Assembly: GCF_001898175.1 (NCBI RefSeq)
Contig: NZ_MKTH01000013.1
Coordinates: 231,795 to 295,794, forward strand
Length of the DNA: 64,000 bases
Reading direction: 5' to 3'
Source: Cellulomonas sp. 73-92
GTDB taxonomy: Bacteria; Actinomycetota; Actinomycetes; Actinomycetales; Cellulomonadaceae
A program made the translations under genes and the position numbers. Shown in pieces: positions 1-64,000 of this stretch. Under the pieces are notes generated by a model, which saw only the letters and a list, made by a program, of their open reading frames with translations, had not been told where the DNA came from and searched no databases. Numbering within the stretch: the first letter of the stretch is position 1; each line of letters opens with the position of its first letter.

Positions 1-208
1 CGTAGAGGCCGAAGACGACGAGCGGCACGAGGGCGACGATCCCGAGGATGCCGACCTGGAACGTCGCGTGCGTGATGCCGTAGACCTGCAGGCCGACCGC
101 GACGACCGTCAGCTGCGCCCCGATGTTGGACACGGCCAGGCCCGACCACAGCCGCCGGAACGCCGGGCTGACCCGCAGCGGTTCGGTGTCGACGAGCAGG
201 GAGGGCAC
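1..208 (-). CDS. MFS transporter, N-terminal part (cut by window edge)
   Basis: The reverse strand reads a protein starting MPSLLVDTEPLRVSPAFRRL and running into a hydrophobic helix (SNIGAQLTVVAVGLQVY) and a second one (VGILGIVALVPLVVFGLY). This is the usual beginning of the EntS-like / MFS_3 exporter branch of the major facilitator superfamily, whose members expel siderophores or drugs across the inner membrane. The ORF is missing from the track because its stop lies beyond base 1. The GTG start sits 7 nt after TAGGCT, a leaderless-type arrangement. Only about 69 residues are visible, so the substrate cannot be guessed. The next gene is divergent. Confidence 0.75.
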   Translation of the reverse strand, partial: MPSLLVDTEPLRVSPAFRRLWSGLAVSNIGAQLTVVAVGLQVYGITHATFQVGILGIVALVPLVVFGLY

Positions 209-357
209 GCCCGGGAGCCTACGGTCGGCCGCGCCGTGGGCGTGCGGACGGACCGGCCGGTGGGCCCGACGCGCGGGCCGGCGAGCGGGAGTGTTCAGGC
301 ATGCGAATCTCCGCGGTGGCGTGACCAGGGCAAACGCGTCTGTCACCATGGAAGGCG

Positions 358-1512
358 ATGCTTACCTCACCTCCCCCCGCGGCGCGCCCGGCCCCTACGT
401 CCGCTCAGGTGCGGCGGTGGCGCCGCAACCTGGCCGACGAGCGGGCCGAGGCCGCCGTCTACCGCGACCTCGCGTCGCGCCGCACGGGCGAGGAGCGCGA
501 GATCCTGCTGGCGCTGGCCGACGCCGAGAGGAGGCACGAGGCCCACTGGCTCGAGCTGCTCGGCGACCAGGTGGGCCCGCCCCGGCCGGGCGACCGGCGC
601 AGCCGGGTGCTGGGTCTGCTCGCCCGTCGGTTCGGCTCGGTGTTCACGCTCGCGCTCGCGCAGCGCGCCGAGTCCCGCTCGTCGTACGCCCTCGACGAAG
701 ACGCCACCGCCCGGATGGCGGCCGACGAGCGCATCCACGAGGAGGTCGTCCGCGGCCTGGCGCGGCGCGGTCGCAACCGCATCTCCGGCCGGTTCCGCGC
801 CGGGGTGTTCGGCGCCAACGACGGCCTCGTCAGCAACCTGGCCCTGGTGCTCGGCATCGGTGCCTCGGGCGTGCCGACGCACACCGTGCTGCTGTCCGGG
901 CTCGCCGGGCTGCTGGCGGGGGCCATGTCGATGGGCGCCGGCGAGTACGTGTCCGTGCGCTCGCAGCGCGAGCTGCTGGAGGCCGGACGCCCCGACCCGC
1001 GAGCCGGCTCCGTGCTGCCCGACCTCGACGTCGACGCCAACGAGCTCGCACTCGTCTACCGAGCCCGTGGGCTCGACGCGGAGGCGGCCCAGGCGCGCGC
1101 CGACACGGTCCTGTCCTCGCTCGAGCGGTACCAGGCCGCGCACGCGGTGGGGCCCTCGCTGCTGCGCAGCTCGACGCCGCTGCCGGGCGAGGCCGCACCC
1201 GAGGCGGCGGCTCCGGCCGACGAGCACGAGGCGATCGGCACGGCCTGGGGTGCCGCCTGGACCAGCTTCTGCTTCTTCGGCTCGGGTGCGCTGATCCCGG
1301 TGCTGCCCTACCTGCTCGGCGCCACCGGGTGGACGGCCGTGGCGTGGGCGGCCGGGCTCGTCGGCCTCGCGCTGGTCGGCACCGGCGCCGTGGTCGGCGT
1401 CCTCTCGGGCGCCTCACCCGCGCGGCGGGCGCTGCGCCAGCTGGCGATCGGTTACGGCGCCGCCGCCGTGACCTATGGCCTCGGCCTGCTGTTCCAGACG
1501 ACCGTCGGCTGA
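358..1512 (+). CDS. Ferritin-like domain fused to VIT1/CCC1 transporter (MbfA-like)
   Basis: The 384-residue protein has two parts. Residues about 20-135 form a ferritin-like/rubrerythrin helix bundle with metal-ligand motifs (EAAVYRDLA, ERRHEAHW, DERIHEEVV). Residues about 145-384 are a VIT1/CCC1 transporter, recognised by GVFGANDGLVSNLALVLGI and AMSMGAGEYVSVRSQ, with hydrophobic segments continuing to the C-terminus. The same order occurs in MbfA, a membrane-bound ferritin that exports iron in alphaproteobacteria, so iron or manganese export is the expected role (inference). The ATG at 358 has a GGAAGG motif unusually close to it (2 nt); a slightly different start is possible. The gene stands alone, divergent from the MFS gene and convergent with the flavodoxin gene. 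Confidence 0.85.
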   Translation: MLTSPPPAARPAPTSAQVRRWRRNLADERAEAAVYRDLASRRTGEEREILLALADAERRHEAHWLELLGDQVGPPRPGDRRSRVLGLLARRFGSVFTLALAQRAESRSSYALDEDATARMAADERIHEEVVRGLARRGRNRISGRFRAGVFGANDGLVSNLALVLGIGASGVPTHTVLLSGLAGLLAGAMSMGAGEYVSVRSQRELLEAGRPDPRAGSVLPDLDVDANELALVYRARGLDAEAAQARADTVLSSLERYQAAHAVGPSLLRSSTPLPGEAAPEAAAPADEHEAIGTAWGAAWTSFCFFGSGALIPVLPYLLGATGWTAVAWAAGLVGLALVGTGAVVGVLSGASPARRALRQLAIGYGAAAVTYGLGLLFQTTVG

Positions 1513-1623
1513 GGTCGCGCCGAGGGCGACCGGGCACTCAGGGCGTTCGGCACAGGTCGCGTCGCGGACGGCGACGCACCGCGGAGCGCGGCCTGCCACC
1601 CGGGAGGGATGCGCCGGGAGGCG

Positions 1624-2121
1624 TCAGCGGGACGCCGACGCCGCGATGAGGGTGGCCCCCCACGCGCGGGCGCGGTCCAGCTCCCCTGCCAGCAGCTCCG
1701 GCTGCGTGCCCTTGACGTAGAAGTCCTTGGCGGGCACCACGAGCCGCCCGCCGAGCTTGCGCAGCCGCTGCGCGATCGCGCGCGCCGCCGACCCCGACAG
1801 GGGGCTGTCGAGCTTGGTGCAGAACGCCGCGACGGGCAGCCCCGCAGGAACCGTCAGCGCCGCCAGCCACTCGCGGACGCCGGTCTGCGAGATGGTCCGG
1901 CCGTACTTGCCGGCGTCCCGGCGCGTGCCCGGCCGCGTCATGGAGAACGCGTGGGTCGGGCCGCCGACCACCAGCAGCGCGACGTCGTCCGGCAGCCCCG
2001 CCGCGAGCTCGCCCACCTCGACGAGGCGGACGTCGCCACCGCCGCCGCACCCGTCGGCGACCGCCTGCGCCACGTCACGCGTGCGGCCGTACATCGTCTC
2101 GTAGACGACGAGCGTGGTCAT
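1624..2121 (-). CDS. Flavodoxin domain protein
   Basis: This 165-residue protein begins with the flavodoxin FMN-phosphate loop pattern (VVYETMYGRTRDVAQAVADG). Mid-protein it has the second FMN-contact region (LLVVGGPTHAFSM) and a typical late beta-strand (PVAAFCTKLDSP). Such small flavodoxin-fold proteins in actinobacteria are thought to be FMN-dependent electron carriers or quinone reductases in the cytoplasm; no partner is encoded beside it. The start ATG is preceded by GATTCT 7 nt upstream, and an imperfect leaderless arrangement is possible; no strong ribosome binding site is seen. A small dyad (TCAGA-GGAT-TCTGA) overlaps that hexamer and could be an operator. The downstream neighbour converges on it. 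Confidence 0.85.
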   Translation of the reverse strand: MTTLVVYETMYGRTRDVAQAVADGCGGGGDVRLVEVGELAAGLPDDVALLVVGGPTHAFSMTRPGTRRDAGKYGRTISQTGVREWLAALTVPAGLPVAAFCTKLDSPLSGSAARAIAQRLRKLGGRLVVPAKDFYVKGTQPELLAGELDRARAWGATLIAASASR

Positions 2122-2170
2122 GGCCCTCAGAATCCTCTGACCAGGACGGCCGTGCCAAGACCCGGTCGGG

Positions 2171-3244
2171 TCACGCCCATGCCTCGGGACCCGCGGTCAC
2201 CGGCGCGCCGGTGCGGGCCGACTCCTCGATCGCCAGCCCGACGAGGTGGTCCTGGCAGCCGTCGGCGAGGGGGTAGGGCGCGGGTCCCTCGCCGCGCACC
2301 CAGGCGGCGCACCGCGCCAGCAGGGTGGCGACCGCGACGTCGTCGTCCGCCAGGCGCGCGCCCTCGAACGGGTTGCGCCACAGCACCCGTCCGTCGAGCG
2401 AGATGTGCTGCGTGTCCCAGCCGTCGAGGTTCTGCTCGATGCCGGTCTGCCAGCGGTGGAACGTCGAGCTCGTGACCGTGCGCTCGTCCACCCAGCGCGT
2501 CACGGTGTCGTCGACGAGCTCGCCGTGCGTGCCCCGGACGACGATCCGGTTGGTCCGCAGCGGGTTGTGCCACTGGTTGTCCGTGAAGTCGTAGAGCGCG
2601 CTCCGACCGTCGCCGAAGTCGAGCGTCGCGAGGATCGTCGAGCGGTCGATCGGCTCGGCCCGGCCGGTCCAGCCGTCGCGGGTCATGGGGTCGACGAGCG
2701 GCGCGGTGAACCGCGACGACCGCACGACGACCGGGCCGCGGCCCACCCCGAGCAGCCGCCGGACCAGCCCGACCGCGTGGTACAGGTGGGTCGAGGAGAC
2801 CTGGACGCTCGTCGGACGCCCGATCAGCCCGGACTCCACCGCGGCGATCCGGGCCTGGTGGACGGGCATCGCGGGGGAGTGCTCGGCGACCTGCACCAGG
2901 CCCGACGAGCCGACGGCCGCCCACAGCGCGCGCAGGCCGTCGGCGTCGGGCGCCGGCGGCGTCTCCGCCAGCACCGGCAGCCCGAGGCCGACGAGCTCGG
3001 TGACGGCGTGCGGCGTGACCGGCCAGGGCGTGCCGGTGACGACCATCTCGGGCGCCAGCGGCGGCAGCTCGGCGACGGTGCGGACGGTCGGCACGCCCCA
3101 CTGCCGCTCGACCCAGGTGCCGCGCTCCGCCTCGCGCGTGACGACCCCGGCGCACGTGAAGCGCTCCGGCAGCAGCCGGGCCATCCGGACGAAGAACTCG
3201 GAGCGCCAGCCGGAGCCGACGACGGCGAATCGGAACGGGGACAT
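2171..3244 (-). CDS. Gfo/Idh/MocA family oxidoreductase
   Basis: The 357-residue protein starts with a Rossmann dinucleotide fold (RFAVVGSGWRSEFFVRMARL) and continues into the substrate-binding alpha/beta domain typical of Gfo/Idh/MocA dehydrogenases. These enzymes oxidise sugars, inositols or related polyols with NAD(P). The canonical Lys of the EKP motif is not visible at its usual place (LAETPPAPDADG occurs where EKP is expected), so catalysis may differ or be lost. The start at 3244 was chosen because GGGAGG lies 6 nt upstream; the 663-residue track ORF extends back across the divergent FKBP gene and is not real. A GC-rich 8-bp hairpin lies in its leader. Confidence 0.8.
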   Translation of the reverse strand: MSPFRFAVVGSGWRSEFFVRMARLLPERFTCAGVVTREAERGTWVERQWGVPTVRTVAELPPLAPEMVVTGTPWPVTPHAVTELVGLGLPVLAETPPAPDADGLRALWAAVGSSGLVQVAEHSPAMPVHQARIAAVESGLIGRPTSVQVSSTHLYHAVGLVRRLLGVGRGPVVVRSSRFTAPLVDPMTRDGWTGRAEPIDRSTILATLDFGDGRSALYDFTDNQWHNPLRTNRIVVRGTHGELVDDTVTRWVDERTVTSSTFHRWQTGIEQNLDGWDTQHISLDGRVLWRNPFEGARLADDDVAVATLLARCAAWVRGEGPAPYPLADGCQDHLVGLAIEESARTGAPVTAGPEAWA

Positions 3245-3261
3245 CGCACCTCCCGGGCATG

Positions 3262-3282
3262 GCCCGCCCTCCACGGGCGGGC
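3262..3282 (-). promoter_or_regulatory. Hairpin in the 5' leader of the oxidoreductase gene
   Basis: GCCCGCCC and GGGCGGGC form a perfect 8-bp stem with a 5-nt loop just upstream of the Shine-Dalgarno sequence of the oxidoreductase gene. It could slow ribosome loading or act as an attenuator; function is inference. A TACCCT hexamer further upstream on the minus strand is a possible -10 element. Confidence 0.35.
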
Positions 3283-3419
3283 GCCGCTGCGCAGGGTAGC
3301 GTGCAGGATCTCCCCAGGTCCCCCACCTGCGCGATTGCCGGTCACACAGGTTCGTCGCGTACCGTCGTCGCGTCGGCCGACGCGCCGGCACAACCCCCGT
3401 GAACCCTGGGAGGACCAGC

Positions 3420-4412
3420 GTGCGCCGCTCGACGACCGTCCGAGGTGGCATCGCTGCTGCCGTGATCCTGGTGCTCGGGCTCGGCGGCCTGGCCGCCTGC
3501 TCGGGCGGTGGCAGCACGCCGCCGGTGCCCTCGGGCAGCGCCACCTCGTCCGCCGCACCCTCGGCGACCCCGACCGTCGACACCGCGGCCGACGAGGCCG
3601 CGCTCAAGGCCGTCACCGTCACCGGGGCGGCCGGCGCGAAGCCCACCCTCGCGCTGCCCTCCAAGCCGTTCACCGTCACCTCGCAGGTCGCGCGCACCAT
3701 CGACCAGGGCACCGGCGACGCGGTCGCGCAGGGCGACCTCGTCACGCTGCACGTCCTCGAGGTCTCGGGCGCCGACGGCAGCGAGCGCGGGGACACGTGG
3801 TCGGGCGGCTCGCCGGTCGTCACGACCGTGGACTCCTCGTCGTTCTTCGCCGAGCTGTACCAGCAGCTCGTCGCGGCCCACGTCGGCTCGCGGATCCTGC
3901 TCGCCGCCCCGACGCAGGACAGCTCCGGCAACCCGCTGACCGTGGTGGACCTGCTCGAGGTCAGCAAGACCCAGGCGGTCCCGACGCGCGCCACCGGCAC
4001 GGCGGTCGCCCCCGCCGCCGGCCTGCCGACCGTCACGCTGGACGCGAACGGCAAGCCGTCCCTGACCGCCGCGACGGGCGCCGCCCCGACCAGCCTCGTG
4101 GTCCAGCCCCTCATCCAGGGCACCGGGGCCAAGGTGGCCAGCGGCCAGACCGTCGTCGTCAACTACGCCGGCTACCTCTGGGACGGCACCAAGTTCGACT
4201 CGTCGTGGGACCGCGGCGCCACGTTCCCCGTCCAGAACATCGGGCAGGCCCAGGTGATCGACGGCTGGAACCAGGGCCTCGTCGGGCAGACCGTCGGCTC
4301 GCAGGTGCTGCTCGTCGTGCCGCCCAGCCTCGGCTACGGCGCCAACGCCCAGGGCAGCATCCCGGCGAACTCGACGCTCGTCTTCGTCGTCGACATCCTC
4401 GCCGCCGCCTGA
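3420..4412 (+). CDS. FKBP-type peptidyl-prolyl isomerase lipoprotein
   Basis: The 330-residue protein begins with a signal peptide ending in a lipobox (LAAC, Cys27), so it should be anchored on the outer face of the membrane. After a Ser/Thr/Pro/Ala linker there are two FKBP folds: a diverged one at about 60-200 and a canonical one at about 215-330 containing VVNYAGYLWDGTKFDSSW, VIDGWNQGLVG and PPSLGYG. The second should catalyse cis-trans isomerisation of prolyl bonds in exported proteins. The GTG at 3420 was chosen over the track start because GGGAGG lies 6 nt before it and it starts the signal peptide cleanly (MRRSTTVRGG). It is divergent from the oxidoreductase gene. Confidence 0.9.
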   Translation: MRRSTTVRGGIAAAVILVLGLGGLAACSGGGSTPPVPSGSATSSAAPSATPTVDTAADEAALKAVTVTGAAGAKPTLALPSKPFTVTSQVARTIDQGTGDAVAQGDLVTLHVLEVSGADGSERGDTWSGGSPVVTTVDSSSFFAELYQQLVAAHVGSRILLAAPTQDSSGNPLTVVDLLEVSKTQAVPTRATGTAVAPAAGLPTVTLDANGKPSLTAATGAAPTSLVVQPLIQGTGAKVASGQTVVVNYAGYLWDGTKFDSSWDRGATFPVQNIGQAQVIDGWNQGLVGQTVGSQVLLVVPPSLGYGANAQGSIPANSTLVFVVDILAAA

Positions 4413-4576
4413 CGCCCGGTTGACACCGGCCGGGCCCGGCCCGGCACCGCGACGGTCCCCCGCGCGCGGCGGCCTCCCCTCACCGGGACACCGCCGGCGG
4501 CGCGAGGGACCGTTGTCCTGTCGTGCTCGGCCCGCTGTGGCTAGCCTGGCCAGACGGAACTCCCTGAGGAGACGAC

Positions 4577-6637
4577 ATGGACCAGGCAACGAAGCCCAGA
4601 GTCCGCACCGTGGCGCTGCTCGGCGCCAGCGGTGCCGGCAAGACCACGCTCGCCGAGGCGCTGCTCCATCGCGCCGGCGTGCTGACCCGGCCCGGGAAGG
4701 TCGAGGACGGCACCACCGTCTCCGACCACGAGCCCGAGGAGATCGCGCGGCACATCTCCCTGTCGCTGGCCGCGGCGCCGTTCACCTGGGAGGCGGACGA
4801 CGGCCACACCTACGACCTCACGCTGCTGGACGCGCCCGGCTTCCTCGACTTCGCCTCGTCCGTCGACGCCGCGGTGGCCGCGGCCGACGTCGCGCTCGTC
4901 GTCGTGTCGGCCGTCGAGGGCGTGCAGGCCGGCACCCACCTCGCCTGGAAGGCCGCCGCCGACCTCGGCGTCCCGCGGATGTTCGTCATCACCAAGGAGG
5001 ACAAGCCGCGCGCCGACTTCCACCGCGTGCTCGACGAGCTGCGGGAGGCGTTCGGCGAGGGGCTCGTCCCGCTCGAGCTGCCCACCGGCGAGGAGTCCGC
5101 GTTCGAGGGCATCGCCGACGTCCTCGCCGAGGAGGCCTACGCGTACGACCCGGACGGCCGCCACCACAGCCAGCCGGTGCCGCAGCAGCTCACCGAGGAG
5201 GAGCACCGGCTGCACGACGAGGTGACCGAGGAGATCGTCTCGCACGACGACGAGCAGCTCGAGGCCTACCTCGGCGGCGAGGTGCCGTCGATCGCCGAGC
5301 TGGAGAAGACGCTCGCGGCGGAGGTCCGCAACGGCGAGGCGTTCCCCGTGCTCATCGCCTCCGGCCTCACGGGAGTCGGGATCGACCGGCTGGCCGACCT
5401 CGTGTGCGAGCTCTCGCCCGTCCCGACCGAGTCCGTCGCCACCGTGTACGCGGGCGACACCGCGATCGAGGTCGCGCCCGACCCGGCGGGGCCCGTGCTG
5501 GTGCACGCGTTCCGGACCGTCGCCGACCCGTTCGTCGGCCAGGTCACGCTGTTCCGCGTGCTGTCCGGCACCATCCACGCCGGCGACAAGCTCGTGAACA
5601 CGACCACCGGCACCGAGGAGCGGCTCCCCGGGCTGTTCCGGATGCGCGGCAAGGAGCACCTACCGGTCGACGAAGCCGTCGCGGGTGAGGTCGCCGCCGC
5701 GCCGAAGCTCGCCAACACGCCGTCGGGCTCCCTGCTCGCCGGCAAGGGTGCGCCCGGTGGGACGTCGCTGCGGGCCAGGCCCGGCAAGGCGAGGCAGCCG
5801 GTGTACGGCCTGGCGCTCGAGCCGGTCACGCAGTCGGACGACGACCGGCTGTCCGGGGCGCTCGCGCGGCTCGTGGCGGAGGACCCGACGCTCGAGGTCG
5901 ACCGCGTCGCCGACAAGACGGTGCTGCGGGGCCTGGGCGACACCCACCTCGCGGTGGCCCTCGAGCGGCTGGCCCGCGTCTTCTCCGTGCACGTCACCAC
6001 CTCCCCCGTGCCCGTCGGCTACCTCGAGACGATCGCCGGCACCGCGGAGGCCGAGGGCAAGGTCAAGAAGCAGTCCGGCGGCCACGGCCAGTACGCCGTG
6101 GTGAACATGAAGGTGTCGCCCCTGCCGCACGGCGCCGGGTACGAGTTCGTCGACTCCGTCGTCGGCGGCTCGATCCCCCGCAACTACATGGCGGCCGTGC
6201 AGAAGGGCATCCAGGAGGGCATGGCGCAGGGCGGTCCGCACGGGCACCCGATCGTCGACATCCGGGTCGAGGTCTACGACGGCAAGTCGCACCCCGTCGA
6301 CTCGTCGGACATGGCGTTCCGCACCGCCGCCGCCCTCGGGGTGAAGGAGGCGCTCGTCGCCGCCGGCTCCGTGGTGCTGGAGCCGGTGTCGCGGATCTCC
6401 GTCACCGTGCCGACGTCCGTGCAGGGCGACGTCATGGGCGACCTGTCGACGCGCCGCGGTCGCATCGCCGACACGGAGTCGCTCGAGGGCGGCAACGTGC
6501 GGATCGAGGCGCTCGTGCCGGAGTCGGAGCTCGCGCGCTACGTCCTCGACCTGCGGTCGATCACGGGCGGCCGCGCCGAGCTGACCATGGAGCCCGACCA
6601 CTACGACATCCTGCCGAGCCACCTCGTGCCGGCCTGA
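4577..6637 (+). CDS. fusA2: Elongation factor G-like protein (EF-G2)
   Basis: This 686-residue translational GTPase has the EF-G domain order: a G domain (P-loop GASGAGKTT, DAPG for G3), domain II, then domains III-V (GGHGQYAVVNMKVSP, FVDSVVGGSIP, DLSTRRGRI). The P-loop lacks the GHIDAGKTT form of true EF-G, and the G4 element reads TKED where NKxD is usual, both typical of the actinobacterial EF-G2 group. EF-G2 proteins bind ribosomes and GTP but are usually not the translocase; the job in this organism is unknown. GAGGAG precedes the ATG by about 6 nt; a TAGCCT hexamer at 4542-4547 is a possible -10. A strong terminator follows the stop. Confidence 0.92.
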   Translation: MDQATKPRVRTVALLGASGAGKTTLAEALLHRAGVLTRPGKVEDGTTVSDHEPEEIARHISLSLAAAPFTWEADDGHTYDLTLLDAPGFLDFASSVDAAVAAADVALVVVSAVEGVQAGTHLAWKAAADLGVPRMFVITKEDKPRADFHRVLDELREAFGEGLVPLELPTGEESAFEGIADVLAEEAYAYDPDGRHHSQPVPQQLTEEEHRLHDEVTEEIVSHDDEQLEAYLGGEVPSIAELEKTLAAEVRNGEAFPVLIASGLTGVGIDRLADLVCELSPVPTESVATVYAGDTAIEVAPDPAGPVLVHAFRTVADPFVGQVTLFRVLSGTIHAGDKLVNTTTGTEERLPGLFRMRGKEHLPVDEAVAGEVAAAPKLANTPSGSLLAGKGAPGGTSLRARPGKARQPVYGLALEPVTQSDDDRLSGALARLVAEDPTLEVDRVADKTVLRGLGDTHLAVALERLARVFSVHVTTSPVPVGYLETIAGTAEAEGKVKKQSGGHGQYAVVNMKVSPLPHGAGYEFVDSVVGGSIPRNYMAAVQKGIQEGMAQGGPHGHPIVDIRVEVYDGKSHPVDSSDMAFRTAAALGVKEALVAAGSVVLEPVSRISVTVPTSVQGDVMGDLSTRRGRIADTESLEGGNVRIEALVPESELARYVLDLRSITGGRAELTMEPDHYDILPSHLVPA

Positions 6638-6651
6638 TCGTCGTCCGACCG

Positions 6652-6687
6652 CGAAGGGGCGTCCCGCCGGTGCGGGGCGCCCCTTCG
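6652..6687 (+). terminator. Intrinsic terminator after EF-G2
   Basis: CGAAGGGGCG and CGCCCCTTCG form a perfect 10-bp stem 14 bases after the EF-G2 stop codon; the loop itself can pair (CCCG/CGGG). No long T tract follows, which is normal for high-GC actinobacterial terminators. Confidence 0.75.
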
Positions 6688-6719
6688 TCGTCCCGGGGCG
6701 GCGGGGCAGGATGGTGCCC

Positions 6720-7340
6720 GTGGCCCGGTACGTCGAGGTGCACCCCACCAGCCCGCAGCCGCACGCGATCGCCCAGGTGGCGGAGCTGCTGCGGCGGGGG
6801 GCGGTGATCGCCTACCCGACGGACTCGATGTACGCGCTCGGGACGCGCATCGACGACCTCGACGGCGCCGAGCGCATCCGGCGGATCCGCCACCTCGACG
6901 CCGCCCACCACCTCACCCTCGTGTGCGCCGACTTCGCGCAGCTCGGGCAGCTCGTCATCCTGTCCAACAACGCGTTCCGGGCCATCAAGGCGGCGACGCC
7001 GGGGCCGTACACGTTCATCCTCCCGGCGACCTCCGAGGTACCGCGGCGGCTGGCCCACCCGCGCAAGCGCAGCGTCGGCGTGCGGATCCCCGACAACGCG
7101 GTCGCCCAGGCGCTGCTGCGCGAGCTCGGCGAGCCGCTGCTGTCGTCGTCCCTGCTCATGCCCGGCGCCGAGTGGCCCCTCACCGAGGGCTGGCAGATCA
7201 AGGAGGAGCTGGACGACGAGCTCGACGCGATCCTCGACGGCGGCGACTGCGGCATGGAGCCGTCGACGGTCGTCGACTGGACGAGCGGCGAGCCGGAGGT
7301 CGTGCGCGTCGGGGCGGGCGACCCGGACCGGTTCGCGTGA
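6720..7340 (+). CDS. Sua5/YciO/YrdC-family protein (threonylcarbamoyl-AMP synthase-like)
   Basis: The protein carries the YrdC fold: RGAVIAYPTDSMYALG near the N-terminus, LTLVCADFAQL, and GPYTFILPATSEVP with the basic patch RKRSVGVRIPD. Family members (Sua5/TsaC) make threonylcarbamoyl-AMP for the t6A modification of ANN-decoding tRNAs; this one is closer to the YciO branch, whose exact function is less certain. I prefer the GTG at 6720 to the track ATG at 6711, because CAGGAT ends 7 nt before it (leaderless pattern) and orthologues begin MARYVEVHP. Its stop overlaps the start of the next gene by 4 bp, so the two are co-translated. Confidence 0.88.
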   Translation: MARYVEVHPTSPQPHAIAQVAELLRRGAVIAYPTDSMYALGTRIDDLDGAERIRRIRHLDAAHHLTLVCADFAQLGQLVILSNNAFRAIKAATPGPYTFILPATSEVPRRLAHPRKRSVGVRIPDNAVAQALLRELGEPLLSSSLLMPGAEWPLTEGWQIKEELDDELDAILDGGDCGMEPSTVVDWTSGEPEVVRVGAGDPDRFA

Positions 7341-7822
7341 GCGCACGGCGGTACGTCGCGGTCGTCGGGCCCTCGTCGTCCACGGCGGAGCAGGACGAGA
7401 CCGCCGAGCGGCTCGGCGGCGAGCTCGCCCGCCGGGGCCACGTCGTCGTGTGCGGCGGTGGCGGGGGCGTCATGGCGGCGGTCTCGCGTGGCTCGGCGGG
7501 GGCCGGCGGGCTCGTCGTCGGGCTGCTGCCGGGCCTCGACCGGACCGAGGGGAACCCGCACCTCACCGTGGCGATCCCGACCGGGCTCGGGGAGCTGCGC
7601 AACTGGCTCGTCGTGCGCGCGGCGGACGTGGTCGTCGCGGTCGGCGGCTCGTGGGGGACGCTGAGCGAGGTGGCGCTGGCCGTGCGCACGGGCGTCCCCG
7701 TCGTCGCGCTCGGTTTCTGGAACCTGCCCGACGAGGCCGCGGCCGGCGGCCCCGCCATCCGCCAGGCGCCGGACCTGGACGCGGCCCTGGCCGCCGTCGA
7801 CCGGGTGCTCGCGGACGCCTGA
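7337..7822 (+). CDS. LOG/SLOG-fold protein (TIGR00725 type)
   Basis: This 161-residue protein has the nucleotide-binding Rossmann-like SLOG fold: VAVVGPSSST at the start, CGGGGGVMAAVSRG, and the conserved LGELRNWLVVRAADVVVAVGGSWGTLSE segment (quoted here in parts: GELRNWLVV, AVGGSWGTLSE). It resembles TIGR00725 proteins, relatives of lysine decarboxylase-like cytokinin nucleosidases, but it lacks the full PGGxGTxxE signature, having GGSWGTLSE. The substrate is unknown, probably a nucleotide or its ribosyl derivative. The GTG start overlaps the TGA of the YciO-like gene (GTGA). It is read on by the preceding leaderless promoter. Confidence 0.82.
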   Translation: MSARRYVAVVGPSSSTAEQDETAERLGGELARRGHVVVCGGGGGVMAAVSRGSAGAGGLVVGLLPGLDRTEGNPHLTVAIPTGLGELRNWLVVRAADVVVAVGGSWGTLSEVALAVRTGVPVVALGFWNLPDEAAAGGPAIRQAPDLDAALAAVDRVLADA

Positions 7823-7851
7823 CCCGACGCTGCCCGGGCACACCCGCGCGG

Positions 7852-7895
7852 CGGGGGTGACGCTGGCCGCGAGGCCGGCTGCCGGCCCGCCCCCG
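7852..7895. terminator. GC-rich hairpin between convergent genes
   Basis: Between two convergent stops, CGGGGG and CCCCCG pair around an inner GGCCGGC-T-GCCGGCC stem. This would serve as a bidirectional terminator; assignment is from structure only. Confidence 0.4.
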
Positions 7896-7915
7896 ACACC
7901 GTCGTGCGCCCGCGG

Positions 7916-8641
7916 CTACCAGGACGGCGCCAGCACCGCCCGGCCCACGGCAGCCAGCCCGTCGACGCGCCGCAGGCGCGGGTCCGCGCGGAGGTCGGGC
8001 GGCAGACCGACCGTCGGGTCGACGGCATACGTCAGCGCCCCCGCGCGCAGGGCGGCGCGCACACCCGCCGGCAGGTCCTCGACCGCGGCGCAGCGCCGGG
8101 GGTCGACGCGCAGCTCGTCGGCCGCGAGCAGGTACGCGTCCGGCTCCGGCTTGGGCCGGGACGGGCCGTCCCCGGTCACGACGGCACCGAACACGCCCTC
8201 CGGAAGCTGCGCGACGACGCCGTCGACGATCGACGCGTGCGTCGCCGTGACGAGCGCGCACGGCACGCCCACGCGTCGCAGCGCGACGAGCAGCGTCTGG
8301 GCACCGGGGCGCCAGGGCAGGCCGCGCCGCAGCACGGCGGCCACGCCGGCGTGCAGGCGCTCGGCGACCTCGTCGGACGGCAGCGGGACGCCGCGGCGCG
8401 CGATCTCGGCGCACAGCGCCGGCACGGACCAGCCGAGCACCGCGTCGTCGTCGTCGGGCAGCCAGACCCCGCCGTGGCCCCGGACCATCGCGCCGACGAC
8501 TCCCGCCCAGATGGTCCCGGTGTCGAACAGGGGCCCGTCCATGTCGAAGAGGACGGCGTCGGGCCGCGGGTCGTCGGGCACGGGCTCCCACGGCTCGAGG
8601 CCACGGGCCACCGGCGTCGGCCGCCTCAACAGGTCGGTCAC
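7916..8641 (-). CDS. HAD-superfamily hydrolase (beta-phosphoglucomutase-like)
   Basis: The 241-residue protein has all HAD motifs: motif I DAVLFDMDGPLFDTG with the nucleophile Asp, motif II VTATHAS, motif III Lys in SRPKPEPDAYLLA, and motif IV AAVEDLPAGV. The cap domain after motif I is of the subfamily I, beta-phosphoglucomutase/phosphatase type, so it should dephosphorylate or isomerise a small sugar phosphate; the substrate cannot be read. The GTG at 8641 has a GAGGGGGAA ribosome binding site close upstream. The 332-residue track ORF adds an N-terminus made of repeat-derived sequence and is rejected. Confidence 0.85.
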   Translation of the reverse strand: MTDLLRRPTPVARGLEPWEPVPDDPRPDAVLFDMDGPLFDTGTIWAGVVGAMVRGHGGVWLPDDDDAVLGWSVPALCAEIARRGVPLPSDEVAERLHAGVAAVLRRGLPWRPGAQTLLVALRRVGVPCALVTATHASIVDGVVAQLPEGVFGAVVTGDGPSRPKPEPDAYLLAADELRVDPRRCAAVEDLPAGVRAALRAGALTYAVDPTVGLPPDLRADPRLRRVDGLAAVGRAVLAPSW

Positions 8642-9019
8642 GGTTCCCCCTCGGCCCACCGCCCGGGCGCCGCACGGACCTTCGGCGCCTTGTGTCGCCA
8701 CCCGGCGTCGGCCAGGGGGCCCTTCGTCATCTCCGGCGCTCGGCCTCGGCCGGACGCCCGTCGTCGCCTCCGAGCCCGGCGTCGGCGCGCGGCCTTCGTC
8801 CTCTGCCCGCCCGGCGTCTGCCGGACGGCTTTCATCGTCTCCGGCAGCCACTCGGACGGCCAGACGACGGACCGAGATTTCACCGGCACGTAACCCCCGG
8901 CCGGAGTCCGTCACACGGGAGAGCGCGCCCGTAACGTGCGGCTAACCCGCGGCGCGGTGGCCGATGTCAGTGGGCCGCCGGACGATGTCATGGAGCCCAT
9001 CCCGACGAAGGAGCACACG
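8642..9019. other. Gene-free region with degenerate tandem repeats
   Basis: This 378-bp divergent intergenic region holds no convincing gene. Bases 8701-8846 contain three degenerate copies of a unit beginning CCCGGCGTCGGC and continuing with CCTTCGTCNTCTCCGGC. A TAACGT hexamer at about 8930 and a duplicated GATGTCA (about 30 bp apart, before the VOC gene) may belong to the promoter of the downstream gene. Confidence 0.5.
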
Positions 9020-9442
9020 ATGGCCACCACGCTCAACCCCTACCTCAGCTTCGGCCACGAGGCCCGCGAGGCCATGGAGTTCTACCGGTCCGTCTTCGGC
9101 GGCCAGCTCGACATCACGCCGTTCGGCGCCTTCGAGACGCCGAGCGTCCCGGGGGACGCCGACGGCGTGATGCACTCGCAGCTGGTGACGGCGTCCGGCA
9201 TGACGCTCATGGCGAGCGACACCCCGCCGGGCATGGAGCGCCGCGAGGGCTCGGCGATCAGCCTGTCCCTGTCCGGCGGCCCGGACGACGAGGCGACGCT
9301 CCGCGGCTACTGGGACGGCCTGGCCGCGGGCGGCGCCGTCAGCGTGCCGCTCGACACGGCGCCGTGGGGCGACACCTTCGGCATGCTCACCGACCGCTTC
9401 GGCGTCGGCTGGATGGTGAGCATCGGGGCGCGGCAGGGCTGA
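9020..9442 (+). CDS. VOC family protein (PhnB-like)
   Basis: This 140-residue protein is of the vicinal oxygen chelate fold, PhnB-like subgroup: NPYLSFGHEAREAMEFYRSV at the start, FGGQLDITPFG, HSQLVTASGMTLMASDTP, and a C-terminal PWGDTFGMLTDRFGVGWMV. The PhnB-like subgroup is a common bacterial orphan family, often annotated as glyoxalase-like; no enzyme activity is established. The ATG at 9020 follows a good GAAGGAG ribosome binding site; the track start at 8936 is too early. The gene is single, with a long upstream region. Confidence 0.87.
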   Translation: MATTLNPYLSFGHEAREAMEFYRSVFGGQLDITPFGAFETPSVPGDADGVMHSQLVTASGMTLMASDTPPGMERREGSAISLSLSGGPDDEATLRGYWDGLAAGGAVSVPLDTAPWGDTFGMLTDRFGVGWMVSIGARQG

Positions 9443-9484
9443 CGCCCGTCGGGGGCCCCCTCGCGGCGGACGTACGCTCGCGAG

Positions 9485-10603
9485 GTGGCCCTCCTCTTCG
9501 AACCCCTCACCCTGCGCGGCACCACCATCCGCAACCGTGTCTGGCTCCCCCCGATGTGCCAGTACTCGGCGGTCGACGGCGTCCCGAACGACTGGCACCT
9601 GGTCCACCTCGGCGCACGGGCGGTCGGCGGGTTCGGGCTGGTGATCGCCGAGGCCACCTCGGTGGTCCCGGAGGGTCGCATCACGCCGCAGGACGCCGGG
9701 CTCTGGAACGACGAGCAGGCCCAGGCCTGGGCGCGCATCGTCGACGTGGTGCACGCCCGCGGGGCGCTCGTCGGCGTGCAGCTGCAGCACGCCGGGCGGA
9801 AGGCGTCGACGTTCCGGCCGTTCCACGAGGGCAACGGCTCCGTGCCCGCTGAGCAGGGCGGCTGGACCACGGTGGCGCCGTCCGCCGTCTCGTTCCCGGG
9901 ACTCGCCACGCCGGTCGCACTGTCCGACGACGAGGTGGCGGCCATCCCGCACGCCTTCGCCGCCGCCGCCCGGCGCGCGCTCGACGCCGGCTTCGACACC
10001 GTCGAGCTGCACGCCGCGCACGGCTACCTGCTGCACCAGTTCCTGTCACCGCTGTCGAACGTGCGCACCGACCGCTGGGGCGGCAGCCCCGAGAACCGCG
10101 CGCGGCTCCTCGTCGAGACGACCGACGCCGTGCGGGCCGTGTGGCCAGACGACAAGCCGCTGCTCGTCCGGCTCTCCGCGACCGACTGGACCGAGGGTGG
10201 CCTCACGGTCGACGACGTGGCGGCGGTGGCGGCGGTGCTCCGCGGACACGGGGTGGACCTCGTCGACGTCTCGACGGGCGGGAACCTGCCGGTGCCGGTG
10301 CCCGCCGCCCCCGGCTACCAGGTCCCCGCCGCCCGGCGCGTCCGCGAGGTGTCGGGCCTGCCGGTGTCGGCGGTCGGGCTCATCACCAGCGGCGCCCAGG
10401 CGGAGGCGATCCTCGCCGAGGGCTCGGCGGACGCCGTCCTCGTCGGCCGCGCCGCGCTGTTCGATCCCTCCTGGCCGCTGCGTGCGGCCCACGAGCTCGG
10501 GGTCGCGACCCCGGCGCTGGCCTTCGTCGGGGCGGACGCACGGGTGCGGCCCGGCGAGTCCACGGGCTGGCCGGTGCAGTACGAACGCGGCTCCTGGAAC
10601 TGA
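9485..10603 (+). CDS. NADH:flavin oxidoreductase / Old Yellow Enzyme (YqjM-type)
   Basis: The 372-residue TIM-barrel flavoenzyme shows PPMCQYSAVDG (the Cys that tunes FMN in YqjM-type enzymes), VGVQLQHAGRKAS, the His pair in ELHAAHGYLLHQF, the signature LSNVRTDRWGGSPENR and the phosphate site VGLITSGAQAEAIL. These enzymes reduce activated C=C bonds of enones with NAD(P)H in the cytoplasm, usually in detoxification. The GTG start is 6 nt after TACGCT, giving a leaderless transcript. A small GCCGGG/CCCGGC hairpin follows the stop (10621-10638). The gene is single. Confidence 0.92.
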   Translation: MALLFEPLTLRGTTIRNRVWLPPMCQYSAVDGVPNDWHLVHLGARAVGGFGLVIAEATSVVPEGRITPQDAGLWNDEQAQAWARIVDVVHARGALVGVQLQHAGRKASTFRPFHEGNGSVPAEQGGWTTVAPSAVSFPGLATPVALSDDEVAAIPHAFAAAARRALDAGFDTVELHAAHGYLLHQFLSPLSNVRTDRWGGSPENRARLLVETTDAVRAVWPDDKPLLVRLSATDWTEGGLTVDDVAAVAAVLRGHGVDLVDVSTGGNLPVPVPAAPGYQVPAARRVREVSGLPVSAVGLITSGAQAEAILAEGSADAVLVGRAALFDPSWPLRAAHELGVATPALAFVGADARVRPGESTGWPVQYERGSWN

Positions 10604-10811
10604 TGCGGCCGACGCAGCGCGCCGGGTCTCCTCCCGGCCGGGCGGAGCAGGCGCACATCGCCCCTTCGTGGCGTGCGAGGCCTGTGGCAGGTAGGTGGGT
10701 GCGGCAGTGCCCCGGACCCCGTCGGCCGCCCGCCCGCACCGCCGGCGACCTATCCTCGTCGTCGGCCCGTGAACCGCACCCGGCCCGGGCGGACGACGAC
10801 GAAGGACGCAC

Positions 10812-11699
10812 ATGAGCACCGGGATCCTCGTGATGATCGACCGGCCGACCCTCGGTCAGACCGGCCCCGGCGAGCCCTTCCGGGTCCTCCCGGCCGACGA
10901 GACGGCCCTGCGCGCCACCGTGCTGGCCGCGACCCGCGGCGACGGCATCTTCGAGACGGCGGCGATCCGGGACGGCAAGGTCCAGGCGGCCGGTGCCCAC
11001 CTGGCGCGCTTCGCCCGCTCTGCCGCGATGCTCGACCTCCCCGAGCCCGACCCGGACGTCTACACCAGGGCGATCGAGCGTGGCATCGCCATGCTCGAGG
11101 ACGCCTCCGACGCCGCGGTGAAGTACGTGCTGACCAGGGGCGACGAGGAGGACCCGACCGTCGGCCCCATCGGCTGGGCGCACGTCCACGTGTCCGAGGA
11201 CTTCACCGCCGCTCGGCGCGACGGCCTCGCGGTGGTGCTGCTGAACCGCGGGTACGCGCTCGACGTCACGGAGACCGCGCCGTGGCTGCTCCAGGGCGCC
11301 AAGACCCTCAGCTACGCCGTCAACCGGGCCGCGCTGCGCGAGGCCGCCCGGCGCGGCGCGGACGACGTCCTCTTCACGACGACCGACGGCTACGTTCTCG
11401 AGGGCCCGACGAGCTCGCTCGTCGCCCGCTTCGGCAGCACACTCGTCACCACCCCGGCCGAGGCCGGCGTGCTCCCCGGCACGACGCAGCAGGGGATGTT
11501 CGCCTATGCCGAGGGCATCGGCCTGTCCACGCAGCTCCGCGACATCCGGGTCGACGAGCTCGCGGCGGCGGACGCGCTGTGGCTGACCAGCTCGGTCCGG
11601 CTTGCCGTCCCGATCACCGCGGTCGACGGCGTGCCGCATCGCGTCGACGACGCCCTCACGGCCGCCGTCAACGCGTACCTCGTCGCGCGGACCGACTGA
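10812..11699 (+). CDS. pabC: Aminotransferase class IV / aminodeoxychorismate lyase-like
   Basis: The 295-residue protein is a fold-type IV PLP enzyme: TRGDGIFETAAIRDGKVQ at the N-terminus, the PLP lysine in LLQGAKTLSYAVNR, and the cofactor-phosphate loops VLEGPTSSLVARFG and LPGTTQQG. Length and the GDGIFET opening fit 4-amino-4-deoxychorismate lyase (PabC), which releases p-aminobenzoate for folate. D-amino-acid or branched-chain aminotransferase activity is possible, since no pabA/pabB gene is nearby. GAAGGA precedes the ATG by 5 nt, and a TATCCT hexamer at 10751-10756 is a likely -10. Confidence 0.85.
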   Translation: MSTGILVMIDRPTLGQTGPGEPFRVLPADETALRATVLAATRGDGIFETAAIRDGKVQAAGAHLARFARSAAMLDLPEPDPDVYTRAIERGIAMLEDASDAAVKYVLTRGDEEDPTVGPIGWAHVHVSEDFTAARRDGLAVVLLNRGYALDVTETAPWLLQGAKTLSYAVNRAALREAARRGADDVLFTTTDGYVLEGPTSSLVARFGSTLVTTPAEAGVLPGTTQQGMFAYAEGIGLSTQLRDIRVDELAAADALWLTSSVRLAVPITAVDGVPHRVDDALTAAVNAYLVARTD

Positions 11700-11720
11700 C
11701 GTTTTCCCCCACCGAGGTCG

Positions 11721-11748
11721 TTGCTTGGCGGAATCGTGAAGGTATCGT
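11721..11748 (+). promoter_or_regulatory. Promoter of the small secreted protein gene
   Basis: TTGCTT and TATCGT are separated by 16 bp, a good housekeeping-type promoter, 35 bp before the GTG start of the following gene. Confidence 0.55.
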
Positions 11749-11782
11749 TGGCCTCGCAGGGGGCTTGACGAGGGAGTGGCTC

Positions 11783-12196
11783 GTGGACGACGACGGTGTC
11801 TCCTGGGGCGACGAGCCCGTGCCTGCCCGCCACCGGCGGGGCTGGGTGCTGGCGAGCGTCGCCGCTCTCGTCGTCCTCCTCTCCGGTGCCGGCACGCAGG
11901 CCCACGGCGCCACCGGGCCGTCGACCCTGCGCACCATGGCCCTGCGTCCCGCGTACCACGACCAGTACGTCAGCCCGAGCGAGATCGCCCTGCTGCAGGC
12001 GCACGGCCTGGCCACCGCCCCGGCGGTCACCCGGGAGCTCGTCTGCCAGGGCGTCGAGGCGTACTTCGACACGACCGCCGAGCGGGACGCCTACATGGCG
12101 GGCTACGCCGCGCGCTACCCGGTCGAGCCGCCGTACCTCGCCGGGGACCCCTGCCTGCCGTTCCGCAGCGCCCCGCAGTACGTCCAGGGGAACTGA
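11783..12196 (+). CDS. Small exported or membrane-anchored protein of unknown function
   Basis: I do not recognise this 137-residue protein. It has an acidic N-terminus, one hydrophobic segment at about 22-40 (GWVLASVAALVVLLSGAG), then a soluble part of about 95 residues with two Cys (ELVCQGVE and GDPCLPF) that could form a disulfide outside the cell. The region AYFDTTAERDAYMAGYAARY is helical. The GTG at 11783 was chosen because AGGGAG lies 6 nt upstream and a TTGCTT-N16-TATCGT promoter sits before it; the much longer track ORF runs through pabC in another frame. Its neighbour to the right converges. Confidence 0.65.
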   Translation: MDDDGVSWGDEPVPARHRRGWVLASVAALVVLLSGAGTQAHGATGPSTLRTMALRPAYHDQYVSPSEIALLQAHGLATAPAVTRELVCQGVEAYFDTTAERDAYMAGYAARYPVEPPYLAGDPCLPFRSAPQYVQGN

Positions 12197-12730
12197 TCAG
12201 GCGCCGACGTCGTGCAGGTGGTGCAGCACGTCGTGCAGCAGGTACACCCCCAGCGTGCGCACCGTGAACACCGAGCCGTTGGACCGTCGGCCGGGGCGCT
12301 CCCACGCGTCGTCGGGCACCGCGTCGTAGTCGGCCGCGATCGTAGTCGCGGCCGACGCCAGCTCGTCGGAGACGACGGCGGGGTCCTGCAGGTCGTAGCG
12401 GTCGGCGACGGCGGTGGCGTCCTGGTCCCAGTTGGCGAACAGCGGGTCTTCCTCGTCGAGCATGAGCCGCAGCCGCTCGTCGAACAGCCGGAACACGTCG
12501 CGGACGTGCGCGCCGTACTCCAGCGGTGACCACACCGCGGGCGCGGGGCGCTGCGCCACGTCCGGCCGGGCCAGGGCGCTCGCCCAGCGCGGCACGGTCG
12601 CCCGCACGGTGGCGCCGACCGCCGACGCGTCCACGCCGGACGGGTCGAAGCCGCACTCCGGGCACGGGCGCCGCAGCACCCACGTCCAGTCCTTGTCGTC
12701 GGGCTCGATCGGCGCCGGCGTCTCGCTCAC
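12197..12730 (-). CDS. DinB-like / maleylpyruvate isomerase-fold protein
   Basis: The 177-residue protein is a DinB four-helix bundle: WSPLEYGAHVRDVFRLFDER carries the first metal His, and the C-terminal LLHDVLHHLHDVG carries the others. An N-terminal CPECGFD motif gives a C-x2-C pair common in actinobacterial members. DinB-fold enzymes use a divalent metal and a thiol cofactor (mycothiol or bacillithiol) to transfer or isomerise; the substrate is unknown. The GTG at 12730 overlaps the stop of the upstream gene by 4 bp, so both are made from one mRNA. Confidence 0.82.
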   Translation of the reverse strand: MSETPAPIEPDDKDWTWVLRRPCPECGFDPSGVDASAVGATVRATVPRWASALARPDVAQRPAPAVWSPLEYGAHVRDVFRLFDERLRLMLDEEDPLFANWDQDATAVADRYDLQDPAVVSDELASAATTIAADYDAVPDDAWERPGRRSNGSVFTVRTLGVYLLHDVLHHLHDVGA

Positions 12731-13599
12731 AGGGTGGTCCCCCTCTGGATCAGCTCGTCCTCGGACACCGGGAAGCCGCCGTCGTCGACCACGACCCCTC
12801 CCGCCGCGCCGAGCACGGCGCGCGCCGCGCGCGCGACGATCGGCGACACCCGCGTGCGGGCGATGACGTGCGTGCGCGACGGCTGCTCCACGGTGAGCTC
12901 GGCCGGGTCCGGCGGCACCCACGCCACCGTGTACGTCCAAGGCCCGTAGTCGCCCCACTGGAGCCCTGCCACGGCCACCGGCACCGCGTTCCGCCCCTGC
13001 GCCGTCACCGTGAGGGCGCCGTCGAACTCAAAGCGGGACGTCACCGCGTAGCCGCCGTCGGGCAGCGGTTCCACCTGCCCGAGCCGCGAGCCGGCGAGCA
13101 GCGGCCGCACCGTCGCGACGAGGTCGGCGGACGCCATGACCGTGCCGGTCCACAGCGTCAGGTCGACCGGGGCACCGGCGTCGGGGACGATCACCTGCCG
13201 GCGGTCGGCGGAGATGACGGCGCCACCGCTGCGCCGGGCGGCCGCGGTCATCCAGCCGAGCACCAACGGGTCCGATACCTGCCGGTCGAGCGCGTAGAGG
13301 TCGAGGGCACGGTCGGGAAGGCCCTGGCCCCGTGCCTGCCGCGTGGACCACGGCCACGGCCCGACGAGGCCCGCGTGCGACGTGAGCCGCAGGCGACCGG
13401 GCCGCGGGCGCGCCTCCTGCGCGGAGCGGAACCGACGCTCCGGAGGGGCCGCGAAGGTGACGGGCTCGGCCGCCAGGGGGAAGGAGTCCCAGGTGGCGCC
13501 GACGAACCATGCCACGGCGAGCACCCGCACGTCGGTGCCGGACGGCAGCGCCAGGACGTGGCAATCGTCCAGGTCAGTCGGCAGGACCGGGGCGGGCAC
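12727..13599 (-). CDS. Hypothetical protein, co-transcribed with the DinB-like gene
   Basis: This 290-residue protein has no signal peptide, membrane segment or motif that I can place. It is rich in beta-strand-like stretches (DVRVLAVAWFVGATWDSF, LTVTAQGRNAVPVAVAG) and looks like a globular cytosolic protein. The GTG at 13599 was preferred to the track ATG (13650) because TACGGT ends exactly 7 nt before it, the leaderless pattern seen for many genes here. The stop overlaps the next start (GTGA). Operon structure suggests a functional tie to the DinB-like enzyme, but that is inference. Confidence 0.7.
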   Translation of the reverse strand: MPAPVLPTDLDDCHVLALPSGTDVRVLAVAWFVGATWDSFPLAAEPVTFAAPPERRFRSAQEARPRPGRLRLTSHAGLVGPWPWSTRQARGQGLPDRALDLYALDRQVSDPLVLGWMTAAARRSGGAVISADRRQVIVPDAGAPVDLTLWTGTVMASADLVATVRPLLAGSRLGQVEPLPDGGYAVTSRFEFDGALTVTAQGRNAVPVAVAGLQWGDYGPWTYTVAWVPPDPAELTVEQPSRTHVIARTRVSPIVARAARAVLGAAGGVVVDDGGFPVSEDELIQRGTTL

Positions 13600-13656
13600 G
13601 TGCTCCACCGTACACACGAGCGCCGAATCCGGTCCGTGGGTCCCGGTCACGGTTAC

Positions 13657-13681
13657 CTGACACGGTGTGGAAGCATGTCAG
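13657..13681 (+). promoter_or_regulatory. Candidate TetR operator (CTGACA-N13-TGTCAG)
   Basis: An inverted repeat, CTGACA and TGTCAG with 13 bp between, ends 1 bp before the ATG of the TetR-family gene. Its size and place fit an autoregulatory site that also covers the leader of the divergent operon. Confidence 0.5.
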
Positions 13682-13682
13682 C

Positions 13683-14285
13683 ATGCCAAAGATCATCGGC
13701 GGATCGCTGCGCGAGCATCGCGAGCAGACGCGCCGCCGGCTCTTCGACGCCCTCTCGGCACTCATGGCGGACCACGGGTTCGACACGATCACCCTCGCGG
13801 ACATCGCCACCACCGCCGGGGTCGGGCGCACCGCCGTGTACAACCACTTCGAGGACAAGGAGGCGCTCCTCGTCGCGTTCATCGCCGACGAGACCGACCG
13901 CTACGCGGCGCTGCTGCAGCGGCGCCTCGACGAGATCGACGACCCGGTCGAGAAGCTGCGGCACTACGTGCGGGCGCAGGTGCGGCTCGGGCACGACCAG
14001 CAGTTCCCCGGCGCCGACCTGCGGACCATGGTGTCCCGCCAGACCGCGGCCCGGTTGCGCGAGCACGTCGTCGCCTTCGAGTCCGTGCTGCGCAGCGTGC
14101 TCAGCCGCGGCATCGAGGCCGGGCTGTTCCCCGACCAGGACCTCGACACGACCGTCCCGCTGGTCAACGCGTGCCTGTCCGCGCACGGCCCGGCCGGCGA
14201 CTCCGCGGCCCGCGAGCGCATCGTCCGGCAGACCGAGCAGTTCGTGCTCCGCGCGGTCGGCGCCGTCGCCGCCGAGTCGGCCTGA
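13683..14285 (+). CDS. TetR/AcrR family transcriptional regulator
   Basis: The 200-residue protein has the TetR N-terminal helix-turn-helix (TRRRLFDALSALMADHGFDT, then LADIATTAGVGRTAVYNHFE) at about residues 14-60 and an all-helical ligand-binding domain. It should repress its own gene and possibly the divergent hypothetical/DinB operon through the CTGACA...TGTCAG dyad just upstream. The ligand is unknown. The ATG at 13683 was chosen since the track start at 13509 lies inside the divergent gene. The protein is of usual family length. Confidence 0.88.
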   Translation: MPKIIGGSLREHREQTRRRLFDALSALMADHGFDTITLADIATTAGVGRTAVYNHFEDKEALLVAFIADETDRYAALLQRRLDEIDDPVEKLRHYVRAQVRLGHDQQFPGADLRTMVSRQTAARLREHVVAFESVLRSVLSRGIEAGLFPDQDLDTTVPLVNACLSAHGPAGDSAARERIVRQTEQFVLRAVGAVAAESA

Positions 14286-14670
14286 GCCCGTGGCTCGTCC
14301 CCACCGCCCCGGGCACGACGACGCGTCCGGGCGCCCTGGCCGGCCGGCACGGCCGCCGCGGGACGGCCGCCTCGACGGTTCGACGCCACCTCGTCGGTCC
14401 GCACCGACGAATCGGCGGGGAGCCGACGAGCCGGGCGATGGAGGCGCGGGCGGCCGACGACGAGCCGGCGCCCCGAGCGAGCAGGAGAAGGGCGGCCGAC
14501 GAGCGGACGGGCGAGCCGACCGGCCCCGCGAGCGAGACGCCAGCGGCCGACGAGCCGGCGGTGCCACGGGCCCCGGTGCCGGCCAGGGCGGGGCGGCGGG
14601 CAGGGGCGGTGCCGAGCGCCGACCGAGCCAGGCCGCCGGGCGGCCTGCCGGGCGCACCGGCACGGCCGGC
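14286..14670. other. 385-bp gene-free, repeat-rich GC region
   Basis: No ORF here has coding character that I trust. The sequence repeats the block GGCCGACGAGC (and close variants) about five times between 14400 and 14560, with GAGCCGGCG segments around it. It could be an untranslated leader of the methyltransferase gene, a decayed N-terminal extension, or a repeat array. Confidence 0.45.
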
Positions 14671-15951
14671 GTGTCGCGCGGCACCACCGTCGAGGTCACG
14701 TTCCTGCCCGGCCTCGGCGACGTCGTCGCCGACGAGATCGTCGAGCGCCTCTCCTTCGAGCGGCCGCCTCGCCCGGCCCCCGGCCGGGACGACGCCCTCC
14801 GCGTGGACGTCGACGGCCCGCTCGCGGAGGTCCTCGGGCTGCGGACGGCCGTCGCCGCCTTCGTCGTGCGCCACTTCGACGTGCCCCGGCCGCGCTCCCT
14901 GACCAGCGGCGACCACCTGGCACGCATCGTCGACGCGATGTACGCGTCGCTGCGGGTCGGCGGCTCGGCGTCCTTCCGCTTCGAGGCCGCCGGCTCGGAC
15001 TCCGCCGTGTTCGCGCGGCTGGCGCAGCTGCTCCACGAGGCGACCGGCCTGGCCTACGACCCGGAGCACGGCGAGCTCGTCGTGCGCGTCGCTCGCGGGC
15101 ACACCTCCCGGCCCGACGCCGACCCCGGCTGGGACGTGCTCGTGCGGCTCGGCGCGCGGCCGCTGTCGGCCCGGCGGTGGCGCGAGGTCGACTTCCCCGG
15201 CGCCGCCAACGCGACGATCGCCGCGGCGATGAGCCGGCTGGCGGGGATCGGCCCGCACGAGCGCGTGCTCAACCTCATGTGCGGCTCGGGCACGCTCCTC
15301 GTCGAGCGCCTGCTCGCGGGCCCGGCGGCGGCCGCGGTCGGGGTGGACGACGACCCCGCGGCGCTCGAGTCGGCGGCCGTCAACCTGCGTGCGGCGGACC
15401 TGCGGGTCGCGGCGCTGCCGGTGCTCGCCGACCCGGCCGCCGGCCCGGCCGGGAATGAGGGCGGCCGAGTCTCGCCGCTGGGCGCCGGGCCGGCCCACGG
15501 CGACCGCGCCGGAGTGGCGACGCGCGGCGCCGGCCCGGCCGGTGCCGACCGGCAGGCGACCCCTTCCCGCACCGGCCCCCCGACCGTCGCATCGCACGGC
15601 GCCTCCGCGGCCGGGCCGGCGATGGTTCGCCTGGTCCAGGCCGACGCCACCTCGTCGTCCGCCCTGACCGCCGCGTTGGACGACGAGCCGTTCGACCTGG
15701 TTCTGGCCGACCCGCCCTGGGGCGCGTTGCACGGTTCGCACGCGACGGGCGCCGCCGTCCATGCCGGCCTGCTCGCCGCGGCGCACGCCGTCACGGCCCC
15801 CGGCGGGCGGCTCGCCGTGCTGACCCACGAGGTACGGATCATGGAACGCGCGGTCGCCGACGCCGCCGCCCTCTGGACCCCCCTCGGCCCACCGGTGCGC
15901 GTCTTCGCCAAGGGTCACCACCCCCGCATCTGGGTGCTACGCCGAGCCTGA
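14671..15951 (+). CDS. RNA methyltransferase (UPF0020/RlmL-Trm14-like)
   Basis: The 426-residue protein has an N-terminal THUMP-like part (VEVTFLPGLGDVVADEIVER) followed by the UPF0020 methyltransferase fold: PGAANATIAAAMSRLAG, SAM motif VLNLMCGSGTLLVERLL, acidic VGVDDDPAALE, and catalytic motif IV LVLADPPWGAL. DPPW is the N6-adenine/N2-guanine class signature, so a G or A of rRNA or tRNA is the likely target. An insertion of about 60 residues rich in Gly, Pro and Ala lies between motifs III and IV. The GTG start is the best in-frame choice before the conserved start; the ribosome binding site is weak and a longer form cannot be excluded. Confidence 0.8.
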   Translation: MSRGTTVEVTFLPGLGDVVADEIVERLSFERPPRPAPGRDDALRVDVDGPLAEVLGLRTAVAAFVVRHFDVPRPRSLTSGDHLARIVDAMYASLRVGGSASFRFEAAGSDSAVFARLAQLLHEATGLAYDPEHGELVVRVARGHTSRPDADPGWDVLVRLGARPLSARRWREVDFPGAANATIAAAMSRLAGIGPHERVLNLMCGSGTLLVERLLAGPAAAAVGVDDDPAALESAAVNLRAADLRVAALPVLADPAAGPAGNEGGRVSPLGAGPAHGDRAGVATRGAGPAGADRQATPSRTGPPTVASHGASAAGPAMVRLVQADATSSSALTAALDDEPFDLVLADPPWGALHGSHATGAAVHAGLLAAAHAVTAPGGRLAVLTHEVRIMERAVADAAALWTPLGPPVRVFAKGHHPRIWVLRRA

Positions 15952-16068
15952 CCGACGGCCGAGCGACGCCCGCGAGCGCCCGGGTGATTCCCGGCGGTTC
16001 AGGTCCGGGCGGTGCCGCGCTGCGGTTGGATGAGCCGGGCACGAGCGTGCACCAGCGAGGAGACGCGC

Positions 16069-17121
16069 ATGGACGAGCAGCCCGCCTGGACCCCCGGCGA
16101 GGTGCCGGAGCCGGTCACTCCCGCGGGGCCGCCCTGGAACCAGCCGCCGGCACCCGGCGCGGGCGCGTCGCACGCCGACCCGGGTTCGTCGTACGCCGCG
16201 CCCCCCGGCGACGGAGGCTCCGCGGACCCCGGCCACGCGGGCCTACCGCAGCCGGCCTACCCAGGAGCTCCGCGGCAGGGCTACCCGGGCCAGCCGGCCG
16301 GGTACCCGGCGTCGTCGTACCCGCCGCCTGCGGCCGCCTCGCCGTACGGCGCTCCGGTGCCGTCGGCTGCCTACGGCGGTCCCGCGCCCTTTGGCCAAGC
16401 GCCCTACGGCACGACGAGCCCGACGGGATATCCGCCGGTAGCCCCAGGATTCGGCGGCGCGCCGTCGGCCTACCCCGGTCCGATCATCACGGGACCGGGC
16501 TACCCGCCGCCCGGTCAGCCCTACGGCAGCTCGCCCTACGCCACATACGCGCCGTACAACCCCAGCACGGACGGCTTCGCCATCGCGGCGCTCGTCTTCG
16601 GCATCCTCGGCGGCTGGCTGTCGCTCGTCTTCGGGCCCATCGCCCTCAGCCGGATCAAGAAGTCCGGTGCTCGCGGCCGAGGCATGGCGCTCGCGGGGAT
16701 CTGGCTCGGCGCGGCGTGGATCGTCGGCGGGATCCTCCTCGCCATCGCCATCCCGGTGTTCCTCAACCAGCGGCACCAGGCGCTGCACGACGAGTGCGCC
16801 AACGGGAACATGTCCGCGTGCGACACCCTCTACAACACCACCCGCGACGGGTCCGCGGAGCACGCCTTCGGCGACACGTGCGGCGGCCGCACGCAGGGCG
16901 GGTACGAGTGCACGTCGATCGGCGCGGTCTCCTACGGGGACAACACGCACCTCGACCGGCTGTGGGACGCTTGCGCCGCCGGCGACGGCGCGTCCTGCGA
17001 CGAGCTCTACACATCCGCGCCGCCCGGCTCCGACTACGCGGAGTACGGCATGACCTGCGGCGGGCGCACCGACGGCAGCGCCGAGTGCGTCGTCCTGCTC
17101 GGCCAGAACTCCTCGACCTGA
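16069..17121 (+). CDS. DUF4190 membrane protein with duplicated Cys module
   Basis: The 350-residue protein has a long Pro/Gly/Tyr/Ala-rich cytoplasmic N-terminus (to about 165), then a DUF4190 pair of membrane helices (FAIAALVFGILGGWLSLVFG and LAGIWLGAAWIVGGILLAIA). Outside the membrane are two tandem modules of about 50 residues, each with C-x6-7-CD-LY and a DTCGGRT/MTCGGRT ending (ECANGNMSACDTLY; ACAAGDGASCDELY). This module is common in actinobacterial surface proteins; its function is not known to me. GAGGAG lies 7 nt before the ATG at 16069. The gene is single. Confidence 0.82.
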   Translation: MDEQPAWTPGEVPEPVTPAGPPWNQPPAPGAGASHADPGSSYAAPPGDGGSADPGHAGLPQPAYPGAPRQGYPGQPAGYPASSYPPPAAASPYGAPVPSAAYGGPAPFGQAPYGTTSPTGYPPVAPGFGGAPSAYPGPIITGPGYPPPGQPYGSSPYATYAPYNPSTDGFAIAALVFGILGGWLSLVFGPIALSRIKKSGARGRGMALAGIWLGAAWIVGGILLAIAIPVFLNQRHQALHDECANGNMSACDTLYNTTRDGSAEHAFGDTCGGRTQGGYECTSIGAVSYGDNTHLDRLWDACAAGDGASCDELYTSAPPGSDYAEYGMTCGGRTDGSAECVVLLGQNSST

Positions 17122-17315
17122 TCGGGACGTGCGGAGACCCCCACAGTCCGCTCGGTAGGACGAGACCGAGGTCGCTCGTGAGGCCGCCGCGCCTTGCGCG
17201 CGTCCCCGCGCGCCAGGTCGGCCTCGGCCCGCCTCGGTCCCGTCACCGGGCGGAGGATGCTCCGACGAGCCGGGGCCGTCATGGACCTCGTGCGAGGCGC
17301 CATAACCTGTCGTCC

Positions 17316-19643
17316 ATGGCCACCACCTCGACTCCGCTGCCTCGCGTCCGCGCGTCCGAGCTCGTCGGGCGCGGGTGGCTGAACACCGGCGGGGCGTCGG
17401 TGAGCCTCGCCGACCTGCGGGGCAAGGTCGTCGTGCTCGACTTCTGGACGTTCTGCTGCATCAACTGCCTGCACGTGCTCGACGAGCTACGGGAGCTCGA
17501 GGCGCGGTTCGCGGACGTGCTCGTCGTCGTGGGCGTGCACTCGCCGAAGTTCGTCCACGAGGCGGACCCCGACGCGCTCGCGGCGGCCGTGGAGCGCTAC
17601 GAGGTGCACCACCCCGTGCTCGACGACCCCACGCTCCTCACCTGGCAGGCGTATGCGGCGCGGGCCTGGCCGACGCTCGTCGTCATCGACCCGGAGGGCT
17701 ACGTCGTCGCGCACCTGGCCGGGGAGGGTCACGGCCCGGCGCTGGCCGCGCTCGTCGAGGTGCAGGTCGACGAGCACGATGCGAAGGGCACGCTGCGCCG
17801 GGGCGACGGACCCTACGTGGCGCCGGAGCCGACGCCCAGGACGCTCCGCTTCCCCGCGAAGGCGGTGGCACTGCCGAACGGCCGCCTCCTCGTCGCCGAC
17901 GCCGGGCACCACTCGCTCGCCGAGCTCGAGCCGGACGGGCAGACGCTCGTCCGGCGCATCGGCTCCGGCGAGCGCGGCTGGGTCGACGGGGGGCCCGACG
18001 AGGCCCGGTTCGCCGAGCCGAACGGCCTCTGCCTCGTCCCGTCGGAGCTGTCGCCCTGGGTGGACTACGACGTCGTGGTCGCGGACACGGCCAACCACCT
18101 GCTGCGCGGCGTCCGGCTCGCGGACGGCGCGGTGGTCACGCTGGCCGGCACGGGCGAGCAGTACGTCGTCGGCGGTCCCGACAACGTGATCCGGCTCGAG
18201 GACGACCACCGGGCCGGCAACGGGCTCGACGATGGCGATGTGGCCGGCGATCGGCCCGACGAGGCCGGCGTCGAGCCGGGGCCTTCGCCCGTCGTCGACC
18301 TCGACCCTGACGCGCTGGCATCCAAGGCCGCGTTCTCCTCCGCGCTCCGCGTCTCCTCGACGCCGCACGTCCCCGCGGCCGTGCTGCCCGCACCGCGGCG
18401 GGCGCGGTTGTCGTCGCCGTGGGACGTCGTGTGGTTCGAGCCGTGGGCGGCGTTCGTCGTCGCGATGGCGGGAAACCACACGCTCTGGGCGTTCGACCCC
18501 AAGGAGGGGTCGATCCAGCGCGTCGCCGGGACCATGAACGAGGGCCTCGTCGACGGGCCGGCCGGCGAGGCGTGGTTCGCGCAGCCGTCCGGCCTGGCGG
18601 TGGACGACGAGGCCCGCTTGTGGGTCGCGGACTCAGAGACCTCCGCGTTGCGCCTGGTCACGGGGTCGCTGGGAGCGGCGCAGGTCGACACGGTGATCGG
18701 CGCGGGGCTGTTCGACTTCGGCCACCGCGACGGCGCGGCCGACGAGGCCCGGCTGCAGCACCCGCTCGGCGTGGCCATCGACCACGACGGCTCCGTGCTC
18801 GTCGCCGACACCTACAACGGCGCCGTCCGCCGCTGGACCCCGGAACGGGGAACATCCGGCTCACCCAGCGGTCCAGATGTTCCCCGGTCTGAGCGGGTCG
18901 GCTCGCCCGAGGCGACCCTGCCCATCGCGGCGCGGGTGGACTTCCAGGCACCCGGCGACTGGAAGTCCGCCCAGGCCGCTCGAGGCGGCGAAACCACCAC
19001 GGTGGCGGCCGACGCGGCCCTGGGCACCGGAGACCGGGTGGAACTCCAGGCGTCCGACGACTGCAAGTCCACCCAACCCGGTGCCGACGGCCGCCCGACG
19101 ACCGACGTTGGCGCTGCGACGACGGCCGGCGGCACCGTCTCCACGGTGGCGGAGGGGCTCGCGGAGCCGTCGGGCCTCGTCGTGACGGCGGACGGGGTGC
19201 TCGTCGTCGAGTCGGCGGCGCACCGGATCACCCGGCTGGCCTCGTCGGGCGCCATCGCGGTGGACCACGGCGCGCACCGGACCCAGCGGCCGGTCACGGA
19301 GCTGGCACCGGGGGACCTCGAGCTCGTCGTGCCCTTCACGCCGGCTCCGGGCCACAAGGTCGACGACCGCTACGGCCCCTCGACACAGCTGTCGATCTCG
19401 TCGTCCCCGCCGGAGCTGCTGCTCGCCGGCGCCGGCGACGACACCCCGCTGACCAGGACGGTGCGCCTCAACCCCGACGTCGCGGAGGGGGTGCTGCACG
19501 TCTCGGCACGGGCCGCCAGCTGCGACGCGGACCCCGCCGTCGAGTACCCGGCCTGCCACCTCGCGCAGCAGGACTGGGGCGTGCCCATCCGGCTCGTCTC
19601 CGGGGCCCCGTCGACGCTGACGCTCCCGCTGCTGGGCTCCTGA
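17316..19643 (+). CDS. Thioredoxin-fold/NHL-repeat protein
   Basis: The 775-residue protein starts with a thioredoxin-like domain (about 30-160) with FWTFCCINCLHVLDEL, a CxxC-type active site CCINC typical of TlpA/NHLRC2-like proteins. Residues from about 190 form NHL beta-propeller blades (LLVADAGHHSLAELE, VVADTANHLLRGVR, LWVADSETSALRLV, VLVADTYNGAVRRW). The layout matches NHLRC2-like proteins; a redox or scaffold role in the cytosol is inferred, as no signal peptide is seen. Residues about 510-605 are a low-complexity insert encoded by palindromic DNA. The ATG is 7 nt after TAACCT (leaderless). Confidence 0.85.
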   Translation: MATTSTPLPRVRASELVGRGWLNTGGASVSLADLRGKVVVLDFWTFCCINCLHVLDELRELEARFADVLVVVGVHSPKFVHEADPDALAAAVERYEVHHPVLDDPTLLTWQAYAARAWPTLVVIDPEGYVVAHLAGEGHGPALAALVEVQVDEHDAKGTLRRGDGPYVAPEPTPRTLRFPAKAVALPNGRLLVADAGHHSLAELEPDGQTLVRRIGSGERGWVDGGPDEARFAEPNGLCLVPSELSPWVDYDVVVADTANHLLRGVRLADGAVVTLAGTGEQYVVGGPDNVIRLEDDHRAGNGLDDGDVAGDRPDEAGVEPGPSPVVDLDPDALASKAAFSSALRVSSTPHVPAAVLPAPRRARLSSPWDVVWFEPWAAFVVAMAGNHTLWAFDPKEGSIQRVAGTMNEGLVDGPAGEAWFAQPSGLAVDDEARLWVADSETSALRLVTGSLGAAQVDTVIGAGLFDFGHRDGAADEARLQHPLGVAIDHDGSVLVADTYNGAVRRWTPERGTSGSPSGPDVPRSERVGSPEATLPIAARVDFQAPGDWKSAQAARGGETTTVAADAALGTGDRVELQASDDCKSTQPGADGRPTTDVGAATTAGGTVSTVAEGLAEPSGLVVTADGVLVVESAAHRITRLASSGAIAVDHGAHRTQRPVTELAPGDLELVVPFTPAPGHKVDDRYGPSTQLSISSSPPELLLAGAGDDTPLTRTVRLNPDVAEGVLHVSARAASCDADPAVEYPACHLAQQDWGVPIRLVSGAPSTLTLPLLGS
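18846..18886. repeat. Palindrome inside the NHL gene (first)
   Basis: CGGGGAACATC and GATGTTCCCCG are perfect 11-bp inverted arms around a 19-nt loop. The element stays in frame and encodes part of a non-conserved linker of the NHL protein. Confidence 0.7.
18938..18968. repeat. Palindrome inside the NHL gene (second)
   Basis: GGACTTCCAG and CTGGAAGTCC are perfect 10-bp arms around the loop GCACCCGGCGA. The whole unit is repeated with variation about 100 bp further on, so it looks like a REP-type element. Confidence 0.75.
19038..19072. repeat. Palindrome inside the NHL gene (third, variant of the second)
   Basis: GTGGAACTCCAG and CTGCAAGTCCAC pair with two mismatches around the loop GCGTCCGACGA. 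Stem and loop both resemble the second element, which supports a mobile or duplicated repeat family. Confidence 0.7.
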
Positions 19644-19655
19644 CCCCCCCGGGAT

Positions 19656-19712
19656 CTTCATTTTCCTGAAGAAGTGGGCGCGATTCGCGACCGGTACTTC
19701 AGGAAAATGAAG
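19656..19712. repeat. Perfect 16-bp palindrome after the NHL gene
   Basis: CTTCATTTTCCTGAAG is followed after 25 nt by its exact reverse complement CTTCAGGAAAATGAAG, 12 bp after the NHL stop codon. The arms are AT-rich in a GC-rich genome and each arm also folds on itself (CTTCA/TGAAG). The loop holds GCGCGATTCGCG. It could end transcription, but its base composition suggests a mobile palindrome. Confidence 0.85.
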
Positions 19713-19720
19713 GTGAGGGT

Positions 19721-19802
19721 GGTCAGGCGGTCACGCACGTGGGGCGGTCGGGCGGTCACGCACGTGGGGCGGTCAGGCGGTCACGCACGTGGGTGGTCAG
19801 GC
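19721..19802. repeat. 25-bp tandem repeat, about 3.3 copies
   Basis: The unit GGTCAGGCGGTCACGCACGTGGGGC, quoted as GGTCAGGCGG + TCACGCACGTGGGGC, is repeated head to tail three times with one or two changes plus a partial copy. It lies between the 16-bp palindrome and the 3' end of the GGDEF gene. There are no spacers, so it is not CRISPR. Confidence 0.85.
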
Positions 19803-19820
19803 CGACATGGGGGTGGGGGC

Positions 19821-21230
19821 TCAGGCGGCGCCGAGGACGGCCACCGCCACCAGCGCCTGCAGCGCCGTGGTGACCGCGTCGCCGGTGGCCGCGGTCGACG
19901 ACGCGCCGACGCCCACCGACCAGGTCCCGTACGCGCCCTCGACGAGCACCGCGTCGCTGCCCAGGTCGGCAGGGCTGCCGCCGCGCGCGACGACCGCGGG
20001 CTCGCCCCCGTCCAGCCGCCCGAGCACGGACCACTCCCCGCCGCCGAGCACGTCGGCGGCGCCTGCTGCCACCGCGCACAGGCGCGCCACGACACCCGCC
20101 GACGCGCGGCCCAGCGCAGCCGTCCCGTAGACGAGCATCCGCTCGGCCGTCACCGCCGGATCGGCCTGCGGCGGCAGGGACAGCTGGCGCAGCCTCGCCC
20201 GCGCCCGCTTCGCCCGGTACTGCGCGGCGTCCGCCCGCCGGAACAGCGTCCGCGCCGGCACGGCGCCCGTGACGGCGGTCGACGCCAGCCCGTAGGAGAT
20301 CGCCGCCCCGTGCGGCAGCGGGAACTCCGCGACGATCCGGCTGACGACCTCCTGCACGTCCGCGCGGTGGTGCCCCATCGTCACGACGCAGAACTCGTCC
20401 CCGCCGATGCGGCCGGCGGTCGAGCCTGGCAGCTCCTCGGTGATGCGGCGCAGCACGTCGCCCACCGAGCGCAGCAGGTCGTCGCCGACGTCGTGGCCCA
20501 GCTCGTCGTTCACGCGCTTGAGGCCGTCGACGTCGCACATGACGATGCACGTCTCCTGGCCGCTGGCCAGCGCGTGGTCCGCGGCGGAGTCGGCGATGCG
20601 GCGGTTGCCGAGGCCGGTCAGCGGGTCGTCGGCGACGAGGTGGCGCACCTGCCCCTCGAGGTCCACGCGCGCGATGGCGCCCGCGACCAGTCCGGCGAGC
20701 ACCTCCGCCGCCGCGACGTCCCGCTCGCCGAACGGGCGCCCCTCGGCGCGCCGCGTCGCGGTGACCTGCCCCCAGACGGCGCCGTTGACCACCACGGGGA
20801 CGCCGAGCGCCGAGGTCCCGCCCACGTCGCGGAGCGTGCCCACCTCCACCGCGTCGGACAGCGGGTCGGTCACGTCGGCCCGCCAGGAGGCGCGGTCGCT
20901 GATGAGCGCGCGGAGCGCCGGCCGCTGCTCGGCGCGCAGCGAGCCCTGCGTGAACAGCACCTCGCGCACGTCGCGCGAAGGCGGCGCGGCCGCGATCGTG
21001 CGGCAGGTGTCCTGGGCGATCCGGCACAGCGCGGCGCTCGAGGCCCCGAGGATCTCCAGCGCGGACTCGGCGGCGATCACCGCGACGTCGTCGACCTCGC
21101 GCGCCATCTCCAGCCGGTGGCCGGCCGCGGCAAGCTCCACGACCCCGGCGACGGGCGCGACGAGCGGGTCCACCACGCGTCCCTCCGTGTCTCGGGCGGA
21201 CATCCCGGACATCATCCCCGATGACGGCAC
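19821..21230 (-). CDS. GAF-GGDEF protein, probable diguanylate cyclase
   Basis: The 469-residue soluble protein has a GAF-like sensor at about 40-190, then a GGDEF domain at about 205-350 with DDPLTGLGNRR, VMCDVDGLKRVND and the intact active-site loop AGRIGGDEFCVV. It should make cyclic di-GMP from two GTP. The product-inhibition I-site (RxxD five residues before GGDEF) is absent. The last about 120 residues are not recognised. The start is uncertain among GTG 21230 and in-frame ATGs at 21215, 21212 and 21203; no clear ribosome binding site decides. A c-di-GMP-I riboswitch occurs at 50.1 kb. Confidence 0.87.
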   Translation of the reverse strand: MPSSGMMSGMSARDTEGRVVDPLVAPVAGVVELAAAGHRLEMAREVDDVAVIAAESALEILGASSAALCRIAQDTCRTIAAAPPSRDVREVLFTQGSLRAEQRPALRALISDRASWRADVTDPLSDAVEVGTLRDVGGTSALGVPVVVNGAVWGQVTATRRAEGRPFGERDVAAAEVLAGLVAGAIARVDLEGQVRHLVADDPLTGLGNRRIADSAADHALASGQETCIVMCDVDGLKRVNDELGHDVGDDLLRSVGDVLRRITEELPGSTAGRIGGDEFCVVTMGHHRADVQEVVSRIVAEFPLPHGAAISYGLASTAVTGAVPARTLFRRADAAQYRAKRARARLRQLSLPPQADPAVTAERMLVYGTAALGRASAGVVARLCAVAAGAADVLGGGEWSVLGRLDGGEPAVVARGGSPADLGSDAVLVEGAYGTWSVGVGASSTAATGDAVTTALQALVAVAVLGAA

Positions 21231-21266
21231 GGCGCGGTGCGGTCTGCAGCGGTGGGTCGGGTGAGA

Positions 21267-23306
21267 TCAGCCGAGCAGCCGGGGATACTCCGCCGCCTCC
21301 CCCAGCACGTTCTCCGCCAGGAACGCGAACACCGTGCCGTACCAGATCGCCGCGTGCTGCGGTGACAGCACCCAGTGGTTCTCGTCGGGGAAGTAGAGGA
21401 ACCGGTGGGGGGTGCGGCCCTCGTCGTCCGCCGCGAGCCGCGAGTGCGCCAGCAGCTCGTACCAGAGCCGCAGGCCCTCGCCGATCGGCACGCGGTAGTC
21501 GTGGTCCCCGTGGACGACGAGCATCGGCGTCGTGATCTCGCCGACGTGACGGTGCGGCGAGTTCTCCAGCGCCATCTCCGGCGTCATCTCGCGCCGCCAG
21601 TAGAACGCCGCGTCCGTCGTCGGCCCGAACTGGTCGAGCGCCCACAACGACGCGTGCGTGACGATGGCGCGGAACCGGTCGGTGTGGCCGGCGACCCAGT
21701 TCGCCATGTACCCGCCGAACGACCCACCCATCGCGGCGGTCCGGGACGGGTCCACGTCGTCCCTGGTCAGGGCGGCATCCGTCGCCGCCATGAGGTCGGT
21801 GAACGGGTTGCCGCCCCACTGCCCCCAGCCGCGCTGCACGAAATCCTGCCCGTACCCGAGCGACAGCGCCGGGTCCGGCAGCAGCACCGCGTACCCGCGA
21901 GCGACGAGCAGCCACGGGCACCAGCGCCACGACCAGTCGTTCCACGAGCCGAGCGGGCCGCCGTGGATCCACAGCAGCAGCGGCGCCTGGTGGTCGGCCG
22001 ACGCGCCGTGCGGGAGGGCGAGCCAGGCGCGCACGCGGGTGCCGTCCACGCCGACGGTCTCGATCTCCTCGAGCCGGCCGGGCAGCTCCGGCAGGGGCGC
22101 GGGGGCGGGCAGCGGCTCGGTCGCACCGGTCGCGAGGTCGATCCGCACCGGGTGCGCCGGCGCCAGGTACGACGAGCGCAGCGCGTACGCCGTGGCGCCG
22201 TCCGGCGACACCTGCACGTTGTGGAACGCCGCGTCGTCGCCGGTCACGCGGGTCACCGAGCCGTCGAGGGTGGCCCGGAACACCGGCGCGCGGCCGTCGT
22301 CGTCCGCGACGACCAGCAGGCCCGACGAGTCCGGCAGCCACTCGACCGCGTCCGGCCAGCGGTCCCAGTCCGCCGTCAACGGCCGCACCGGCCCACCCTC
22401 GAGCGGCACCAGGGCCAGGTCGATGCGCGGCGCGCGCTGCGGCGTCGAGACGAACTCCCGGTGGAAGACGACCCACCGGCCGTCCGGCGAGATCGACGGA
22501 CCGAAGACGTCGTACGCCTCGTCGGCCACCAGCGTGCGGCGCTCGTGGGTGGCGACGTCGATCGCGACGAGCGAGCTGCGCTGGTCGGCGGCGGCCCGGA
22601 ACCCGGTCCAGCCGGTGACCAGCGTCGTGCCGTCCGGGCTGAGGGCGGCGTTCTGCTCGTCGAGCGCCCGCCCGGCACCGGGCGTGACGTCGGTGAGCGC
22701 CACCCGTGGCCCGACCGTCCCGGCGGCCTCCGGCTCGGTGGACAGCGTGCCGACGAACCAGTGCGGCTCGTCGGGGCCGAGGTCGTGGTCCCAGTACCGC
22801 ACGGGGTAGCCGGTGTGCAGGATCGCGGCGACCTTCTTGTCCTTGCGGTCCTTGCGCAGCTGCTCGTCCTGCTCGTCGTCCGCCGCGTGGGGCAGCACCC
22901 CGGAGCCGACGACGAGCGCGGGTGCGCCCTTCGCGACGCCGAGGTCGCCGAGCCCGGCCTTGCGGTGCGCGACGACGCGCGCCTCCCCGCCACGGGCCGG
23001 CAGCAGCCACAGGTCCGTGACCTCGTCGTCCGCGTCCTTGGCGTCCGGGTCGGGGCGGCCGGACGTGAAGAGCAGGTCGCCGGCGGGGGTGAAGGCCGCG
23101 CCGCCCTCGCCCTTCGCGCTGCGCGTCAGCCGCCGCGCGGGTGCGGCCCCCGTCGGGTCGATCTCCCACAGCGCGGTCACGTACTTGGTGGACTTGGGGT
23201 CGAGCGTCTGCACCGAGGTCACCAGGCGCGAGCCGTCCGGGGACAGCGCCAGACCCGAGAGGCGGGGGATGGCGAGGTAGGAGTCGAGGTCGTCGAAGGC
23301 CGTCAC
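21267..23306 (-). CDS. S9 family peptidase (acylaminoacyl-peptidase-like)
   Basis: The 679-residue enzyme joins an N-terminal beta-propeller (WD40-like PD40 repeats such as GLALSPDGSRLV, NAALSPDGTTLV, GPSISPDGRWVV) to a C-terminal alpha/beta-hydrolase domain. The catalytic triad is visible as Ser in MGGSFGGYMA, Asp in VHGDHDYRVP and His in PDENHWVLSP. It should release acylated residues or short peptides inside the cell, since there is no signal peptide. The GTG start lies 6 nt after TAGACA and is divergent from the DUF2200 gene; the two promoters share a 40-bp region. Confidence 0.93.
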   Translation of the reverse strand: MTAFDDLDSYLAIPRLSGLALSPDGSRLVTSVQTLDPKSTKYVTALWEIDPTGAAPARRLTRSAKGEGGAAFTPAGDLLFTSGRPDPDAKDADDEVTDLWLLPARGGEARVVAHRKAGLGDLGVAKGAPALVVGSGVLPHAADDEQDEQLRKDRKDKKVAAILHTGYPVRYWDHDLGPDEPHWFVGTLSTEPEAAGTVGPRVALTDVTPGAGRALDEQNAALSPDGTTLVTGWTGFRAAADQRSSLVAIDVATHERRTLVADEAYDVFGPSISPDGRWVVFHREFVSTPQRAPRIDLALVPLEGGPVRPLTADWDRWPDAVEWLPDSSGLLVVADDDGRAPVFRATLDGSVTRVTGDDAAFHNVQVSPDGATAYALRSSYLAPAHPVRIDLATGATEPLPAPAPLPELPGRLEEIETVGVDGTRVRAWLALPHGASADHQAPLLLWIHGGPLGSWNDWSWRWCPWLLVARGYAVLLPDPALSLGYGQDFVQRGWGQWGGNPFTDLMAATDAALTRDDVDPSRTAAMGGSFGGYMANWVAGHTDRFRAIVTHASLWALDQFGPTTDAAFYWRREMTPEMALENSPHRHVGEITTPMLVVHGDHDYRVPIGEGLRLWYELLAHSRLAADDEGRTPHRFLYFPDENHWVLSPQHAAIWYGTVFAFLAENVLGEAAEYPRLLG

Positions 23307-23347
23307 CCGGCCTGTCTATCACGACCGCCTCGGCCTACCGTGACCGC

Positions 23348-23722
23348 ATGGACGCGCGCCCCCGCATCTTCGCCATGACCTTCGCCAGCATCCACCCGCT
23401 GTACGTGCAGAAGGCCGAGCGGAAGGGCCGGACCAGGGCCGAGGTGGACCAGGTGATCACCTGGCTGACGGGGTACGACGAGGCCGGCCTCCAGCGCGCC
23501 ATCGACGACGGGGTGGACCTGGAGACGTTCTTCGCCCGGGCGCCCGGCCTCAACCCCGACGCCTCCCTCATCACCGGGATGATCTGCGGCTATCGGGTGG
23601 AGGAGATCGCCGACCCCCTCATGCAGCGGATCCGCTGGATGGACAAGCTCGTCGACGAGCTGGCGCGCGGCAAGGAGATGGCCTCGATCCTGCGGGGCGC
23701 GGGTGTGGGCGGCCGGGTCTAG
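23348..23722 (+). CDS. DUF2200 family protein
   Basis: The 124-residue protein matches DUF2200: FAMTFASIHPLYVQKAERKG at the start, then EVDQVITWLTGYDE, LETFFARAPGLNPDASLITG and CGYRVEEIADPLMQRIRWMD. This is a conserved bacterial orphan family; role unknown. The ATG is 6 nt after TACCGT, a leaderless arrangement that mirrors that of the divergent S9 peptidase. The VOC gene follows 11 bp later with its own TAGCGT hexamer. Confidence 0.88.
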   Translation: MDARPRIFAMTFASIHPLYVQKAERKGRTRAEVDQVITWLTGYDEAGLQRAIDDGVDLETFFARAPGLNPDASLITGMICGYRVEEIADPLMQRIRWMDKLVDELARGKEMASILRGAGVGGRV

Positions 23723-23733
23723 CGTCGCCGGGC

Positions 23734-24165
23734 ATGGAGATCTCGTTCATCGCAGGGTTCGGTCCCATCACCCGCGGGGACGGCGCGCGGGACTTCTGGG
23801 GCGGGATGCTCGGGCTGCCGCTCGCGGAGATCGCGCCGGGCTACTGGGGCGCCGACGAGGACCGGCTGCCCGGTGCCAAGGCGTTCGCCCTCTGGCCGCT
23901 CGCGCACGCGGCACAGGCGGTCTTCGGCGCGGACGGCTGGCCGGCGGACCTGCCCGAGCCGCAGGCGTGGGTCGAGCTCGACGTCGCCTCCCGGGAGGCC
24001 GTCGCCGATGCGGTGAGCGAGCTGGAAGCTCAAGGGCAGCGGGTGCTCACCGCGGCGCACGACGAGCCCTGGGGCCAGACGACGGCACGCCTGCTCAGCC
24101 CCGAGGGTCTGCTGGTCGGCGTGACCTACACCCCCTGGATGCACGCCTCGGAGCCGACGGCCTGA
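23734..24165 (+). CDS. VOC/glyoxalase-like protein
   Basis: The 143-residue protein has the paired beta-alpha-beta-beta-beta arrangement of VOC proteins: ISFIAGFGPITRGDGARDFW, GMLGLPLAEIAPGYWG, ELDVASREAVADAVSELEAQ and LLSPEGLLVGVTYTPW. The metal-binding residues of true glyoxalases are not obvious. A small-molecule binding or resistance role is usual in this group; nothing here says which. TAGCGT ends 8 nt before the ATG. It may be read with DUF2200 or from its own start. Confidence 0.8.
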   Translation: MEISFIAGFGPITRGDGARDFWGGMLGLPLAEIAPGYWGADEDRLPGAKAFALWPLAHAAQAVFGADGWPADLPEPQAWVELDVASREAVADAVSELEAQGQRVLTAAHDEPWGQTTARLLSPEGLLVGVTYTPWMHASEPTA

Positions 24166-24198
24166 GCCGCGCACCGGCGGCCGCGCCCAGGGCCGGTG

Positions 24199-26247
24199 CT
24201 AGGCGTCGGGCTTCGTGTCGTGGTCGGCGAGCCGCGTGAGCATCGCGTTGTACTCGTCGAGCTCGACGTCGCCCTCACGCTCCACGCGGCGGTCGCGGCG
24301 GCGTGCCACCCGCTCGTCATCCCGTGCCCAGGCCATGGCGACGCCGACCGCCAGCGCCAGCGTCGGCAGCTCGCCGATGCCCCACGCTATCGACCCGCCG
24401 AGGCGCTGGTCGGCCAGGGCGCTCGGACCCCACGTGCGCCCCATGAGCCCGAACCACTCCGCGACGAGCAGCTCGTTGCCGCTCATGAGCGTCACGCCGA
24501 AGAAGGCGTGGAACGCCATCGTCGCGAACAGCAGCAGCAGCCGCTGGGCGTAGGGCGGCCGCCTCGGTCCGGGGTCGATGCCGATGAGCGCGTTCGCGAA
24601 CAGGTACCCCGCCAGGCTGAAGTGCACCACCATGAACAGGTGCCCCTCGGGGGTGCGCAGCGCCCAGCCGAACACGTCCGAGTAGTAGAAGACGATCATC
24701 GAGCCGGCGAAGTTGACGGCGGCGACCACCGGGTTCGACATGACGCCCGCCACCCGGCTGTGCACCAGCGCCAGCAGCCACTCACGCGGGCCGCGCGAGT
24801 CGTCGCCCGGCGCGGTCGCGGCACGGGCGGGCAGCGCCCGCAGGGCAAGCGTCACCGGCGCGGCGAGCACGATGAGCACCGGCACCACCATGACCAGCAC
24901 CATGTGCTGCACCATGTGCGCGCTGAACAGGACGTGGCCGTAGACGTTGGGGCCGCCGTTCGTCGTCCACCCGAAGACGACCAGCCCGACGACCCAGGAG
25001 GCCGTGCGCGCCCACGGCCAGGCATCGCCGCGAGCGCGCAGCCGGTGCGCCCACCGCAGGTAGACGACGAGCCCCGCCAGCGTCGCCGTCAGCGTGATCG
25101 GCTCGACGCGCCACTGCGTGAACCAGGTGGCGCCGACCAGCGCGGGCGGCAGCTGGTGGCCCGTGAGGAGGTAGGCCGGGGTGGGGTCGGCCGGCGCCAC
25201 CGCGGCCAGCGGCGGCGCCGAGCCCGCGAGCGCGACCGCGACGCCCGACACCGCGCCCATGACGACGAGCTCGACGAGCACCAGCCGCCAGAACGGCCAT
25301 CCACCGCCGCTCCCGATGCGCGGGATCGTCACGCGCCGGTGGGCCAGGCCGAGGAGGCCGAGGGTGCCCAGGAGGGCCGCCTTCGTCAGGATGAGCACGC
25401 CGTACCGCGTGCCGAGGCCGCTCCAGCCGCCCAGGCGGACGATCCCGTTGACGACGCCGGAGAGCCCGACGCCGACGAGGCACCACCCGGCGATCACCGA
25501 GTAGCGGCGGACGGCCGGCCCGAGCCCGTCCCCCAGCCGGCCGTTCAGCACCGCCAGCCCACCGAGCCCCCCGACCCAGACCGCGGCACCCACCAGGTGC
25601 ACCATGAGCGAGCCGGTGGCCAGCTCGTGGTTGGCGGCGCCGGCGGCGTGACCGGTACCGGCCTCGAGCCACAGCGCGGCGACGGCCAGGAGGCTGGTCC
25701 ACGCGGCGCCCGTCGGGGTGCGGACGACGAGGGCGACGGCGGCCAGCACCGCGACGGCGACGACGATCCCGAGGAGCGCCCGGCCGACGCCCACCTGGGT
25801 GGCGAACAGCGACAGCTCGGAGCCGAACTGCGACGAGCTGAGCGGGCGCCCCGCGACGGAGCCGTAGGTGAACACGAGCTCGGCGACGGCCAGCACGGTC
25901 CACGTGGCGGCCGCGAACGCGACCAGCCGCATCCCCGCGGGCCACGACGCGCCGCCGCTCGGGCGCGGCAGCACCGCGACGACCAGGACGAGCCCGCCGG
26001 TGGTCATCGCGGCGGCGAGCCGGGTCAGGGACGAGACGACCGGCAGGCCCCAGCGCACGACGCCACCGGGGTCGCCCAGGAGGACGGCGGCGGCGGCGCC
26101 GCTGAAGGCCACCCCCACGAGCGCGGCCGCGACGGCGAACGCGACGAGGAGCGCCGGCGACGCGGCGAGCAGGTCACGGGCCCGGGCGGGCACGGCGCGG
26201 TCGGGAGGCGTCGCCGTCGGCGGCGTCGGGGTGGCGGTCGCCGTCAT
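24199..26247 (-). CDS. CopD-CtaG fusion membrane protein (copper import / oxidase assembly)
   Basis: The 682-residue polytopic protein has a CopD domain in its first half (TGHAAGAANHELATGSLMVH, then HLVGAAVWVGGLGGLAVL with conserved His) and a caa3-type CtaG domain in its second half (HVLFSAHMVQHMVLVMVVPV, MAFHAFFGVTLMSGN). About 13-15 membrane segments can be counted. CopD brings copper in and CtaG proteins help load the Cu centre of cytochrome oxidase; the fusion is typical of actinobacteria. It follows the copC gene by only 9 bp, so CopC (outside) and CopD-CtaG (membrane) act together. The soluble C-terminus is charged. Confidence 0.9.
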   Translation of the reverse strand: MTATATPTPPTATPPDRAVPARARDLLAASPALLVAFAVAAALVGVAFSGAAAAVLLGDPGGVVRWGLPVVSSLTRLAAAMTTGGLVLVVAVLPRPSGGASWPAGMRLVAFAAATWTVLAVAELVFTYGSVAGRPLSSSQFGSELSLFATQVGVGRALLGIVVAVAVLAAVALVVRTPTGAAWTSLLAVAALWLEAGTGHAAGAANHELATGSLMVHLVGAAVWVGGLGGLAVLNGRLGDGLGPAVRRYSVIAGWCLVGVGLSGVVNGIVRLGGWSGLGTRYGVLILTKAALLGTLGLLGLAHRRVTIPRIGSGGGWPFWRLVLVELVVMGAVSGVAVALAGSAPPLAAVAPADPTPAYLLTGHQLPPALVGATWFTQWRVEPITLTATLAGLVVYLRWAHRLRARGDAWPWARTASWVVGLVVFGWTTNGGPNVYGHVLFSAHMVQHMVLVMVVPVLIVLAAPVTLALRALPARAATAPGDDSRGPREWLLALVHSRVAGVMSNPVVAAVNFAGSMIVFYYSDVFGWALRTPEGHLFMVVHFSLAGYLFANALIGIDPGPRRPPYAQRLLLLFATMAFHAFFGVTLMSGNELLVAEWFGLMGRTWGPSALADQRLGGSIAWGIGELPTLALAVGVAMAWARDDERVARRRDRRVEREGDVELDEYNAMLTRLADHDTKPDA

Positions 26248-26256
26248 GCCCGCGAC

Positions 26257-26916
26257 CTACGCCCCGCCGGCCGTACCCGAGTGGTCGACACCGTCCTTCG
26301 CCGCCAGGCGGCGCAGGCTCCGCGCACGGCCGAGGCGCACGGCGACGAGTGCGAGGACGACGAGCACGAGGATGCCGATCCCGACGCGCGTGTTGGTTCC
26401 CGATGCCGCGACCGTGTCCGCGCCGACCGGGCTTCCGGCCGGCACCGTGGCCGATGGTGACGGCGCCGGCGCAGCGGTCGTCGGCGCGGCGGTCGCCGGC
26501 TGCGTGGTCACCGACTGCGGCGGGGCCGAGGTCGTCGGGTTCGTCGCCGTGAACGTGAACGTGCCCGTCACCGGGTGCCCGTCGACCGACGTCACCCGCC
26601 AGTCGACGTGGTACGTCCCGGCCGGCCGCGACGCAGCGAGCGCCTGCTGCACCGTCGTGGCCTCCAGCGTGACGTCGCCCTGCGAGACCACCGCGCCGTC
26701 CGGGCCGGTGACGACGATCTGCGTGCCCAGGGCGATGGCCGGCTCGGCGAACGTCAGCACCACCCGGTCGGGGGCGACGTCGACGGTGGCGCCGTCCGCC
26801 GGCGCCGTGCCGACGATCTCGTCGTGCGCCGCCGCCGGGCTCGCGCCCAGCACGACGACAGCGGCCGCGGCGAGCGCCACCAGCACGCGCCGCACATGTC
26901 CTCCCGGGGTCGCCAT
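26257..26916 (-). CDS. copC: CopC-domain copper-binding membrane-anchored protein
   Basis: The 219-residue protein has a signal peptide (about 1-30) cleaved so that mature protein begins with the Cu(II)-binding His (AHDEIVGTAPADGA). The CopC beta-barrel continues to SVDGHPVTGTFTF, which carries the second conserved His. After a Thr/Pro/Ala linker there is a single C-terminal membrane helix (VGIGILVLVVLALVAVRLG). It should bind copper outside and pass it to CopD. The ATG is 6 nt after TACGGT, again leaderless, and divergent from the Rieske gene. Confidence 0.9.
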   Translation of the reverse strand: MATPGGHVRRVLVALAAAAVVVLGASPAAAHDEIVGTAPADGATVDVAPDRVVLTFAEPAIALGTQIVVTGPDGAVVSQGDVTLEATTVQQALAASRPAGTYHVDWRVTSVDGHPVTGTFTFTATNPTTSAPPQSVTTQPATAAPTTAAPAPSPSATVPAGSPVGADTVAASGTNTRVGIGILVLVVLALVAVRLGRARSLRRLAAKDGVDHSGTAGGA

Positions 26917-27035
26917 GTCCTCACCGTAGTGCGCGGCTCGGCGGCGCCACTCCCAGCGAACGCACAGGTCGCTCGCCTCGCCGCCGTCACACGGCCGGGT
27001 TAGCGTCCGGTCCAGGCGAGCGTGGAGGTGGCCGC

Positions 27036-27452
27036 ATGGGGACAGGCCCGACGAGACGCGAGGTGCTGGCCGGCGCCGGCCTGCTGGCGGGGGCGGGGGT
27101 GCTGGCGGCCTGCGGCGTGGGCTCGTCGGGCGGCGGCCGGGGACCCGGCGGCCAGAGCACCGGGCCGCTGGCGGCGGTGGCGAACATCCCGGTCGGCGGC
27201 GCGGTCGCCGCGACGCTCGACGGCCAGCCGATCCTGCTGACGCAGGCGAAGGCCGGCACGATCGTCGGGCTCTCGGCGATCTGCACCCACCAGGGCTGCA
27301 CGGTGCTCCCCCGCGGCGGCCAGCTGCTGTGCCCGTGCCACGGCTCGATCTACGCGCTCGACGGCTCGAACGTCAGCGGGCCGGCACCGGCGCCGCTCCC
27401 GCCGGTGGCGGTGCACGTCGTCGGCGGCGAGGTGCTCGGTGGGGCGGGCTGA
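27036..27452 (+). CDS. Rieske [2Fe-2S] lipoprotein
   Basis: The 138-residue protein begins with a twin-arginine-like signal (TRREVLAGAGLLAGAG) that ends in a lipobox LAAC (Cys26), so it is exported folded and lipid-anchored. The Rieske cluster ligands are complete: CTHQGC and CPCHGS, about 18 residues apart. It is a short stand-alone Rieske protein, as seen in many actinobacteria, and not the bc1 subunit. It should carry electrons on the outer membrane face. GTGGAGGTGG precedes the ATG. A TAGCGT hexamer at 27001-27006 may be the -10. Confidence 0.9.
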   Translation: MGTGPTRREVLAGAGLLAGAGVLAACGVGSSGGGRGPGGQSTGPLAAVANIPVGGAVAATLDGQPILLTQAKAGTIVGLSAICTHQGCTVLPRGGQLLCPCHGSIYALDGSNVSGPAPAPLPPVAVHVVGGEVLGGAG

Positions 27453-27455
27453 GCC

Positions 27456-27851
27456 GTGACGCGCACCCGGACGGCGTGGGGGCTGCGCGTCATCCTCGCG
27501 GTGTGCGTCGTCGTGTCCGGTGTCGTGCACTACGCGCGGTGGCGCACGGGCATGCGGTACGTCGACATCGTCGGCCCGGCGTTCCTCGTCAACGCCGTCG
27601 CCGGTGTGGTGATCGGCGTGCTGCTGCTGGTCTGGCGGCACTGGGTCCCGCTGTTCCTGGCGTTCGGCTTCGGCGCCGCGACGCTCGGCGCGTTCATCGT
27701 CGCGACGAGCCCCCTCGGGCTGTTCGGCGTGCACTCCCGCTGGCAGGGCACCGCGGAGTGGACGTGCGCCGTCACGGAGGCCATCGCCATCGTGCTCGGC
27801 GCGGTCGCCCTCGTCGTCGAGCGCGAACGGGCCACGGCCGCGCGCGCGTAG
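27456..27851 (+). CDS. Small four-helix membrane protein
   Basis: The 131-residue protein has four predicted membrane segments (LRVILAVCVVVSGVVHYARW, FLVNAVAGVVIGVLLLVW, FLAFGFGAATLGAFIVATS, AVTEAIAIVLGAVALVVE). I do not recognise the family with certainty; it resembles small actinobacterial DoxX-size proteins without a motif. It starts 3 bp after the Rieske gene stop with a GTG, so the two are cotranscribed and it may be a membrane partner for the Rieske protein (inference). Confidence 0.78.
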   Translation: MTRTRTAWGLRVILAVCVVVSGVVHYARWRTGMRYVDIVGPAFLVNAVAGVVIGVLLLVWRHWVPLFLAFGFGAATLGAFIVATSPLGLFGVHSRWQGTAEWTCAVTEAIAIVLGAVALVVERERATAARA

Positions 27852-27860
27852 TGCTTCGAT

Positions 27861-27897
27861 ACCCCCAGCGGTCCGGCTCAGGCCGCTCACAGGGGGT
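27861..27897 (+). promoter_or_regulatory. Hairpin that pairs with the ribosome binding site of the surface-protein operon
   Basis: ACCCCC and AGGGGGT pair, as do AGCGG and CCGCT inside, around an 11-nt loop. The right arm AGGGGG is the Shine-Dalgarno sequence of the GTG at 27903. It may be a terminator for the upstream pair, a translational switch, or both. Confidence 0.45.
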
Positions 27898-27902
27898 TCC
27901 GA

Positions 27903-29087
27903 GTGAAGACGCTCGTCGCCGGCGCCGTCGCCGGCGCTGTCGCCGCGCTGCTGTGCTCCGCCGCGCTCGGCCTGACCGCGGTCCCCGCGGCCGCGGCAGA
28001 CCCCACGGCGCCGCCTGACCCGGGACAGACCCAGGCGGTGACCTCACCCGACCCGGTGGTGAGCACGCCACCCACCACCCCACCGCCCCCGCCCGGCCCG
28101 GCCGACGTGCTCACCCCCTCCGCCCCGGAGATCACCGCCACCTGCTCCGTGCTCGGGGCGATCGTCAAGGACCTCTACGCCACCGGCGGGAGGCTGGGCC
28201 TGGGCTGGACGCCGGTGGGGACGGGTGAGCCGGCGATCACCCACATGGCCGGGCCGATGGACGTCAGCGTCGGCGTGATGTACGAGCCCAACTACCTCTA
28301 CGTCGACACGGCGATGAGCTGGCGGATCGTCGTCTGGCGCGCCGACGGGACGATCGCCTGGGACGAGCGCGGCACCACGACGCCGTGCCCGGCACCCCCG
28401 CTCCCGCGCCACGCCGAGCTGGTGAAGCCCCCGAAGCCCCCGTGCGGCTCGACGCTCGACGACGTGGCGTGGCCCTCCACCCCCGGCGTCGTGTACTCGC
28501 ACGACCAGTGGAACGGGTACGCGCGCCTGCTCCCGGGGTGGGAGTGGGTGAACGCGAACTTCAACGCGATCACGGGGTGGTGGTTGCCGGGCGGTACCAG
28601 CAGCGTCGAGGCGACGGTCGTCTGGCTGCCGCGCCAGCTGATCCTCAACCCGACCGGCAGCTGCGGCGCCAACGTGACGCCCCCCGAGACCTCGCGCATG
28701 GACAGCCCGTGCTGGTCCGGCCTCGCGAACCCGAAGCCCTGCCCGACACCCGTGCACAACGGCCCGAGCACGCCGGGCTCGGACACCACGACGATGCCGT
28801 ATCCGCCGACGGCGACAGCGCCGCCCGTCGCCATCACGACTCCCGCGCCTCCCGCGCCCCCGCGGGCGGTCGCCACCGCGACAGCGGTCACGACACCGTC
28901 GCCTCGGCCCTCACCGTCCGCGACCGCGAGCGTGCAGGCGGCCGCGAGGGTCGCCACCGCGACCGGACTCGGTGTTGCCGGCGGCCTGACCGGGGCGTGC
29001 GTGGTGGCCGCGGCGGGCGCCTTCTTCGTGCGCCTGCGTCGCCCTGGGCGGGCGAGCGACGAATCGGATGGCGAGGAGGGCCGGTGA
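27903..29087 (+). CDS. Surface protein with signal peptide and C-terminal membrane anchor
   Basis: I do not recognise this 394-residue protein. It has a signal peptide (VAGAVAALLCSAALGLTAVP), a Pro/Thr stalk, a globular part of about 190 residues with Cys pairs (TTTPCPAPP, PPCGSTLDDV, TGSCGANV), a second Thr/Pro/Ala-rich stalk, and a C-terminal helix (GVAGGLTGACVVAAAGAFFV) followed by basic residues. This is a type I wall-spanning layout. The next gene is a paralogue whose start overlaps this stop (GTGA). The GTG start has AGGGGG upstream inside a hairpin. Confidence 0.72.
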   Translation: MKTLVAGAVAGAVAALLCSAALGLTAVPAAAADPTAPPDPGQTQAVTSPDPVVSTPPTTPPPPPGPADVLTPSAPEITATCSVLGAIVKDLYATGGRLGLGWTPVGTGEPAITHMAGPMDVSVGVMYEPNYLYVDTAMSWRIVVWRADGTIAWDERGTTTPCPAPPLPRHAELVKPPKPPCGSTLDDVAWPSTPGVVYSHDQWNGYARLLPGWEWVNANFNAITGWWLPGGTSSVEATVVWLPRQLILNPTGSCGANVTPPETSRMDSPCWSGLANPKPCPTPVHNGPSTPGSDTTTMPYPPTATAPPVAITTPAPPAPPRAVATATAVTTPSPRPSPSATASVQAAARVATATGLGVAGGLTGACVVAAAGAFFVRLRRPGRASDESDGEEGR

Positions 29088-30145
29088 GGGCCGTCGTGGG
29101 CTGCGGGGCCATCCTCCTCGCTGGCCTCCTCTGCGCCGGCGTCGCCGGCGCCGCGGTCGCCGACGAGACCCCACCGCCCGACCTGGCCGCGTCGACGCCG
29201 CCGTTCGAGACACCGATCGTGCGGGTCAGCTGCGCGAACGTGACCGTCTTCGAGGCGGGCAGCGCGAGTCGGGTCCGCATCTCGTCCACGCCGACCGATC
29301 CCGAGGCAGGACCGCCCTGGCCGGCCAACGACCAGTCGCTGCTGCCGGAGCCGATGGTCAACTTCTCGGGCCAGTACGACTTCGCCAATGCGGCCTGGTC
29401 ATGGAACTGGACCGTGGACGTCTGGGACATGGGCGGTGGCCAGTGGACGGCGTCCGGTACGACGACCCCCTGCCCCAGCCCTCCCTACATCAAGGGCTAC
29501 CTCACGCCGGCCAGGCCGACCGTGAACGCCATCTGCGGCGCGACGCTCGACGACGTCCACTTCCCGATGACGCGCCACATCACGTACTGGCACGACGCCA
29601 CCGCGTGGTACGCCACGGCCGAGCGGGGCTGGACGTGGGCCGAAGGGTCGCTCGGACCTCCTCACGTGGGATGGATCCCACCGGACAACGTGCCCTCGAA
29701 CCAGGTGCAGACCGTGCACATCGACGGGTACGACCTGCTCCGTCCGCCAGCCGGCTGCGGCCACATGGCTCCGGGGCCGTACGACCCCCAGCCGGCTGCA
29801 CAACGCTCGACCGCGCCGCGGGGCGACGTCGCTGCGTCCTCGGTCGCGACATCGGCTCCGACGACACCGTCCATAGAAGCGGCCGGCACCACCGCGACGG
29901 CGACCGCGACACCTGCCCCGAGCCCAGCACCGACGGCCGCGAGCCCCTCGCCCAGCCCGACGGCGACCCCGGCGACCCACGGGCAGCACGGTTGGGGCAC
30001 CACGACAGGTATCGGCGTCGCCGGAGGTGTGGCCGGCGCGTCCGTGCTGGCCGCGGCCGGCGCCTTCGTCGTGCGCCGGCGGTTGCGGCCGACGCCGAAC
30101 GGCGTGGTGCTCGACGAGTCCGGCGAACCCGAGACGCTCGACTAG
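29084..30145 (+). CDS. Surface protein, paralogue of the preceding gene
   Basis: The 353-residue protein repeats the layout of its neighbour: signal peptide (GCGAILLAGLLCAGVAGAAV), a Cys-containing domain with matching landmarks (SGTTTPCPSPPY, ICGATLDDVHFP, GWTWAEGSLG, PPAGCGHM), a Thr/Ala/Pro stalk and a C-terminal anchor helix (TGIGVAGGVAGASVLAAAGA). The shared Cys-Pro and CGxTLDDV blocks show a tandem duplication. Function unknown; possibly two subunits of one envelope complex. The GTG at 29084 overlaps the preceding TGA by 4 bp. It converges with the E2 gene, whose stop overlaps. Confidence 0.72.
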   Translation: MRAVVGCGAILLAGLLCAGVAGAAVADETPPPDLAASTPPFETPIVRVSCANVTVFEAGSASRVRISSTPTDPEAGPPWPANDQSLLPEPMVNFSGQYDFANAAWSWNWTVDVWDMGGGQWTASGTTTPCPSPPYIKGYLTPARPTVNAICGATLDDVHFPMTRHITYWHDATAWYATAERGWTWAEGSLGPPHVGWIPPDNVPSNQVQTVHIDGYDLLRPPAGCGHMAPGPYDPQPAAQRSTAPRGDVAASSVATSAPTTPSIEAAGTTATATATPAPSPAPTAASPSPSPTATPATHGQHGWGTTTGIGVAGGVAGASVLAAAGAFVVRRRLRPTPNGVVLDESGEPETLD

Positions 30146-31641
30146 CCCCAGACCAGCCCGCGGGCCGGGTCCTGGAGCACGGCGGCGACGTCGGCGAGCA
30201 CGCGCGAGCCGAGCTCGCCGTCGACCAGGCGGTGGTCGAACGACAGCGCCAGCTGCGTGACGTAGCGCGGCTTGACCTTGCCCTTGTGCACCCACGGCTG
30301 CTGCCGGATGGCGCCGAACGCGAGGATCGCCGCCTCACCCGGGTTGAGGATCGGCGTCCCTGTGTCGATGCCGAACACCCCGACGTTGGTGATGGTGATC
30401 GTCCCGTCGGCCATCTCCGCCGGGCTCGCCTTGCCCGAGCGCGCGTGGGCCGTCAGCTCGGCGATGCCGCGGGCCAGGCCGAGCAGCGACAGCCGGTGGG
30501 CGTCCTTGACGTTGGGCACCACGAGCCCGCGCGGCGTCGCGGCCGCGATCCCGAGGTTCACGTAGTGCTTGTAGACGATCTCCTGGGAGTCGTCGTCCCA
30601 GGTCGCGTTGACCTCCGGGTGGCGGTGCACGGCCAGCAGCAGCGCCTTCGCCGTGATGAGCAGCGGCGTGACGCGCACGTCCGCGAACTCACGGTCGGCG
30701 CGCAGCCGCTCGACGAGCTTCATCGTCTCGGTGACGTCGACGGTGTGGAACACCGTGACGTGCGGCGCGGTGAAGGCGCTGGTCACCATCGCCTCGGCGG
30801 TGCGCTTGCGCACCGAGCGGACCGGCACCCGCGTCTGGCGGCCGTCCGCGGAGACGGTGCCGCTGGCCAGCCACGGCCGGTCGTCCTCGGCGTAGGTGGC
30901 GAGCTCCTTGGCCTGCGCCCGCGCCGCGTACTCGAGCACGTCCTCGCGCGTGACGATTCCGCCCGGCCCGGTGGCGGCCACGGAGTCCAGCTCCAGGCCG
31001 AGGTCGCGGGCGAGCTTGCGGACCGGCGGCTTGGCGAGCGCGTGCCCAGGGCCGTTCTCCACCACGGTGCCCGACGAAGGCACGGTGCCCGACGAGGGCA
31101 CGCTGCCTGACCGTCCCGCGCCCGAGCGGTCGGTCGACGAACCCGCACCGACCCCGGCCGGCGGGACCGCCCCCACGCTGCCGTCGCCGAACGTGACGGT
31201 GCTGCCCGTGATCACGGCCGTCGAGCCACCGGCGGGCGCCACCGCGACGCGCGCGCGTCGTGAGGTGGCCGCACCGGCGGTCCCGTACCCGACGAGCACC
31301 GCGCCACCGCCCGCGGACGCCGGCTCCGCGCCGGCCTCGTCGTCCGCCGCCGCGGCCGGGGCGGCCTCCGGCGTGGGAGCCGGGGCGGACCCCGTGGGGT
31401 CGGTGTCGATCTCCACGATGGGCGTGCCGACCAGGACCGTGTCGCCGGGGGTGGCGAGCAGCTGCGTCACCACGCCCGCCCACGGCGAGGGCAGCTCGAC
31501 CAGCGACTTCGCCGTCTCGATCTCCACCAGCACCTGGTTGACGGTGACGGTGTCGCCGGGGGCGACGTGCCACTCGACGATCTCGGCCTCCGTCAGGCCC
31601 TCGCCCGCGTCGGGCAGGAGGAACTGCTGCATCACCGGCAT
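30142..31641 (-). CDS. bkdC: Dihydrolipoamide acyltransferase, E2 of an alpha-keto-acid dehydrogenase
   Basis: The 499-residue protein has an N-terminal lipoyl domain with the modified lysine in IETAKSLVELPS, a long Ala/Gly/Ser linker, a peripheral subunit-binding domain (PVRKLARDLGLELDSVAATG), and a catalytic acyltransferase domain ending in the active-site SFDHRLVDGELG. It transfers the acyl group from E1 to CoA in the cytosol. One lipoyl domain and the E1alpha/E1beta pair upstream suggest the branched-chain or a mixed pyruvate/branched-chain complex. It starts 3 bp after E1beta. An E3 gene is not in the window. Confidence 0.92.
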   Translation of the reverse strand: MPVMQQFLLPDAGEGLTEAEIVEWHVAPGDTVTVNQVLVEIETAKSLVELPSPWAGVVTQLLATPGDTVLVGTPIVEIDTDPTGSAPAPTPEAAPAAAADDEAGAEPASAGGGAVLVGYGTAGAATSRRARVAVAPAGGSTAVITGSTVTFGDGSVGAVPPAGVGAGSSTDRSGAGRSGSVPSSGTVPSSGTVVENGPGHALAKPPVRKLARDLGLELDSVAATGPGGIVTREDVLEYAARAQAKELATYAEDDRPWLASGTVSADGRQTRVPVRSVRKRTAEAMVTSAFTAPHVTVFHTVDVTETMKLVERLRADREFADVRVTPLLITAKALLLAVHRHPEVNATWDDDSQEIVYKHYVNLGIAAATPRGLVVPNVKDAHRLSLLGLARGIAELTAHARSGKASPAEMADGTITITNVGVFGIDTGTPILNPGEAAILAFGAIRQQPWVHKGKVKPRYVTQLALSFDHRLVDGELGSRVLADVAAVLQDPARGLVWG

Positions 31642-31644
31642 CTC

Positions 31645-32694
31645 TCAGAACCCCATCGCCCGGTCGACCGCGTCGAGCACCCGGTCGAGGCTCGGCAGGT
31701 AGTCGTGCTCGACCTTCGCCACCGGGTACGGCATGTGGAACCCACCGACCCGCAGCACGGGCGCCTCCAGGTGGTAGAAGCACTCCTCGGTGACGCGCGC
31801 CGCGACCTCCGCACCGGCGCCGTACAGCACCGGCGCCTCGTGCACGACGACGCAGCGGCGCGTCTTGCGGACCGACGCCGCCACCGTCGGCAGGTCGAGC
31901 GGCGACAGCGCCCGCAGGTCGACGACCTCGATGGACGTCCCCGATGCGGCGGCGGACTCGGCCGCCCCCAGCGCGGTCGCGACCGTCGGCCCGTAGGCGA
32001 CGAGCGTCAGGTCGGTACCGGCGCGCACGACGCGGGCGGTGTCGAGGATCGACAGGTCGGCGCCGGCGCCATGCGCCGTGCCCGACGGCCCCAGGTCGAC
32101 CTCGCCCTTGTCCCAGTAGCGGACCTTGGGTTCGAAGAACAGCACCGGGTCCGGCGACGCGATGGCCGCGCGGATCATCGTGTAGGCCTCGGCCGGCGAC
32201 GACGGCGAGACGACCCGCAGTCCCGCCGTGTGCGCGAACAGCACCTCGGGGGACTCGCTGTGGTGCTCGACCGCGCCGATGCCGCCCGCGTAAGGGATGC
32301 GGATGACGACCGGCACCGTCAGCTGGCCGCGCGAGCGGTAGTGCATCTTCGCCAGCTGCGTGGTGATCTGGTCGAACGCGGGGAAGACGAACCCGTCGAA
32401 CTGGATCTCCACCACCGGCCGGTAGCCGCGCAGGGCGAGCCCGATGGCCGTGCCGACGATCCCGGACTCCGCCAGCGGCGTGTCCACGACGCGGGTCGAG
32501 CCGAACTCGGCGTGCAACCCGTCGGTGACCCGGAAGACCCCGCCGAGCCGGCCGACGTCCTCGCCCATGATCATCACGGACGGGTCGTCGGCCATGGCTC
32601 GGCGCAGGCCGGCGGTGATCGCCTTGGCGAACGTCAGTCGCTGCACGCCGCCGGCGGGGGCGGGGACCGCCGGCCGGATCTCGGTCGTCGTCAT
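31645..32694 (-). CDS. bkdB: Alpha-keto-acid dehydrogenase E1 beta subunit
   Basis: The 349-residue protein is a thiamine-diphosphate-enzyme beta chain: FAKAITAGLRRAMADDPSVM, MGEDVGRLGGVF, PLAESGIVGTAIGLALRG and the C-terminal transketolase domain with VVHEAPVLYGAG. With E1alpha it decarboxylates the keto acid and reductively acylates E2. The ATG at 32694 overlaps the E1alpha stop by 4 bp (ATGA), which rules out the longer track start. The E2 gene follows after 3 bp; the three genes form one operon. Confidence 0.93.
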   Translation of the reverse strand: MTTTEIRPAVPAPAGGVQRLTFAKAITAGLRRAMADDPSVMIMGEDVGRLGGVFRVTDGLHAEFGSTRVVDTPLAESGIVGTAIGLALRGYRPVVEIQFDGFVFPAFDQITTQLAKMHYRSRGQLTVPVVIRIPYAGGIGAVEHHSESPEVLFAHTAGLRVVSPSSPAEAYTMIRAAIASPDPVLFFEPKVRYWDKGEVDLGPSGTAHGAGADLSILDTARVVRAGTDLTLVAYGPTVATALGAAESAAASGTSIEVVDLRALSPLDLPTVAASVRKTRRCVVVHEAPVLYGAGAEVAARVTEECFYHLEAPVLRVGGFHMPYPVAKVEHDYLPSLDRVLDAVDRAMGF

Positions 32695-33821
32695 CGCCCG
32701 CTCCCCTCGAACGAGGCCTCGTAGGCCTCGAACCACTCACGCTCGGTCTCGACCACCGCGTGCGGGGTCGCGTACACGTGCTCGAACATCCGGTCGGCCG
32801 CCGGGCGGCCCATCGCGCGCACCTGGGTGCGCAGCCGCTCACCGAGGGCCTCGGCCTCGCCGGCGAGCTCGGCCCGGAACACCTCGGGCAGCTCGCCGAG
32901 CCGCTCGAGGTAGGCCCGCAGCCGGTCGATCGGGTCGCGCTGCCGCCAGTGCTGCTCCTGCTCGGAGGTGCGGTAGCGGCTGGGGTCGTCGGACGTGGTG
33001 TGCGCACCCATCCGGTAGGTCAGCGCCTCGACGAACGTCGGCCCGCCGCCCGTGCGCGCCCGCTCGAGCGCGGCCGCCGTGACCGCGTACACGGCGACGA
33101 CGTCGTTGCCGTCCACCCGCACCGACGGGATGCCGAAGCCGGGGGCCCGGTTGGCGATCGGGGCGATCGCCTGGCTCGTCGTCGGCTCGCTGATGGCCCA
33201 CTGGTTGTTCTGGCAGAAGAGGACGAGCGGCGCCTGGTTGACCGCCGCGAAGACCATCGCCTCGTTGACGTCGCCCTGGCTCGTCGAGCCGTCGCCGAAG
33301 TAGGTGAGGACCGCCGTGTCCCGGGAGGCGTCGCCGGTGCCGACGAGCCCGTCGCGCTGCACGCCCATCGCGTAGCCCGTCGCGTGCAGCGGGTGCGCGC
33401 CGACCACCAGCGTGTACAGGTGGAACCCGTGCGCCACGGGGTCCCAGCCGCCGTGCTCGACGCCGCGGAACAGCCGCAGCACGTCGACGAGGTCCACGCC
33501 GCGCACCAGCGCCACACCGTGCTCGCGGTAGGAGGGGAACACGTGGTCCTGCGGGGCCAGCGCATACGCCGAGCCGATCTGCGCGGCCTCCTGGCCCAGC
33601 GCCTGCGCGAACAGCGCCAGCTCGCCCTGCCGCTGCAGGGCGGTGGCCTCGACGTCGAACCGGCGGGCCAGCACCATGTCGCGGTACATGCCACGCAGCG
33701 TCTGCGGGGTGAGCGACGCCGCGTGCTCGTCGTACGCGGGAGATGCGATCCGCTCGCCTGCGGGGGTGAGCAGGCGGACCAGGCCGTCCTCGGAGAGGGG
33801 GCCGAGCGGGGAGTCGGTCAC
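32691..33821 (-). CDS. bkdA: Alpha-keto-acid dehydrogenase E1 alpha subunit
   Basis: The 376-residue protein has the E1alpha fold with QGELALFAQALGQEAAQIGS, DHVFPSYREHGVALVRG, the ThDP motif YFGDGSTSQGDVNEAM ... FCQNNQWAIS, and the phosphorylation-loop region YRMGAHTTSDDPSRY. It is closest in character to branched-chain keto-acid dehydrogenase chains (BkdA/PdhA of actinobacteria). The GTG at 33821 has GGAAGGAG 6 nt upstream and was chosen over the 692-residue track ORF, which runs over the divergent MerR gene. Its promoter region carries several CCTACG dyads. Confidence 0.92.
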   Translation of the reverse strand: MTDSPLGPLSEDGLVRLLTPAGERIASPAYDEHAASLTPQTLRGMYRDMVLARRFDVEATALQRQGELALFAQALGQEAAQIGSAYALAPQDHVFPSYREHGVALVRGVDLVDVLRLFRGVEHGGWDPVAHGFHLYTLVVGAHPLHATGYAMGVQRDGLVGTGDASRDTAVLTYFGDGSTSQGDVNEAMVFAAVNQAPLVLFCQNNQWAISEPTTSQAIAPIANRAPGFGIPSVRVDGNDVVAVYAVTAAALERARTGGGPTFVEALTYRMGAHTTSDDPSRYRTSEQEQHWRQRDPIDRLRAYLERLGELPEVFRAELAGEAEALGERLRTQVRAMGRPAADRMFEHVYATPHAVVETEREWFEAYEASFEGSGR

Positions 33822-33853
33822 GTGGTGCTCCTTCCGGCCGACCGGGGCGCCGA

Positions 33854-33886
33854 ACCTACGCCAGCGTAGGCTACGGTCCCGTAGGT
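33854..33886 (-). promoter_or_regulatory. Clustered CCTACG dyads in front of the E1 alpha gene
   Basis: Three overlapping inverted repeats share one half-site: CCTACG-N4-CGTAGG, CTACGG-N2-CCGTAG, and the outer ACCTACG...CGTAGGT. The cluster lies 33 bp before the E1alpha start and looks like a TetR- or GntR-type repressor site; the repressor is not identified. Confidence 0.6.
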
Positions 33887-33903
33887 TTCTCCACAGGGGC
33901 CGC

Positions 33904-33931
33904 CGACAAACCGGTCCGCCGCGGTTTGTCG
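33904..33931. promoter_or_regulatory. 10-bp palindrome between the bkd operon and merR
   Basis: CGACAAACCG and CGGTTTGTCG are perfect 10-bp arms around an 8-nt loop, midway between the divergent genes. It may be an operator or a transcript-end hairpin. Confidence 0.5.
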
Positions 33932-33996
33932 ACACCCCACTGATCACTTTCCTGACGTCCCGGTCGTGATCCACAACGAGAACTTCACGGAACCGG

Positions 33997-34027
33997 TTGA
34001 CTCTCCCTCCAGGGGAGAGCCGACGGT
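33997..34027 (+). promoter_or_regulatory. MerR-type promoter with dyad in a 19-bp spacer
   Basis: TTGACT is followed by a 19-bp spacer and GACGGT. The spacer holds the dyad CTCTCCC-TCCA-GGGGAGAG. A 19-bp spacer with a central dyad is the hallmark of MerR/TipA-controlled promoters, and it drives the MerR gene itself, so autoactivation is expected. Confidence 0.75.
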
Positions 34028-34043
34028 GGTCGTGGAGGAACCG

Positions 34044-34871
34044 ATGAGCAACCTCATCCCGATCGGACGCTTCTCGCGCGTCACCCGGCTGTCGATCAAG
34101 GCGCTGCGGCACTACGACGAGTCCGGCCTGCTGGCTCCGGCCTGGGTCGACCCTTCGTCGGGCTACCGCTACTACACGTACGCCCAGGTCACGGCGGCCG
34201 AGGTGATCCGCGTGCTGCGCTCGCTCGACATGCCGCTCGACGAGGTCCGCGAGGCGCTGGCCACCGACGACCGCGAGGTCGTCGCCAAGCTCCTCGACCG
34301 GCACCGCGCACGGCTGCAGGACGAGGTCGACCGGCGCACGAGGATGCTCACCTTCCTCCTCCGTCTCATCGACCAGGAGGGCAGTCCCATGACGTACGAC
34401 GTCACCGTCAAGGAGGTCCCGGCCCAGCACGCGGCCGTGCTGCGGCGCCGCACCAGCGCACAGACCATCAGCCAGGACGTCGGCAGCGGCTACGAGGCCA
34501 TCGCCACGGCCGTCGCCCGCGCCGGCATCGCCATCGCCGGTCCGCCGTACCTCGTCATGACCGAGCTGGTGGACGACGAGATGCCCGGCGAGATCGAGCT
34601 CGGCTTCCCGGTCGCCACGCCGTTCCCCACCACCGGCGAGGAGGGCGTCACCGGTGCCGAGCTGCCCGGCGGCCTCGTCGCGGCGACGGTCCACCGCGGG
34701 CCGTACGACGAGGAGGGGCCGGCCTACCGCGCGGTCGAGGCCTGGGTGCAGGAGCACGGCCACGTCCACGCCGGCCCGCCGCGCGAGGTGTACCTCAACT
34801 CGCCGGGCGAGGTCACCGACCCGTCGCAGTACCTGACGGAGATCCAGTTCCCGATCGCGGTGCCCGCGTAG
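34044..34871 (+). CDS. MerR-family regulator with GyrI-like ligand domain
   Basis: The 275-residue protein has a MerR winged helix (IGRFSRVTRLSIKALRHYDE, YRYYTYAQVTAAEVIRVLR) at 1-75, a coiled-coil dimer helix (KLLDRHRARLQDEVDRRTRM), and a C-terminal GyrI/SOUL-like domain from about 115 (YDVTVKEVPAQHAAVLRR ... VAATVHRGPYDEEGPAYRAV), as in BmrR and TipA. It should activate target promoters when a drug or metabolite binds. GGAGGA lies 4 nt before the ATG at 34044; the track start at 33966 lies upstream of the promoter and is not used. Target genes other than itself are unknown. Confidence 0.9.
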   Translation: MSNLIPIGRFSRVTRLSIKALRHYDESGLLAPAWVDPSSGYRYYTYAQVTAAEVIRVLRSLDMPLDEVREALATDDREVVAKLLDRHRARLQDEVDRRTRMLTFLLRLIDQEGSPMTYDVTVKEVPAQHAAVLRRRTSAQTISQDVGSGYEAIATAVARAGIAIAGPPYLVMTELVDDEMPGEIELGFPVATPFPTTGEEGVTGAELPGGLVAATVHRGPYDEEGPAYRAVEAWVQEHGHVHAGPPREVYLNSPGEVTDPSQYLTEIQFPIAVPA

Positions 34872-34883
34872 GGCCGTCCCCGG

Positions 34884-35960
34884 TCAGCGAGCAGCGAGGT
34901 CCAGCGACTCCGCCGTCACCTCGAGGAGGAGGTCGGTGGCCTCGCGCTCGCCGACGGAGACACGGACGCCGTCGCCAGCGAAGGGCCGGACCAGCACCCC
35001 GGCCCGGGTGCACCGCTCCGCGAGCTTCGTCGCGTTCTCGCCGATGCCGAGCCAGACGAAGTTGGCCTGGGAGTCGGGCACGGCCCACCCCTGCGACCGC
35101 AGCCCGTCGAGCATCCGGCCGCGCTCGTCCACCAGCCGTGCCACGCGCTCGGCCATCTCCCGCTGCGCCCGCAGCGAGGCGACCGCGGCGAGCTGTGCGA
35201 CGTTCGAGACGCCGAACGGCGTGGACACCGCGCGGATTGCCGCGGCGAGCCGCGGCCGCGCGACCGCGTAGCCGACCCGCAGCCCCGCCAGCCCGTACGC
35301 CTTGGAGAAGGTCCGCAGCAGCACGACGTTGGGGTGGTTCGCGAAGGTGGCCAGGCCGTCGGCGGCGGCGGGGTCGGCCACGAACTCGACGTACGCCTCG
35401 TCGAGCACCACGAGCACGTCACCGGGCAGGGCGGACAGGAAGGACTCGAGCTCGTCGGCCCGCACCGCCGGGCCGGTGGGGTTGTTCGGGGTGCAGACGA
35501 GCACCACGCGCGTGCGCTTCGTCACGGCTGCTGCCATCGCGGGCAGGTCGAGGCGGCCGTCGTCCGTCATCGGTACGCGGACGCCGGTCGCGCCGGCGAC
35601 GGTGACGTAGATGGGGTAGGCCTCGAACGAGCGCCACGGCATGACGACCTCGGCGCCGGGCTCGCACACCGTCGCCAGGACGTGGCCGAGGACGGCGACC
35701 GAGCCGCCGCCCATGACGACCTCGTCGGGCTGCACCGCCAGGTGGGCGGCGACGGCCTCCACCAGCTCGGTGGCGTACATGTCGGGGTAGCGGTTGACGT
35801 CCACGGCCGCGTCGGCGATCGCCGCCATGACGGACGGCAGCGGCGGGAACGGGTTCTCGTTGCTCGACAGCTTGAACGCGGCCGCCCCGACCGGGACCCG
35901 GGCCCCGGGGACGTACGGCGGGAGGGTCTCGAGGGCCTTGCGGGTGGGGACGCGCGTCAC
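34884..35960 (-). CDS. hisC: Histidinol-phosphate aminotransferase-like enzyme
   Basis: The 358-residue protein is a fold-type I PLP aminotransferase of the HisC group: FKLSSNENPFPPLPSVM, the pyridine-ring Asp in VVLDEAYVEF, PNNPTGPAV, the PLP lysine in RTFSKAYGLAGLRVGY and the terminal Arg in DGVRVSVGERE. HisC-like stand-alone genes in actinobacteria may act on histidinol phosphate or on aromatic amino acids (Pat); there are no other his genes here, so the second is quite possible. The GTG start at 35960 is 6 nt after CATGCT. It is convergent with merR. Confidence 0.87.
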   Translation of the reverse strand: MTRVPTRKALETLPPYVPGARVPVGAAAFKLSSNENPFPPLPSVMAAIADAAVDVNRYPDMYATELVEAVAAHLAVQPDEVVMGGGSVAVLGHVLATVCEPGAEVVMPWRSFEAYPIYVTVAGATGVRVPMTDDGRLDLPAMAAAVTKRTRVVLVCTPNNPTGPAVRADELESFLSALPGDVLVVLDEAYVEFVADPAAADGLATFANHPNVVLLRTFSKAYGLAGLRVGYAVARPRLAAAIRAVSTPFGVSNVAQLAAVASLRAQREMAERVARLVDERGRMLDGLRSQGWAVPDSQANFVWLGIGENATKLAERCTRAGVLVRPFAGDGVRVSVGEREATDLLLEVTAESLDLAAR

Positions 35961-36090
35961 GCGCACAGCATGCCACCGGCCCGGCGGCCGGGTCCGGGCG
36001 TCCGGTGCCCCACGAATTCGGGGTCCGACCAGGGCGAACCCTGATCCGCAAGCCGTGGCCGACGACGAGGCCCTCTGCCAGGATCGGCGC

Positions 36091-36492
36091 ATGGCCTTCG
36101 TGCTGCGGGTGATCATCAACGGCGTCGCCATCTGGGTGACCACGCTCGTCCTGCGACCCCGGTTCGACGTGGTGCTCGCGGACCCGAGCACCACGTGGAA
36201 GCGCGTGGTGGCGTTCCTCGTCATCGGGCTGGTCTTCGGGCTGGTCAACGCGATCGTGAAGCCGATCGTCCGGCTGCTGTCGCTGCCCCTCTACATCCTG
36301 ACGCTCGGGCTGTTCACGCTCGTCGTCAACGCCCTCATGCTGCTGCTGACGGGCTGGCTGACGCGGTTCACGCACTGGGGCCTGCACATCGAGAGCTTCG
36401 GCATCGCCGTCGTGGCGGCGCTCATCATCTCGGTGCTCTCGTTCATCCTGTCCGTCATCATCGGCCGCCGGGACCGCCGCCACCACGCCTGA
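36091..36492 (+). CDS. Phage-holin-superfamily IV membrane protein (not phage)
   Basis: The 133-residue protein has four hydrophobic segments (FVLRVIINGVAIWVTTLVL, FLVIGLVFGLVNAIVKPIV, LYILTLGLFTLVVNALMLLL, IAVVAALIISVLSFILSVII) and the NAIVKPIVRLLSLPL signature of the family known as mycobacterial 4-TM phage holin superfamily IV. These are chromosomal housekeeping membrane proteins of unknown role; there is no prophage around it. The ATG is 6 nt after CAGGAT (leaderless type). Confidence 0.85.
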   Translation: MAFVLRVIINGVAIWVTTLVLRPRFDVVLADPSTTWKRVVAFLVIGLVFGLVNAIVKPIVRLLSLPLYILTLGLFTLVVNALMLLLTGWLTRFTHWGLHIESFGIAVVAALIISVLSFILSVIIGRRDRRHHA

Positions 36493-36495
36493 CGG

Positions 36496-38289
36496 CTACC
36501 GCCCGGCCCGCTTCACGCGGTACTGGAAGGTCGTCGCGGTGGTGCCCTCGCCGCCCAGCAGACCGGTGACCGCCGACACGCCCGGCGCCGACCCCGGTGC
36601 GGCCGCCACCTGAGCGTCGACGAGGCGTGCCGTCTCGACGTAGCCCGTCACCGCGTGCGCCTGGCTGACCAGCACCGGGTGGTCGTCCGCCAGCGAGCGT
36701 GTGACGCGCGTGACGTCCCCGCCGGCGACCGTCGGCTCCCCGTCGGCCTGCGGCACGACGTCCTCGTCGTGCTCGATCCGCACCACCGGCACCCCCGCCG
36801 GCGTGCGCCCCGGCACGCTGGGCGAGCCCGCCGTCACGACGCCGCCGACCCGGTAGGTCCCGGCCGCCGCGGCCGCTGCGGCCAGCGCCACCATGCCGCC
36901 CTGGCTGTGGCCGGCGAGCACCACCGGCTCGTCGGGCGCGACGCCCGCGGCCTCCATCGCCGCCAGGACGCCCGCCGTCATCGGGTCGGCCAGGCCGCCG
37001 ACGAGCTGCAGGTTGGTGCCCATGTCGGTCGCGACGTCGTCGTCGAACGCCCACGACTGCGTCCCGGGCACCGCCACCAGCCACGACCGGGAGCCGTCCG
37101 GGTGGTCGAGCCGCTCCACCGTGACCGTCGCGGTGGGCGTGCCGGGCAGGCCGGTCGGCTGACCCTCGTCGTAGGTCGCCGCGACGACGTCGAGGATCCC
37201 CGCCAGCCCGCGCGGCGGCGCCAGCCGCGGCGGGTCGACCCGCGGCACCAGCACCACGTCGGCGCCGCCGCGCGCCAGCAGCGCCAGCGCCCCCGAGGAC
37301 ACGGTCACCGGGTCCGGCAGCACGGTGGGCACCACCGCGGTCAGCAGGCCGCCGAGGCCCTGCACCACCACCTCCGCGCCGCCGGCGGCCATCGCGTCCG
37401 ACCATGCCTCCTCCGCGTCGAGCCGCAGCGCGGCGACCGGATCGTCGCTGGTCAGCAGCGTGCGGCCCGCGTGCAGCTCCGCTCGCCAGAGCGCCGTCAC
37501 GGCCGCGGGCAGCACCTCGGCCGCGCCCGCCAGGGGGAAGTGCCCCTGGTTGGCCGCCAGCCCGCGGAGGCGTCGGTGGGTGGCGGTCTCGCCGTCACCG
37601 TGCAGGCGGGCGGCCGCCCGTACCGAGCCGCTGAGCTCACGCAGCCGCATCGCCGCCGGCCCCGGCGCCAGCGGCCCGGCCCGCAGGGTGGCGACCCGCT
37701 CGGCCACCCCGCCGACCCCGAGCGTGCCCGGCCACGGGTCGCCCTCACGTGGGTCGCCGGCCGGGATGCCTCGTCCGGGCACGCCGATCAGCGCGCCGGC
37801 CGACGACCTGGGCAGCCCGACGACGAGCCCGCTCCGGGGGCCAAGCGCGCCGACCTGCACCGCGGCGGGCCACACCGCAACCGCCAGGTCCGCGGCGGCG
37901 CGGTCGAGGGCGCCGGCGGCCAGCCCCAGCCTCCGGGCGGCGTCCGCGAGCGCCTCCGGGTCCACCGAGACGAACGTTCCGGCGCCCAGGCGCACCGACC
38001 GGCCGGTCGCGCCCCAGCAGGTGGCGCCGGCGACGACCTCGCCCTTCGTCGCCGGCCACGGTCCCGGCAGGCCGAGCTCGGCGAGCAGCGTCTCCAGGGC
38101 GGCGAGCAGGCGATCGAGGCGCCCGTGCTCGTCGCCCACTGCGGAGCGATAGCGGTCCGCCGCCGAGCCGGTCCACGGCACCCGCTCGGCCGTCACCACG
38201 CCTGCGCGCGCGAGCGCGACGTCGTCGCGCGCCGTGACGACGCGGGCGCGCCCGGCGGCGGCCGGGTCGGTGGGGTCGGGCCAGGACAC
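36496..38289 (-). CDS. Alpha/beta hydrolase with WXG100-like N-terminal region
   Basis: The 597-residue protein has two helical blocks at the N-terminus with a WxG turn (VPWTGSAADRYRSAVGDEHG, then PEALADAARRLGLAAGALDR), the arrangement of WXG100/PPE-type substrates of type VII secretion. After a variable middle part there is an alpha/beta-hydrolase domain from about 360: VAVPGTQSWAFDDDVATDMG and the nucleophile elbow LAGHSQGGMVALAA, with His near the end (DDHPVLVSQAHAVTGY). A secreted or surface lipase/esterase is suggested (inference). The GTG start lies 7 nt after TAGCGT. Confidence 0.72.
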   Translation of the reverse strand: MSWPDPTDPAAAGRARVVTARDDVALARAGVVTAERVPWTGSAADRYRSAVGDEHGRLDRLLAALETLLAELGLPGPWPATKGEVVAGATCWGATGRSVRLGAGTFVSVDPEALADAARRLGLAAGALDRAAADLAVAVWPAAVQVGALGPRSGLVVGLPRSSAGALIGVPGRGIPAGDPREGDPWPGTLGVGGVAERVATLRAGPLAPGPAAMRLRELSGSVRAAARLHGDGETATHRRLRGLAANQGHFPLAGAAEVLPAAVTALWRAELHAGRTLLTSDDPVAALRLDAEEAWSDAMAAGGAEVVVQGLGGLLTAVVPTVLPDPVTVSSGALALLARGGADVVLVPRVDPPRLAPPRGLAGILDVVAATYDEGQPTGLPGTPTATVTVERLDHPDGSRSWLVAVPGTQSWAFDDDVATDMGTNLQLVGGLADPMTAGVLAAMEAAGVAPDEPVVLAGHSQGGMVALAAAAAAAGTYRVGGVVTAGSPSVPGRTPAGVPVVRIEHDEDVVPQADGEPTVAGGDVTRVTRSLADDHPVLVSQAHAVTGYVETARLVDAQVAAAPGSAPGVSAVTGLLGGEGTTATTFQYRVKRAGR

Positions 38290-38508
38290 CGGCCGGACGC
38301 TAGGAGGCGCGCGCGGCGCGTCAGGCGGGGCCGGCGACGGCCACGAGCAGACGCGGCGGCCGCGCGGGCTGGGGACGGCTCGGACGCGGGACGTGCCGGC
38401 CAGGGCCCGGCTCTCGAGCGAGACGGGACGGCCACGGCCCCCGAGCGTGATGGGCCTGACGGCCTCGGGACGGCTCGCGGATGGGACGCGCCGGCCGGCG
38501 GGCGGCGG

Positions 38509-39000
38509 TCAGACGGCGGGCGGTGCCGTCTCGTCGTGCCGCGCTTCGCGCGTGCCCGGGCTGGGGGCCGGACCGCCGAGCGCCGCCCGGAAGAGCCGCC
38601 CCACCTCGACGACGATGGCGATCGTGCTGCCGACGATCGACAGCACGATGAGCACGCGCACGACGGTGGTCCACGGGAAGGCGTAGGCGGAGAAGTCGAA
38701 CGGGAACACCCGCCACATCCGCATCCCCACGGCGATGCCGAACGCGGCCATGACGATGTCGCCGGGCGCCTTCAGCCAGACGCCGTCGTAGCCGAGGTAG
38801 AGCACGCTGACGACGATCGCCACCACCAGCGAGGCGGTGAGGATCGGCAGCACCTGCTCCCAGGCCTGGGTGAGCCAGGGGAACCAGCCCCAGCCGAGCA
38901 CGCGGTGGGCGCCCCACAGCAGCACCGCGTCGATGACGACCGAGACGATGTTCCCGGCGCGGCGCGAGGCGGGGGACGGACGGGCCTTCCGCTCAGCCAC
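38509..39000 (-). CDS. Four-helix membrane protein of unknown function
   Basis: The 163-residue protein has four hydrophobic segments (IVSVVIDAVLLWGAHRVLGW, ILTASLVVAIVVSVLYLGY, IVMAAFGIAVGMRMWRVF, VVRVLIVLSIVGSTIAIVVE) and a charged tail. It is of a type seen next to purB in actinobacteria; I know no function. The GTG at 39000 is the best start before the first helix (an adjacent GTC codon and further upstream codons belong to non-coding sequence); no clear ribosome binding site is visible, so the start is uncertain. It is divergent from purB. Bases 38290-38508 hold no feature I can name. Confidence 0.7.
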   Translation of the reverse strand: MAERKARPSPASRRAGNIVSVVIDAVLLWGAHRVLGWGWFPWLTQAWEQVLPILTASLVVAIVVSVLYLGYDGVWLKAPGDIVMAAFGIAVGMRMWRVFPFDFSAYAFPWTTVVRVLIVLSIVGSTIAIVVEVGRLFRAALGGPAPSPGTREARHDETAPPAV

Positions 39001-39098
39001 GACGCCAGGGGAGCACGGGCCGGCCGCCGCCCGCATGGGCCGGAGGTCCACTGTCCGGACACCGCCGCCGGCCGCCGCCCCTCTGGGAGACTGGGGGC

Positions 39099-40511
39099 AT
39101 GGTCCGCCTCGCCGACGTCGTCCCGCCCATCGCGCTCGGCCCGCTCGACGGGCGCTACCGCGCCACCGTCGCACCGCTCGTCGACCACCTGTCCGAGGCG
39201 GCCCTCAACCGCACGCGCATCGCGGTGGAGGTCGAGTGGGTCATCTACCTCACCGGCCACGACGTCGTCCCCGGCGCCCCGCGCCTCACCGCCGCCGACG
39301 AGGCCTACCTGCGCGCCGTGCCCGAGGCGTTCGGCGCCGACGAGATCGCCGAGCTGGCGGAGATCGAGCGGACCACCGTCCACGACGTCAAGGCGGTGGA
39401 GTACTTCGTCAAGCGCCGGCTGGCGGCCGCGCCGGCCGCGACCGCGCTGCCGAACGTGGGTGAGCTCGTCCACTTCGCGCTGACCAGCGAGGACGTCAAC
39501 AACCTCTGCTACGCGCTCATGGTCCGCGGCGCGGTGCAGGGGGTGTGGCTGCCGGCCGCGACCGCGCTCGCCGACCAGCTCGCGGCGATGGCCGACGAGC
39601 ACCGGGCCCTGCCGATGGTCGCGCTGACCCACGGCCAGCCGGCGACCCCGACCACGCTCGGCAAGGAGCTGGCGGTCCTCGCCCACCGCCTGCGCCGCCA
39701 GCTGCGCCGCATCGCGGCCGACGAGGTGCTCGGCAAGCTCAACGGCGCGACCGGCACGTTCGGCGCGCACCTGGCGGCCGTGCCCGGCGCGGACTGGCAG
39801 CAGGTGTCGCGCGGCTTCGTCGAGCACCTGGGCCTGGTGTGGAACCCGCTGACCACGCAGATCGAGTCGCACGACTGGCAGGCCGAGCTCTACGCAGACG
39901 TCGCCCGGTTCAACCGGGTGGCGCACAACCTCGCCACGGACATGTGGACGTACATCTCGCGCGGCGTGTTCGTGCAGGTGCCGGTGGCGGGCGCCACGGG
40001 CTCGTCGACCATGCCGCACAAGGTCAACCCCATCCGGTTCGAGAACGCCGAGGCGAACCTCGAGATCTCCTCCGCCCTGTTCGACGCCCTGTCGTCGACC
40101 CTGGTGACCAGCCGGCTGCAGCGCGACCTCACCGACTCCACGACGCAGCGGAACATCGGCCCGGCCTTCGGGCACTCGCTGCTCGCGATCGACAACCTGC
40201 GCCGGGGGCTGGCAGCCCTGCACGTCGACGCCCCGCTCCTCGCGCGCGAGCTCGACGACAACTGGGAGGTGCTCGCCGAACCGGTGCAGTCGGCCATGCG
40301 GGCCGCCGCGGTCGCCGGCGTCTCCGGGATGGAGAACCCCTACGAGCGGCTCAAGGAGCTCACCCGGGGCCGCCGCCTGACGGCCGAGGACATGCGCGGC
40401 TTCATCGCCTCGCTCGGGCTGCCCGAGGAGCTGGCCGCGCGGCTGTCGGCGCTGACCCCGGCGACGTACACGGGCCTCGCCGCCGACCTCGTCGACCACC
40501 TGCGGGACTGA
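39099..40511 (+). CDS. purB: Adenylosuccinate lyase
   Basis: The 470-residue enzyme has the fumarase/aspartase fold and the PurB signatures: PLDGRYRATVAPL at the start, FALTSEDVNNLCYALM, VALTHGQPATPTTLGKEL and the flexible catalytic loop GSSTMPHKVNPIRFENAEAN. It makes AMP from adenylosuccinate and AICAR from SAICAR in purine synthesis. Length and motifs are of the E. coli PurB type. The ATG follows GAGACT by 6 nt and no ribosome binding site is seen, so a leaderless transcript is likely. It stands alone. Confidence 0.95.
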   Translation: MVRLADVVPPIALGPLDGRYRATVAPLVDHLSEAALNRTRIAVEVEWVIYLTGHDVVPGAPRLTAADEAYLRAVPEAFGADEIAELAEIERTTVHDVKAVEYFVKRRLAAAPAATALPNVGELVHFALTSEDVNNLCYALMVRGAVQGVWLPAATALADQLAAMADEHRALPMVALTHGQPATPTTLGKELAVLAHRLRRQLRRIAADEVLGKLNGATGTFGAHLAAVPGADWQQVSRGFVEHLGLVWNPLTTQIESHDWQAELYADVARFNRVAHNLATDMWTYISRGVFVQVPVAGATGSSTMPHKVNPIRFENAEANLEISSALFDALSSTLVTSRLQRDLTDSTTQRNIGPAFGHSLLAIDNLRRGLAALHVDAPLLARELDDNWEVLAEPVQSAMRAAAVAGVSGMENPYERLKELTRGRRLTAEDMRGFIASLGLPEELAARLSALTPATYTGLAADLVDHLRD

Positions 40512-40872
40512 CCGCCCGCCTCCGCCAGCGCGGCGACGCCCCCGCATCGCGACCGTCCTCCACCCGCCGGCTCGCGGCCGGCCGCCCCCCGCCGCGAGGT
40601 CGACAGCCGCACGCGAGGTCGATGGCTGCGGCTATCGACGGTGCACGGAGCTATCGACGTCGCAGCGCGCGGGGTGGGCCTCCGCGGCGCTGCGGGGCCC
40701 GCCGCGGGAGTCGCGGGAGGTTGACGCGGCCACCTGCTAGGCCGAACGGGTGATCGGTCCCGGAGCGGCACCGAGCCCTGGACACGCCCGCTTCACCCGG
40801 GGCAGGATCGAGGCCGTTGCGTCCGGTTCCTCCGGAACCTCCGATTCCTCCGATTCCCCGCGAGGCGGCGCT
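40512..40872. other. Gene-free region with a four-site repeat
   Basis: Between purB and the next gene the only structure is at 40593-40659: GTCGACAGC and GTCGATGGC lie 19 bp apart, then the inverse half-site GCTATCGAC appears twice, also 19 bp apart. No gene is supported. It could be a regulator-binding array or a small structured RNA. Confidence 0.55.
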
Positions 40873-41760
40873 GTGATCCTCATGCAGAAGGCGGTGACGC
40901 CGGACCTGTCGGCGGCCCACCTGACGCAGGGGTACGACCGGCTCGGCGGCTACGTGGTCCGGGCCTCGGACGTCGCGTTCGCCACCACGCCCGCGCAGCT
41001 CTACGAGGTCCACGGCCTCGGTTACCCGGGCTCGCCGTTCCATCGCTGGGACGAGCACATCGACGTGCTGCGCTTCTGGTCGGCGCCGCAGCTGCAGTAC
41101 CGGGACGTGCCGGGCTACATCGTGCCGCTGTGGTGGCTGCGTCACTCGCGGATCCCCCCGCAGGCCGAGCTGGTCCGCATCCACCGGGACGGGACCAGCA
41201 CCCTGCTCGCGCGCTACGGCGACATCGGCACCGGCTGGACCCTCGCCGGGCACGAGGGCCTGCGCCCGCCGATGGCGTCGCTGTCCCGCTGCGTCGGCCC
41301 GGTCGCGAAGTGGCACGGCGCGTACCTCGAGGCGGACGTGGTCGACGAGGGCCGCACCGTCGTCCTGGCGCTGGCCAACCCGCCGCTCGCCGAGACGGGC
41401 TTCGAGCAGGCGCCGTCCGGCCGGTGGTTCCGGCGCGTGCCGCGCGAGGCCGTCAGCGAGCTGTTCGAGCTCGACCTGACCGCGCGCTGGAACGGGTTGG
41501 CGGTGCGCGTCGTCGACCAGTGGCAGGACGCGCAGCGGTACGTCGTCGCCCGCATCTCGCACCTGGGCGACGACCTGCAGCGTGCCGAGCGGCTCGGTCT
41601 GTTCCGCATCGAGGCGGGGCTGTACGAGACCGAGGTCTACGCCGCGGAGCTGACGGACCTCACGACCAACCAGGTGGTGCCGGCGACATGGTCTCCCGGC
41701 CCGGCAGCGACGCCGGGCCGGGGCACGCACGCCCTCACCGACCGCTGGGTGCAGGCGTAA
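40873..41760 (+). CDS. Conserved-looking hypothetical protein
   Basis: I do not recognise this 295-residue protein. It has no signal peptide or membrane segment. The first 110 residues contain aromatic- and His-rich stretches (GYVVRASDVAFATTPAQLYE, HRWDEHIDVLRFWSAPQLQY) and the rest is beta-rich (AKWHGAYLEADVVDEGRTVV, ARWNGLAVRVVDQWQD). The start is uncertain: GTG 40873 and ATG 40882 (MQKAVTPDL) are both possible, while the track start at 40750 adds a Gly/Ser-rich stretch unlike a protein start. It is single and followed by the copper operon. Confidence 0.62.
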   Translation: MILMQKAVTPDLSAAHLTQGYDRLGGYVVRASDVAFATTPAQLYEVHGLGYPGSPFHRWDEHIDVLRFWSAPQLQYRDVPGYIVPLWWLRHSRIPPQAELVRIHRDGTSTLLARYGDIGTGWTLAGHEGLRPPMASLSRCVGPVAKWHGAYLEADVVDEGRTVVLALANPPLAETGFEQAPSGRWFRRVPREAVSELFELDLTARWNGLAVRVVDQWQDAQRYVVARISHLGDDLQRAERLGLFRIEAGLYETEVYAAELTDLTTNQVVPATWSPGPAATPGRGTHALTDRWVQA

Positions 41761-41893
41761 CCCTCGCGCCGACGTGTCGCCCTGGGCGCTGCCCTGCGTG
41801 CGGCCGCACCGGTACGGTCGCGTGCGGCCCTGCGCGGGCCTGCACCGACCTCTTGCCGTGGGTGACGCTGCCCGTGCGCGGCGCGCCATACCG

Positions 41894-41912
41894 TACCCCC
41901 TAGGGGTATAGT
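41894..41912 (+). promoter_or_regulatory. CsoR operator overlapping the -10 box
   Basis: TACCCC-CTA-GGGGTA is the actinobacterial CsoR operator type. It overlaps the -10 element TATAGT (41907-41912), which lies 6 nt before the csoR ATG. CsoR bound here would block RNA polymerase; copper would release it. Confidence 0.85.
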
Positions 41913-41918
41913 GGTGGC

Positions 41919-42200
41919 ATGCACGGGTACACCGCCGACAAGGACGCCTACCTCAAGCGTCTCAAGCGCATCGAGGGCCAGGTGCGCGGCATCGCGCGCA
42001 TGGTGGACGAGGACGTCTACTGCATCGACGTCCTCACCCAGATCTCCGCGGTGACCAAGGCACTGCAGGCCGTGAGCATCGGCCTCATGGAGGACCACCT
42101 CGGCCACTGCGTCGTCGACGCCGCGCGCCGTGACCCCGCCGAGGGCGCCGCCAAGGTCCGCGAGGCCAGCGACGCCATTGCTCGACTCGTCAAGAGCTGA
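41919..42200 (+). CDS. csoR: Copper-sensing transcriptional repressor CsoR
   Basis: The 93-residue protein is a DUF156-family repressor: KRLKRIEGQVRGIARMVDED, then the Cu(I) ligands Cys in DVYCIDVLTQ, and His and Cys in MEDHLGHCVVDA, the C-H-C set that defines CsoR. It represses its own operon in low copper. The start is leaderless: TATAGT ends 6 nt before ATG, with the CsoR operator across it. copZ and copA follow in the same direction, giving an autoregulated copper-efflux operon. Confidence 0.95.
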   Translation: MHGYTADKDAYLKRLKRIEGQVRGIARMVDEDVYCIDVLTQISAVTKALQAVSIGLMEDHLGHCVVDAARRDPAEGAAKVREASDAIARLVKS

Positions 42201-42216
42201 ACCCCGAAGGAGCACC

Positions 42217-42447
42217 ATGACCACCGCCACCTACTCCGTCGACGGCATGACCTGCGCGCACTGCGTGCACCACGTGACGTCCGAGATCACCGCGCTTCCC
42301 GGCGTGAACGACGTGCAGATCGACCTCGTCGTCGGCGGCTCGTCGTCCGTCACCGTGACGTCCGAGGCCCCCCTGGACCCCGCGGCCGTCGAGGCCGCCG
42401 TCGTCGAGGCGGGCTACGCCCTGACGCCCGGCCGCTCGCTGCTCTAG
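42217..42447 (+). CDS. copZ: Copper chaperone CopZ (HMA domain)
   Basis: The 76-residue protein is one heavy-metal-associated domain with the copper site in GMTCAHCVHHV and the usual beta-alpha-beta fold through PLDPAAVEAAVVEAGYAL. It should carry Cu(I) in the cytosol to CopA and to CsoR. GAAGGAG lies 5 nt before the ATG; it is 16 bp after csoR and 93 bp before copA, all cotranscribed. Confidence 0.94.
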   Translation: MTTATYSVDGMTCAHCVHHVTSEITALPGVNDVQIDLVVGGSSSVTVTSEAPLDPAAVEAAVVEAGYALTPGRSLL

Positions 42448-42540
42448 CCCTTCCGACGTCGCGCCCCACGCCCCGGCCCCGAGAGGCCGGCCGGGGTCGT
42501 CGGGTGCGACGAGACGTGACGAACCCCGAGAGAAGACCCG

Positions 42541-45090
42541 ATGAGTACCGACGCGCTGGAGATCGATCTCGCCGTCGAGGGCATGACCTGCTCGTCCTGC
42601 GTGGCACGGGTGGAGAAGAAGCTCAACCGCGTGCCGGGCGTCCAGGCGACCGTCAACCTCGCGCTGGAGTCGGCGCACGTGGTCGTCGCGCCCCCGACCG
42701 ACGGCTCCGCGCCGGCGGACCTCGACGCCCTGGTCGCCGCCGTGCGCGCGGCGGGTTACGACGCGCACCTGGTGCAACCCGCCTTCGCCCGGGCGGCCGC
42801 GGCCGCCGTGGTCGACGCGACGCACGACGTCACGTCCGACGGGTCGATCGCGACCGAGGAGCGGGCCGGAGACGACGACGCGGACCGGGCCACCGACGAC
42901 ATGGCGCTGTCCGGCATGTCGCATCCGGGCATGGAGCACGACGAAGCAGCCGACACGTCGGCGCCCACGGACACCCGGGGCGACGACCTGCGCCGCCGGC
43001 TGCGGGTGGCGGCCGTGCTCGCGGTGCCGGTGGTGCTTCTGTCGATGGTGCCGCCGCTGCAGTTCCGCGGCTGGCAGTGGGTGGTCGCCGTGCTGGCGAT
43101 GCCCGTGGTGACCTGGGCGGCATGGCCGTTCCACAAGGCGGCGGCCCGGGCCGCCCGGCACGGCTCGTCCACCATGGACACGCTGGTGTCGATCGGGGTC
43201 ATCGCTGCGACCGGCTGGTCGCTGTGGGCGCTGCTGCTGGGCGGCACGGGACAGCTCGGGCTGCGCATGTCGGCCACGCTCGTCCCGGCTCGCACCGGCG
43301 CGATGTCCCACCCTGAGCTGTACTTCGAGGCCGCAGCCGTCGTCACGGCCTTCCTGCTCGCGGGGCGCTACTCCGAGCACCGCGCCCGCCGGCGGGCGGG
43401 CGACGCCCTGCGCACGCTGCTCGACCTCGGCGCCAAGGACGTCGCACTCCTGGTCAACGGCGTCGAGCGCCGCGTCCCGGTCGCGCACCTGCAGGTCGGC
43501 GACCTGTTCGCCGTGCGTGCCGGCGAGAAGATCGCCACCGACGGCGTCGTGGAGTCCGGCCAGGCGGCCGTCGACACGTCGCTGCTCACCGGCGAGCCGG
43601 TGCCGGTGGACGTCGGCCCGGGCGACGAGGTGACGGGCGCCACCGTCAGCACGTCGGGCCACCTCGTCGTGCGCGCCTCGCGCGTCGGCGAGCAGACCCG
43701 GCTGGCGCAGATCGGACGACTGGTCTCGGCCGCGCAGACCGGCAAGGCCCCGGTGCAGCGGCTGGCGGACCGGATCTCCGCGGTGTTCGTCCCCGCGGTC
43801 ATCACGCTGGCGCTGCTCACGCTGGCGGTGTGGCTGTCGACCGGGCACGGCGTGCAGGAGTCGTTCACCGCCGCCGTGGCGGTGCTCATCATCGCGTGCC
43901 CCTGCGCGCTGGGCCTGGCCACGCCGACCGCGCTCCTGGTGGGTACCGGCCGTGGCGCCCAGCTCGGCATCCTCATCTCCGGGCCCGAGGTGCTCGAGCG
44001 CACGCGGACAGCCGACACGGTCGTGCTCGACAAGACCGGCACGCTGACGCAGGGCCGGATGGCCCTCGTGGACGTGGTGCCGGCGCCGGGCGAGTCCCGC
44101 GACGACGTCCTGGCGTGGGCCGCCGCGGTCGAGCGCCTCTCGGAGCACCCCGTCGCGGCGGCGATCGCCGCGGCCACCGGCGGCGCCGGCACGCTCACCA
44201 CGACGACCCTGGATGCCGCCGACGGCACGAACGCCGCGTCCGCACGGGCTGCCGTGCCGACGATCGCGCTCGCGGACTCCAGCGCGGATACGACCCGGGC
44301 GCACGTGGCGCCGACGACCACGTCGGCGGACGCGGTGAGCGGCTTCGTCACGGTGCCGGGACGCGGCGTCGCCGGCGACGTACGGCGCGGCGGCGAGGCG
44401 CGGCACGTGCTCGTCGGCAGCCCCGCCTACCTGCGCGACGGGGGCGTCGACACCTCGGCGCTCGACGGTGCACTGGAGGCGGCGGAGGCCGACGGCGGGA
44501 CGGCCGTCATGGCCGGGTGGGACGGCGCCGCACGCGGCGTGCTGGTGCTGCGCGACCCGCTCAAGCCGACGAGCGCCCAGGCGGTCGCCGAGCTGCGGGC
44601 GCTCGGCCTGCGCCCGGTGCTTCTCACCGGCGACAACCCGGGCGCCGCCCGGGCGGCCGCACGGGAGGCCGGCATCGCGGATGAGGACGTCGTCGCCCAG
44701 GTGCTGCCCGAGGACAAGGTGGCCGCCGTGGCGCGGCTCCAGGCCCAGGGCAGGACCGTCGCGATGGTGGGCGACGGCGTCAACGACGCCGCCGCCCTGG
44801 CCACCGCCGACCTCGGCCTGGCGATGGGCACCGGCACCGACGTCGCGATGCAGGCCGCCGACCTGACGCTCGTGCGCGGCGACCTGCGCTCGGCGCCCCA
44901 GGCGATCCGCCTCTCCCGCACCACGCTGCGGATCATCAAGCAGAACCTGTTCTGGGCGTTCGGCTACAACGTGGCGGCGATCCCGCTGGCCGCGTTCGGG
45001 CTGCTCAACCCGATGATCGCCGGCGCGGCGATGGCCTTCAGCTCGGTGCTCGTCGTGACCAACTCGCTGCGCCTGCGCCGGTTCGCCTAG
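42541..45090 (+). CDS. copA: Copper-exporting P1B-type ATPase
   Basis: The 849-residue pump has an N-terminal HMA domain ([14 protein letters not shown]), a His/Met-rich linker ([18 protein letters not shown]), eight membrane segments with the ion site CPC ([19 protein letters not shown]), the phosphorylation motif DKTGTLTQG, and the hinge [14 protein letters not shown]. It uses ATP to push Cu(I) out. The nucleotide-binding domain has an unusual Thr/Ala/Asp-rich insert of about 60 residues before the [12 protein letters not shown] segment. GAGAGAAG precedes the ATG. A strong hairpin follows the stop. Confidence 0.95.
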
Positions 45091-45123
45091 CCGCTTCGCC
45101 CAGCGCCGAACGCCGCACTCGTC

Positions 45124-45159
45124 CGCCGAGCGCCGCACTCCTTTCTGCGGCGCTCGGCG
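45124..45159 (+). terminator. Terminator hairpin after copA
   Basis: CGCCGAGCGCCGCA and TGCGGCGCTCGGCG form a perfect 14-bp stem with an 8-nt loop 33 bp after the copA stop. Parts of the stem recur on both sides (CAGCGCCGAACGCCGCACTC before, GGCGCTCGGCG after), so the region is also a small repeat cluster. Confidence 0.75.
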
Positions 45160-45206
45160 CACGACGGCGGCGCTCGGCGTGCGCCGGTTCCCGACGAGGC
45201 GTATAT

Positions 45207-45216
45207 GTGATATCAC
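45207..45216 (+). promoter_or_regulatory. Palindromic operator GTGATATCAC upstream of the SPFH gene
   Basis: A perfect 10-bp palindrome in a locally AT-rich patch, 50 bp before the start of the SPFH gene, next to TATCGC (45222-45227), a possible -10. It is the likely operator of the SPFH/RHH pair. Confidence 0.5.
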
Positions 45217-45266
45217 TTTGCTATCGCGACGCCGGAACGCCCGGCGCGCACTCGCAAGGAGTCCAC

Positions 45267-46202
45267 ATGTCTGACATCGCCACCGCGCAGGGGCCGGTGG
45301 GGGTCCGTCCCGGCGCGCGGGTGGACGTCACGGAGCGGCCCGCCTGGTCGCTCGGCGGCGGCGCGGCGTTCCTCGCCGCGCTCGTCGCGGTCGCCGCGCT
45401 CGCCGGTGCCGTCGTGCTCTTCGCGAAGGCCGACTCGTCCGGCACGGACGCACCGGCCTTCGTGGGCATCGCCCTCGTCCTGGTCGGGGTCGCGATCTTC
45501 ACGGGCCTGACGATCGTCAGCCCCGGCAGCACTCGGGTGGTGCTGTTCTTCGGCCGCTACGTCGGCACCGTGCGCCGCACCGGCCTGGTGCTCACCGTGC
45601 CGTTCGCGACCCGCCGCAGCGTCTCGGTGCGGGTCCGCAACTTCGAGACGAACGAGCTCAAGGTCAACGACCAGGAGGGCAACCCGGTCAACATCGCCGC
45701 GATCGTCGTGTGGCAGGTGGCCGACACCGCCAAGGCGGTGTTCGCGGTCCAGGACTACGGCGACTTCGTGCGCGTGCAGTCCGAGTCCGCGCTGCGGCAC
45801 GTGGCGATGTCCCACCCGTACGACCACGCCGACGCCCGCGAGAGCTCGCTGCGCGGAGCCACCGACGTCGTCTCCGGCGAGATCGCCGACGAGGTGGCCG
45901 CGCGCGTGGCGATCGCCGGCGTCGAGGTGATCGAGGCGCGCATCTCCAACCTCGCGTACGCGCCCGAGATCGCCGGGGCGATGCTCCAGCGGCAGCAGGC
46001 CGGCGCGATCATCGCCGCCCGCAGCCGGATCGTCGAGGGCGCCGTCAGCATGGTCAAGGACGCGCTGAGCCGGCTCGAGGCCGACTCCGTCGTCGCGCTG
46101 GACGACGAGCGCAAGGCCGCCATGGTCTCGAACCTCCTCGTCGTGCTCTGCGGCGAGGCGCGGGCCACTCCCGTCGTCAACACGGGGACGCTCTACCAGT
46201 GA
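45267..46202 (+). CDS. SPFH/Band 7 domain membrane protein
   Basis: The 311-residue protein has two N-terminal membrane helices (FLAALVAVAALAGAVVLFA, FVGIALVLVGVAIFTGLTI), then an SPFH domain (GSTRVVLFFGRYVGTVRRTG, RVRNFETNELKVNDQEGNPV) and a helical tail (GAMLQRQQAGAIIAARSRIV). SPFH proteins (stomatin, flotillin) form membrane rings that organise lipid regions or proteases. AAGGAG lies 5 nt before the ATG. The following RHH gene starts inside the stop codon, so the two are translated together. Confidence 0.92.
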   Translation: MSDIATAQGPVGVRPGARVDVTERPAWSLGGGAAFLAALVAVAALAGAVVLFAKADSSGTDAPAFVGIALVLVGVAIFTGLTIVSPGSTRVVLFFGRYVGTVRRTGLVLTVPFATRRSVSVRVRNFETNELKVNDQEGNPVNIAAIVVWQVADTAKAVFAVQDYGDFVRVQSESALRHVAMSHPYDHADARESSLRGATDVVSGEIADEVAARVAIAGVEVIEARISNLAYAPEIAGAMLQRQQAGAIIAARSRIVEGAVSMVKDALSRLEADSVVALDDERKAAMVSNLLVVLCGEARATPVVNTGTLYQ

Positions 46203-46426
46203 CGGAGCAGGAAGAGCCGCAGCGGCCCGCCGCGCGTGAGCGCAAGGCGGTGCTGCTGCGGCTCGACCCTGCCGTCCACGATGCCCTGGCGCGCTGGGCG
46301 TCCGACGAGCTGCGCAGCGTCAACGCGCAGATCGACCTCCTGCTGCGGGAGGCCCTGGCCCGGTCCGGCCGCGCGCCCCAGGGCCTGACGCCACCGCGCC
46401 GGCCCGGCCGCCCGTCGACGACGTGA
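46199..46426 (+). CDS. Ribbon-helix-helix (Arc-like) small protein
   Basis: The 75-residue protein has a basic N-terminus and the Arc/MetJ-type pattern: a beta-strand KAVLLRLDPAVHDAL followed by helices WASDELRSVNAQIDLLLREA. It could be a DNA-binding repressor acting on the GTGATATCAC site, or a protein partner of the SPFH ring. The GTG at 46199 overlaps the SPFH stop by 4 bp. This SPFH-RHH pairing is common in actinobacteria; its meaning is not known to me. Confidence 0.78.
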   Translation: MTEQEEPQRPAARERKAVLLRLDPAVHDALARWASDELRSVNAQIDLLLREALARSGRAPQGLTPPRRPGRPSTT

Positions 46427-46533
46427 CCGCGCCCGACGAGCCACGGTTCACGGAAGGTCGCGGCCGGACGGGCCGCACCCCTCATCGCCGATCGTCAGCG
46501 AACTCCCAGGCCGGCGCCGTAGGCTCCGACGCC

Positions 46534-47358
46534 ATGGCCGTGCCGGAGACCCCGACGCCGGTCACGCCCGCACCCGCCGTGGACGTGGCCGACGCGAGCA
46601 CCGCCCACCGGCGACGCCGCGTCGGCGAGATCTGGATCGTGCTCGGCATGTCCTTGGGCCAGTCGGCCGTCTACGCGGTGATCAGCCTCGTCGCCAAGCT
46701 CACCGCCGGCCCCCCGCTGAAGTCGCAGTCGACGGCGCTCAACGTCAGCGTGTCCCCCCGGCCGCTGCTCGACCTCACCTACCAGCTGACGGGCATCCTC
46801 TTCGCCGCTCTGCCCGTGGCGCTGGCGCTGTACCTGCTGAGCGAACCGGGGCGCTCGGCGCTGCGCCGCATCGGCCTCACCGGTGAGCGGCCGTGGCGTG
46901 ACCTCGGCTGGGGCGCCGGCCTCGCCGCCGCGATCGGCATCCCGGGGCTGGGCTTCTACGCCCTGGGGCGGGCCATCGGCATCACGGTCCAGGTGCAGGC
47001 CAGCGCTCTCAACGCCCACTGGTGGACCATCCCCGTGCTCGTCCTCGCGGCGGCGCAGAACGGCCTGCTCGAGGAGGTCGTGGCGGTCGGGTACCTCTCG
47101 GAGCGGCTCAAGGAGCTGCGCTGGCGCGGGCCGGCGATCGTCGTCGCCTCGGCCCTGCTGCGCGGCTCCTATCACCTCTACCAGGGCTGGGGCCCGTTCT
47201 TCGGCAACGCGATCATGGGCCTCGTCTTCGCCGAGTACTACCGGCGCACGCGCCGCGTCGCCCCGCTCGTCGTCGCGCACTTCCTCATGGACATGGTGGT
47301 GTTCGTCGGCTACGACCTCATCCCGCACGGGTGGCTCGCCTCGCTGGGGCTGACCTGA
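46534..47358 (+). CDS. CPBP-family intramembrane metalloprotease
   Basis: The 274-residue polytopic protein has the CPBP/Abi motifs: EEVVAVGYLSERLK (motif 1, EExxxR-like with Tyr), RGSYHLYQG (motif 2, with His), and HFLMDM (motif 3, His). These residues form a membrane active site in Rce1-like proteases. The substrate is unknown. The start ATG at 46534 was chosen because TAGGCT precedes it by 8 nt and it starts a normal N-terminus; the GTG at 46423 overlapping the RHH stop would add 37 unconvincing residues. Confidence 0.87.
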   Translation: MAVPETPTPVTPAPAVDVADASTAHRRRRVGEIWIVLGMSLGQSAVYAVISLVAKLTAGPPLKSQSTALNVSVSPRPLLDLTYQLTGILFAALPVALALYLLSEPGRSALRRIGLTGERPWRDLGWGAGLAAAIGIPGLGFYALGRAIGITVQVQASALNAHWWTIPVLVLAAAQNGLLEEVVAVGYLSERLKELRWRGPAIVVASALLRGSYHLYQGWGPFFGNAIMGLVFAEYYRRTRRVAPLVVAHFLMDMVVFVGYDLIPHGWLASLGLT

Positions 47359-47419
47359 GGCGGCGGCCATGCCCCCGGAAGCCCCGTCCGGCGGCGCGTC
47401 GCTGCCTAGACTCGCCCAG

Positions 47420-49930
47420 GTGAGCACGGCGCAGGAGGGAGCCGCGACCGACCGGACCGTCGACGGGCCGGTCGAGATCGTCGACATCCCCGCGGCCCGC
47501 GTGCACCACCCGTCGGACCTGCTGGGGGTCGTGCTCGCCGCGCTCGGCGCGGTGCTCGTCATCGTCCTCGCCGCGTACGCGCACAACACCACCGGCGGCA
47601 TCGCGGAGGACGTGCAAGGCTTCGCCACGCTGCTGCGCCGCATCCTCTTCGTGCCCGTCGCGGCGCTGGTCTCCCTGGTGACGGTGCTCGTGCCGCTGGC
47701 CGTGCTCATCGACCTCGCGGTGCGCCGGCAGGGCCGCCTGCTGCTCGAGACGTCGGCCGCCGGCGCGGCGGGCCTCGCGCTGACCACCTTCGGGCACTGG
47801 GCGCTGACCACCTTCGGCAGCCATGAGCTCGTCGCCACGATGTCCGTTGTCCAGACCGACAGCGGGGCCAACGTCGAGGTGCTGACGCTGCCGGGCTACG
47901 TCGCGATGCTGGCAGCGCTGCTGACGCTGGCCGGCCCGCGCGCCCACCGCAGCTCGGTGCGCTGGAGCTGGAACGCCCTGTGGACGGCGATCGGCGTCAC
48001 CCTCATCACCGCGCAGGTCTCGCTGCCAGGCGTGGCCCTGGCGCTCGCGCTCGGCCGGCTCGCGGGCCTCGGGGTCCGTTACCTCGCCGGCGTCTCCCCG
48101 GAGCGGGCCTACGGCGACGCGCTCGTCGCGGGCATCCGCCGGGCCGGCTACACGCCGGTGTCGCTGGTCCGGGTGCCGGACGCCGACACGCGGGTCGCAG
48201 CCGAGCAGCTGCACCGCGAGCACAACCTGCCCACGCCGGACGAGGCCTCGGCCGCGCTCGTCCGCTCGTCGGACGCCCGGGTCTACCAGGTGCGCACGGC
48301 GTACGACGAGGTCCTCGACCTGCGCGTGCTCGACGGCGACCGCCAGGTGCTCGGCGTGCTGGCGCGCACGTGGCGCAGCCTGCGGCTGCGGGGCATCGAG
48401 GGGCGCAACATCGTCTCCTTGCGCCAGGCGTCCGAGCGCGCGGCGCTGCTGGCCTACGCGGCCACGGCGGCCGGTGTGCACACGCCACGGCTGCTGCGCC
48501 TCAGCGAGAACGCCGACTCGATGATGCTGCTGCAGGAGCACCCGTCCGGCGCCGTCCCGCTGACGCTCGTGCCCGATGACGAGCTGACCGACGACCTGCT
48601 CGCGGAGGTCTGGGGCCAGCTGCGCGCGGCGCACCACGCCGGCATCGCCCACCGTGCGATCACCGGCGACACCGTGCTCGTCGGACCCGGGGCGAGCCAC
48701 CACGGCGTGTGGCTCACGGGCTGGGACTCCGGCGACGTCGCCTCCTCCGACCTGGCGCGGCGCATCGACATCACGCAGATGCTGGCCGTGCTCGCGCTGC
48801 GCGTCGGGGCGGCGCGGGCCGTGCGCTCCGTCGCGGACGCGCTGGCCGACGACGACGTCGCGGCGATCGGCCCGATGCTGCAGACCATCACGCTGCCGCG
48901 CCAGACGCGCGACCTCATGCGCGACCACAAGGAGGTGCTGGCCGAGCTGCGCCAGCAGATCGTCGCCCGCCTGCCGGAGGCGAGCATCGAGCCCTACCGG
49001 CTGGTGCGGTTCGGGGCCAGGACCGTGCTGACGATCGTCGTGACCTTCGTCGCCGCCTTCGTCATCCTCACGACGATCAACGTCCACCAGATCGGCGACG
49101 CGCTGCGCAGCAGCGACCCGCGGTTCTCCCTGCTCGCGTTCCTCCTGGGCATGGTGACGCTGGTCGGCGCGGCGCTCAGCCTCGTCGCCTTCTCGCCGGT
49201 GCGGCTCAGCCTCTGGCGCTCGATGATCGTGCAGGCCGCCGCCTCGTTCGTCGCGCTCGCGGCGCCGGCGGGCATCGGACCGGCGGCGCTCAACCTGCGC
49301 GCCCTGACCCGGCGCGGCGTCTCCACCACTCTCGCCACCGCCACCGTCGCGCTGATCCAGGTGTCGCAGATGGTGGTCACGGTGCTGCTGCTCGTCGTCC
49401 TCACCCTGACGTCCGGGACGCAGCAGCAGTCGCCGGTGCCGCTGTCGCCGCCCGTGCTCGCGGTCATCGGGATCGTCGTCGTCGCCCTCGCCGCGACGCT
49501 GCTCATCCCCCAGGTGCGGGCGTGGGTCGGCAAGCGCGTCATGCCGACGCTGCGGCAGACGTGGCCGAGGCTCGTCGAGGTCGTCGGGCAGCCCGGGCGC
49601 CTGCTGCTGGGCCTCGGCGGAAACCTCGTGACGACGCTGGGGTACGTGCTGGCGTTCGACGCGGCGATGCAGGGGCTCGGCCAGCGGGCCAGCCTGGTCC
49701 AGGTGGCGATCGTCTACCTGGCCGGCACGACGCTCGGCGCGATGGTGCCGACACCGGGCGGGGTGGGCACGACGGAAGCCGCTCTGGCGGCCGGCCTCGG
49801 CACCGTTGCCGGGATCAACGCTGGTGTCGCCTTCTCGGTGGCCGTGCTGTTCCGCGTGCTCACCTACTGGCTACGGATCCCGCTGGGCTGGGTGGCGATG
49901 CGCCACCTGCAGCGGGTGGGAGAGCTCTAG
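47420..49930 (+). CDS. LPG-synthase-type flippase with kinase-like domain
   Basis: The 836-residue protein has several N-terminal membrane segments, a cytosolic kinase-like domain at about 250-520 (VYQVRTAYDEVLDLRVL, QLRAAHHAGIAHRAITGDTV), and the lysylphosphatidylglycerol synthase TM domain at the C-terminus (SFVALAAPAGIGPAALNLRA, GAMVPTPGGVGTTEAALAAG). In the kinase-like part the HRD Asp is replaced (HRAITGD) and the DFG position reads GWDSGD, so it is probably a pseudokinase. A lipid-flipping role is inferred from the family. The GTG at 47420 lies 7 nt after TAGACT and is preferred to the track start at 47369. Confidence 0.85.
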   Translation: MSTAQEGAATDRTVDGPVEIVDIPAARVHHPSDLLGVVLAALGAVLVIVLAAYAHNTTGGIAEDVQGFATLLRRILFVPVAALVSLVTVLVPLAVLIDLAVRRQGRLLLETSAAGAAGLALTTFGHWALTTFGSHELVATMSVVQTDSGANVEVLTLPGYVAMLAALLTLAGPRAHRSSVRWSWNALWTAIGVTLITAQVSLPGVALALALGRLAGLGVRYLAGVSPERAYGDALVAGIRRAGYTPVSLVRVPDADTRVAAEQLHREHNLPTPDEASAALVRSSDARVYQVRTAYDEVLDLRVLDGDRQVLGVLARTWRSLRLRGIEGRNIVSLRQASERAALLAYAATAAGVHTPRLLRLSENADSMMLLQEHPSGAVPLTLVPDDELTDDLLAEVWGQLRAAHHAGIAHRAITGDTVLVGPGASHHGVWLTGWDSGDVASSDLARRIDITQMLAVLALRVGAARAVRSVADALADDDVAAIGPMLQTITLPRQTRDLMRDHKEVLAELRQQIVARLPEASIEPYRLVRFGARTVLTIVVTFVAAFVILTTINVHQIGDALRSSDPRFSLLAFLLGMVTLVGAALSLVAFSPVRLSLWRSMIVQAAASFVALAAPAGIGPAALNLRALTRRGVSTTLATATVALIQVSQMVVTVLLLVVLTLTSGTQQQSPVPLSPPVLAVIGIVVVALAATLLIPQVRAWVGKRVMPTLRQTWPRLVEVVGQPGRLLLGLGGNLVTTLGYVLAFDAAMQGLGQRASLVQVAIVYLAGTTLGAMVPTPGGVGTTEAALAAGLGTVAGINAGVAFSVAVLFRVLTYWLRIPLGWVAMRHLQRVGEL

Positions 49931-49934
49931 GCCG

Positions 49935-50084
49935 TCAGGCGGCGGCGCTCTCCTGCGTCGGGAGCACCGTCAGCGCTCCGATCTCCGCGGCCCGGCGGGC
50001 CCACACCTGCAGGCGCGCGTTCGGGATCTCGGCTTGCGGAGTGGGGGAGCTGTACGGCCCTGCGGCCTGCCCGCGCTGTTCCAT
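49935..50084 (-). CDS. 49-residue small protein under a c-di-GMP riboswitch
   Basis: A 49-codon ORF (starts MEQRGQAAGPYSSPTPQ, ends VLPTQESAAA) lies directly behind a c-di-GMP-I aptamer and is too short for the ORF track. Its middle (ARLQVWARRAAEIGALTVLP) can form an amphipathic helix; there is no membrane segment. AGG-rich sequence (AGGACAGG) lies 5-11 nt before the ATG. No other gene follows: its stop faces the stop of the flippase gene 5 bp away, so this ORF is the only coding target of the riboswitch. I do not recognise the protein; a link to motility or surface behaviour is only inferred from c-di-GMP control. Confidence 0.7.
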   Translation of the reverse strand: MEQRGQAAGPYSSPTPQAEIPNARLQVWARRAAEIGALTVLPTQESAAA

Positions 50085-50093
50085 CTGCCTGTC

Positions 50094-50177
50094 CTGTCTT
50101 CTGGTAGCCCGGCTGACCCGGCTGGGTCCCGTGGCTTTGCGTCCCCGCCTTACGGCGGGTTTGCCTTTCGCTGACAG
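50094..50177 (-). ncRNA. Cyclic di-GMP-I (GEMM-I) riboswitch aptamer
   Basis: On the minus strand the RNA reads AAAGGCAAACCCGCC, a GUAA (GNRA) tetraloop, GGCGGGGACGCAAAGCC, a second hairpin (GGGACCCAGCCGGG...), then GCCGGGCUACC. The blocks GGCAAACC, GGGACGCAAAGCC and the closing GGGCUACC are the conserved core of GEMM-I, including the A residues that stack on the ligand and the tetraloop/receptor pair. The outer stem CUGUC/GACAG closes the aptamer, and its 3' arm overlaps the AGGA that precedes the small ORF. Ligand binding would therefore be expected to change translation of that ORF (inference). Confidence 0.92.
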
Positions 50178-50374
50178 ACGAGACAGTAGACGATGACAAC
50201 GGGCCGGTGGAAGTCCGTCAGAACGACCAAAACGGGCGGAGGAGCGATTTCACCCGGCGCAGGCGTCCGCGCAGGTCAGACCATTAGTGAGCGTTCAACT
50301 GAGCGCGCGAGGAACCGATTTCACGCGGGCGGCCGCGCCAGTCATTGTGGGACACATGGCCTGACCTGCCAGAG
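50178..50374 (-). promoter_or_regulatory. Upstream region of the c-di-GMP riboswitch
   Basis: This 197-bp stretch between the aldo/keto reductase stop and the aptamer must hold the riboswitch promoter. A direct repeat of CGATTTCAC (plus-strand positions 50245-50253 and 50316-50324) lies 71 bp apart, close to seven helical turns. TACTGT just upstream of the aptamer is a possible -10. No gene is seen here. Confidence 0.4.
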
Positions 50375-51325
50375 TCATAGCGGGGCGTCGAGCCAGTGAT
50401 CCTCCGACGGCAGCACCTGTTCCAGCTCGGCGAAGAGATCAGGCGGCAACGAGGCCTGCGCGGCGGCCACGGTGGGCGCGATCCGCTCGGGCCGGGACAT
50501 CCCGACGATCGTCGACGCGAACGTCTCGTCCCGGACGGAGAACTGCAGCGCCGCGGTCGGCAGGTCCGTGCCGTAGCGGGCGCAGACGGCGCGCATCGCG
50601 GACACCGCGGCGAGCACGGCCGGGGGCGCCGGGCGGTAGCCGTACGTCGTCGGGCTGCCCGCGTCGTCCTGGTGGGCGAGGATGCCGCCGCCGTAGACCG
50701 CGGCGTTGAGCACGCCCATCCCCTGCCGACGCGCCTCGGCGACGAGCCGGCCGGCGGACCGGTCGACGAGCGTCCAGCGGTTGTGGACCAGCAGCACGTC
50801 GAAGACCTCGAGGGCGAGGTAGCGCGCCATGACCCGCACGTCGCCACCGGCCAGGCCGATCGCGCCGACGACGCCGGACTCGCGCAGCGCGACGAGCGCG
50901 TCCACCGCGCCGCCCGGCCCGGCGATGTCGTCGAACTCGTGGAACTCCGGGTCGTGCAGGTGCACCAGCGGCAGGCGGTCGAGACGGAGCCGCTCCATCG
51001 ACTCCTCGACACTGCGGCGCACGCGGTCGCCCGAGTAGTCGCCGTCCTTCGGGTCCGTCTTCGTCTCGACGACGACGCCCGCCGGCACGCCCCCGACCCG
51101 GCGCAGCGCTTCGCCGATGCGCCGCTCGCTCTCGCCGTCCGAGTAGCCGTTCGACGTGTCGATGAACCGGATGGGGCTGTCGAGCGCGGCGAGCACGGTC
51201 CGGATGCCGCGCTCGGCCGGCGTCTCCTGGCCGAACAGCCGCGGCATGCTCCCGAGCGGCCCGCCACCCAGGCAGAGCGCGGAGACCTCGAGGCCGGTCG
51301 CACCCAGCGGCCGCATCCAGGACAT
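50375..51325 (-). CDS. Aldo/keto reductase
   Basis: The 316-residue TIM-barrel protein has the AKR tetrad: Asp in RFIDTSNGYSDGESE (with Tyr as the acid), Lys in VVETKTDPKDG and His in PLVHLHDPEFHEFDD. The C-terminal NADPH site is QFSVRDETFASTIVGMSRPE. It belongs to the D-threo-aldose/pyridoxal reductase-like branch, so it may oxidise an aldose such as L-fucose or D-arabinose, or reduce an aldehyde (inference). GAGGAGG lies 5 nt before the ATG at 51325. It is 38 bp downstream of the penicillin-binding protein gene and may share its transcript. Confidence 0.88.
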   Translation of the reverse strand: MSWMRPLGATGLEVSALCLGGGPLGSMPRLFGQETPAERGIRTVLAALDSPIRFIDTSNGYSDGESERRIGEALRRVGGVPAGVVVETKTDPKDGDYSGDRVRRSVEESMERLRLDRLPLVHLHDPEFHEFDDIAGPGGAVDALVALRESGVVGAIGLAGGDVRVMARYLALEVFDVLLVHNRWTLVDRSAGRLVAEARRQGMGVLNAAVYGGGILAHQDDAGSPTTYGYRPAPPAVLAAVSAMRAVCARYGTDLPTAALQFSVRDETFASTIVGMSRPERIAPTVAAAQASLPPDLFAELEQVLPSEDHWLDAPL

Positions 51326-51363
51326 CGAGACCTCCTCGTCGTCGTGCGGGGACATCCTGCCGC

Positions 51364-53328
51364 TCAGCCGGCCGCGGTGAGAAACGCGCGCACGAGCGGT
51401 CCCGCGGTCGTCGCGCCGAAGTCGCCCGTCTCGACGAAGGCCGCCACGGCGAGGTCGCCGTGGATGGCGATGAGCCACGCGTGGTTGGCCAGGCCGTTCG
51501 TCGTCTGGAACTCCGCGGTGCCGGTCTTCGCGGCGACGTCCGGCACGGCCTGGAGCACCGTGGCCGTGCCGTCCGTGACGACGCCACGCATCAGCTGGTG
51601 CAGGGTGTCCGCCTCGGCCTGGGTCAGGGGCGCGGCCGGCGTCGTCGGCTCGGTGGCCGTGGCGACGGGCGTCGGGGTCTCGTCGGCCGCCGCGGTGCCC
51701 GACGAGGAAGCGGGCTTGACCAGCACCGGCGTCACCGTGCGGCCCGCGGCGACGGAGGCGGCGACGACCGCCATGCCGAGCGGCGACGCGATGACGCGGC
51801 CCTGCCCGATGAGGGATGCGGCGTGGTCGGTCCCCGTGGAGTCGGCGGGGAGGGAGGCGAGGAACGCCGGGAAGCCGAGCGAGGGCGCGGGGTCCAGCCC
51901 GAGCGACCGGGCGGCGGCGACGAGCGCCGGCTGCGACACCCTCCCGGCCTGGCCGACGAACGCGGTGTTGCAGGAGTGCGCGAACGCCGTCGTGAGCGGG
52001 ATGGTGCCGAGCGCCCGGGTCGGGTACCCCGGCACGTTGGTGAAGGTGTAGCCGTCGACCACCACGCTCGTCGGGCAGGACAAGGTGCTGGTCGGGGTCA
52101 TGCCGGTGCGCAGCAGCGCCAGCGCGGAGGCGACCTTGAACGTCGACCCGGGCGCGTACTGGCCGACGGTCGCCGTCGACAGGCCGTCGCCGTTCGGGCC
52201 GTTGGCCGCGACGAGCACCTCGCCCGTCGAAGGGCGGATCGCGACGAGTGCCGCGTTGCCCGGGACGGGCGCCAGGATCTGCTCGGCCTTCTCCTGGAGG
52301 GCGATGTCGAAGGTCGTCTGCAGGGGCACCCCGGCGACCGCGTCGACGTGGAACAGCTGGCGGGTCACCGGGCCGTTGGCGGCGACGACCGTCAGCCCGG
52401 GCGTGCCGCGCAGCTGGGCGTCGTACTGCCGCTGGAGGCCGGACGTGCCGGTCAGGTCGCCCGCGACGATCGCGCCGCCCGAGGCGTCGACGATCTCCTT
52501 CGTCGCCTGCCCCACCTGCCCGAGGATCGGCCTGGCGAACAGGCGCGTCGGCGCGAGCGGCAGCTGGTCGGCCACCGCGTTGACGCCGGCGATCTTCTTC
52601 AGTGCGGGGACGTCGTAGCCGGGGTCGTTCTGCCGCACGGTGATCGCCTCGACGAACGCCTGGGGACCGGCGGCCGCCACCTGCGCGGCGAACGCCGCGG
52701 GGTCCAGGTGCAGGGCGGTGGCCAACGCGCGCGCGGACGCGTCCTGGCCGGCCGCGTCGACGTGCGTCTTGTCGATCCCGATCCGCCACACCGGCCGCGG
52801 CTCGACGATCACCTGGCCGTCGCCGGCCAGCACGGTGCCCCGCGGCGCGGCCTGCCGCTGCACGGCGAGCTTCTCGCCATCGACGAGGTCGGGTGCCAGC
52901 AGCGACGTGCGCCACTCCGCCTGCCACGCCTGCCCGGCGTCCACCGTCGCCAGCCGGAGCCGGGCCGTCACGTCGTAGGTCCAGGGCCGGGACGTGCCGA
53001 GGTCCCACGACCAGTGCAGGGCCGCGGTGGCGAGGGTGCCATCCTTCGGGTCCACCGCCACCGAGGCGAGCGTGACGGTCGGGGTCGCCCCGCCCAGGCC
53101 CTCGAAGACCGCCTTCCGGTCGGTGGCGAGCCGGCCGGCGTCCGGCGCACCGGAGGTCAGCGCGACGCGCGAGAAGTCGCCCGAGGCGAGCGCGGCCGCG
53201 AGCGCACCGGCCGCCGCGTCGGGGGTCGGGCGCTTCGGCGAGCACGCCGCGAGGCCCCCCGCGAGCACGGCGACGGCGGCCAGCGCCGCCGTCATCGTCC
53301 GGATCCTGCGCGCCCCTGCTGCCCTCAC
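51364..53328 (-). CDS. Penicillin-binding protein with MecA_N domain (lipoprotein)
   Basis: The 654-residue protein has a lipoprotein signal (LAAC, Cys29), an NTF2-like MecA_N domain (about 35-150), a PBP dimerisation domain, and a transpeptidase domain from about 330 with the motifs SxxK (GSTFKVASALALL), SxN (SCNTAFVGQAG) and KTG (AAKTGTAEFQT). It should cross-link peptidoglycan outside the membrane and resembles the PBP2a/PBP3 class. GAGGGGAG lies close to the GTG at 53328, chosen over the track start at 53448. The tail is Thr/Pro-rich before the KTG motif. Confidence 0.92.
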   Translation of the reverse strand: MRAAGARRIRTMTAALAAVAVLAGGLAACSPKRPTPDAAAGALAAALASGDFSRVALTSGAPDAGRLATDRKAVFEGLGGATPTVTLASVAVDPKDGTLATAALHWSWDLGTSRPWTYDVTARLRLATVDAGQAWQAEWRTSLLAPDLVDGEKLAVQRQAAPRGTVLAGDGQVIVEPRPVWRIGIDKTHVDAAGQDASARALATALHLDPAAFAAQVAAAGPQAFVEAITVRQNDPGYDVPALKKIAGVNAVADQLPLAPTRLFARPILGQVGQATKEIVDASGGAIVAGDLTGTSGLQRQYDAQLRGTPGLTVVAANGPVTRQLFHVDAVAGVPLQTTFDIALQEKAEQILAPVPGNAALVAIRPSTGEVLVAANGPNGDGLSTATVGQYAPGSTFKVASALALLRTGMTPTSTLSCPTSVVVDGYTFTNVPGYPTRALGTIPLTTAFAHSCNTAFVGQAGRVSQPALVAAARSLGLDPAPSLGFPAFLASLPADSTGTDHAASLIGQGRVIASPLGMAVVAASVAAGRTVTPVLVKPASSSGTAAADETPTPVATATEPTTPAAPLTQAEADTLHQLMRGVVTDGTATVLQAVPDVAAKTGTAEFQTTNGLANHAWLIAIHGDLAVAAFVETGDFGATTAGPLVRAFLTAAG

Positions 53329-53434
53329 GATGCTCCCCTCGTCGGCCACCACCGCCCGCACGAGCCTGCCACCGCCGGGACGGTCGTGGGCGCCGAACGG
53401 CGGCCCGGCCGGCCCGCCGGCCCGGCTGCTGGAG

Positions 53435-53464
53435 TTGCTCCTGGACAACTTTCCAGGTCAGGAT
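53435..53464 (+). promoter_or_regulatory. Promoter with operator dyad for the GNAT gene
   Basis: TTGCTC and CAGGAT are spaced by 18 bp; CAGGAT ends 6 nt before the ATG, so the mRNA would be leaderless. The dyad CCTGGA-N6-TCCAGG lies inside the spacer and is a likely repressor site. Confidence 0.55.
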
Positions 53465-53470
53465 GCCGCC

Positions 53471-54115
53471 ATGGCTGCCGAGCGACGACGCGTGGCCCCG
53501 CCGGACGCCGTGGAGCGGCTCGCCAAGCACCACGTGCCGCAGGCCGCGCGCGTCATCGCCACCGCCCTGGCCGACGACCCCGGCTACAGCCACCTCATGC
53601 CCGACCCCGGCCGCCGCGTCGGCGAGCTGACCGCGCTGTACCGGATGACGCTCGCCGACACCGTCGACCACGGCCTCGGCTTCGTCACCACGCTCGGCAC
53701 CGTGGTCACCGGCGCCCTGGCGATCTACCCACCCGGGACGTACCCCATGCCGCTGGCGCGCTGGGCGCGCGCGGGTGGGCGCGTGGTGCGCCTGGCGGCG
53801 CTGGCCCGCGAGCACAGCCCCGGCCTCATCCGGTTCGGGCAGCTGACGGCGCCCGGCGTGCCCACCCACTCGTGGTACGTGGAGGCGGCCGGCGTGCGGC
53901 CCGACCTCCAGCTCGCCGGCCGCGGGACGGCCCTCATCGAGGCCGCGCTGGCGCTGGTCGACGAGGCCGGCGAGGAGTCGTACCTGGAGACGACGAAGCC
54001 GGCGAACGTCGCCTACTACGAGCGGTTCGGGTACGCCTCGATCCGCGAGCCCGTGCCGCTCTCGCCGGGCGGGCCGTCGATCTTCCCGATGCTGCGGGCG
54101 GCGCGGAGGAGCTGA
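53471..54115 (+). CDS. GNAT-family acetyltransferase
   Basis: The 214-residue protein is of the GNAT fold: an N-terminal AKHHVPQAARVIATALADDP, the acetyl-CoA loop LQLAGRGTALIEAALAL (RGxGxA-like, with GRGTA) and the final YYERFGYASIRE. It resembles plant-type/actinobacterial N-acetyltransferases with unknown substrates. The ATG at 53471 is 6 nt after CAGGAT; the track start further upstream overlaps the divergent penicillin-binding protein gene. It is convergent with the GH116 gene. Confidence 0.85.
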   Translation: MAAERRRVAPPDAVERLAKHHVPQAARVIATALADDPGYSHLMPDPGRRVGELTALYRMTLADTVDHGLGFVTTLGTVVTGALAIYPPGTYPMPLARWARAGGRVVRLAALAREHSPGLIRFGQLTAPGVPTHSWYVEAAGVRPDLQLAGRGTALIEAALALVDEAGEESYLETTKPANVAYYERFGYASIREPVPLSPGGPSIFPMLRAARRS

Positions 54116-54151
54116 GCGGCAAGGCTCCTGGCCACGGGGTCGGTGCCGCGG

Positions 54152-56803
54152 TCAGGCGCGCGCGATCGTCAGGCGCTGCCCGGCGGCGACGACGACACCG
54201 GGCGGGCCGACGACCACGCGCGAACCGCGGTCGGCCTGCTCGACCCGCGCGTCGACCGCCTCGCCCGCGAGCCGGACCGATGCGCCGCGCGGCACGCCCG
54301 GCAGCACCAGCTCCCGCAGCGGGAGCGTGCCGTGGGCGACCTCGAGATCGGCGCCGTCGACGCGCAGCACGCACGTGCCCCACGCCTGTCCGGTGACGAA
54401 CGGCAGCCGCACCGTGCCGGCGTCGTCGCGCGCCGTCAGCGCCGCGATCGGTGAGAACGACAGCGACCCGGCGGAGGCGTCGTGCTGCTGACCCGTGATG
54501 GCGCCCAGCACCGTCCAGCCCGCCATCGAGCGGGCGTAGTGGTCGCCGCACTCGACCTCGTTGTACGGGTTGCGCCGGGAGCCGTCATGACGCGCCCGCA
54601 GGCCGCGCAGGATCGCCATCCCCTCTTCGACGAGCCCCTCGTAGAGGCAGTGCGCCGCGACCTCGTACTCCGAGCCCGTCCACACCTCGTCCGCGTACCG
54701 GGTGGGGACGGCCGGCCGACCACCAGTCGGCCACGAGCACATGACCAGGCCGGTGTCATCGCCGTCGGCATAGACGCGGTCCTGGTGGACGACGTCGCGG
54801 AACGACGTCCGGAGGTTGTGCCGGACCACCCCGCGCAAGGCCGCGACGACGTGCTCCCGCGGCAGCAGGTACCCGAGGCCGAGGACGTGGGCCCACCACT
54901 GGCCGATCAGCTGGTCGGAGAGGCAGCCCGGTCCCCACTGGAACTCGTCGGGCTCGCCGGGCGCGAGGACCTGGACGAAGTAGTCGCCGTTCCACAGCCG
55001 CCGGTCGTACTCGGCCGACCCCGCCTCGAAGCGCGCCCGGCACCAGCGCGCGCGGGGCTCGTCCTCCTGCCGCAGCGCCAGCTCCTCCGCGGCGCGCAGC
55101 GCCGCCAGCCACAGCGTCCCCATGAACGGGTTGGTGCCCCGCAGGTCGATGTCGTGCGTGCTCGGCTGGATCCCGGACAGCACACCCGTGGCGTCGGGGT
55201 CCCAGGTGGCCGCTACGTGGTCCAGCAGCAGCCGGACCTTCGGCCACCGGCGCGCCAGCCACTCGTCGCCCGCGCCGGCGCGGACCTCGCGATACGTCTT
55301 GAGGACCGTCCCGAGCATCCCGTCCAGCGCCGGCTCGTCGGGGCCGCCGATCGGCACGTCCCACAGCTGCGGCAGGTACGTCGGTGCGATCACGCGGTGC
55401 GGCACGTAGCCCGACGGCGCCTGTGCCACGTCGAACTCCGTGTCGCGCATCGACAGCTCGAGCGACGGGAAGAGCGCCGCGAGCGCGTGCTCGTAGTTCC
55501 ACACATGTGTGCAGTTCAGGGGGCACGAACCGCCGACCGCCCCGGCGTGGTGCATCGTCGACGCGCCGTTGACACCCTCGAACCCGAAGACCTCCCCGGT
55601 GCCGGCGCGGAACACCGTGGGGGTGCGCAGCGGGACCGCCTGGCCGGCGAGCCGCTCGGCGACGTCCGGCGGCAGCGACGAGTCCCGCAGCACCCGCCGC
55701 CAGTCGTCGGAGGCCGCGTGCAGCTCCTCCCACCGCGCGGTGACGTCGGCGACGACGTCGGTGGCGCGCGGGTAGCGCCGTGCGTACCAGTTGCCGAGCC
55801 AGAACGTCGACAGCCCGCGCTCGGGGTGCCGCGGCCCGAAGTCGTCGTAGTTGACGAACCGGTGGGGGAAGGACCACGCGACCACGGCGCGGAGCGCGAG
55901 GGAGTCACCCGGCGCCAGGTGCCAGGGCACCGCGAGGCCGCCCGCCCACGTGCTCCCCGCGGCGCTCGGTCCCCGCCAGCCGCTGCCCGTCCGCACGTCC
56001 CTTCCGCCGGGAAAGGCGCCGGCTTCCCCGTGCTCCGGGAGGCCCGGCACGACGAGCCCGCGCAGGAACTCGGCGAAGTCCTGCGGCTGCGACCAGCTGA
56101 GGTCGGCGACCGAGCCGTGCCCCTCCAGCGCCAGCACCATCTGGCCGGCTCGCGGGTCGACGTCCGGGATCGCGGGGTTCTCGCAGACGAGCGACGTCCA
56201 GCCGCCGGCACGTTCGAGCCGGTTCGTGTTGCCGCCGTAGCCCGGGTGGCCGGCGCCGCGCGGGTTGACGACGCCGTCGGCGCCGACGTCGTTCTGCAGC
56301 GCGCCGGCGAGCCAGCCGTGCAGGTGGTCCGCGGACCGGTTGACGAGACGCACCGTGAAGAGGGCGGCAGGGATCCCGCTGGCCTCCTCGTCGAGCGGCA
56401 CCAGGGGGTTGAAAGCCTCGATCGTCACGCCCAGCGGCAGGTCAGGGTCGACGACCTCGACCTCGGCGAACGGGTAGAATCCGCGGAACCGCGTCGCGGC
56501 CACCGGCGGGAAGGCCGAGAACAGGCCCTCGTGCCACGACGGGACCGCCGCGTCGTTCACCATCGGCACCGGGTCGCTCGCCTCGGACCGGGCCTGCAGC
56601 ACGCGCAGCCCGTCGATCGGCGGCTGGATCCCGCTGTACCGCAGCGCGAGGAACGTGTTCGGCAGCTCCCCGAGGTGGTTGCCGATGTTGTGGAGCTGCC
56701 ACTGGCGCAGGGCGCCGTCCGCGCCGATCGCCAGGTTGCCGGTGCCGATCCCGCCCAGTGGCATGGCCGCCGCCCGGGCGGAGTCGCTGCCCAGGGTGGT
56801 CAT
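54152..56803 (-). CDS. GH116 family glycoside hydrolase, cytoplasmic
   Basis: The 883-residue protein is a GH116 enzyme: N-terminal PLGGIGTGNLAIGADGALRQ, nucleophile Glu in CTHVWNYEHALAALFP, and acid/base Asp region SGIQPSTHDIDLRGTNPFMG. There is no signal peptide. GH116 includes beta-glucosidases and an exo-beta-D-arabinofuranosidase described from Microbacterium. The gene sits in an operon with GH172 and GH183 genes, which favours the D-arabinan role (inference). Its ATG overlaps the stop of the GH172 gene by 4 bp, so the two enzymes are made together; it is the last gene of the operon. Confidence 0.88.
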   Translation of the reverse strand: MTTLGSDSARAAAMPLGGIGTGNLAIGADGALRQWQLHNIGNHLGELPNTFLALRYSGIQPPIDGLRVLQARSEASDPVPMVNDAAVPSWHEGLFSAFPPVAATRFRGFYPFAEVEVVDPDLPLGVTIEAFNPLVPLDEEASGIPAALFTVRLVNRSADHLHGWLAGALQNDVGADGVVNPRGAGHPGYGGNTNRLERAGGWTSLVCENPAIPDVDPRAGQMVLALEGHGSVADLSWSQPQDFAEFLRGLVVPGLPEHGEAGAFPGGRDVRTGSGWRGPSAAGSTWAGGLAVPWHLAPGDSLALRAVVAWSFPHRFVNYDDFGPRHPERGLSTFWLGNWYARRYPRATDVVADVTARWEELHAASDDWRRVLRDSSLPPDVAERLAGQAVPLRTPTVFRAGTGEVFGFEGVNGASTMHHAGAVGGSCPLNCTHVWNYEHALAALFPSLELSMRDTEFDVAQAPSGYVPHRVIAPTYLPQLWDVPIGGPDEPALDGMLGTVLKTYREVRAGAGDEWLARRWPKVRLLLDHVAATWDPDATGVLSGIQPSTHDIDLRGTNPFMGTLWLAALRAAEELALRQEDEPRARWCRARFEAGSAEYDRRLWNGDYFVQVLAPGEPDEFQWGPGCLSDQLIGQWWAHVLGLGYLLPREHVVAALRGVVRHNLRTSFRDVVHQDRVYADGDDTGLVMCSWPTGGRPAVPTRYADEVWTGSEYEVAAHCLYEGLVEEGMAILRGLRARHDGSRRNPYNEVECGDHYARSMAGWTVLGAITGQQHDASAGSLSFSPIAALTARDDAGTVRLPFVTGQAWGTCVLRVDGADLEVAHGTLPLRELVLPGVPRGASVRLAGEAVDARVEQADRGSRVVVGPPGVVVAAGQRLTIARA

Positions 56804-57915
56804 CCGCGGGGCGCCCGCGGCGGCGTGCTCCCGAGGTCCGGCACGGCCTCGGCGCCTAGGTGGACCTCCATGTCGTCTGCCGTCGGGGCGGCGGGCCGGT
56901 GGGCGACCGGGCGGTCGAGGTAGAAGATCGCGGTCGAGGCGATGTCGTCGTGCAGCGGCAGGTAGCGCCAGCCCGACCGCCAGCCCAGCGCCTGGACCGT
57001 CACGCGCAGCCGTTCCCGGAAGCGGATCGGGTCCGGGACGTGCCACCGGTACATGCCGAACCGCTGCTGGGAGGCGTACAGGCCGTCGGGCCGGATCACC
57101 TGCGGCAGGCCGAGGTAGGGCGTGCTGTACGGCGTGTACCCCTGGCCGGGGACGTCGAAGTTCCAGGCGCCGCCGAAGTAGTCCTCCGTGCCCGTGCCGC
57201 AGATCGTCGGGTACTCCTCGTCGGAGTCGAGGTAGAACTTCATCTCGCCCTCGCCCCACCAGCCGCTGGAGTTGACGCCCCAGGCCAGATAGGTGCCGAC
57301 GTACTGGCCCGATCCCTCGACGCCCTCGACGAGCGTGTGCGGCACCTTGTCGGGCAGCGGGTTCGAGCGCCGCCACTGGGCGTGGAAGTAGCCGTCCGCC
57401 GAGTGGTCGCCGCCCACCTCGTAGGTGACCTGGTAGTACACGCGCACCTCGACGTCCGAGGTGTTCTCCAGCGTCAGCCGTGCGCCGGAGCGGAACGGCA
57501 TCGGCCAGTAGGAGTTGAAGCCGCCGTTCGGGTTGGCCGCGATCACCTGCGAGCTCACCTGGGCGAAGACGCCCCAGCCGTGGCAGAAGAAGTCGCCGTA
57601 CGGGACCTCGACCGCGGGTTCGGTCGCACCGTCCCAGTAGGCGCGCAGCACGAGCGTGCGCCAGTTGTCCTTGTGCGTCGTGATCCAGATGTGCGTGATC
57701 CGGCCGGAGCCCTCGATGCTCGCCAGCTCGAACGTCGCGCCGGCGGCGACGTCCACGCTCGGCGACACCTTCCAGCCCGGGCCGAGGTCGCGGGCGTTCC
57801 ACGCGCCCGTGCCGGTCGTCGCGCGCCCGCCACCGCCGACCGACCCGTCGAAGTTCTCCGGGCAGATCGAGCGTGTCTGACGATCGCTGAGCGCGCTGAT
57901 GCCGCCGATGTCCAT
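56800..57915 (-). CDS. DUF2961 / GH172 family glycoside hydrolase, cytoplasmic
   Basis: The 371-residue protein is a DUF2961 protein: ENFDGSVGGGGRATTGTGAW, HIWITTHKDNWRTLVLRAYW, the jelly-roll core, and the catalytic-Glu region TICGTGTEDYFGGAWNF. GH172 holds difructose dianhydride synthases, exo-alpha-D-arabinofuranosidases and exo-alpha-D-fructofuranosidases. No signal peptide, so it works in the cytosol on imported sugar. The ATG at 57915 follows AGGTGG and is preferred to GTG 57924. Its place between transporter and GH116 genes supports an arabinan-trimming job. Confidence 0.9.
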   Translation of the reverse strand: MDIGGISALSDRQTRSICPENFDGSVGGGGRATTGTGAWNARDLGPGWKVSPSVDVAAGATFELASIEGSGRITHIWITTHKDNWRTLVLRAYWDGATEPAVEVPYGDFFCHGWGVFAQVSSQVIAANPNGGFNSYWPMPFRSGARLTLENTSDVEVRVYYQVTYEVGGDHSADGYFHAQWRRSNPLPDKVPHTLVEGVEGSGQYVGTYLAWGVNSSGWWGEGEMKFYLDSDEEYPTICGTGTEDYFGGAWNFDVPGQGYTPYSTPYLGLPQVIRPDGLYASQQRFGMYRWHVPDPIRFRERLRVTVQALGWRSGWRYLPLHDDIASTAIFYLDRPVAHRPAAPTADDMEVHLGAEAVPDLGSTPPRAPRG

Positions 57916-57936
57916 CCCCACCACCTTGCCTCGTGC

Positions 57937-58767
57937 CTACTTGATGCCGGAGAGACGGACGCCGGCGACGATGTACCGCTGGAAGACGAGCAGCAGGACG
58001 ATCGTCGGCAGAGCCGCCAGTGTCGAGGCCGCCATGAGCTGTCCGTACTGCGGCCCGCGGTCGTCGACGAAGTTCGCGAGCACGGGCATGATCTGCTGCA
58101 GCGTCGGGTTGCTGATCGTCAGGATCGGCCACACATACGCATTCCAGTACGCCATGTACGACGTGATCCCGACGACGACGAACACCGCCGTCGAGTTCGG
58201 GACGAAGATGCGCAGGAAGATCGTCCAGCGCGAGCAGCCGTCGATCCGCGCCGCATCCTCGACCGCGATCGGCATGGCCAGGAAGAACTGGCGCATGAAG
58301 AACATCTGCCCTGCGGCGGCCACGCCCGGGACGATGAGTACCGCGAGCGTGTTGAGCATGTGGAGCTTCGACACGACCACGAACGACGTGATGAGGATCG
58401 ACATCCCCGGCACGAACATCGGCATGATGCAGAACACCCAGAAATACCGCTTGAGCCCGAAGTCCAGCCGCGCGAAGACGTAGGCCGCCATCGAGTTCAC
58501 GACGAGGCTCAGCCCGGTGAAGATCAGGGCGCCGAGCATCGTTAGCCCCACTGCCGTCATGTACGGCGAGTCGTGGAACATCGCGGTGTAGTTCTGCCAC
58601 TGCCAAACCTCGGGCAGCAGCGAGAACGGCGACTTCAGGACGTCGCTGTCGCGCTTGAAGCCGGACAGCGCCATCCACGCGAGCGGCAGCACGAGGCTGA
58701 ACGCGATGAGGACGAGGAGCACCCACTTGACGACCAGGGTGCGTCGGGACCTGGTCATCTCAGGCAT
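57937..58767 (-). CDS. Sugar ABC transporter permease (MalG-type)
   Basis: The 276-residue membrane protein has six helices and the EAA loop EDAARIDGCSRWTIFLRIFV, which docks the ATPase. It is of the MalG/CUT1 carbohydrate family, so it should import an oligosaccharide together with the other permease and the binding lipoprotein. It begins within the last bases of the previous permease gene (8-bp overlap). No ATPase gene is present; a shared MsiK-type ATPase elsewhere is the usual actinobacterial solution. Confidence 0.93.
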   Translation of the reverse strand: MPEMTRSRRTLVVKWVLLVLIAFSLVLPLAWMALSGFKRDSDVLKSPFSLLPEVWQWQNYTAMFHDSPYMTAVGLTMLGALIFTGLSLVVNSMAAYVFARLDFGLKRYFWVFCIMPMFVPGMSILITSFVVVSKLHMLNTLAVLIVPGVAAAGQMFFMRQFFLAMPIAVEDAARIDGCSRWTIFLRIFVPNSTAVFVVVGITSYMAYWNAYVWPILTISNPTLQQIMPVLANFVDDRGPQYGQLMAASTLAALPTIVLLLVFQRYIVAGVRLSGIK

Positions 58768-59740
58768 CCACCGCCTTCTCGGACCTGATGAGCCGGAACA
58801 CGAGCGCCGAGACCGTGCCGAGGACGATGAACAGGAGGAGCGACGCCGTGATGGAGAACGTCATCGCGTAGGGCGTCGCGGCGCGGAACTGGTTGAAGAT
58901 GTAGAGGTTCGGCGTGGTCGACGCATTGACGGGGCCGCCGTTGGCGATGAGCAGGGGCAGCAGGAACTCCTGGAACGCGGCGACGATGCCGGTGACGAAC
59001 AGGTACAGCAGGACGTTCCTCAGCAGGGGGAGCGTGATGTACCACGTCCGCTTCAGGAAGCCGGCACCGTCGAGCTGGGCGGACTCAATGTAGCTGTCGG
59101 GGATGTCGAGCAGGCCCGCCAGCATGATGAGCGTGGTGATGCCGAGGCCCAGCCAGATGCCGGGCACGGCGACGGCGGGGATCACCATGGTGGGGCTGCC
59201 GAGGAAGTTCTTCGGCGCCACGTTGATGAGGCTCAGCACCCAGTTCGCCAGACCCTGGTCGGCGTAGATGATCTTGAAGAGCACCGACGCGATGACGGCT
59301 GACACCACCGTGGGCAGGTAGACGGTCGTCTTCATGAACGAGGCCATCCTGCTGCCGAGCGTCTTGATGAAGCTGGCGATGAGCAGGGCGATGAGCATGC
59401 CGCCCGGGACCACGATCACCGCGTAGTACGCGCCCACCTTGAGCGACTGGTAGAAGCCCGGGTCCGTCAGCACGTACTTGTAGAAGTCGAGCCCGACGAA
59501 CACGGGTGGCTTGTAGAAGTTGCCCTGGTACATGCTCTGGCGGAAGGCGAAGATCAGCGGCCAGATCACGAAGATGGCGAGCAGCACCATCATCGGGGCG
59601 AGCATGAGGTACGCCGTCCGCCTCTCCTCGCGGCTCCCGGCGCGCTTCTCTCGCGCCGGTGGTGCCGTCTCACCGAGCTTCGCGGTAACGCTGCCCTGCC
59701 GCTCTCGATGCGTCGCTGCCTCTGTGGCGGGCGCCTTCAT
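58760..59740 (-). CDS. Sugar ABC transporter permease (MalF-type)
   Basis: The 326-residue protein has a charged cytosolic N-terminus, then six membrane helices and the EAA loop ESAQLDGAGFLKRTWYITLP. It is the MalF-like partner of the next gene. The ATG at 59740 was chosen because GAAGGGGAG lies 4 nt before it; ATG 59755 has no such site and the track start at 59995 lies inside the binding-protein gene. It is separated from the binding-protein gene by a strong hairpin. Confidence 0.93.
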   Translation of the reverse strand: MKAPATEAATHRERQGSVTAKLGETAPPAREKRAGSREERRTAYLMLAPMMVLLAIFVIWPLIFAFRQSMYQGNFYKPPVFVGLDFYKYVLTDPGFYQSLKVGAYYAVIVVPGGMLIALLIASFIKTLGSRMASFMKTTVYLPTVVSAVIASVLFKIIYADQGLANWVLSLINVAPKNFLGSPTMVIPAVAVPGIWLGLGITTLIMLAGLLDIPDSYIESAQLDGAGFLKRTWYITLPLLRNVLLYLFVTGIVAAFQEFLLPLLIANGGPVNASTTPNLYIFNQFRAATPYAMTFSITASLLLFIVLGTVSALVFRLIRSEKAVDA

Positions 59741-59791
59741 GTCACTCCCCTTCATGGGTTCGGGGGTCACCGTGGCCCTCGTCCGGCAGGC

Positions 59792-59833
59792 CCGGTGTCC
59801 CAGGGGCGGCTCGCGCAGTCCCCGGGACACCGG
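59792..59833 (-). promoter_or_regulatory. Intercistronic hairpin between binding-protein and permease genes
   Basis: CCGGTGTCCC and GGGACACCGG form a perfect 10-bp stem 15 bp after the binding-protein stop. Such hairpins usually stabilise the upstream message and lower read-through, so that much more binding protein than permease is made. Confidence 0.6.
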
Positions 59834-59847
59834 ACCGTGCTCAGGCG

Positions 59848-61227
59848 TCAGGACTGCGGCGCCGTTCCCTTGAGCTGCTGCTTCTGGATGGTGCTGTTGA
59901 TCGAGTCGTTCGCGGTCTTCAACGCGGCGTCCACCGACGCCGTGCCCTTCATGCCCGCCTCGATCGCAGTGCCCATCGCCAGCGAGATGTCCCACGGGTA
60001 CTGGGGCTCGGCGATGCCGTGAGCGACGATGTCCTCCGAGATCGTCTTCATGTTGGCGTCCTGCTTCGTCGACGGATCGTTGGTGGCGATCGCCTGGTCC
60101 ACCGAGGTGCGGGTCGTGTACTTGGAGTAGCCGGCCTGCTTGAAGAAGTCGGCCATGATGTTCGGGTCGCCGGCGGCCAGGTAGGAGATGAAGGCCGCGG
60201 CCTCCTTCGGGTGCTTCGACTTCGCGTCGAGGGTCAACGTCCAGCCGCCGAGCGTCGCGGTCGTCTCACCGGTGCCGCCGTCCTTCGTCGGGAAGGGCAC
60301 GGCGACCGTCTTGGGGAGCAGGTCGGGCTTGGTCTGCTTGATCGCGCCCAGCGCCCACGAGCCGTCCACCATCATCGCGACCTCGCCGTTCATGTACGGC
60401 GTGGCATCCGCATACCCCGTCTTGGGGTTCTGCGGCATCAGCTTGTTCTGGTAGAGCGTCTTGTAGAGGCCGACGAGGTCCGCGAAGCACGACTCGGTCG
60501 CCCGCCCCGCGCTCCAGTCGTCGGTGATCGGGAAGTGGCCGCACGAGTTGTACTGCAACCCCCAGCTGGACCATCCAAGGTCGGCGGCGACGGAGGCGAT
60601 GGTGATGCCCTTGACGTTGCCCGAGGTCAGCTTCGTCGCCCAGTCGATGAGGTCGTTCCACGTCTTCGGCGGGCTCGCAGGGTCGAGCCCGGCAGCCTTC
60701 GCCAGGTCCGTGTTGATGTACAGCACGGTCGACGGTTCGACGAGCATCGGGTAGCCCCAGTGCTTGCCGTTCTGAGTCACGAACGGTGCGACGTTCGACT
60801 TGATGTCGGCGAACGCCGACGCGGGCAGGTAGTCGTCGAGCGCCGAGAACTGGCCCTGGGCCACGCCCGGCTTGATGTTGCCGTAGTTGGTGGTCACCAC
60901 GTCGGGCTGCGTGCCGGCGGCCTGCGCGGCCTGCAGCTTCTGCGTCCACGTGTCGCCCGGGACCACCTGGTAGACGACGTTCACGCAGTTCTGCGATGCG
61001 TTGAACTGAGCGACGTACTTCTTGTACCAGGCCTGCTGGTAGTCCTCGAACTTCTGCTGCCAGAAGGTGACCGTGGTCGCGCTCGAGCAGCCCGTCTCCA
61101 CAGCACCAGGCGTGCCGGACGCGGCGGGCGTGCCCGTCCCGCCGGCTGAACCGCTGCCGCAGGCAGCGAGCGACACTGCGCTGGCGGCGGCCAGCGTGAG
61201 GGCGATCAGCCCCTTGCCTCGCCTCAT
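59848..61227 (-). CDS. Sugar-binding lipoprotein of an ABC transporter
   Basis: The 459-residue protein starts with a lipoprotein signal (SLAAC, Cys23) and is a CUT1-type solute-binding protein: VTFWQQKFEDYQQAWYKKYV, QPDVVTTNYGNIKPGVAQGQ, GYPMLVEPSTVLYINTDLAK, YMNGEVAMMVDGSWALGAIK. It should catch an oligosaccharide at the cell surface and hand it to the two permeases. Its position next to a GH183 enzyme suggests D-arabino-oligosaccharides (inference). GAGGAGGAAG lies 4 nt before the ATG. Confidence 0.93.
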   Translation of the reverse strand: MRRGKGLIALTLAAASAVSLAACGSGSAGGTGTPAASGTPGAVETGCSSATTVTFWQQKFEDYQQAWYKKYVAQFNASQNCVNVVYQVVPGDTWTQKLQAAQAAGTQPDVVTTNYGNIKPGVAQGQFSALDDYLPASAFADIKSNVAPFVTQNGKHWGYPMLVEPSTVLYINTDLAKAAGLDPASPPKTWNDLIDWATKLTSGNVKGITIASVAADLGWSSWGLQYNSCGHFPITDDWSAGRATESCFADLVGLYKTLYQNKLMPQNPKTGYADATPYMNGEVAMMVDGSWALGAIKQTKPDLLPKTVAVPFPTKDGGTGETTATLGGWTLTLDAKSKHPKEAAAFISYLAAGDPNIMADFFKQAGYSKYTTRTSVDQAIATNDPSTKQDANMKTISEDIVAHGIAEPQYPWDISLAMGTAIEAGMKGTASVDAALKTANDSINSTIQKQQLKGTAPQS

Positions 61228-61278
61228 TCTCTTCCTCCTCTTGTCTGGGCGCCTCGCTGCGCCAACAGTCCGCCGTCC

Positions 61279-62439
61279 CTACTTCTGCAGGTCGGCGCGG
61301 TACCAGAACACTTCGTACGGATCCCAGATGGACAGCGTGAAATAGATGGTCTTGCCGCCATTTGCCGTGTAGCGGTCGAGCATGTACGGCGCGTACGGGC
61401 CGGCCACCTGGTCGGCACCGACGAGCGTGACCGGGACGCCCCACGGGCCCCACGGCGAGAGCCCTTCGCGGATGACGATTCCCGTGCCTTCTTTGAGGTA
61501 CGTCATGATCCAGCGGCCGAGATAGGCGTTCCACACCACCGACAATTCGCCGACGGTGTCGTCGAGAACCGTTCTCGCCGCCGCTGGGTCGCCACCCCAG
61601 GTCGGGTGCCCGGCGCCGTCCACGCCGGTGAGGTAGCGCCAGGCGGACGCGTCGTCCACCTTCGCCGCGGCCACCTTCGCCAGCGACACCCCGCCGAACC
61701 GCCCGTGCGTGATGCCCCAGACGTAGAGCGTGTCGACGCCGTCCTCGGTGACGTGGTAGGTCGCCACCTGGACGAACCCGGAGGTGCCGCTCCAGCGCGG
61801 GGAGTCGAGCACCGTCCAGTCCTGGCCCTGGTCGGTGGACTTCGCCAGGCCCGCGTCGTTGACCTCCCACTCGCCGGGCGCACCCCAGTGCCGCACCGAC
61901 ATCCAGTGGAGGTACATCGCCCCGCCGGCCTCGAAGCCGTACGTGGGGATCACGGTCATCTCGACGTCGTCCACCTTCTTGGACGGCAGCAGCTCCTTGG
62001 CCAGCCCGAGGTCGTCGGTGATCATCCCGCCGAGCGTGATGCCGTCCGACGGGTTCGTGTCCGTGGTCCACGCCATGGCGTTCGAGCGCCACCCGGTGCC
62101 CCCGCCGCCGACGGCGCCCTCCGGGCGGCTCGCGAAGTTGTCGCCGAACGTGAAGTACACCTTGCCGTTCGCCTCGAACATCGAGCCGAGGTCGGCGTAG
62201 CCCATGCCCCACCGCACCGTGCTGCCCGGCGCTCCTGCCCCGGTGATCTGGCCCACCTGCGTGACGTCCCGGACGCCCTTGAGGACGAACGGCGTCGTGC
62301 TGGCCAGGGCGAACGCGGTCGGTGCGGCGGAGACAGGCGTCGGCGCCGCCGCACCACCCCCCGCGCACGCCGCGAGCACGAGCAGGCTCGTGCCCGCCGC
62401 CGCGACGGCGGTGCTTCGGATGACCTTCCGACGAGCCAC
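61279..62439 (-). CDS. DUF4185 / GH183 family lipoprotein, probable endo-D-arabinofuranase
   Basis: The 386-residue protein has a lipoprotein signal (VLAAC, Cys25) and a DUF4185 five-bladed propeller: VRWGMGYADLGSMFEANGKV, YFTFGDNFASRPEG, SNAMAWTTDTNPSDG, GAMYLHWMSVRHWG, AYLGRWIMTYLKEG. DUF4185 is now GH183, shown to contain endo-D-arabinofuranases that cut mycobacterial arabinogalactan and lipoarabinomannan. This is the only secreted hydrolase of the operon, so it would do the first cut outside. GAGGAGG lies just before the GTG start. Confidence 0.9.
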   Translation of the reverse strand: MARRKVIRSTAVAAAGTSLLVLAACAGGGAAAPTPVSAAPTAFALASTTPFVLKGVRDVTQVGQITGAGAPGSTVRWGMGYADLGSMFEANGKVYFTFGDNFASRPEGAVGGGGTGWRSNAMAWTTDTNPSDGITLGGMITDDLGLAKELLPSKKVDDVEMTVIPTYGFEAGGAMYLHWMSVRHWGAPGEWEVNDAGLAKSTDQGQDWTVLDSPRWSGTSGFVQVATYHVTEDGVDTLYVWGITHGRFGGVSLAKVAAAKVDDASAWRYLTGVDGAGHPTWGGDPAAARTVLDDTVGELSVVWNAYLGRWIMTYLKEGTGIVIREGLSPWGPWGVPVTLVGADQVAGPYAPYMLDRYTANGGKTIYFTLSIWDPYEVFWYRADLQK

Positions 62440-62475
62440 GATCCTCCTCGATCGACGATCAGCGTGTGGGGCGGG

Positions 62476-63411
62476 TCACTGCCCGCTGGCGACGGTGGAC
62501 GGCGCCTCGGTGAACGCGCGTACCTCGTCGGCCGTCGGGGCCGACGCCGCGGAGCCCGTCCGGGTGACGGAGATGGCCGCCGCCACGTTCGCCGCCTCGG
62601 CCGCCCGGGCGAGGCGCAGGCCCTGGGCCAGCCCGGCGGCGAGGTACCCGCAGAACACGTCGCCGGCGCCGACGGTGTCCACCGCCCGCACCGGACGGGC
62701 CGGCACGTGGCTCACCTCCCCGCCCGAAGCCACCACGAGCGCGCCGCGCTCCCCGAGCGTCACCACGACGTCCAGTCCCCATCGGTCGCGCAGGAGCGCG
62801 GCCGCCTCGCTCGGACCGAGGTCGGCCCGGCCGGTGAGCGCCGCCAGCTCGCCCTCGTTGGGGACGAGGACGTCGACGTGCTCGAGCAGCTCGGCCGGCA
62901 ACGGGCAGACCGGTGCGGGGTTGAGGATGACGGTGACGCCACGCTCGTGGGCGATCCGGGCGGCCGCCAGCGCGGCCTCGACGGCGAGCTCGAGCTGCAG
63001 GACGAGCACGGTGGCGGCGGTGATCACCGGGGCCGCCTCGATGATCTGCACGGCGTCGACCACCCGGTTCGCCCGGGGCACGACGACGATCGAGTTCTGC
63101 CCGCTCGGCTCCACGAGGGGCAGGCCCACGCCGGTTCCCGCGCCGGGGCGCACCTGGACGGCCGTCGCGTCGATGCCCTCGGCGAGGAGCATCGAGCGGA
63201 ACTGCGCGCCCATGTCGTCGTCGCCGACGCAACCGACCATCGCGGTCGACGCCCCCGCCCGTGCCGACGCGACCGCCTGGTTGAACCCCTTGCCGCCGGG
63301 GGCGAAGGAGAAGTCGGTCCCGATCAACGTCTCGCCGGGGTTCGGACGCCGGGGCGCGTACGCGACCAGGTCCATCATGAACGAGCCGACCACGCACACC
63401 GAGGCGCTCAT
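62476..63411 (-). CDS. Ribokinase-like PfkB-family sugar kinase
   Basis: The 311-residue protein is of the ribokinase type: VVGSFMMDLVAYAPRRPNPG, sugar-binding GGKGFNQAVASARAGA, LNPAPVCPLP and the ATP/catalytic motif DTVGAGDVFCGYLAAG with the base Asp. Ribokinases phosphorylate pentoses at O5 and are known to accept D-arabinose. The context predicts D-arabinose 5-phosphate as product. The ATG overlaps the stop of the SIS gene by 4 bp, tying the two steps together. Confidence 0.9.
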   Translation of the reverse strand: MSASVCVVGSFMMDLVAYAPRRPNPGETLIGTDFSFAPGGKGFNQAVASARAGASTAMVGCVGDDDMGAQFRSMLLAEGIDATAVQVRPGAGTGVGLPLVEPSGQNSIVVVPRANRVVDAVQIIEAAPVITAATVLVLQLELAVEAALAAARIAHERGVTVILNPAPVCPLPAELLEHVDVLVPNEGELAALTGRADLGPSEAAALLRDRWGLDVVVTLGERGALVVASGGEVSHVPARPVRAVDTVGAGDVFCGYLAAGLAQGLRLARAAEAANVAAAISVTRTGSAASAPTADEVRAFTEAPSTVASGQ

Positions 63412-64000
63412 GCCAGGCTCCCGTCGCCGAGCAGCTGGCGTCCGAGCGAACCGCCCGGGTGGAAGGTGGCGAACTCGTCGGACCCGAAACCGCTCAGGGT
63501 CATGAGCCCGGCGGCCAGGGCGTCGCCCAGGGCCAGCGTGCTGGCAGTCGACGCGGTCGGCGCCAGCCCCAGCGGGTCCGCCTCCCGCTCCACGTGGATC
63601 GACAGGTGCACCTGCGCCAGCGTCGCCAGCGTCGACTCCGGCCGGCCGGTCATCGCGATGACCGGCACCCCGCGGGCCAGGACCATCCGTGCGAAGTGGC
63701 ACACCTCCGCGGTCTCGCCCGAGTAGGAGATGAGGATGGTGACGTCGTCCGGCGTGACCATGCCGGAGTCGCCGTGCAGCGCCTCAGCCGAGTGCACGAA
63801 GAACGCCGGTGTGCCGGTGCTCGCGAGCGTCGCGGCGATCTTCGACCCGATGTGGCCCGACTTGCCGAGGCCGGACACCACGACACGGCCGCGCGTACCG
63901 CTCAGCAGCCGCAGGGCCTCGGCCAACGCCGGCCGGACGGCCCGGCGGGTCGCGGCGATCGCCTCGGACTCGACCGCCATCGCCCGGTCGGCCGCGACCA
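63408..64000 (-). CDS. KpsF/GutQ-type SIS isomerase (arabinose-5-phosphate isomerase-like)
   Basis: The visible part (about 197 residues) is a SIS domain with the signatures of arabinose-5-phosphate isomerase: VVVSGLGKSGHIGSKIAATL, STGTPAFFVHSAEALHGDSG, ILISYSGETAEV, LAPTASTASTLALGDALA and the terminal FATFHPGGSLGRQLL. The catalytic Lys of GKSGH and the His residues are present. The tandem CBS domains of E. coli KdsD/GutQ are absent. The track starts it at ATG 63980, but the frame stays open to the window edge with family-like residues (AADRAMAVESEAI), so the true start may lie outside. It interconverts D-ribulose 5-phosphate and D-arabinose 5-phosphate. Confidence 0.88.
   Translation of the reverse strand, partial: VAADRAMAVESEAIAATRRAVRPALAEALRLLSGTRGRVVVSGLGKSGHIGSKIAATLASTGTPAFFVHSAEALHGDSGMVTPDDVTILISYSGETAEVCHFARMVLARGVPVIAMTGRPESTLATLAQVHLSIHVEREADPLGLAPTASTASTLALGDALAAGLMTLSGFGSDEFATFHPGGSLGRQLLGDGSLA

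Follow-up and report, generated by a model that had tools for sequence, protein, structure and literature searches.

A putative D-arabinan catabolic operon of Cellulomonas sp. 73-92 with a predicted phosphorylate-first route for D-arabinose

The window analysed here is a stretch of 64,000 nucleotides from contig NZ_MKTH01000013.1 of Cellulomonas sp. 73-92. Open reading frames and family profile matches placed eight genes at 54152-64000, all on the minus strand and spaced by -8 to 107 bp, in agreement with a sequence-only reading that had described eight co-directional genes with overlaps or short gaps. From the upstream end, they encode a KpsF/GutQ (KdsD-like) SIS-domain isomerase without CBS domains (63408..64000, running off the window to a start at about 64028; TIGR00393, 4e-64), a PfkB ribokinase-like kinase predicted to be a D-arabinose 5-kinase (62476..63411; PfkB, 3e-65), a GH183 (DUF4185) lipoprotein predicted to be an endo-D-arabinanase (61279..62439; DUF4185, 8e-79), the substrate-binding lipoprotein (SBP) of an ABC importer (59848..61227; SBP_bac_1, 5e-38), the importer permeases PermA (58760 to about 59740, the start codon being approximate; BPD_transp_1, 7e-13) and PermB (57937..58767; BPD_transp_1, 3e-13), a predicted GH172 exo-alpha-D-arabinofuranosidase of the ExoMA1 type (56800..57924; DUF2961, 9e-90), and a predicted GH116 exo-beta-D-arabinofuranosidase (54152..56803; catalytic domain 1e-39, N-terminal domain 2e-37). 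The three hydrolase families named in the sequence-only reading were thus all present. Two further species of the genus have the same gene order, with 73-90% protein identity.

The operon does not end at the window edge. A FucU-like mutarotase gene (locus L005, 12820-13227, corresponding to about 64025-64432 in window coordinates) lies upstream of the SIS gene and continues the transcription unit, which therefore comprises nine genes with the FucU-like gene as the first. Overlaps of 4 bp join the FucU-like and SIS genes, the SIS and PfkB genes, and the GH172 and GH116 genes; PermA and PermB overlap by 8 bp, and the remaining gaps measure 12-107 bp. The description of these genes as a complete operon with an ABC importer needs correction on two points: eight genes do not make it complete, and next to permeases and binding protein it lacks an ABC ATPase gene. 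Elsewhere on the same contig there is a match to a MalK-type ATPase. Upstream of the FucU-like gene, past the window edge, lie an operator of the LacI type, a conserved orphan gene in divergent orientation (L005 about 13621-14574, about 64826-65779 in window coordinates, plus strand) whose product has no Pfam match, and a LacI regulator gene. A scan for consensus promoters and terminators yielded nothing exceeding chance. On the other side, about 2.8 kb downstream of the GH116 gene and beyond a penicillin-binding-protein-like gene, an aldo-keto reductase is encoded (50375-51325, minus strand); it was considered as an oxidative route for D-arabinose, and its family match is weak.

The hydrolases were compared with characterised enzymes. 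The GH172 protein scored 708 bits against the exo-alpha-D-arabinofuranosidase 8ic8 and 129 bits against the fructofuranosidase alphaFFase1 (7v1v), and its Microbacterium relatives were 77-80% identical to it. The GH116 protein scored 401 bits against 8ic6 and 96 bits against beta-glucosidases; it falls in a sister clade of ExoMA2 and may belong to the ExoMA2 kind (subfamily 4), and it keeps the columns of the nucleophile (E) and the acid/base (D), with a nine-residue insertion after or beside the nucleophile. Grouping with fructan- or glucoside-active enzymes, the outcome that the sequence-only reading had set against itself, was not seen, and such a reading of GH172 and GH116 was ruled out by these scores. 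The GH183 protein could be aligned with EndoMA1 (8hhv; 1.5e-49) with the equivalents of D33, D51, E243 and R198 kept, at moderate overall similarity. Its best Microbacterium counterparts adjoin a binding-protein gene, and in position and similarity it resembles the uncharacterised MIAR_33320 type, named after a protein that is encoded beside a binding-protein gene and could not be characterised (Shimokawa et al. 2023, PMC10509167). Lipoboxes (LAAC in both cases) were found only in GH183 and SBP, whereas GH172 and GH116 have no signal peptide and are predicted to be cytoplasmic, so that GH183 is, as had been proposed, the only exported hydrolase. Two more GH172 genes of the same genome, C4:13283-14065 (L006) and C19:9357-10130 (L007), lie outside the ExoMA1-like clade. 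In several Microbacterium-type loci a gene with a sub-threshold DUF4185 match, possibly a divergent GH183, adjoins GH172 (for instance L063, 11120-12316).

Homology, catalytic residues, signal peptides and a LacI operator common with Microbacterium loci together give good support to the earlier proposal of D-arabinan catabolism by cutting outside, import and trimming inside. The GH183 surface lipoprotein would cut the D-arabinan of mycobacterial-type walls into oligosaccharides, which the binding-protein-dependent ABC importer would take up, probably powered by a shared ATPase encoded elsewhere; the cytoplasmic GH172 and GH116 enzymes would then remove alpha- and beta-linked D-arabinofuranose, respectively. 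The activities and substrates of these proteins and the specificity of the transporter are predictions.

Such an arrangement has precedents. A locus of Microbacterium arabinogalactanolyticum contains four GH183 genes, GH172, GH116, an ABC transporter, an isomerase and a kinase, and is induced by D-arabinose and by mycobacterial wall extract; for it, outside cutting, import and inside trimming were proposed (Shimokawa et al. 2023, PMC10509167). For Cellulomonas sp. 73-145 the same paper lists DUF4185, GH172 and GH116. The principal novelty claim of the sequence-only reading, that transport and intracellular metabolism had not been described together with these enzymes, therefore fails, since Shimokawa et al. 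had described a locus of the same kind. The operon shares with that locus the three hydrolase families, an SBP-type importer, a kinase and an isomerase, as well as the endo-acting enzyme outside and the exo-acting ones inside, and differs from it in having one GH183 gene instead of four and in forming a single operon (PMC10509167). PUL42 of Dysgonomonas gadei also encodes GH172 and DUF4185 enzymes, which act on mycobacterial D-arabinan; it differs in being a Bacteroidota polysaccharide utilization locus with a predicted fucose isomerase, which was its most abundant carbohydrate-active protein (Al-Jourani et al. 2023, PMC10115798). What the first reading missed, and what is of interest here, is that kinase and isomerase are assigned to families other than those of Microbacterium-type loci: a KpsF-type isomerase and a PfkB kinase instead of the FucI-like isomerase and FGGY kinase of the related Microbacterium loci compared here.

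The SIS protein exceeded the TIGR00393 cut-off (216.7 vs 203.7 bits) and was 52% identical to E. coli KdsD. Equivalents of K59, H88, E111, E152 and H193, which we take to be the KdsD active site, were kept in the SIS proteins of all 17 loci that contain one. It differs from E. coli KdsD and GutQ in its size of 206 residues without CBS domains and in its place in a catabolic operon rather than in LPS synthesis. These features led us to infer that it is an arabinose-5-phosphate isomerase. SIS enzymes of the KdsD kind act on phosphorylated sugars, and the kinase should therefore act first.

The kinase fell slightly under the cut-off of the ribokinase model TIGR02152 (295.8 vs 299.65 bits) and could be aligned with E. 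coli ribokinase (RbsK). Both are PfkB proteins and share most of the ribose contacts, namely D16, G42, K43, N46, E143 and D255; the operon kinase differs by N14M, A98G and I100P and by its linkage to a SIS gene, not to ribose genes. Methionine thus stands in place of the Asn14 contact of RbsK. Among the kinases of SIS loci (15 actinobacterial ones plus one from Bacillota), Met14 was present in 16/16 and Gly98 in 14/16, two kinases of the clade retaining Ala98, whereas a comparison set made up of RbsK and of ribokinase-like proteins without such linkage, most of them encoded in the same genomes, had Asn14 in 16/19 and Ala98 in 20/20. The difference at position 14 came to notice independently of published work; position 98 was inspected in the light of a study of E. 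coli ribokinase, in which the A98G change raised the kcat on D-arabinose 15-fold, since the alanine faces the 2'-hydroxyl of arabinose, the wild-type enzyme having a KM of 470 mM for this sugar (Zayats et al. 2022, PMC9604405). The 15 actinobacterial kinases formed a single clade (support 100/99), and the Bacillota kinase, from Lederbergia citri, fell outside it, yet it also carries Met14 and Gly98.

We then considered how the two kinds of metabolic module are distributed. GH172 is accompanied by a FucI-like isomerase and an FGGY kinase in the named Microbacterium, Agromyces, Sanguibacter and Cryobacterium loci, as well as in some of those from Streptomyces. The genus of the window, the order's families f13 and f20 and the Bacillota species Lederbergia citri have instead a KpsF-type isomerase, with a ribokinase-like kinase next to it or close by. 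Among 95 loci, 28 had FucI or FGGY, 17 had SIS and none (0/95) had both; it should be considered that the SIS loci beyond the genus were mostly found using SIS as the query, and that loci L160-L172 were chosen for containing it. The 17 SIS loci are the operon described here and 16 others, with a ribokinase-like kinase nearly always beside the SIS gene; in three of them, which are short contigs or stretches, no GH172 falls within the sequence covered, and in another three the only one seen is a more distant, second GH172. A FucI-like protein was absent from the operon locus and from its genome, and it was found in 0/16 SIS genomes against 7/7 comparators (P = 4e-6, a value that overstates independence, since the genomes are related). 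Close SIS homologues were rare: besides the genome described here, 13 of 396 genomes in the order encoded one, and a further 4 of 397 across the phylum. ExoMA1-like GH172 was encoded in 12/13 of the close-SIS genomes of the order and in 50/382 of those without the close SIS clade (P = 1e-9, with the same reservation), and in 7 of those 12 it lay at most 8 kb from the SIS gene.

Two of these loci deserve separate mention. In a Ruaniaceae genome (L108, KH17; 18129-20516), DhaK and DhaL genes follow SIS and a PfkB kinase gene lies 6.5 kb past it; the kinase of this locus is uncertain because DhaK/DhaL are also present. As a general partner kinase DhaK/DhaL were rejected, having been observed in Ruaniaceae alone, on a contig that also carries the PfkB kinase. 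The Lederbergia citri locus (L079, 3282-11065) holds FucU-like, PfkB, LacI and SIS genes and two GH172 genes, which suggests that the SIS module is not confined to Actinomycetota. A plasmid search with the SIS gene gave, among the matches listed, only Gram-negative KpsF/KdsD proteins.

Both kinds of locus also share a putative operator. In 13 FucI-type loci a AATCGATT-centred palindrome was counted 43 times, where shuffled sequences gave 0.65; the 13 SIS-type loci contained 12 copies, where shuffling gave 0.15. The motif had been picked after viewing the genus loci, so that the counts of the three genus loci are not independent. Because this motif and homologous LacI genes are found in both locus kinds, a common regulon is suggested, in which a LacI-family repressor acting on a GAAATCGATTTC-like operator probably controls them both. 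The orphan protein has homologues in a further 10 genomes of the order, each of which also encodes GH172, and homologues lie inside Microbacterium and Cryobacterium D-arabinan loci. A low-confidence structure model of the orphan (five sequences, pLDDT 59.7) gave no structural match at E < 0.001.

The same operon could in principle work in the opposite order, with an unrecognised aldose isomerase yielding D-ribulose, the PfkB kinase phosphorylating D-ribulose and the SIS enzyme making D-arabinose-5-phosphate for another purpose. We regard this as unlikely, though it is the alternative to be taken most seriously. Substrates do vary among PfkB enzymes, the text of PMC10509167 says only that isomerase and kinase act on D-arabinose, and Citrobacter rodentium did not need the KpsF-like gene of its D-ribulose locus in order to grow on D-ribulose (PMC12307932). 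On the other hand, none of the 16 SIS genomes has a FucI-like protein, the kinase bears a residue change known to favour D-arabinose, and the FucU-like, SIS and PfkB genes form, by their overlaps, a single translational unit.

Less probable still is an operon dedicated to a different furanoside, for example alpha-D-fructofuranosides or a polymer that contains ribofuranosides, with an ordinary ribokinase. The GH172 family does include alphaFFase1, an alpha-D-fructofuranosidase, and the kinase is barely under the TIGR02152 cut-off, but the GH172 protein matches the D-arabinofuranosidase far better (708 vs 129 bits), GH183 and this kind of GH116 are families of D-arabinan loci, positions 14 and 98 of the kinase are unlike those of ribokinases, and neither fructose nor ribose use offers an evident role for a KdsD-like enzyme. 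Mycobacterial GH183 genes may act on the organism's own wall (PMC10509167), and we give the lowest probability, a very slight one, to enzymes that here remodel the host's own envelope instead of degrading foreign D-arabinan. Against it stand the importer and the full catabolic module of the operon, the lack of signal peptides that places two of the hydrolases in the cytoplasm, and the occurrence of the operon-type GH172 in just 3/82 genomes of the genus. To our knowledge, moreover, Cellulomonas-like bacteria have no wall arabinogalactan.

We therefore return to D-arabinan catabolism through a phosphorylate-first module. Once D-arabinose has been released inside the cell, the FucU-like mutarotase would interconvert its ring forms, the ribokinase-like kinase would phosphorylate it at O5 to D-arabinose-5-phosphate, and the KdsD-like isomerase would convert this into D-ribulose-5-phosphate, which enters the pentose phosphate pathway. 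That the operon serves D-arabinan use, that this module replaces the isomerise-first FucI-like and FGGY module of Microbacterium-type loci, and that a LacI-family repressor controls it, is a reading that we consider likely on the evidence of genes and genomes. With somewhat less assurance, we think it probable that this is a second, non-homologous natural route for D-arabinose, in which a ribokinase-descended D-arabinose 5-kinase and a catabolic KdsD-type isomerase, accompanied in some loci by a FucU-like protein, take the place of the FucI-like/FGGY pair in D-arabinan loci, the kinase carrying the same A98G change as the engineered E. coli ribokinase. In the open-access literature, to which the search was confined, no description of a catabolic arabinose-5-phosphate route was found.

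An arabinose-5-phosphate isomerase of Clostridium tetani has reportedly been the subject of a paper. Gram-positive bacteria do not have the LPS pathway for which arabinose-5-phosphate isomerases are known, and the route proposed here, if true, would give these enzymes a catabolic role in such bacteria. It would also point to natural D-arabinose 5-kinases, which are missing from arabinoside synthesis, and to a second enzyme lineage for dissecting mycobacterial arabinogalactan and lipoarabinomannan.
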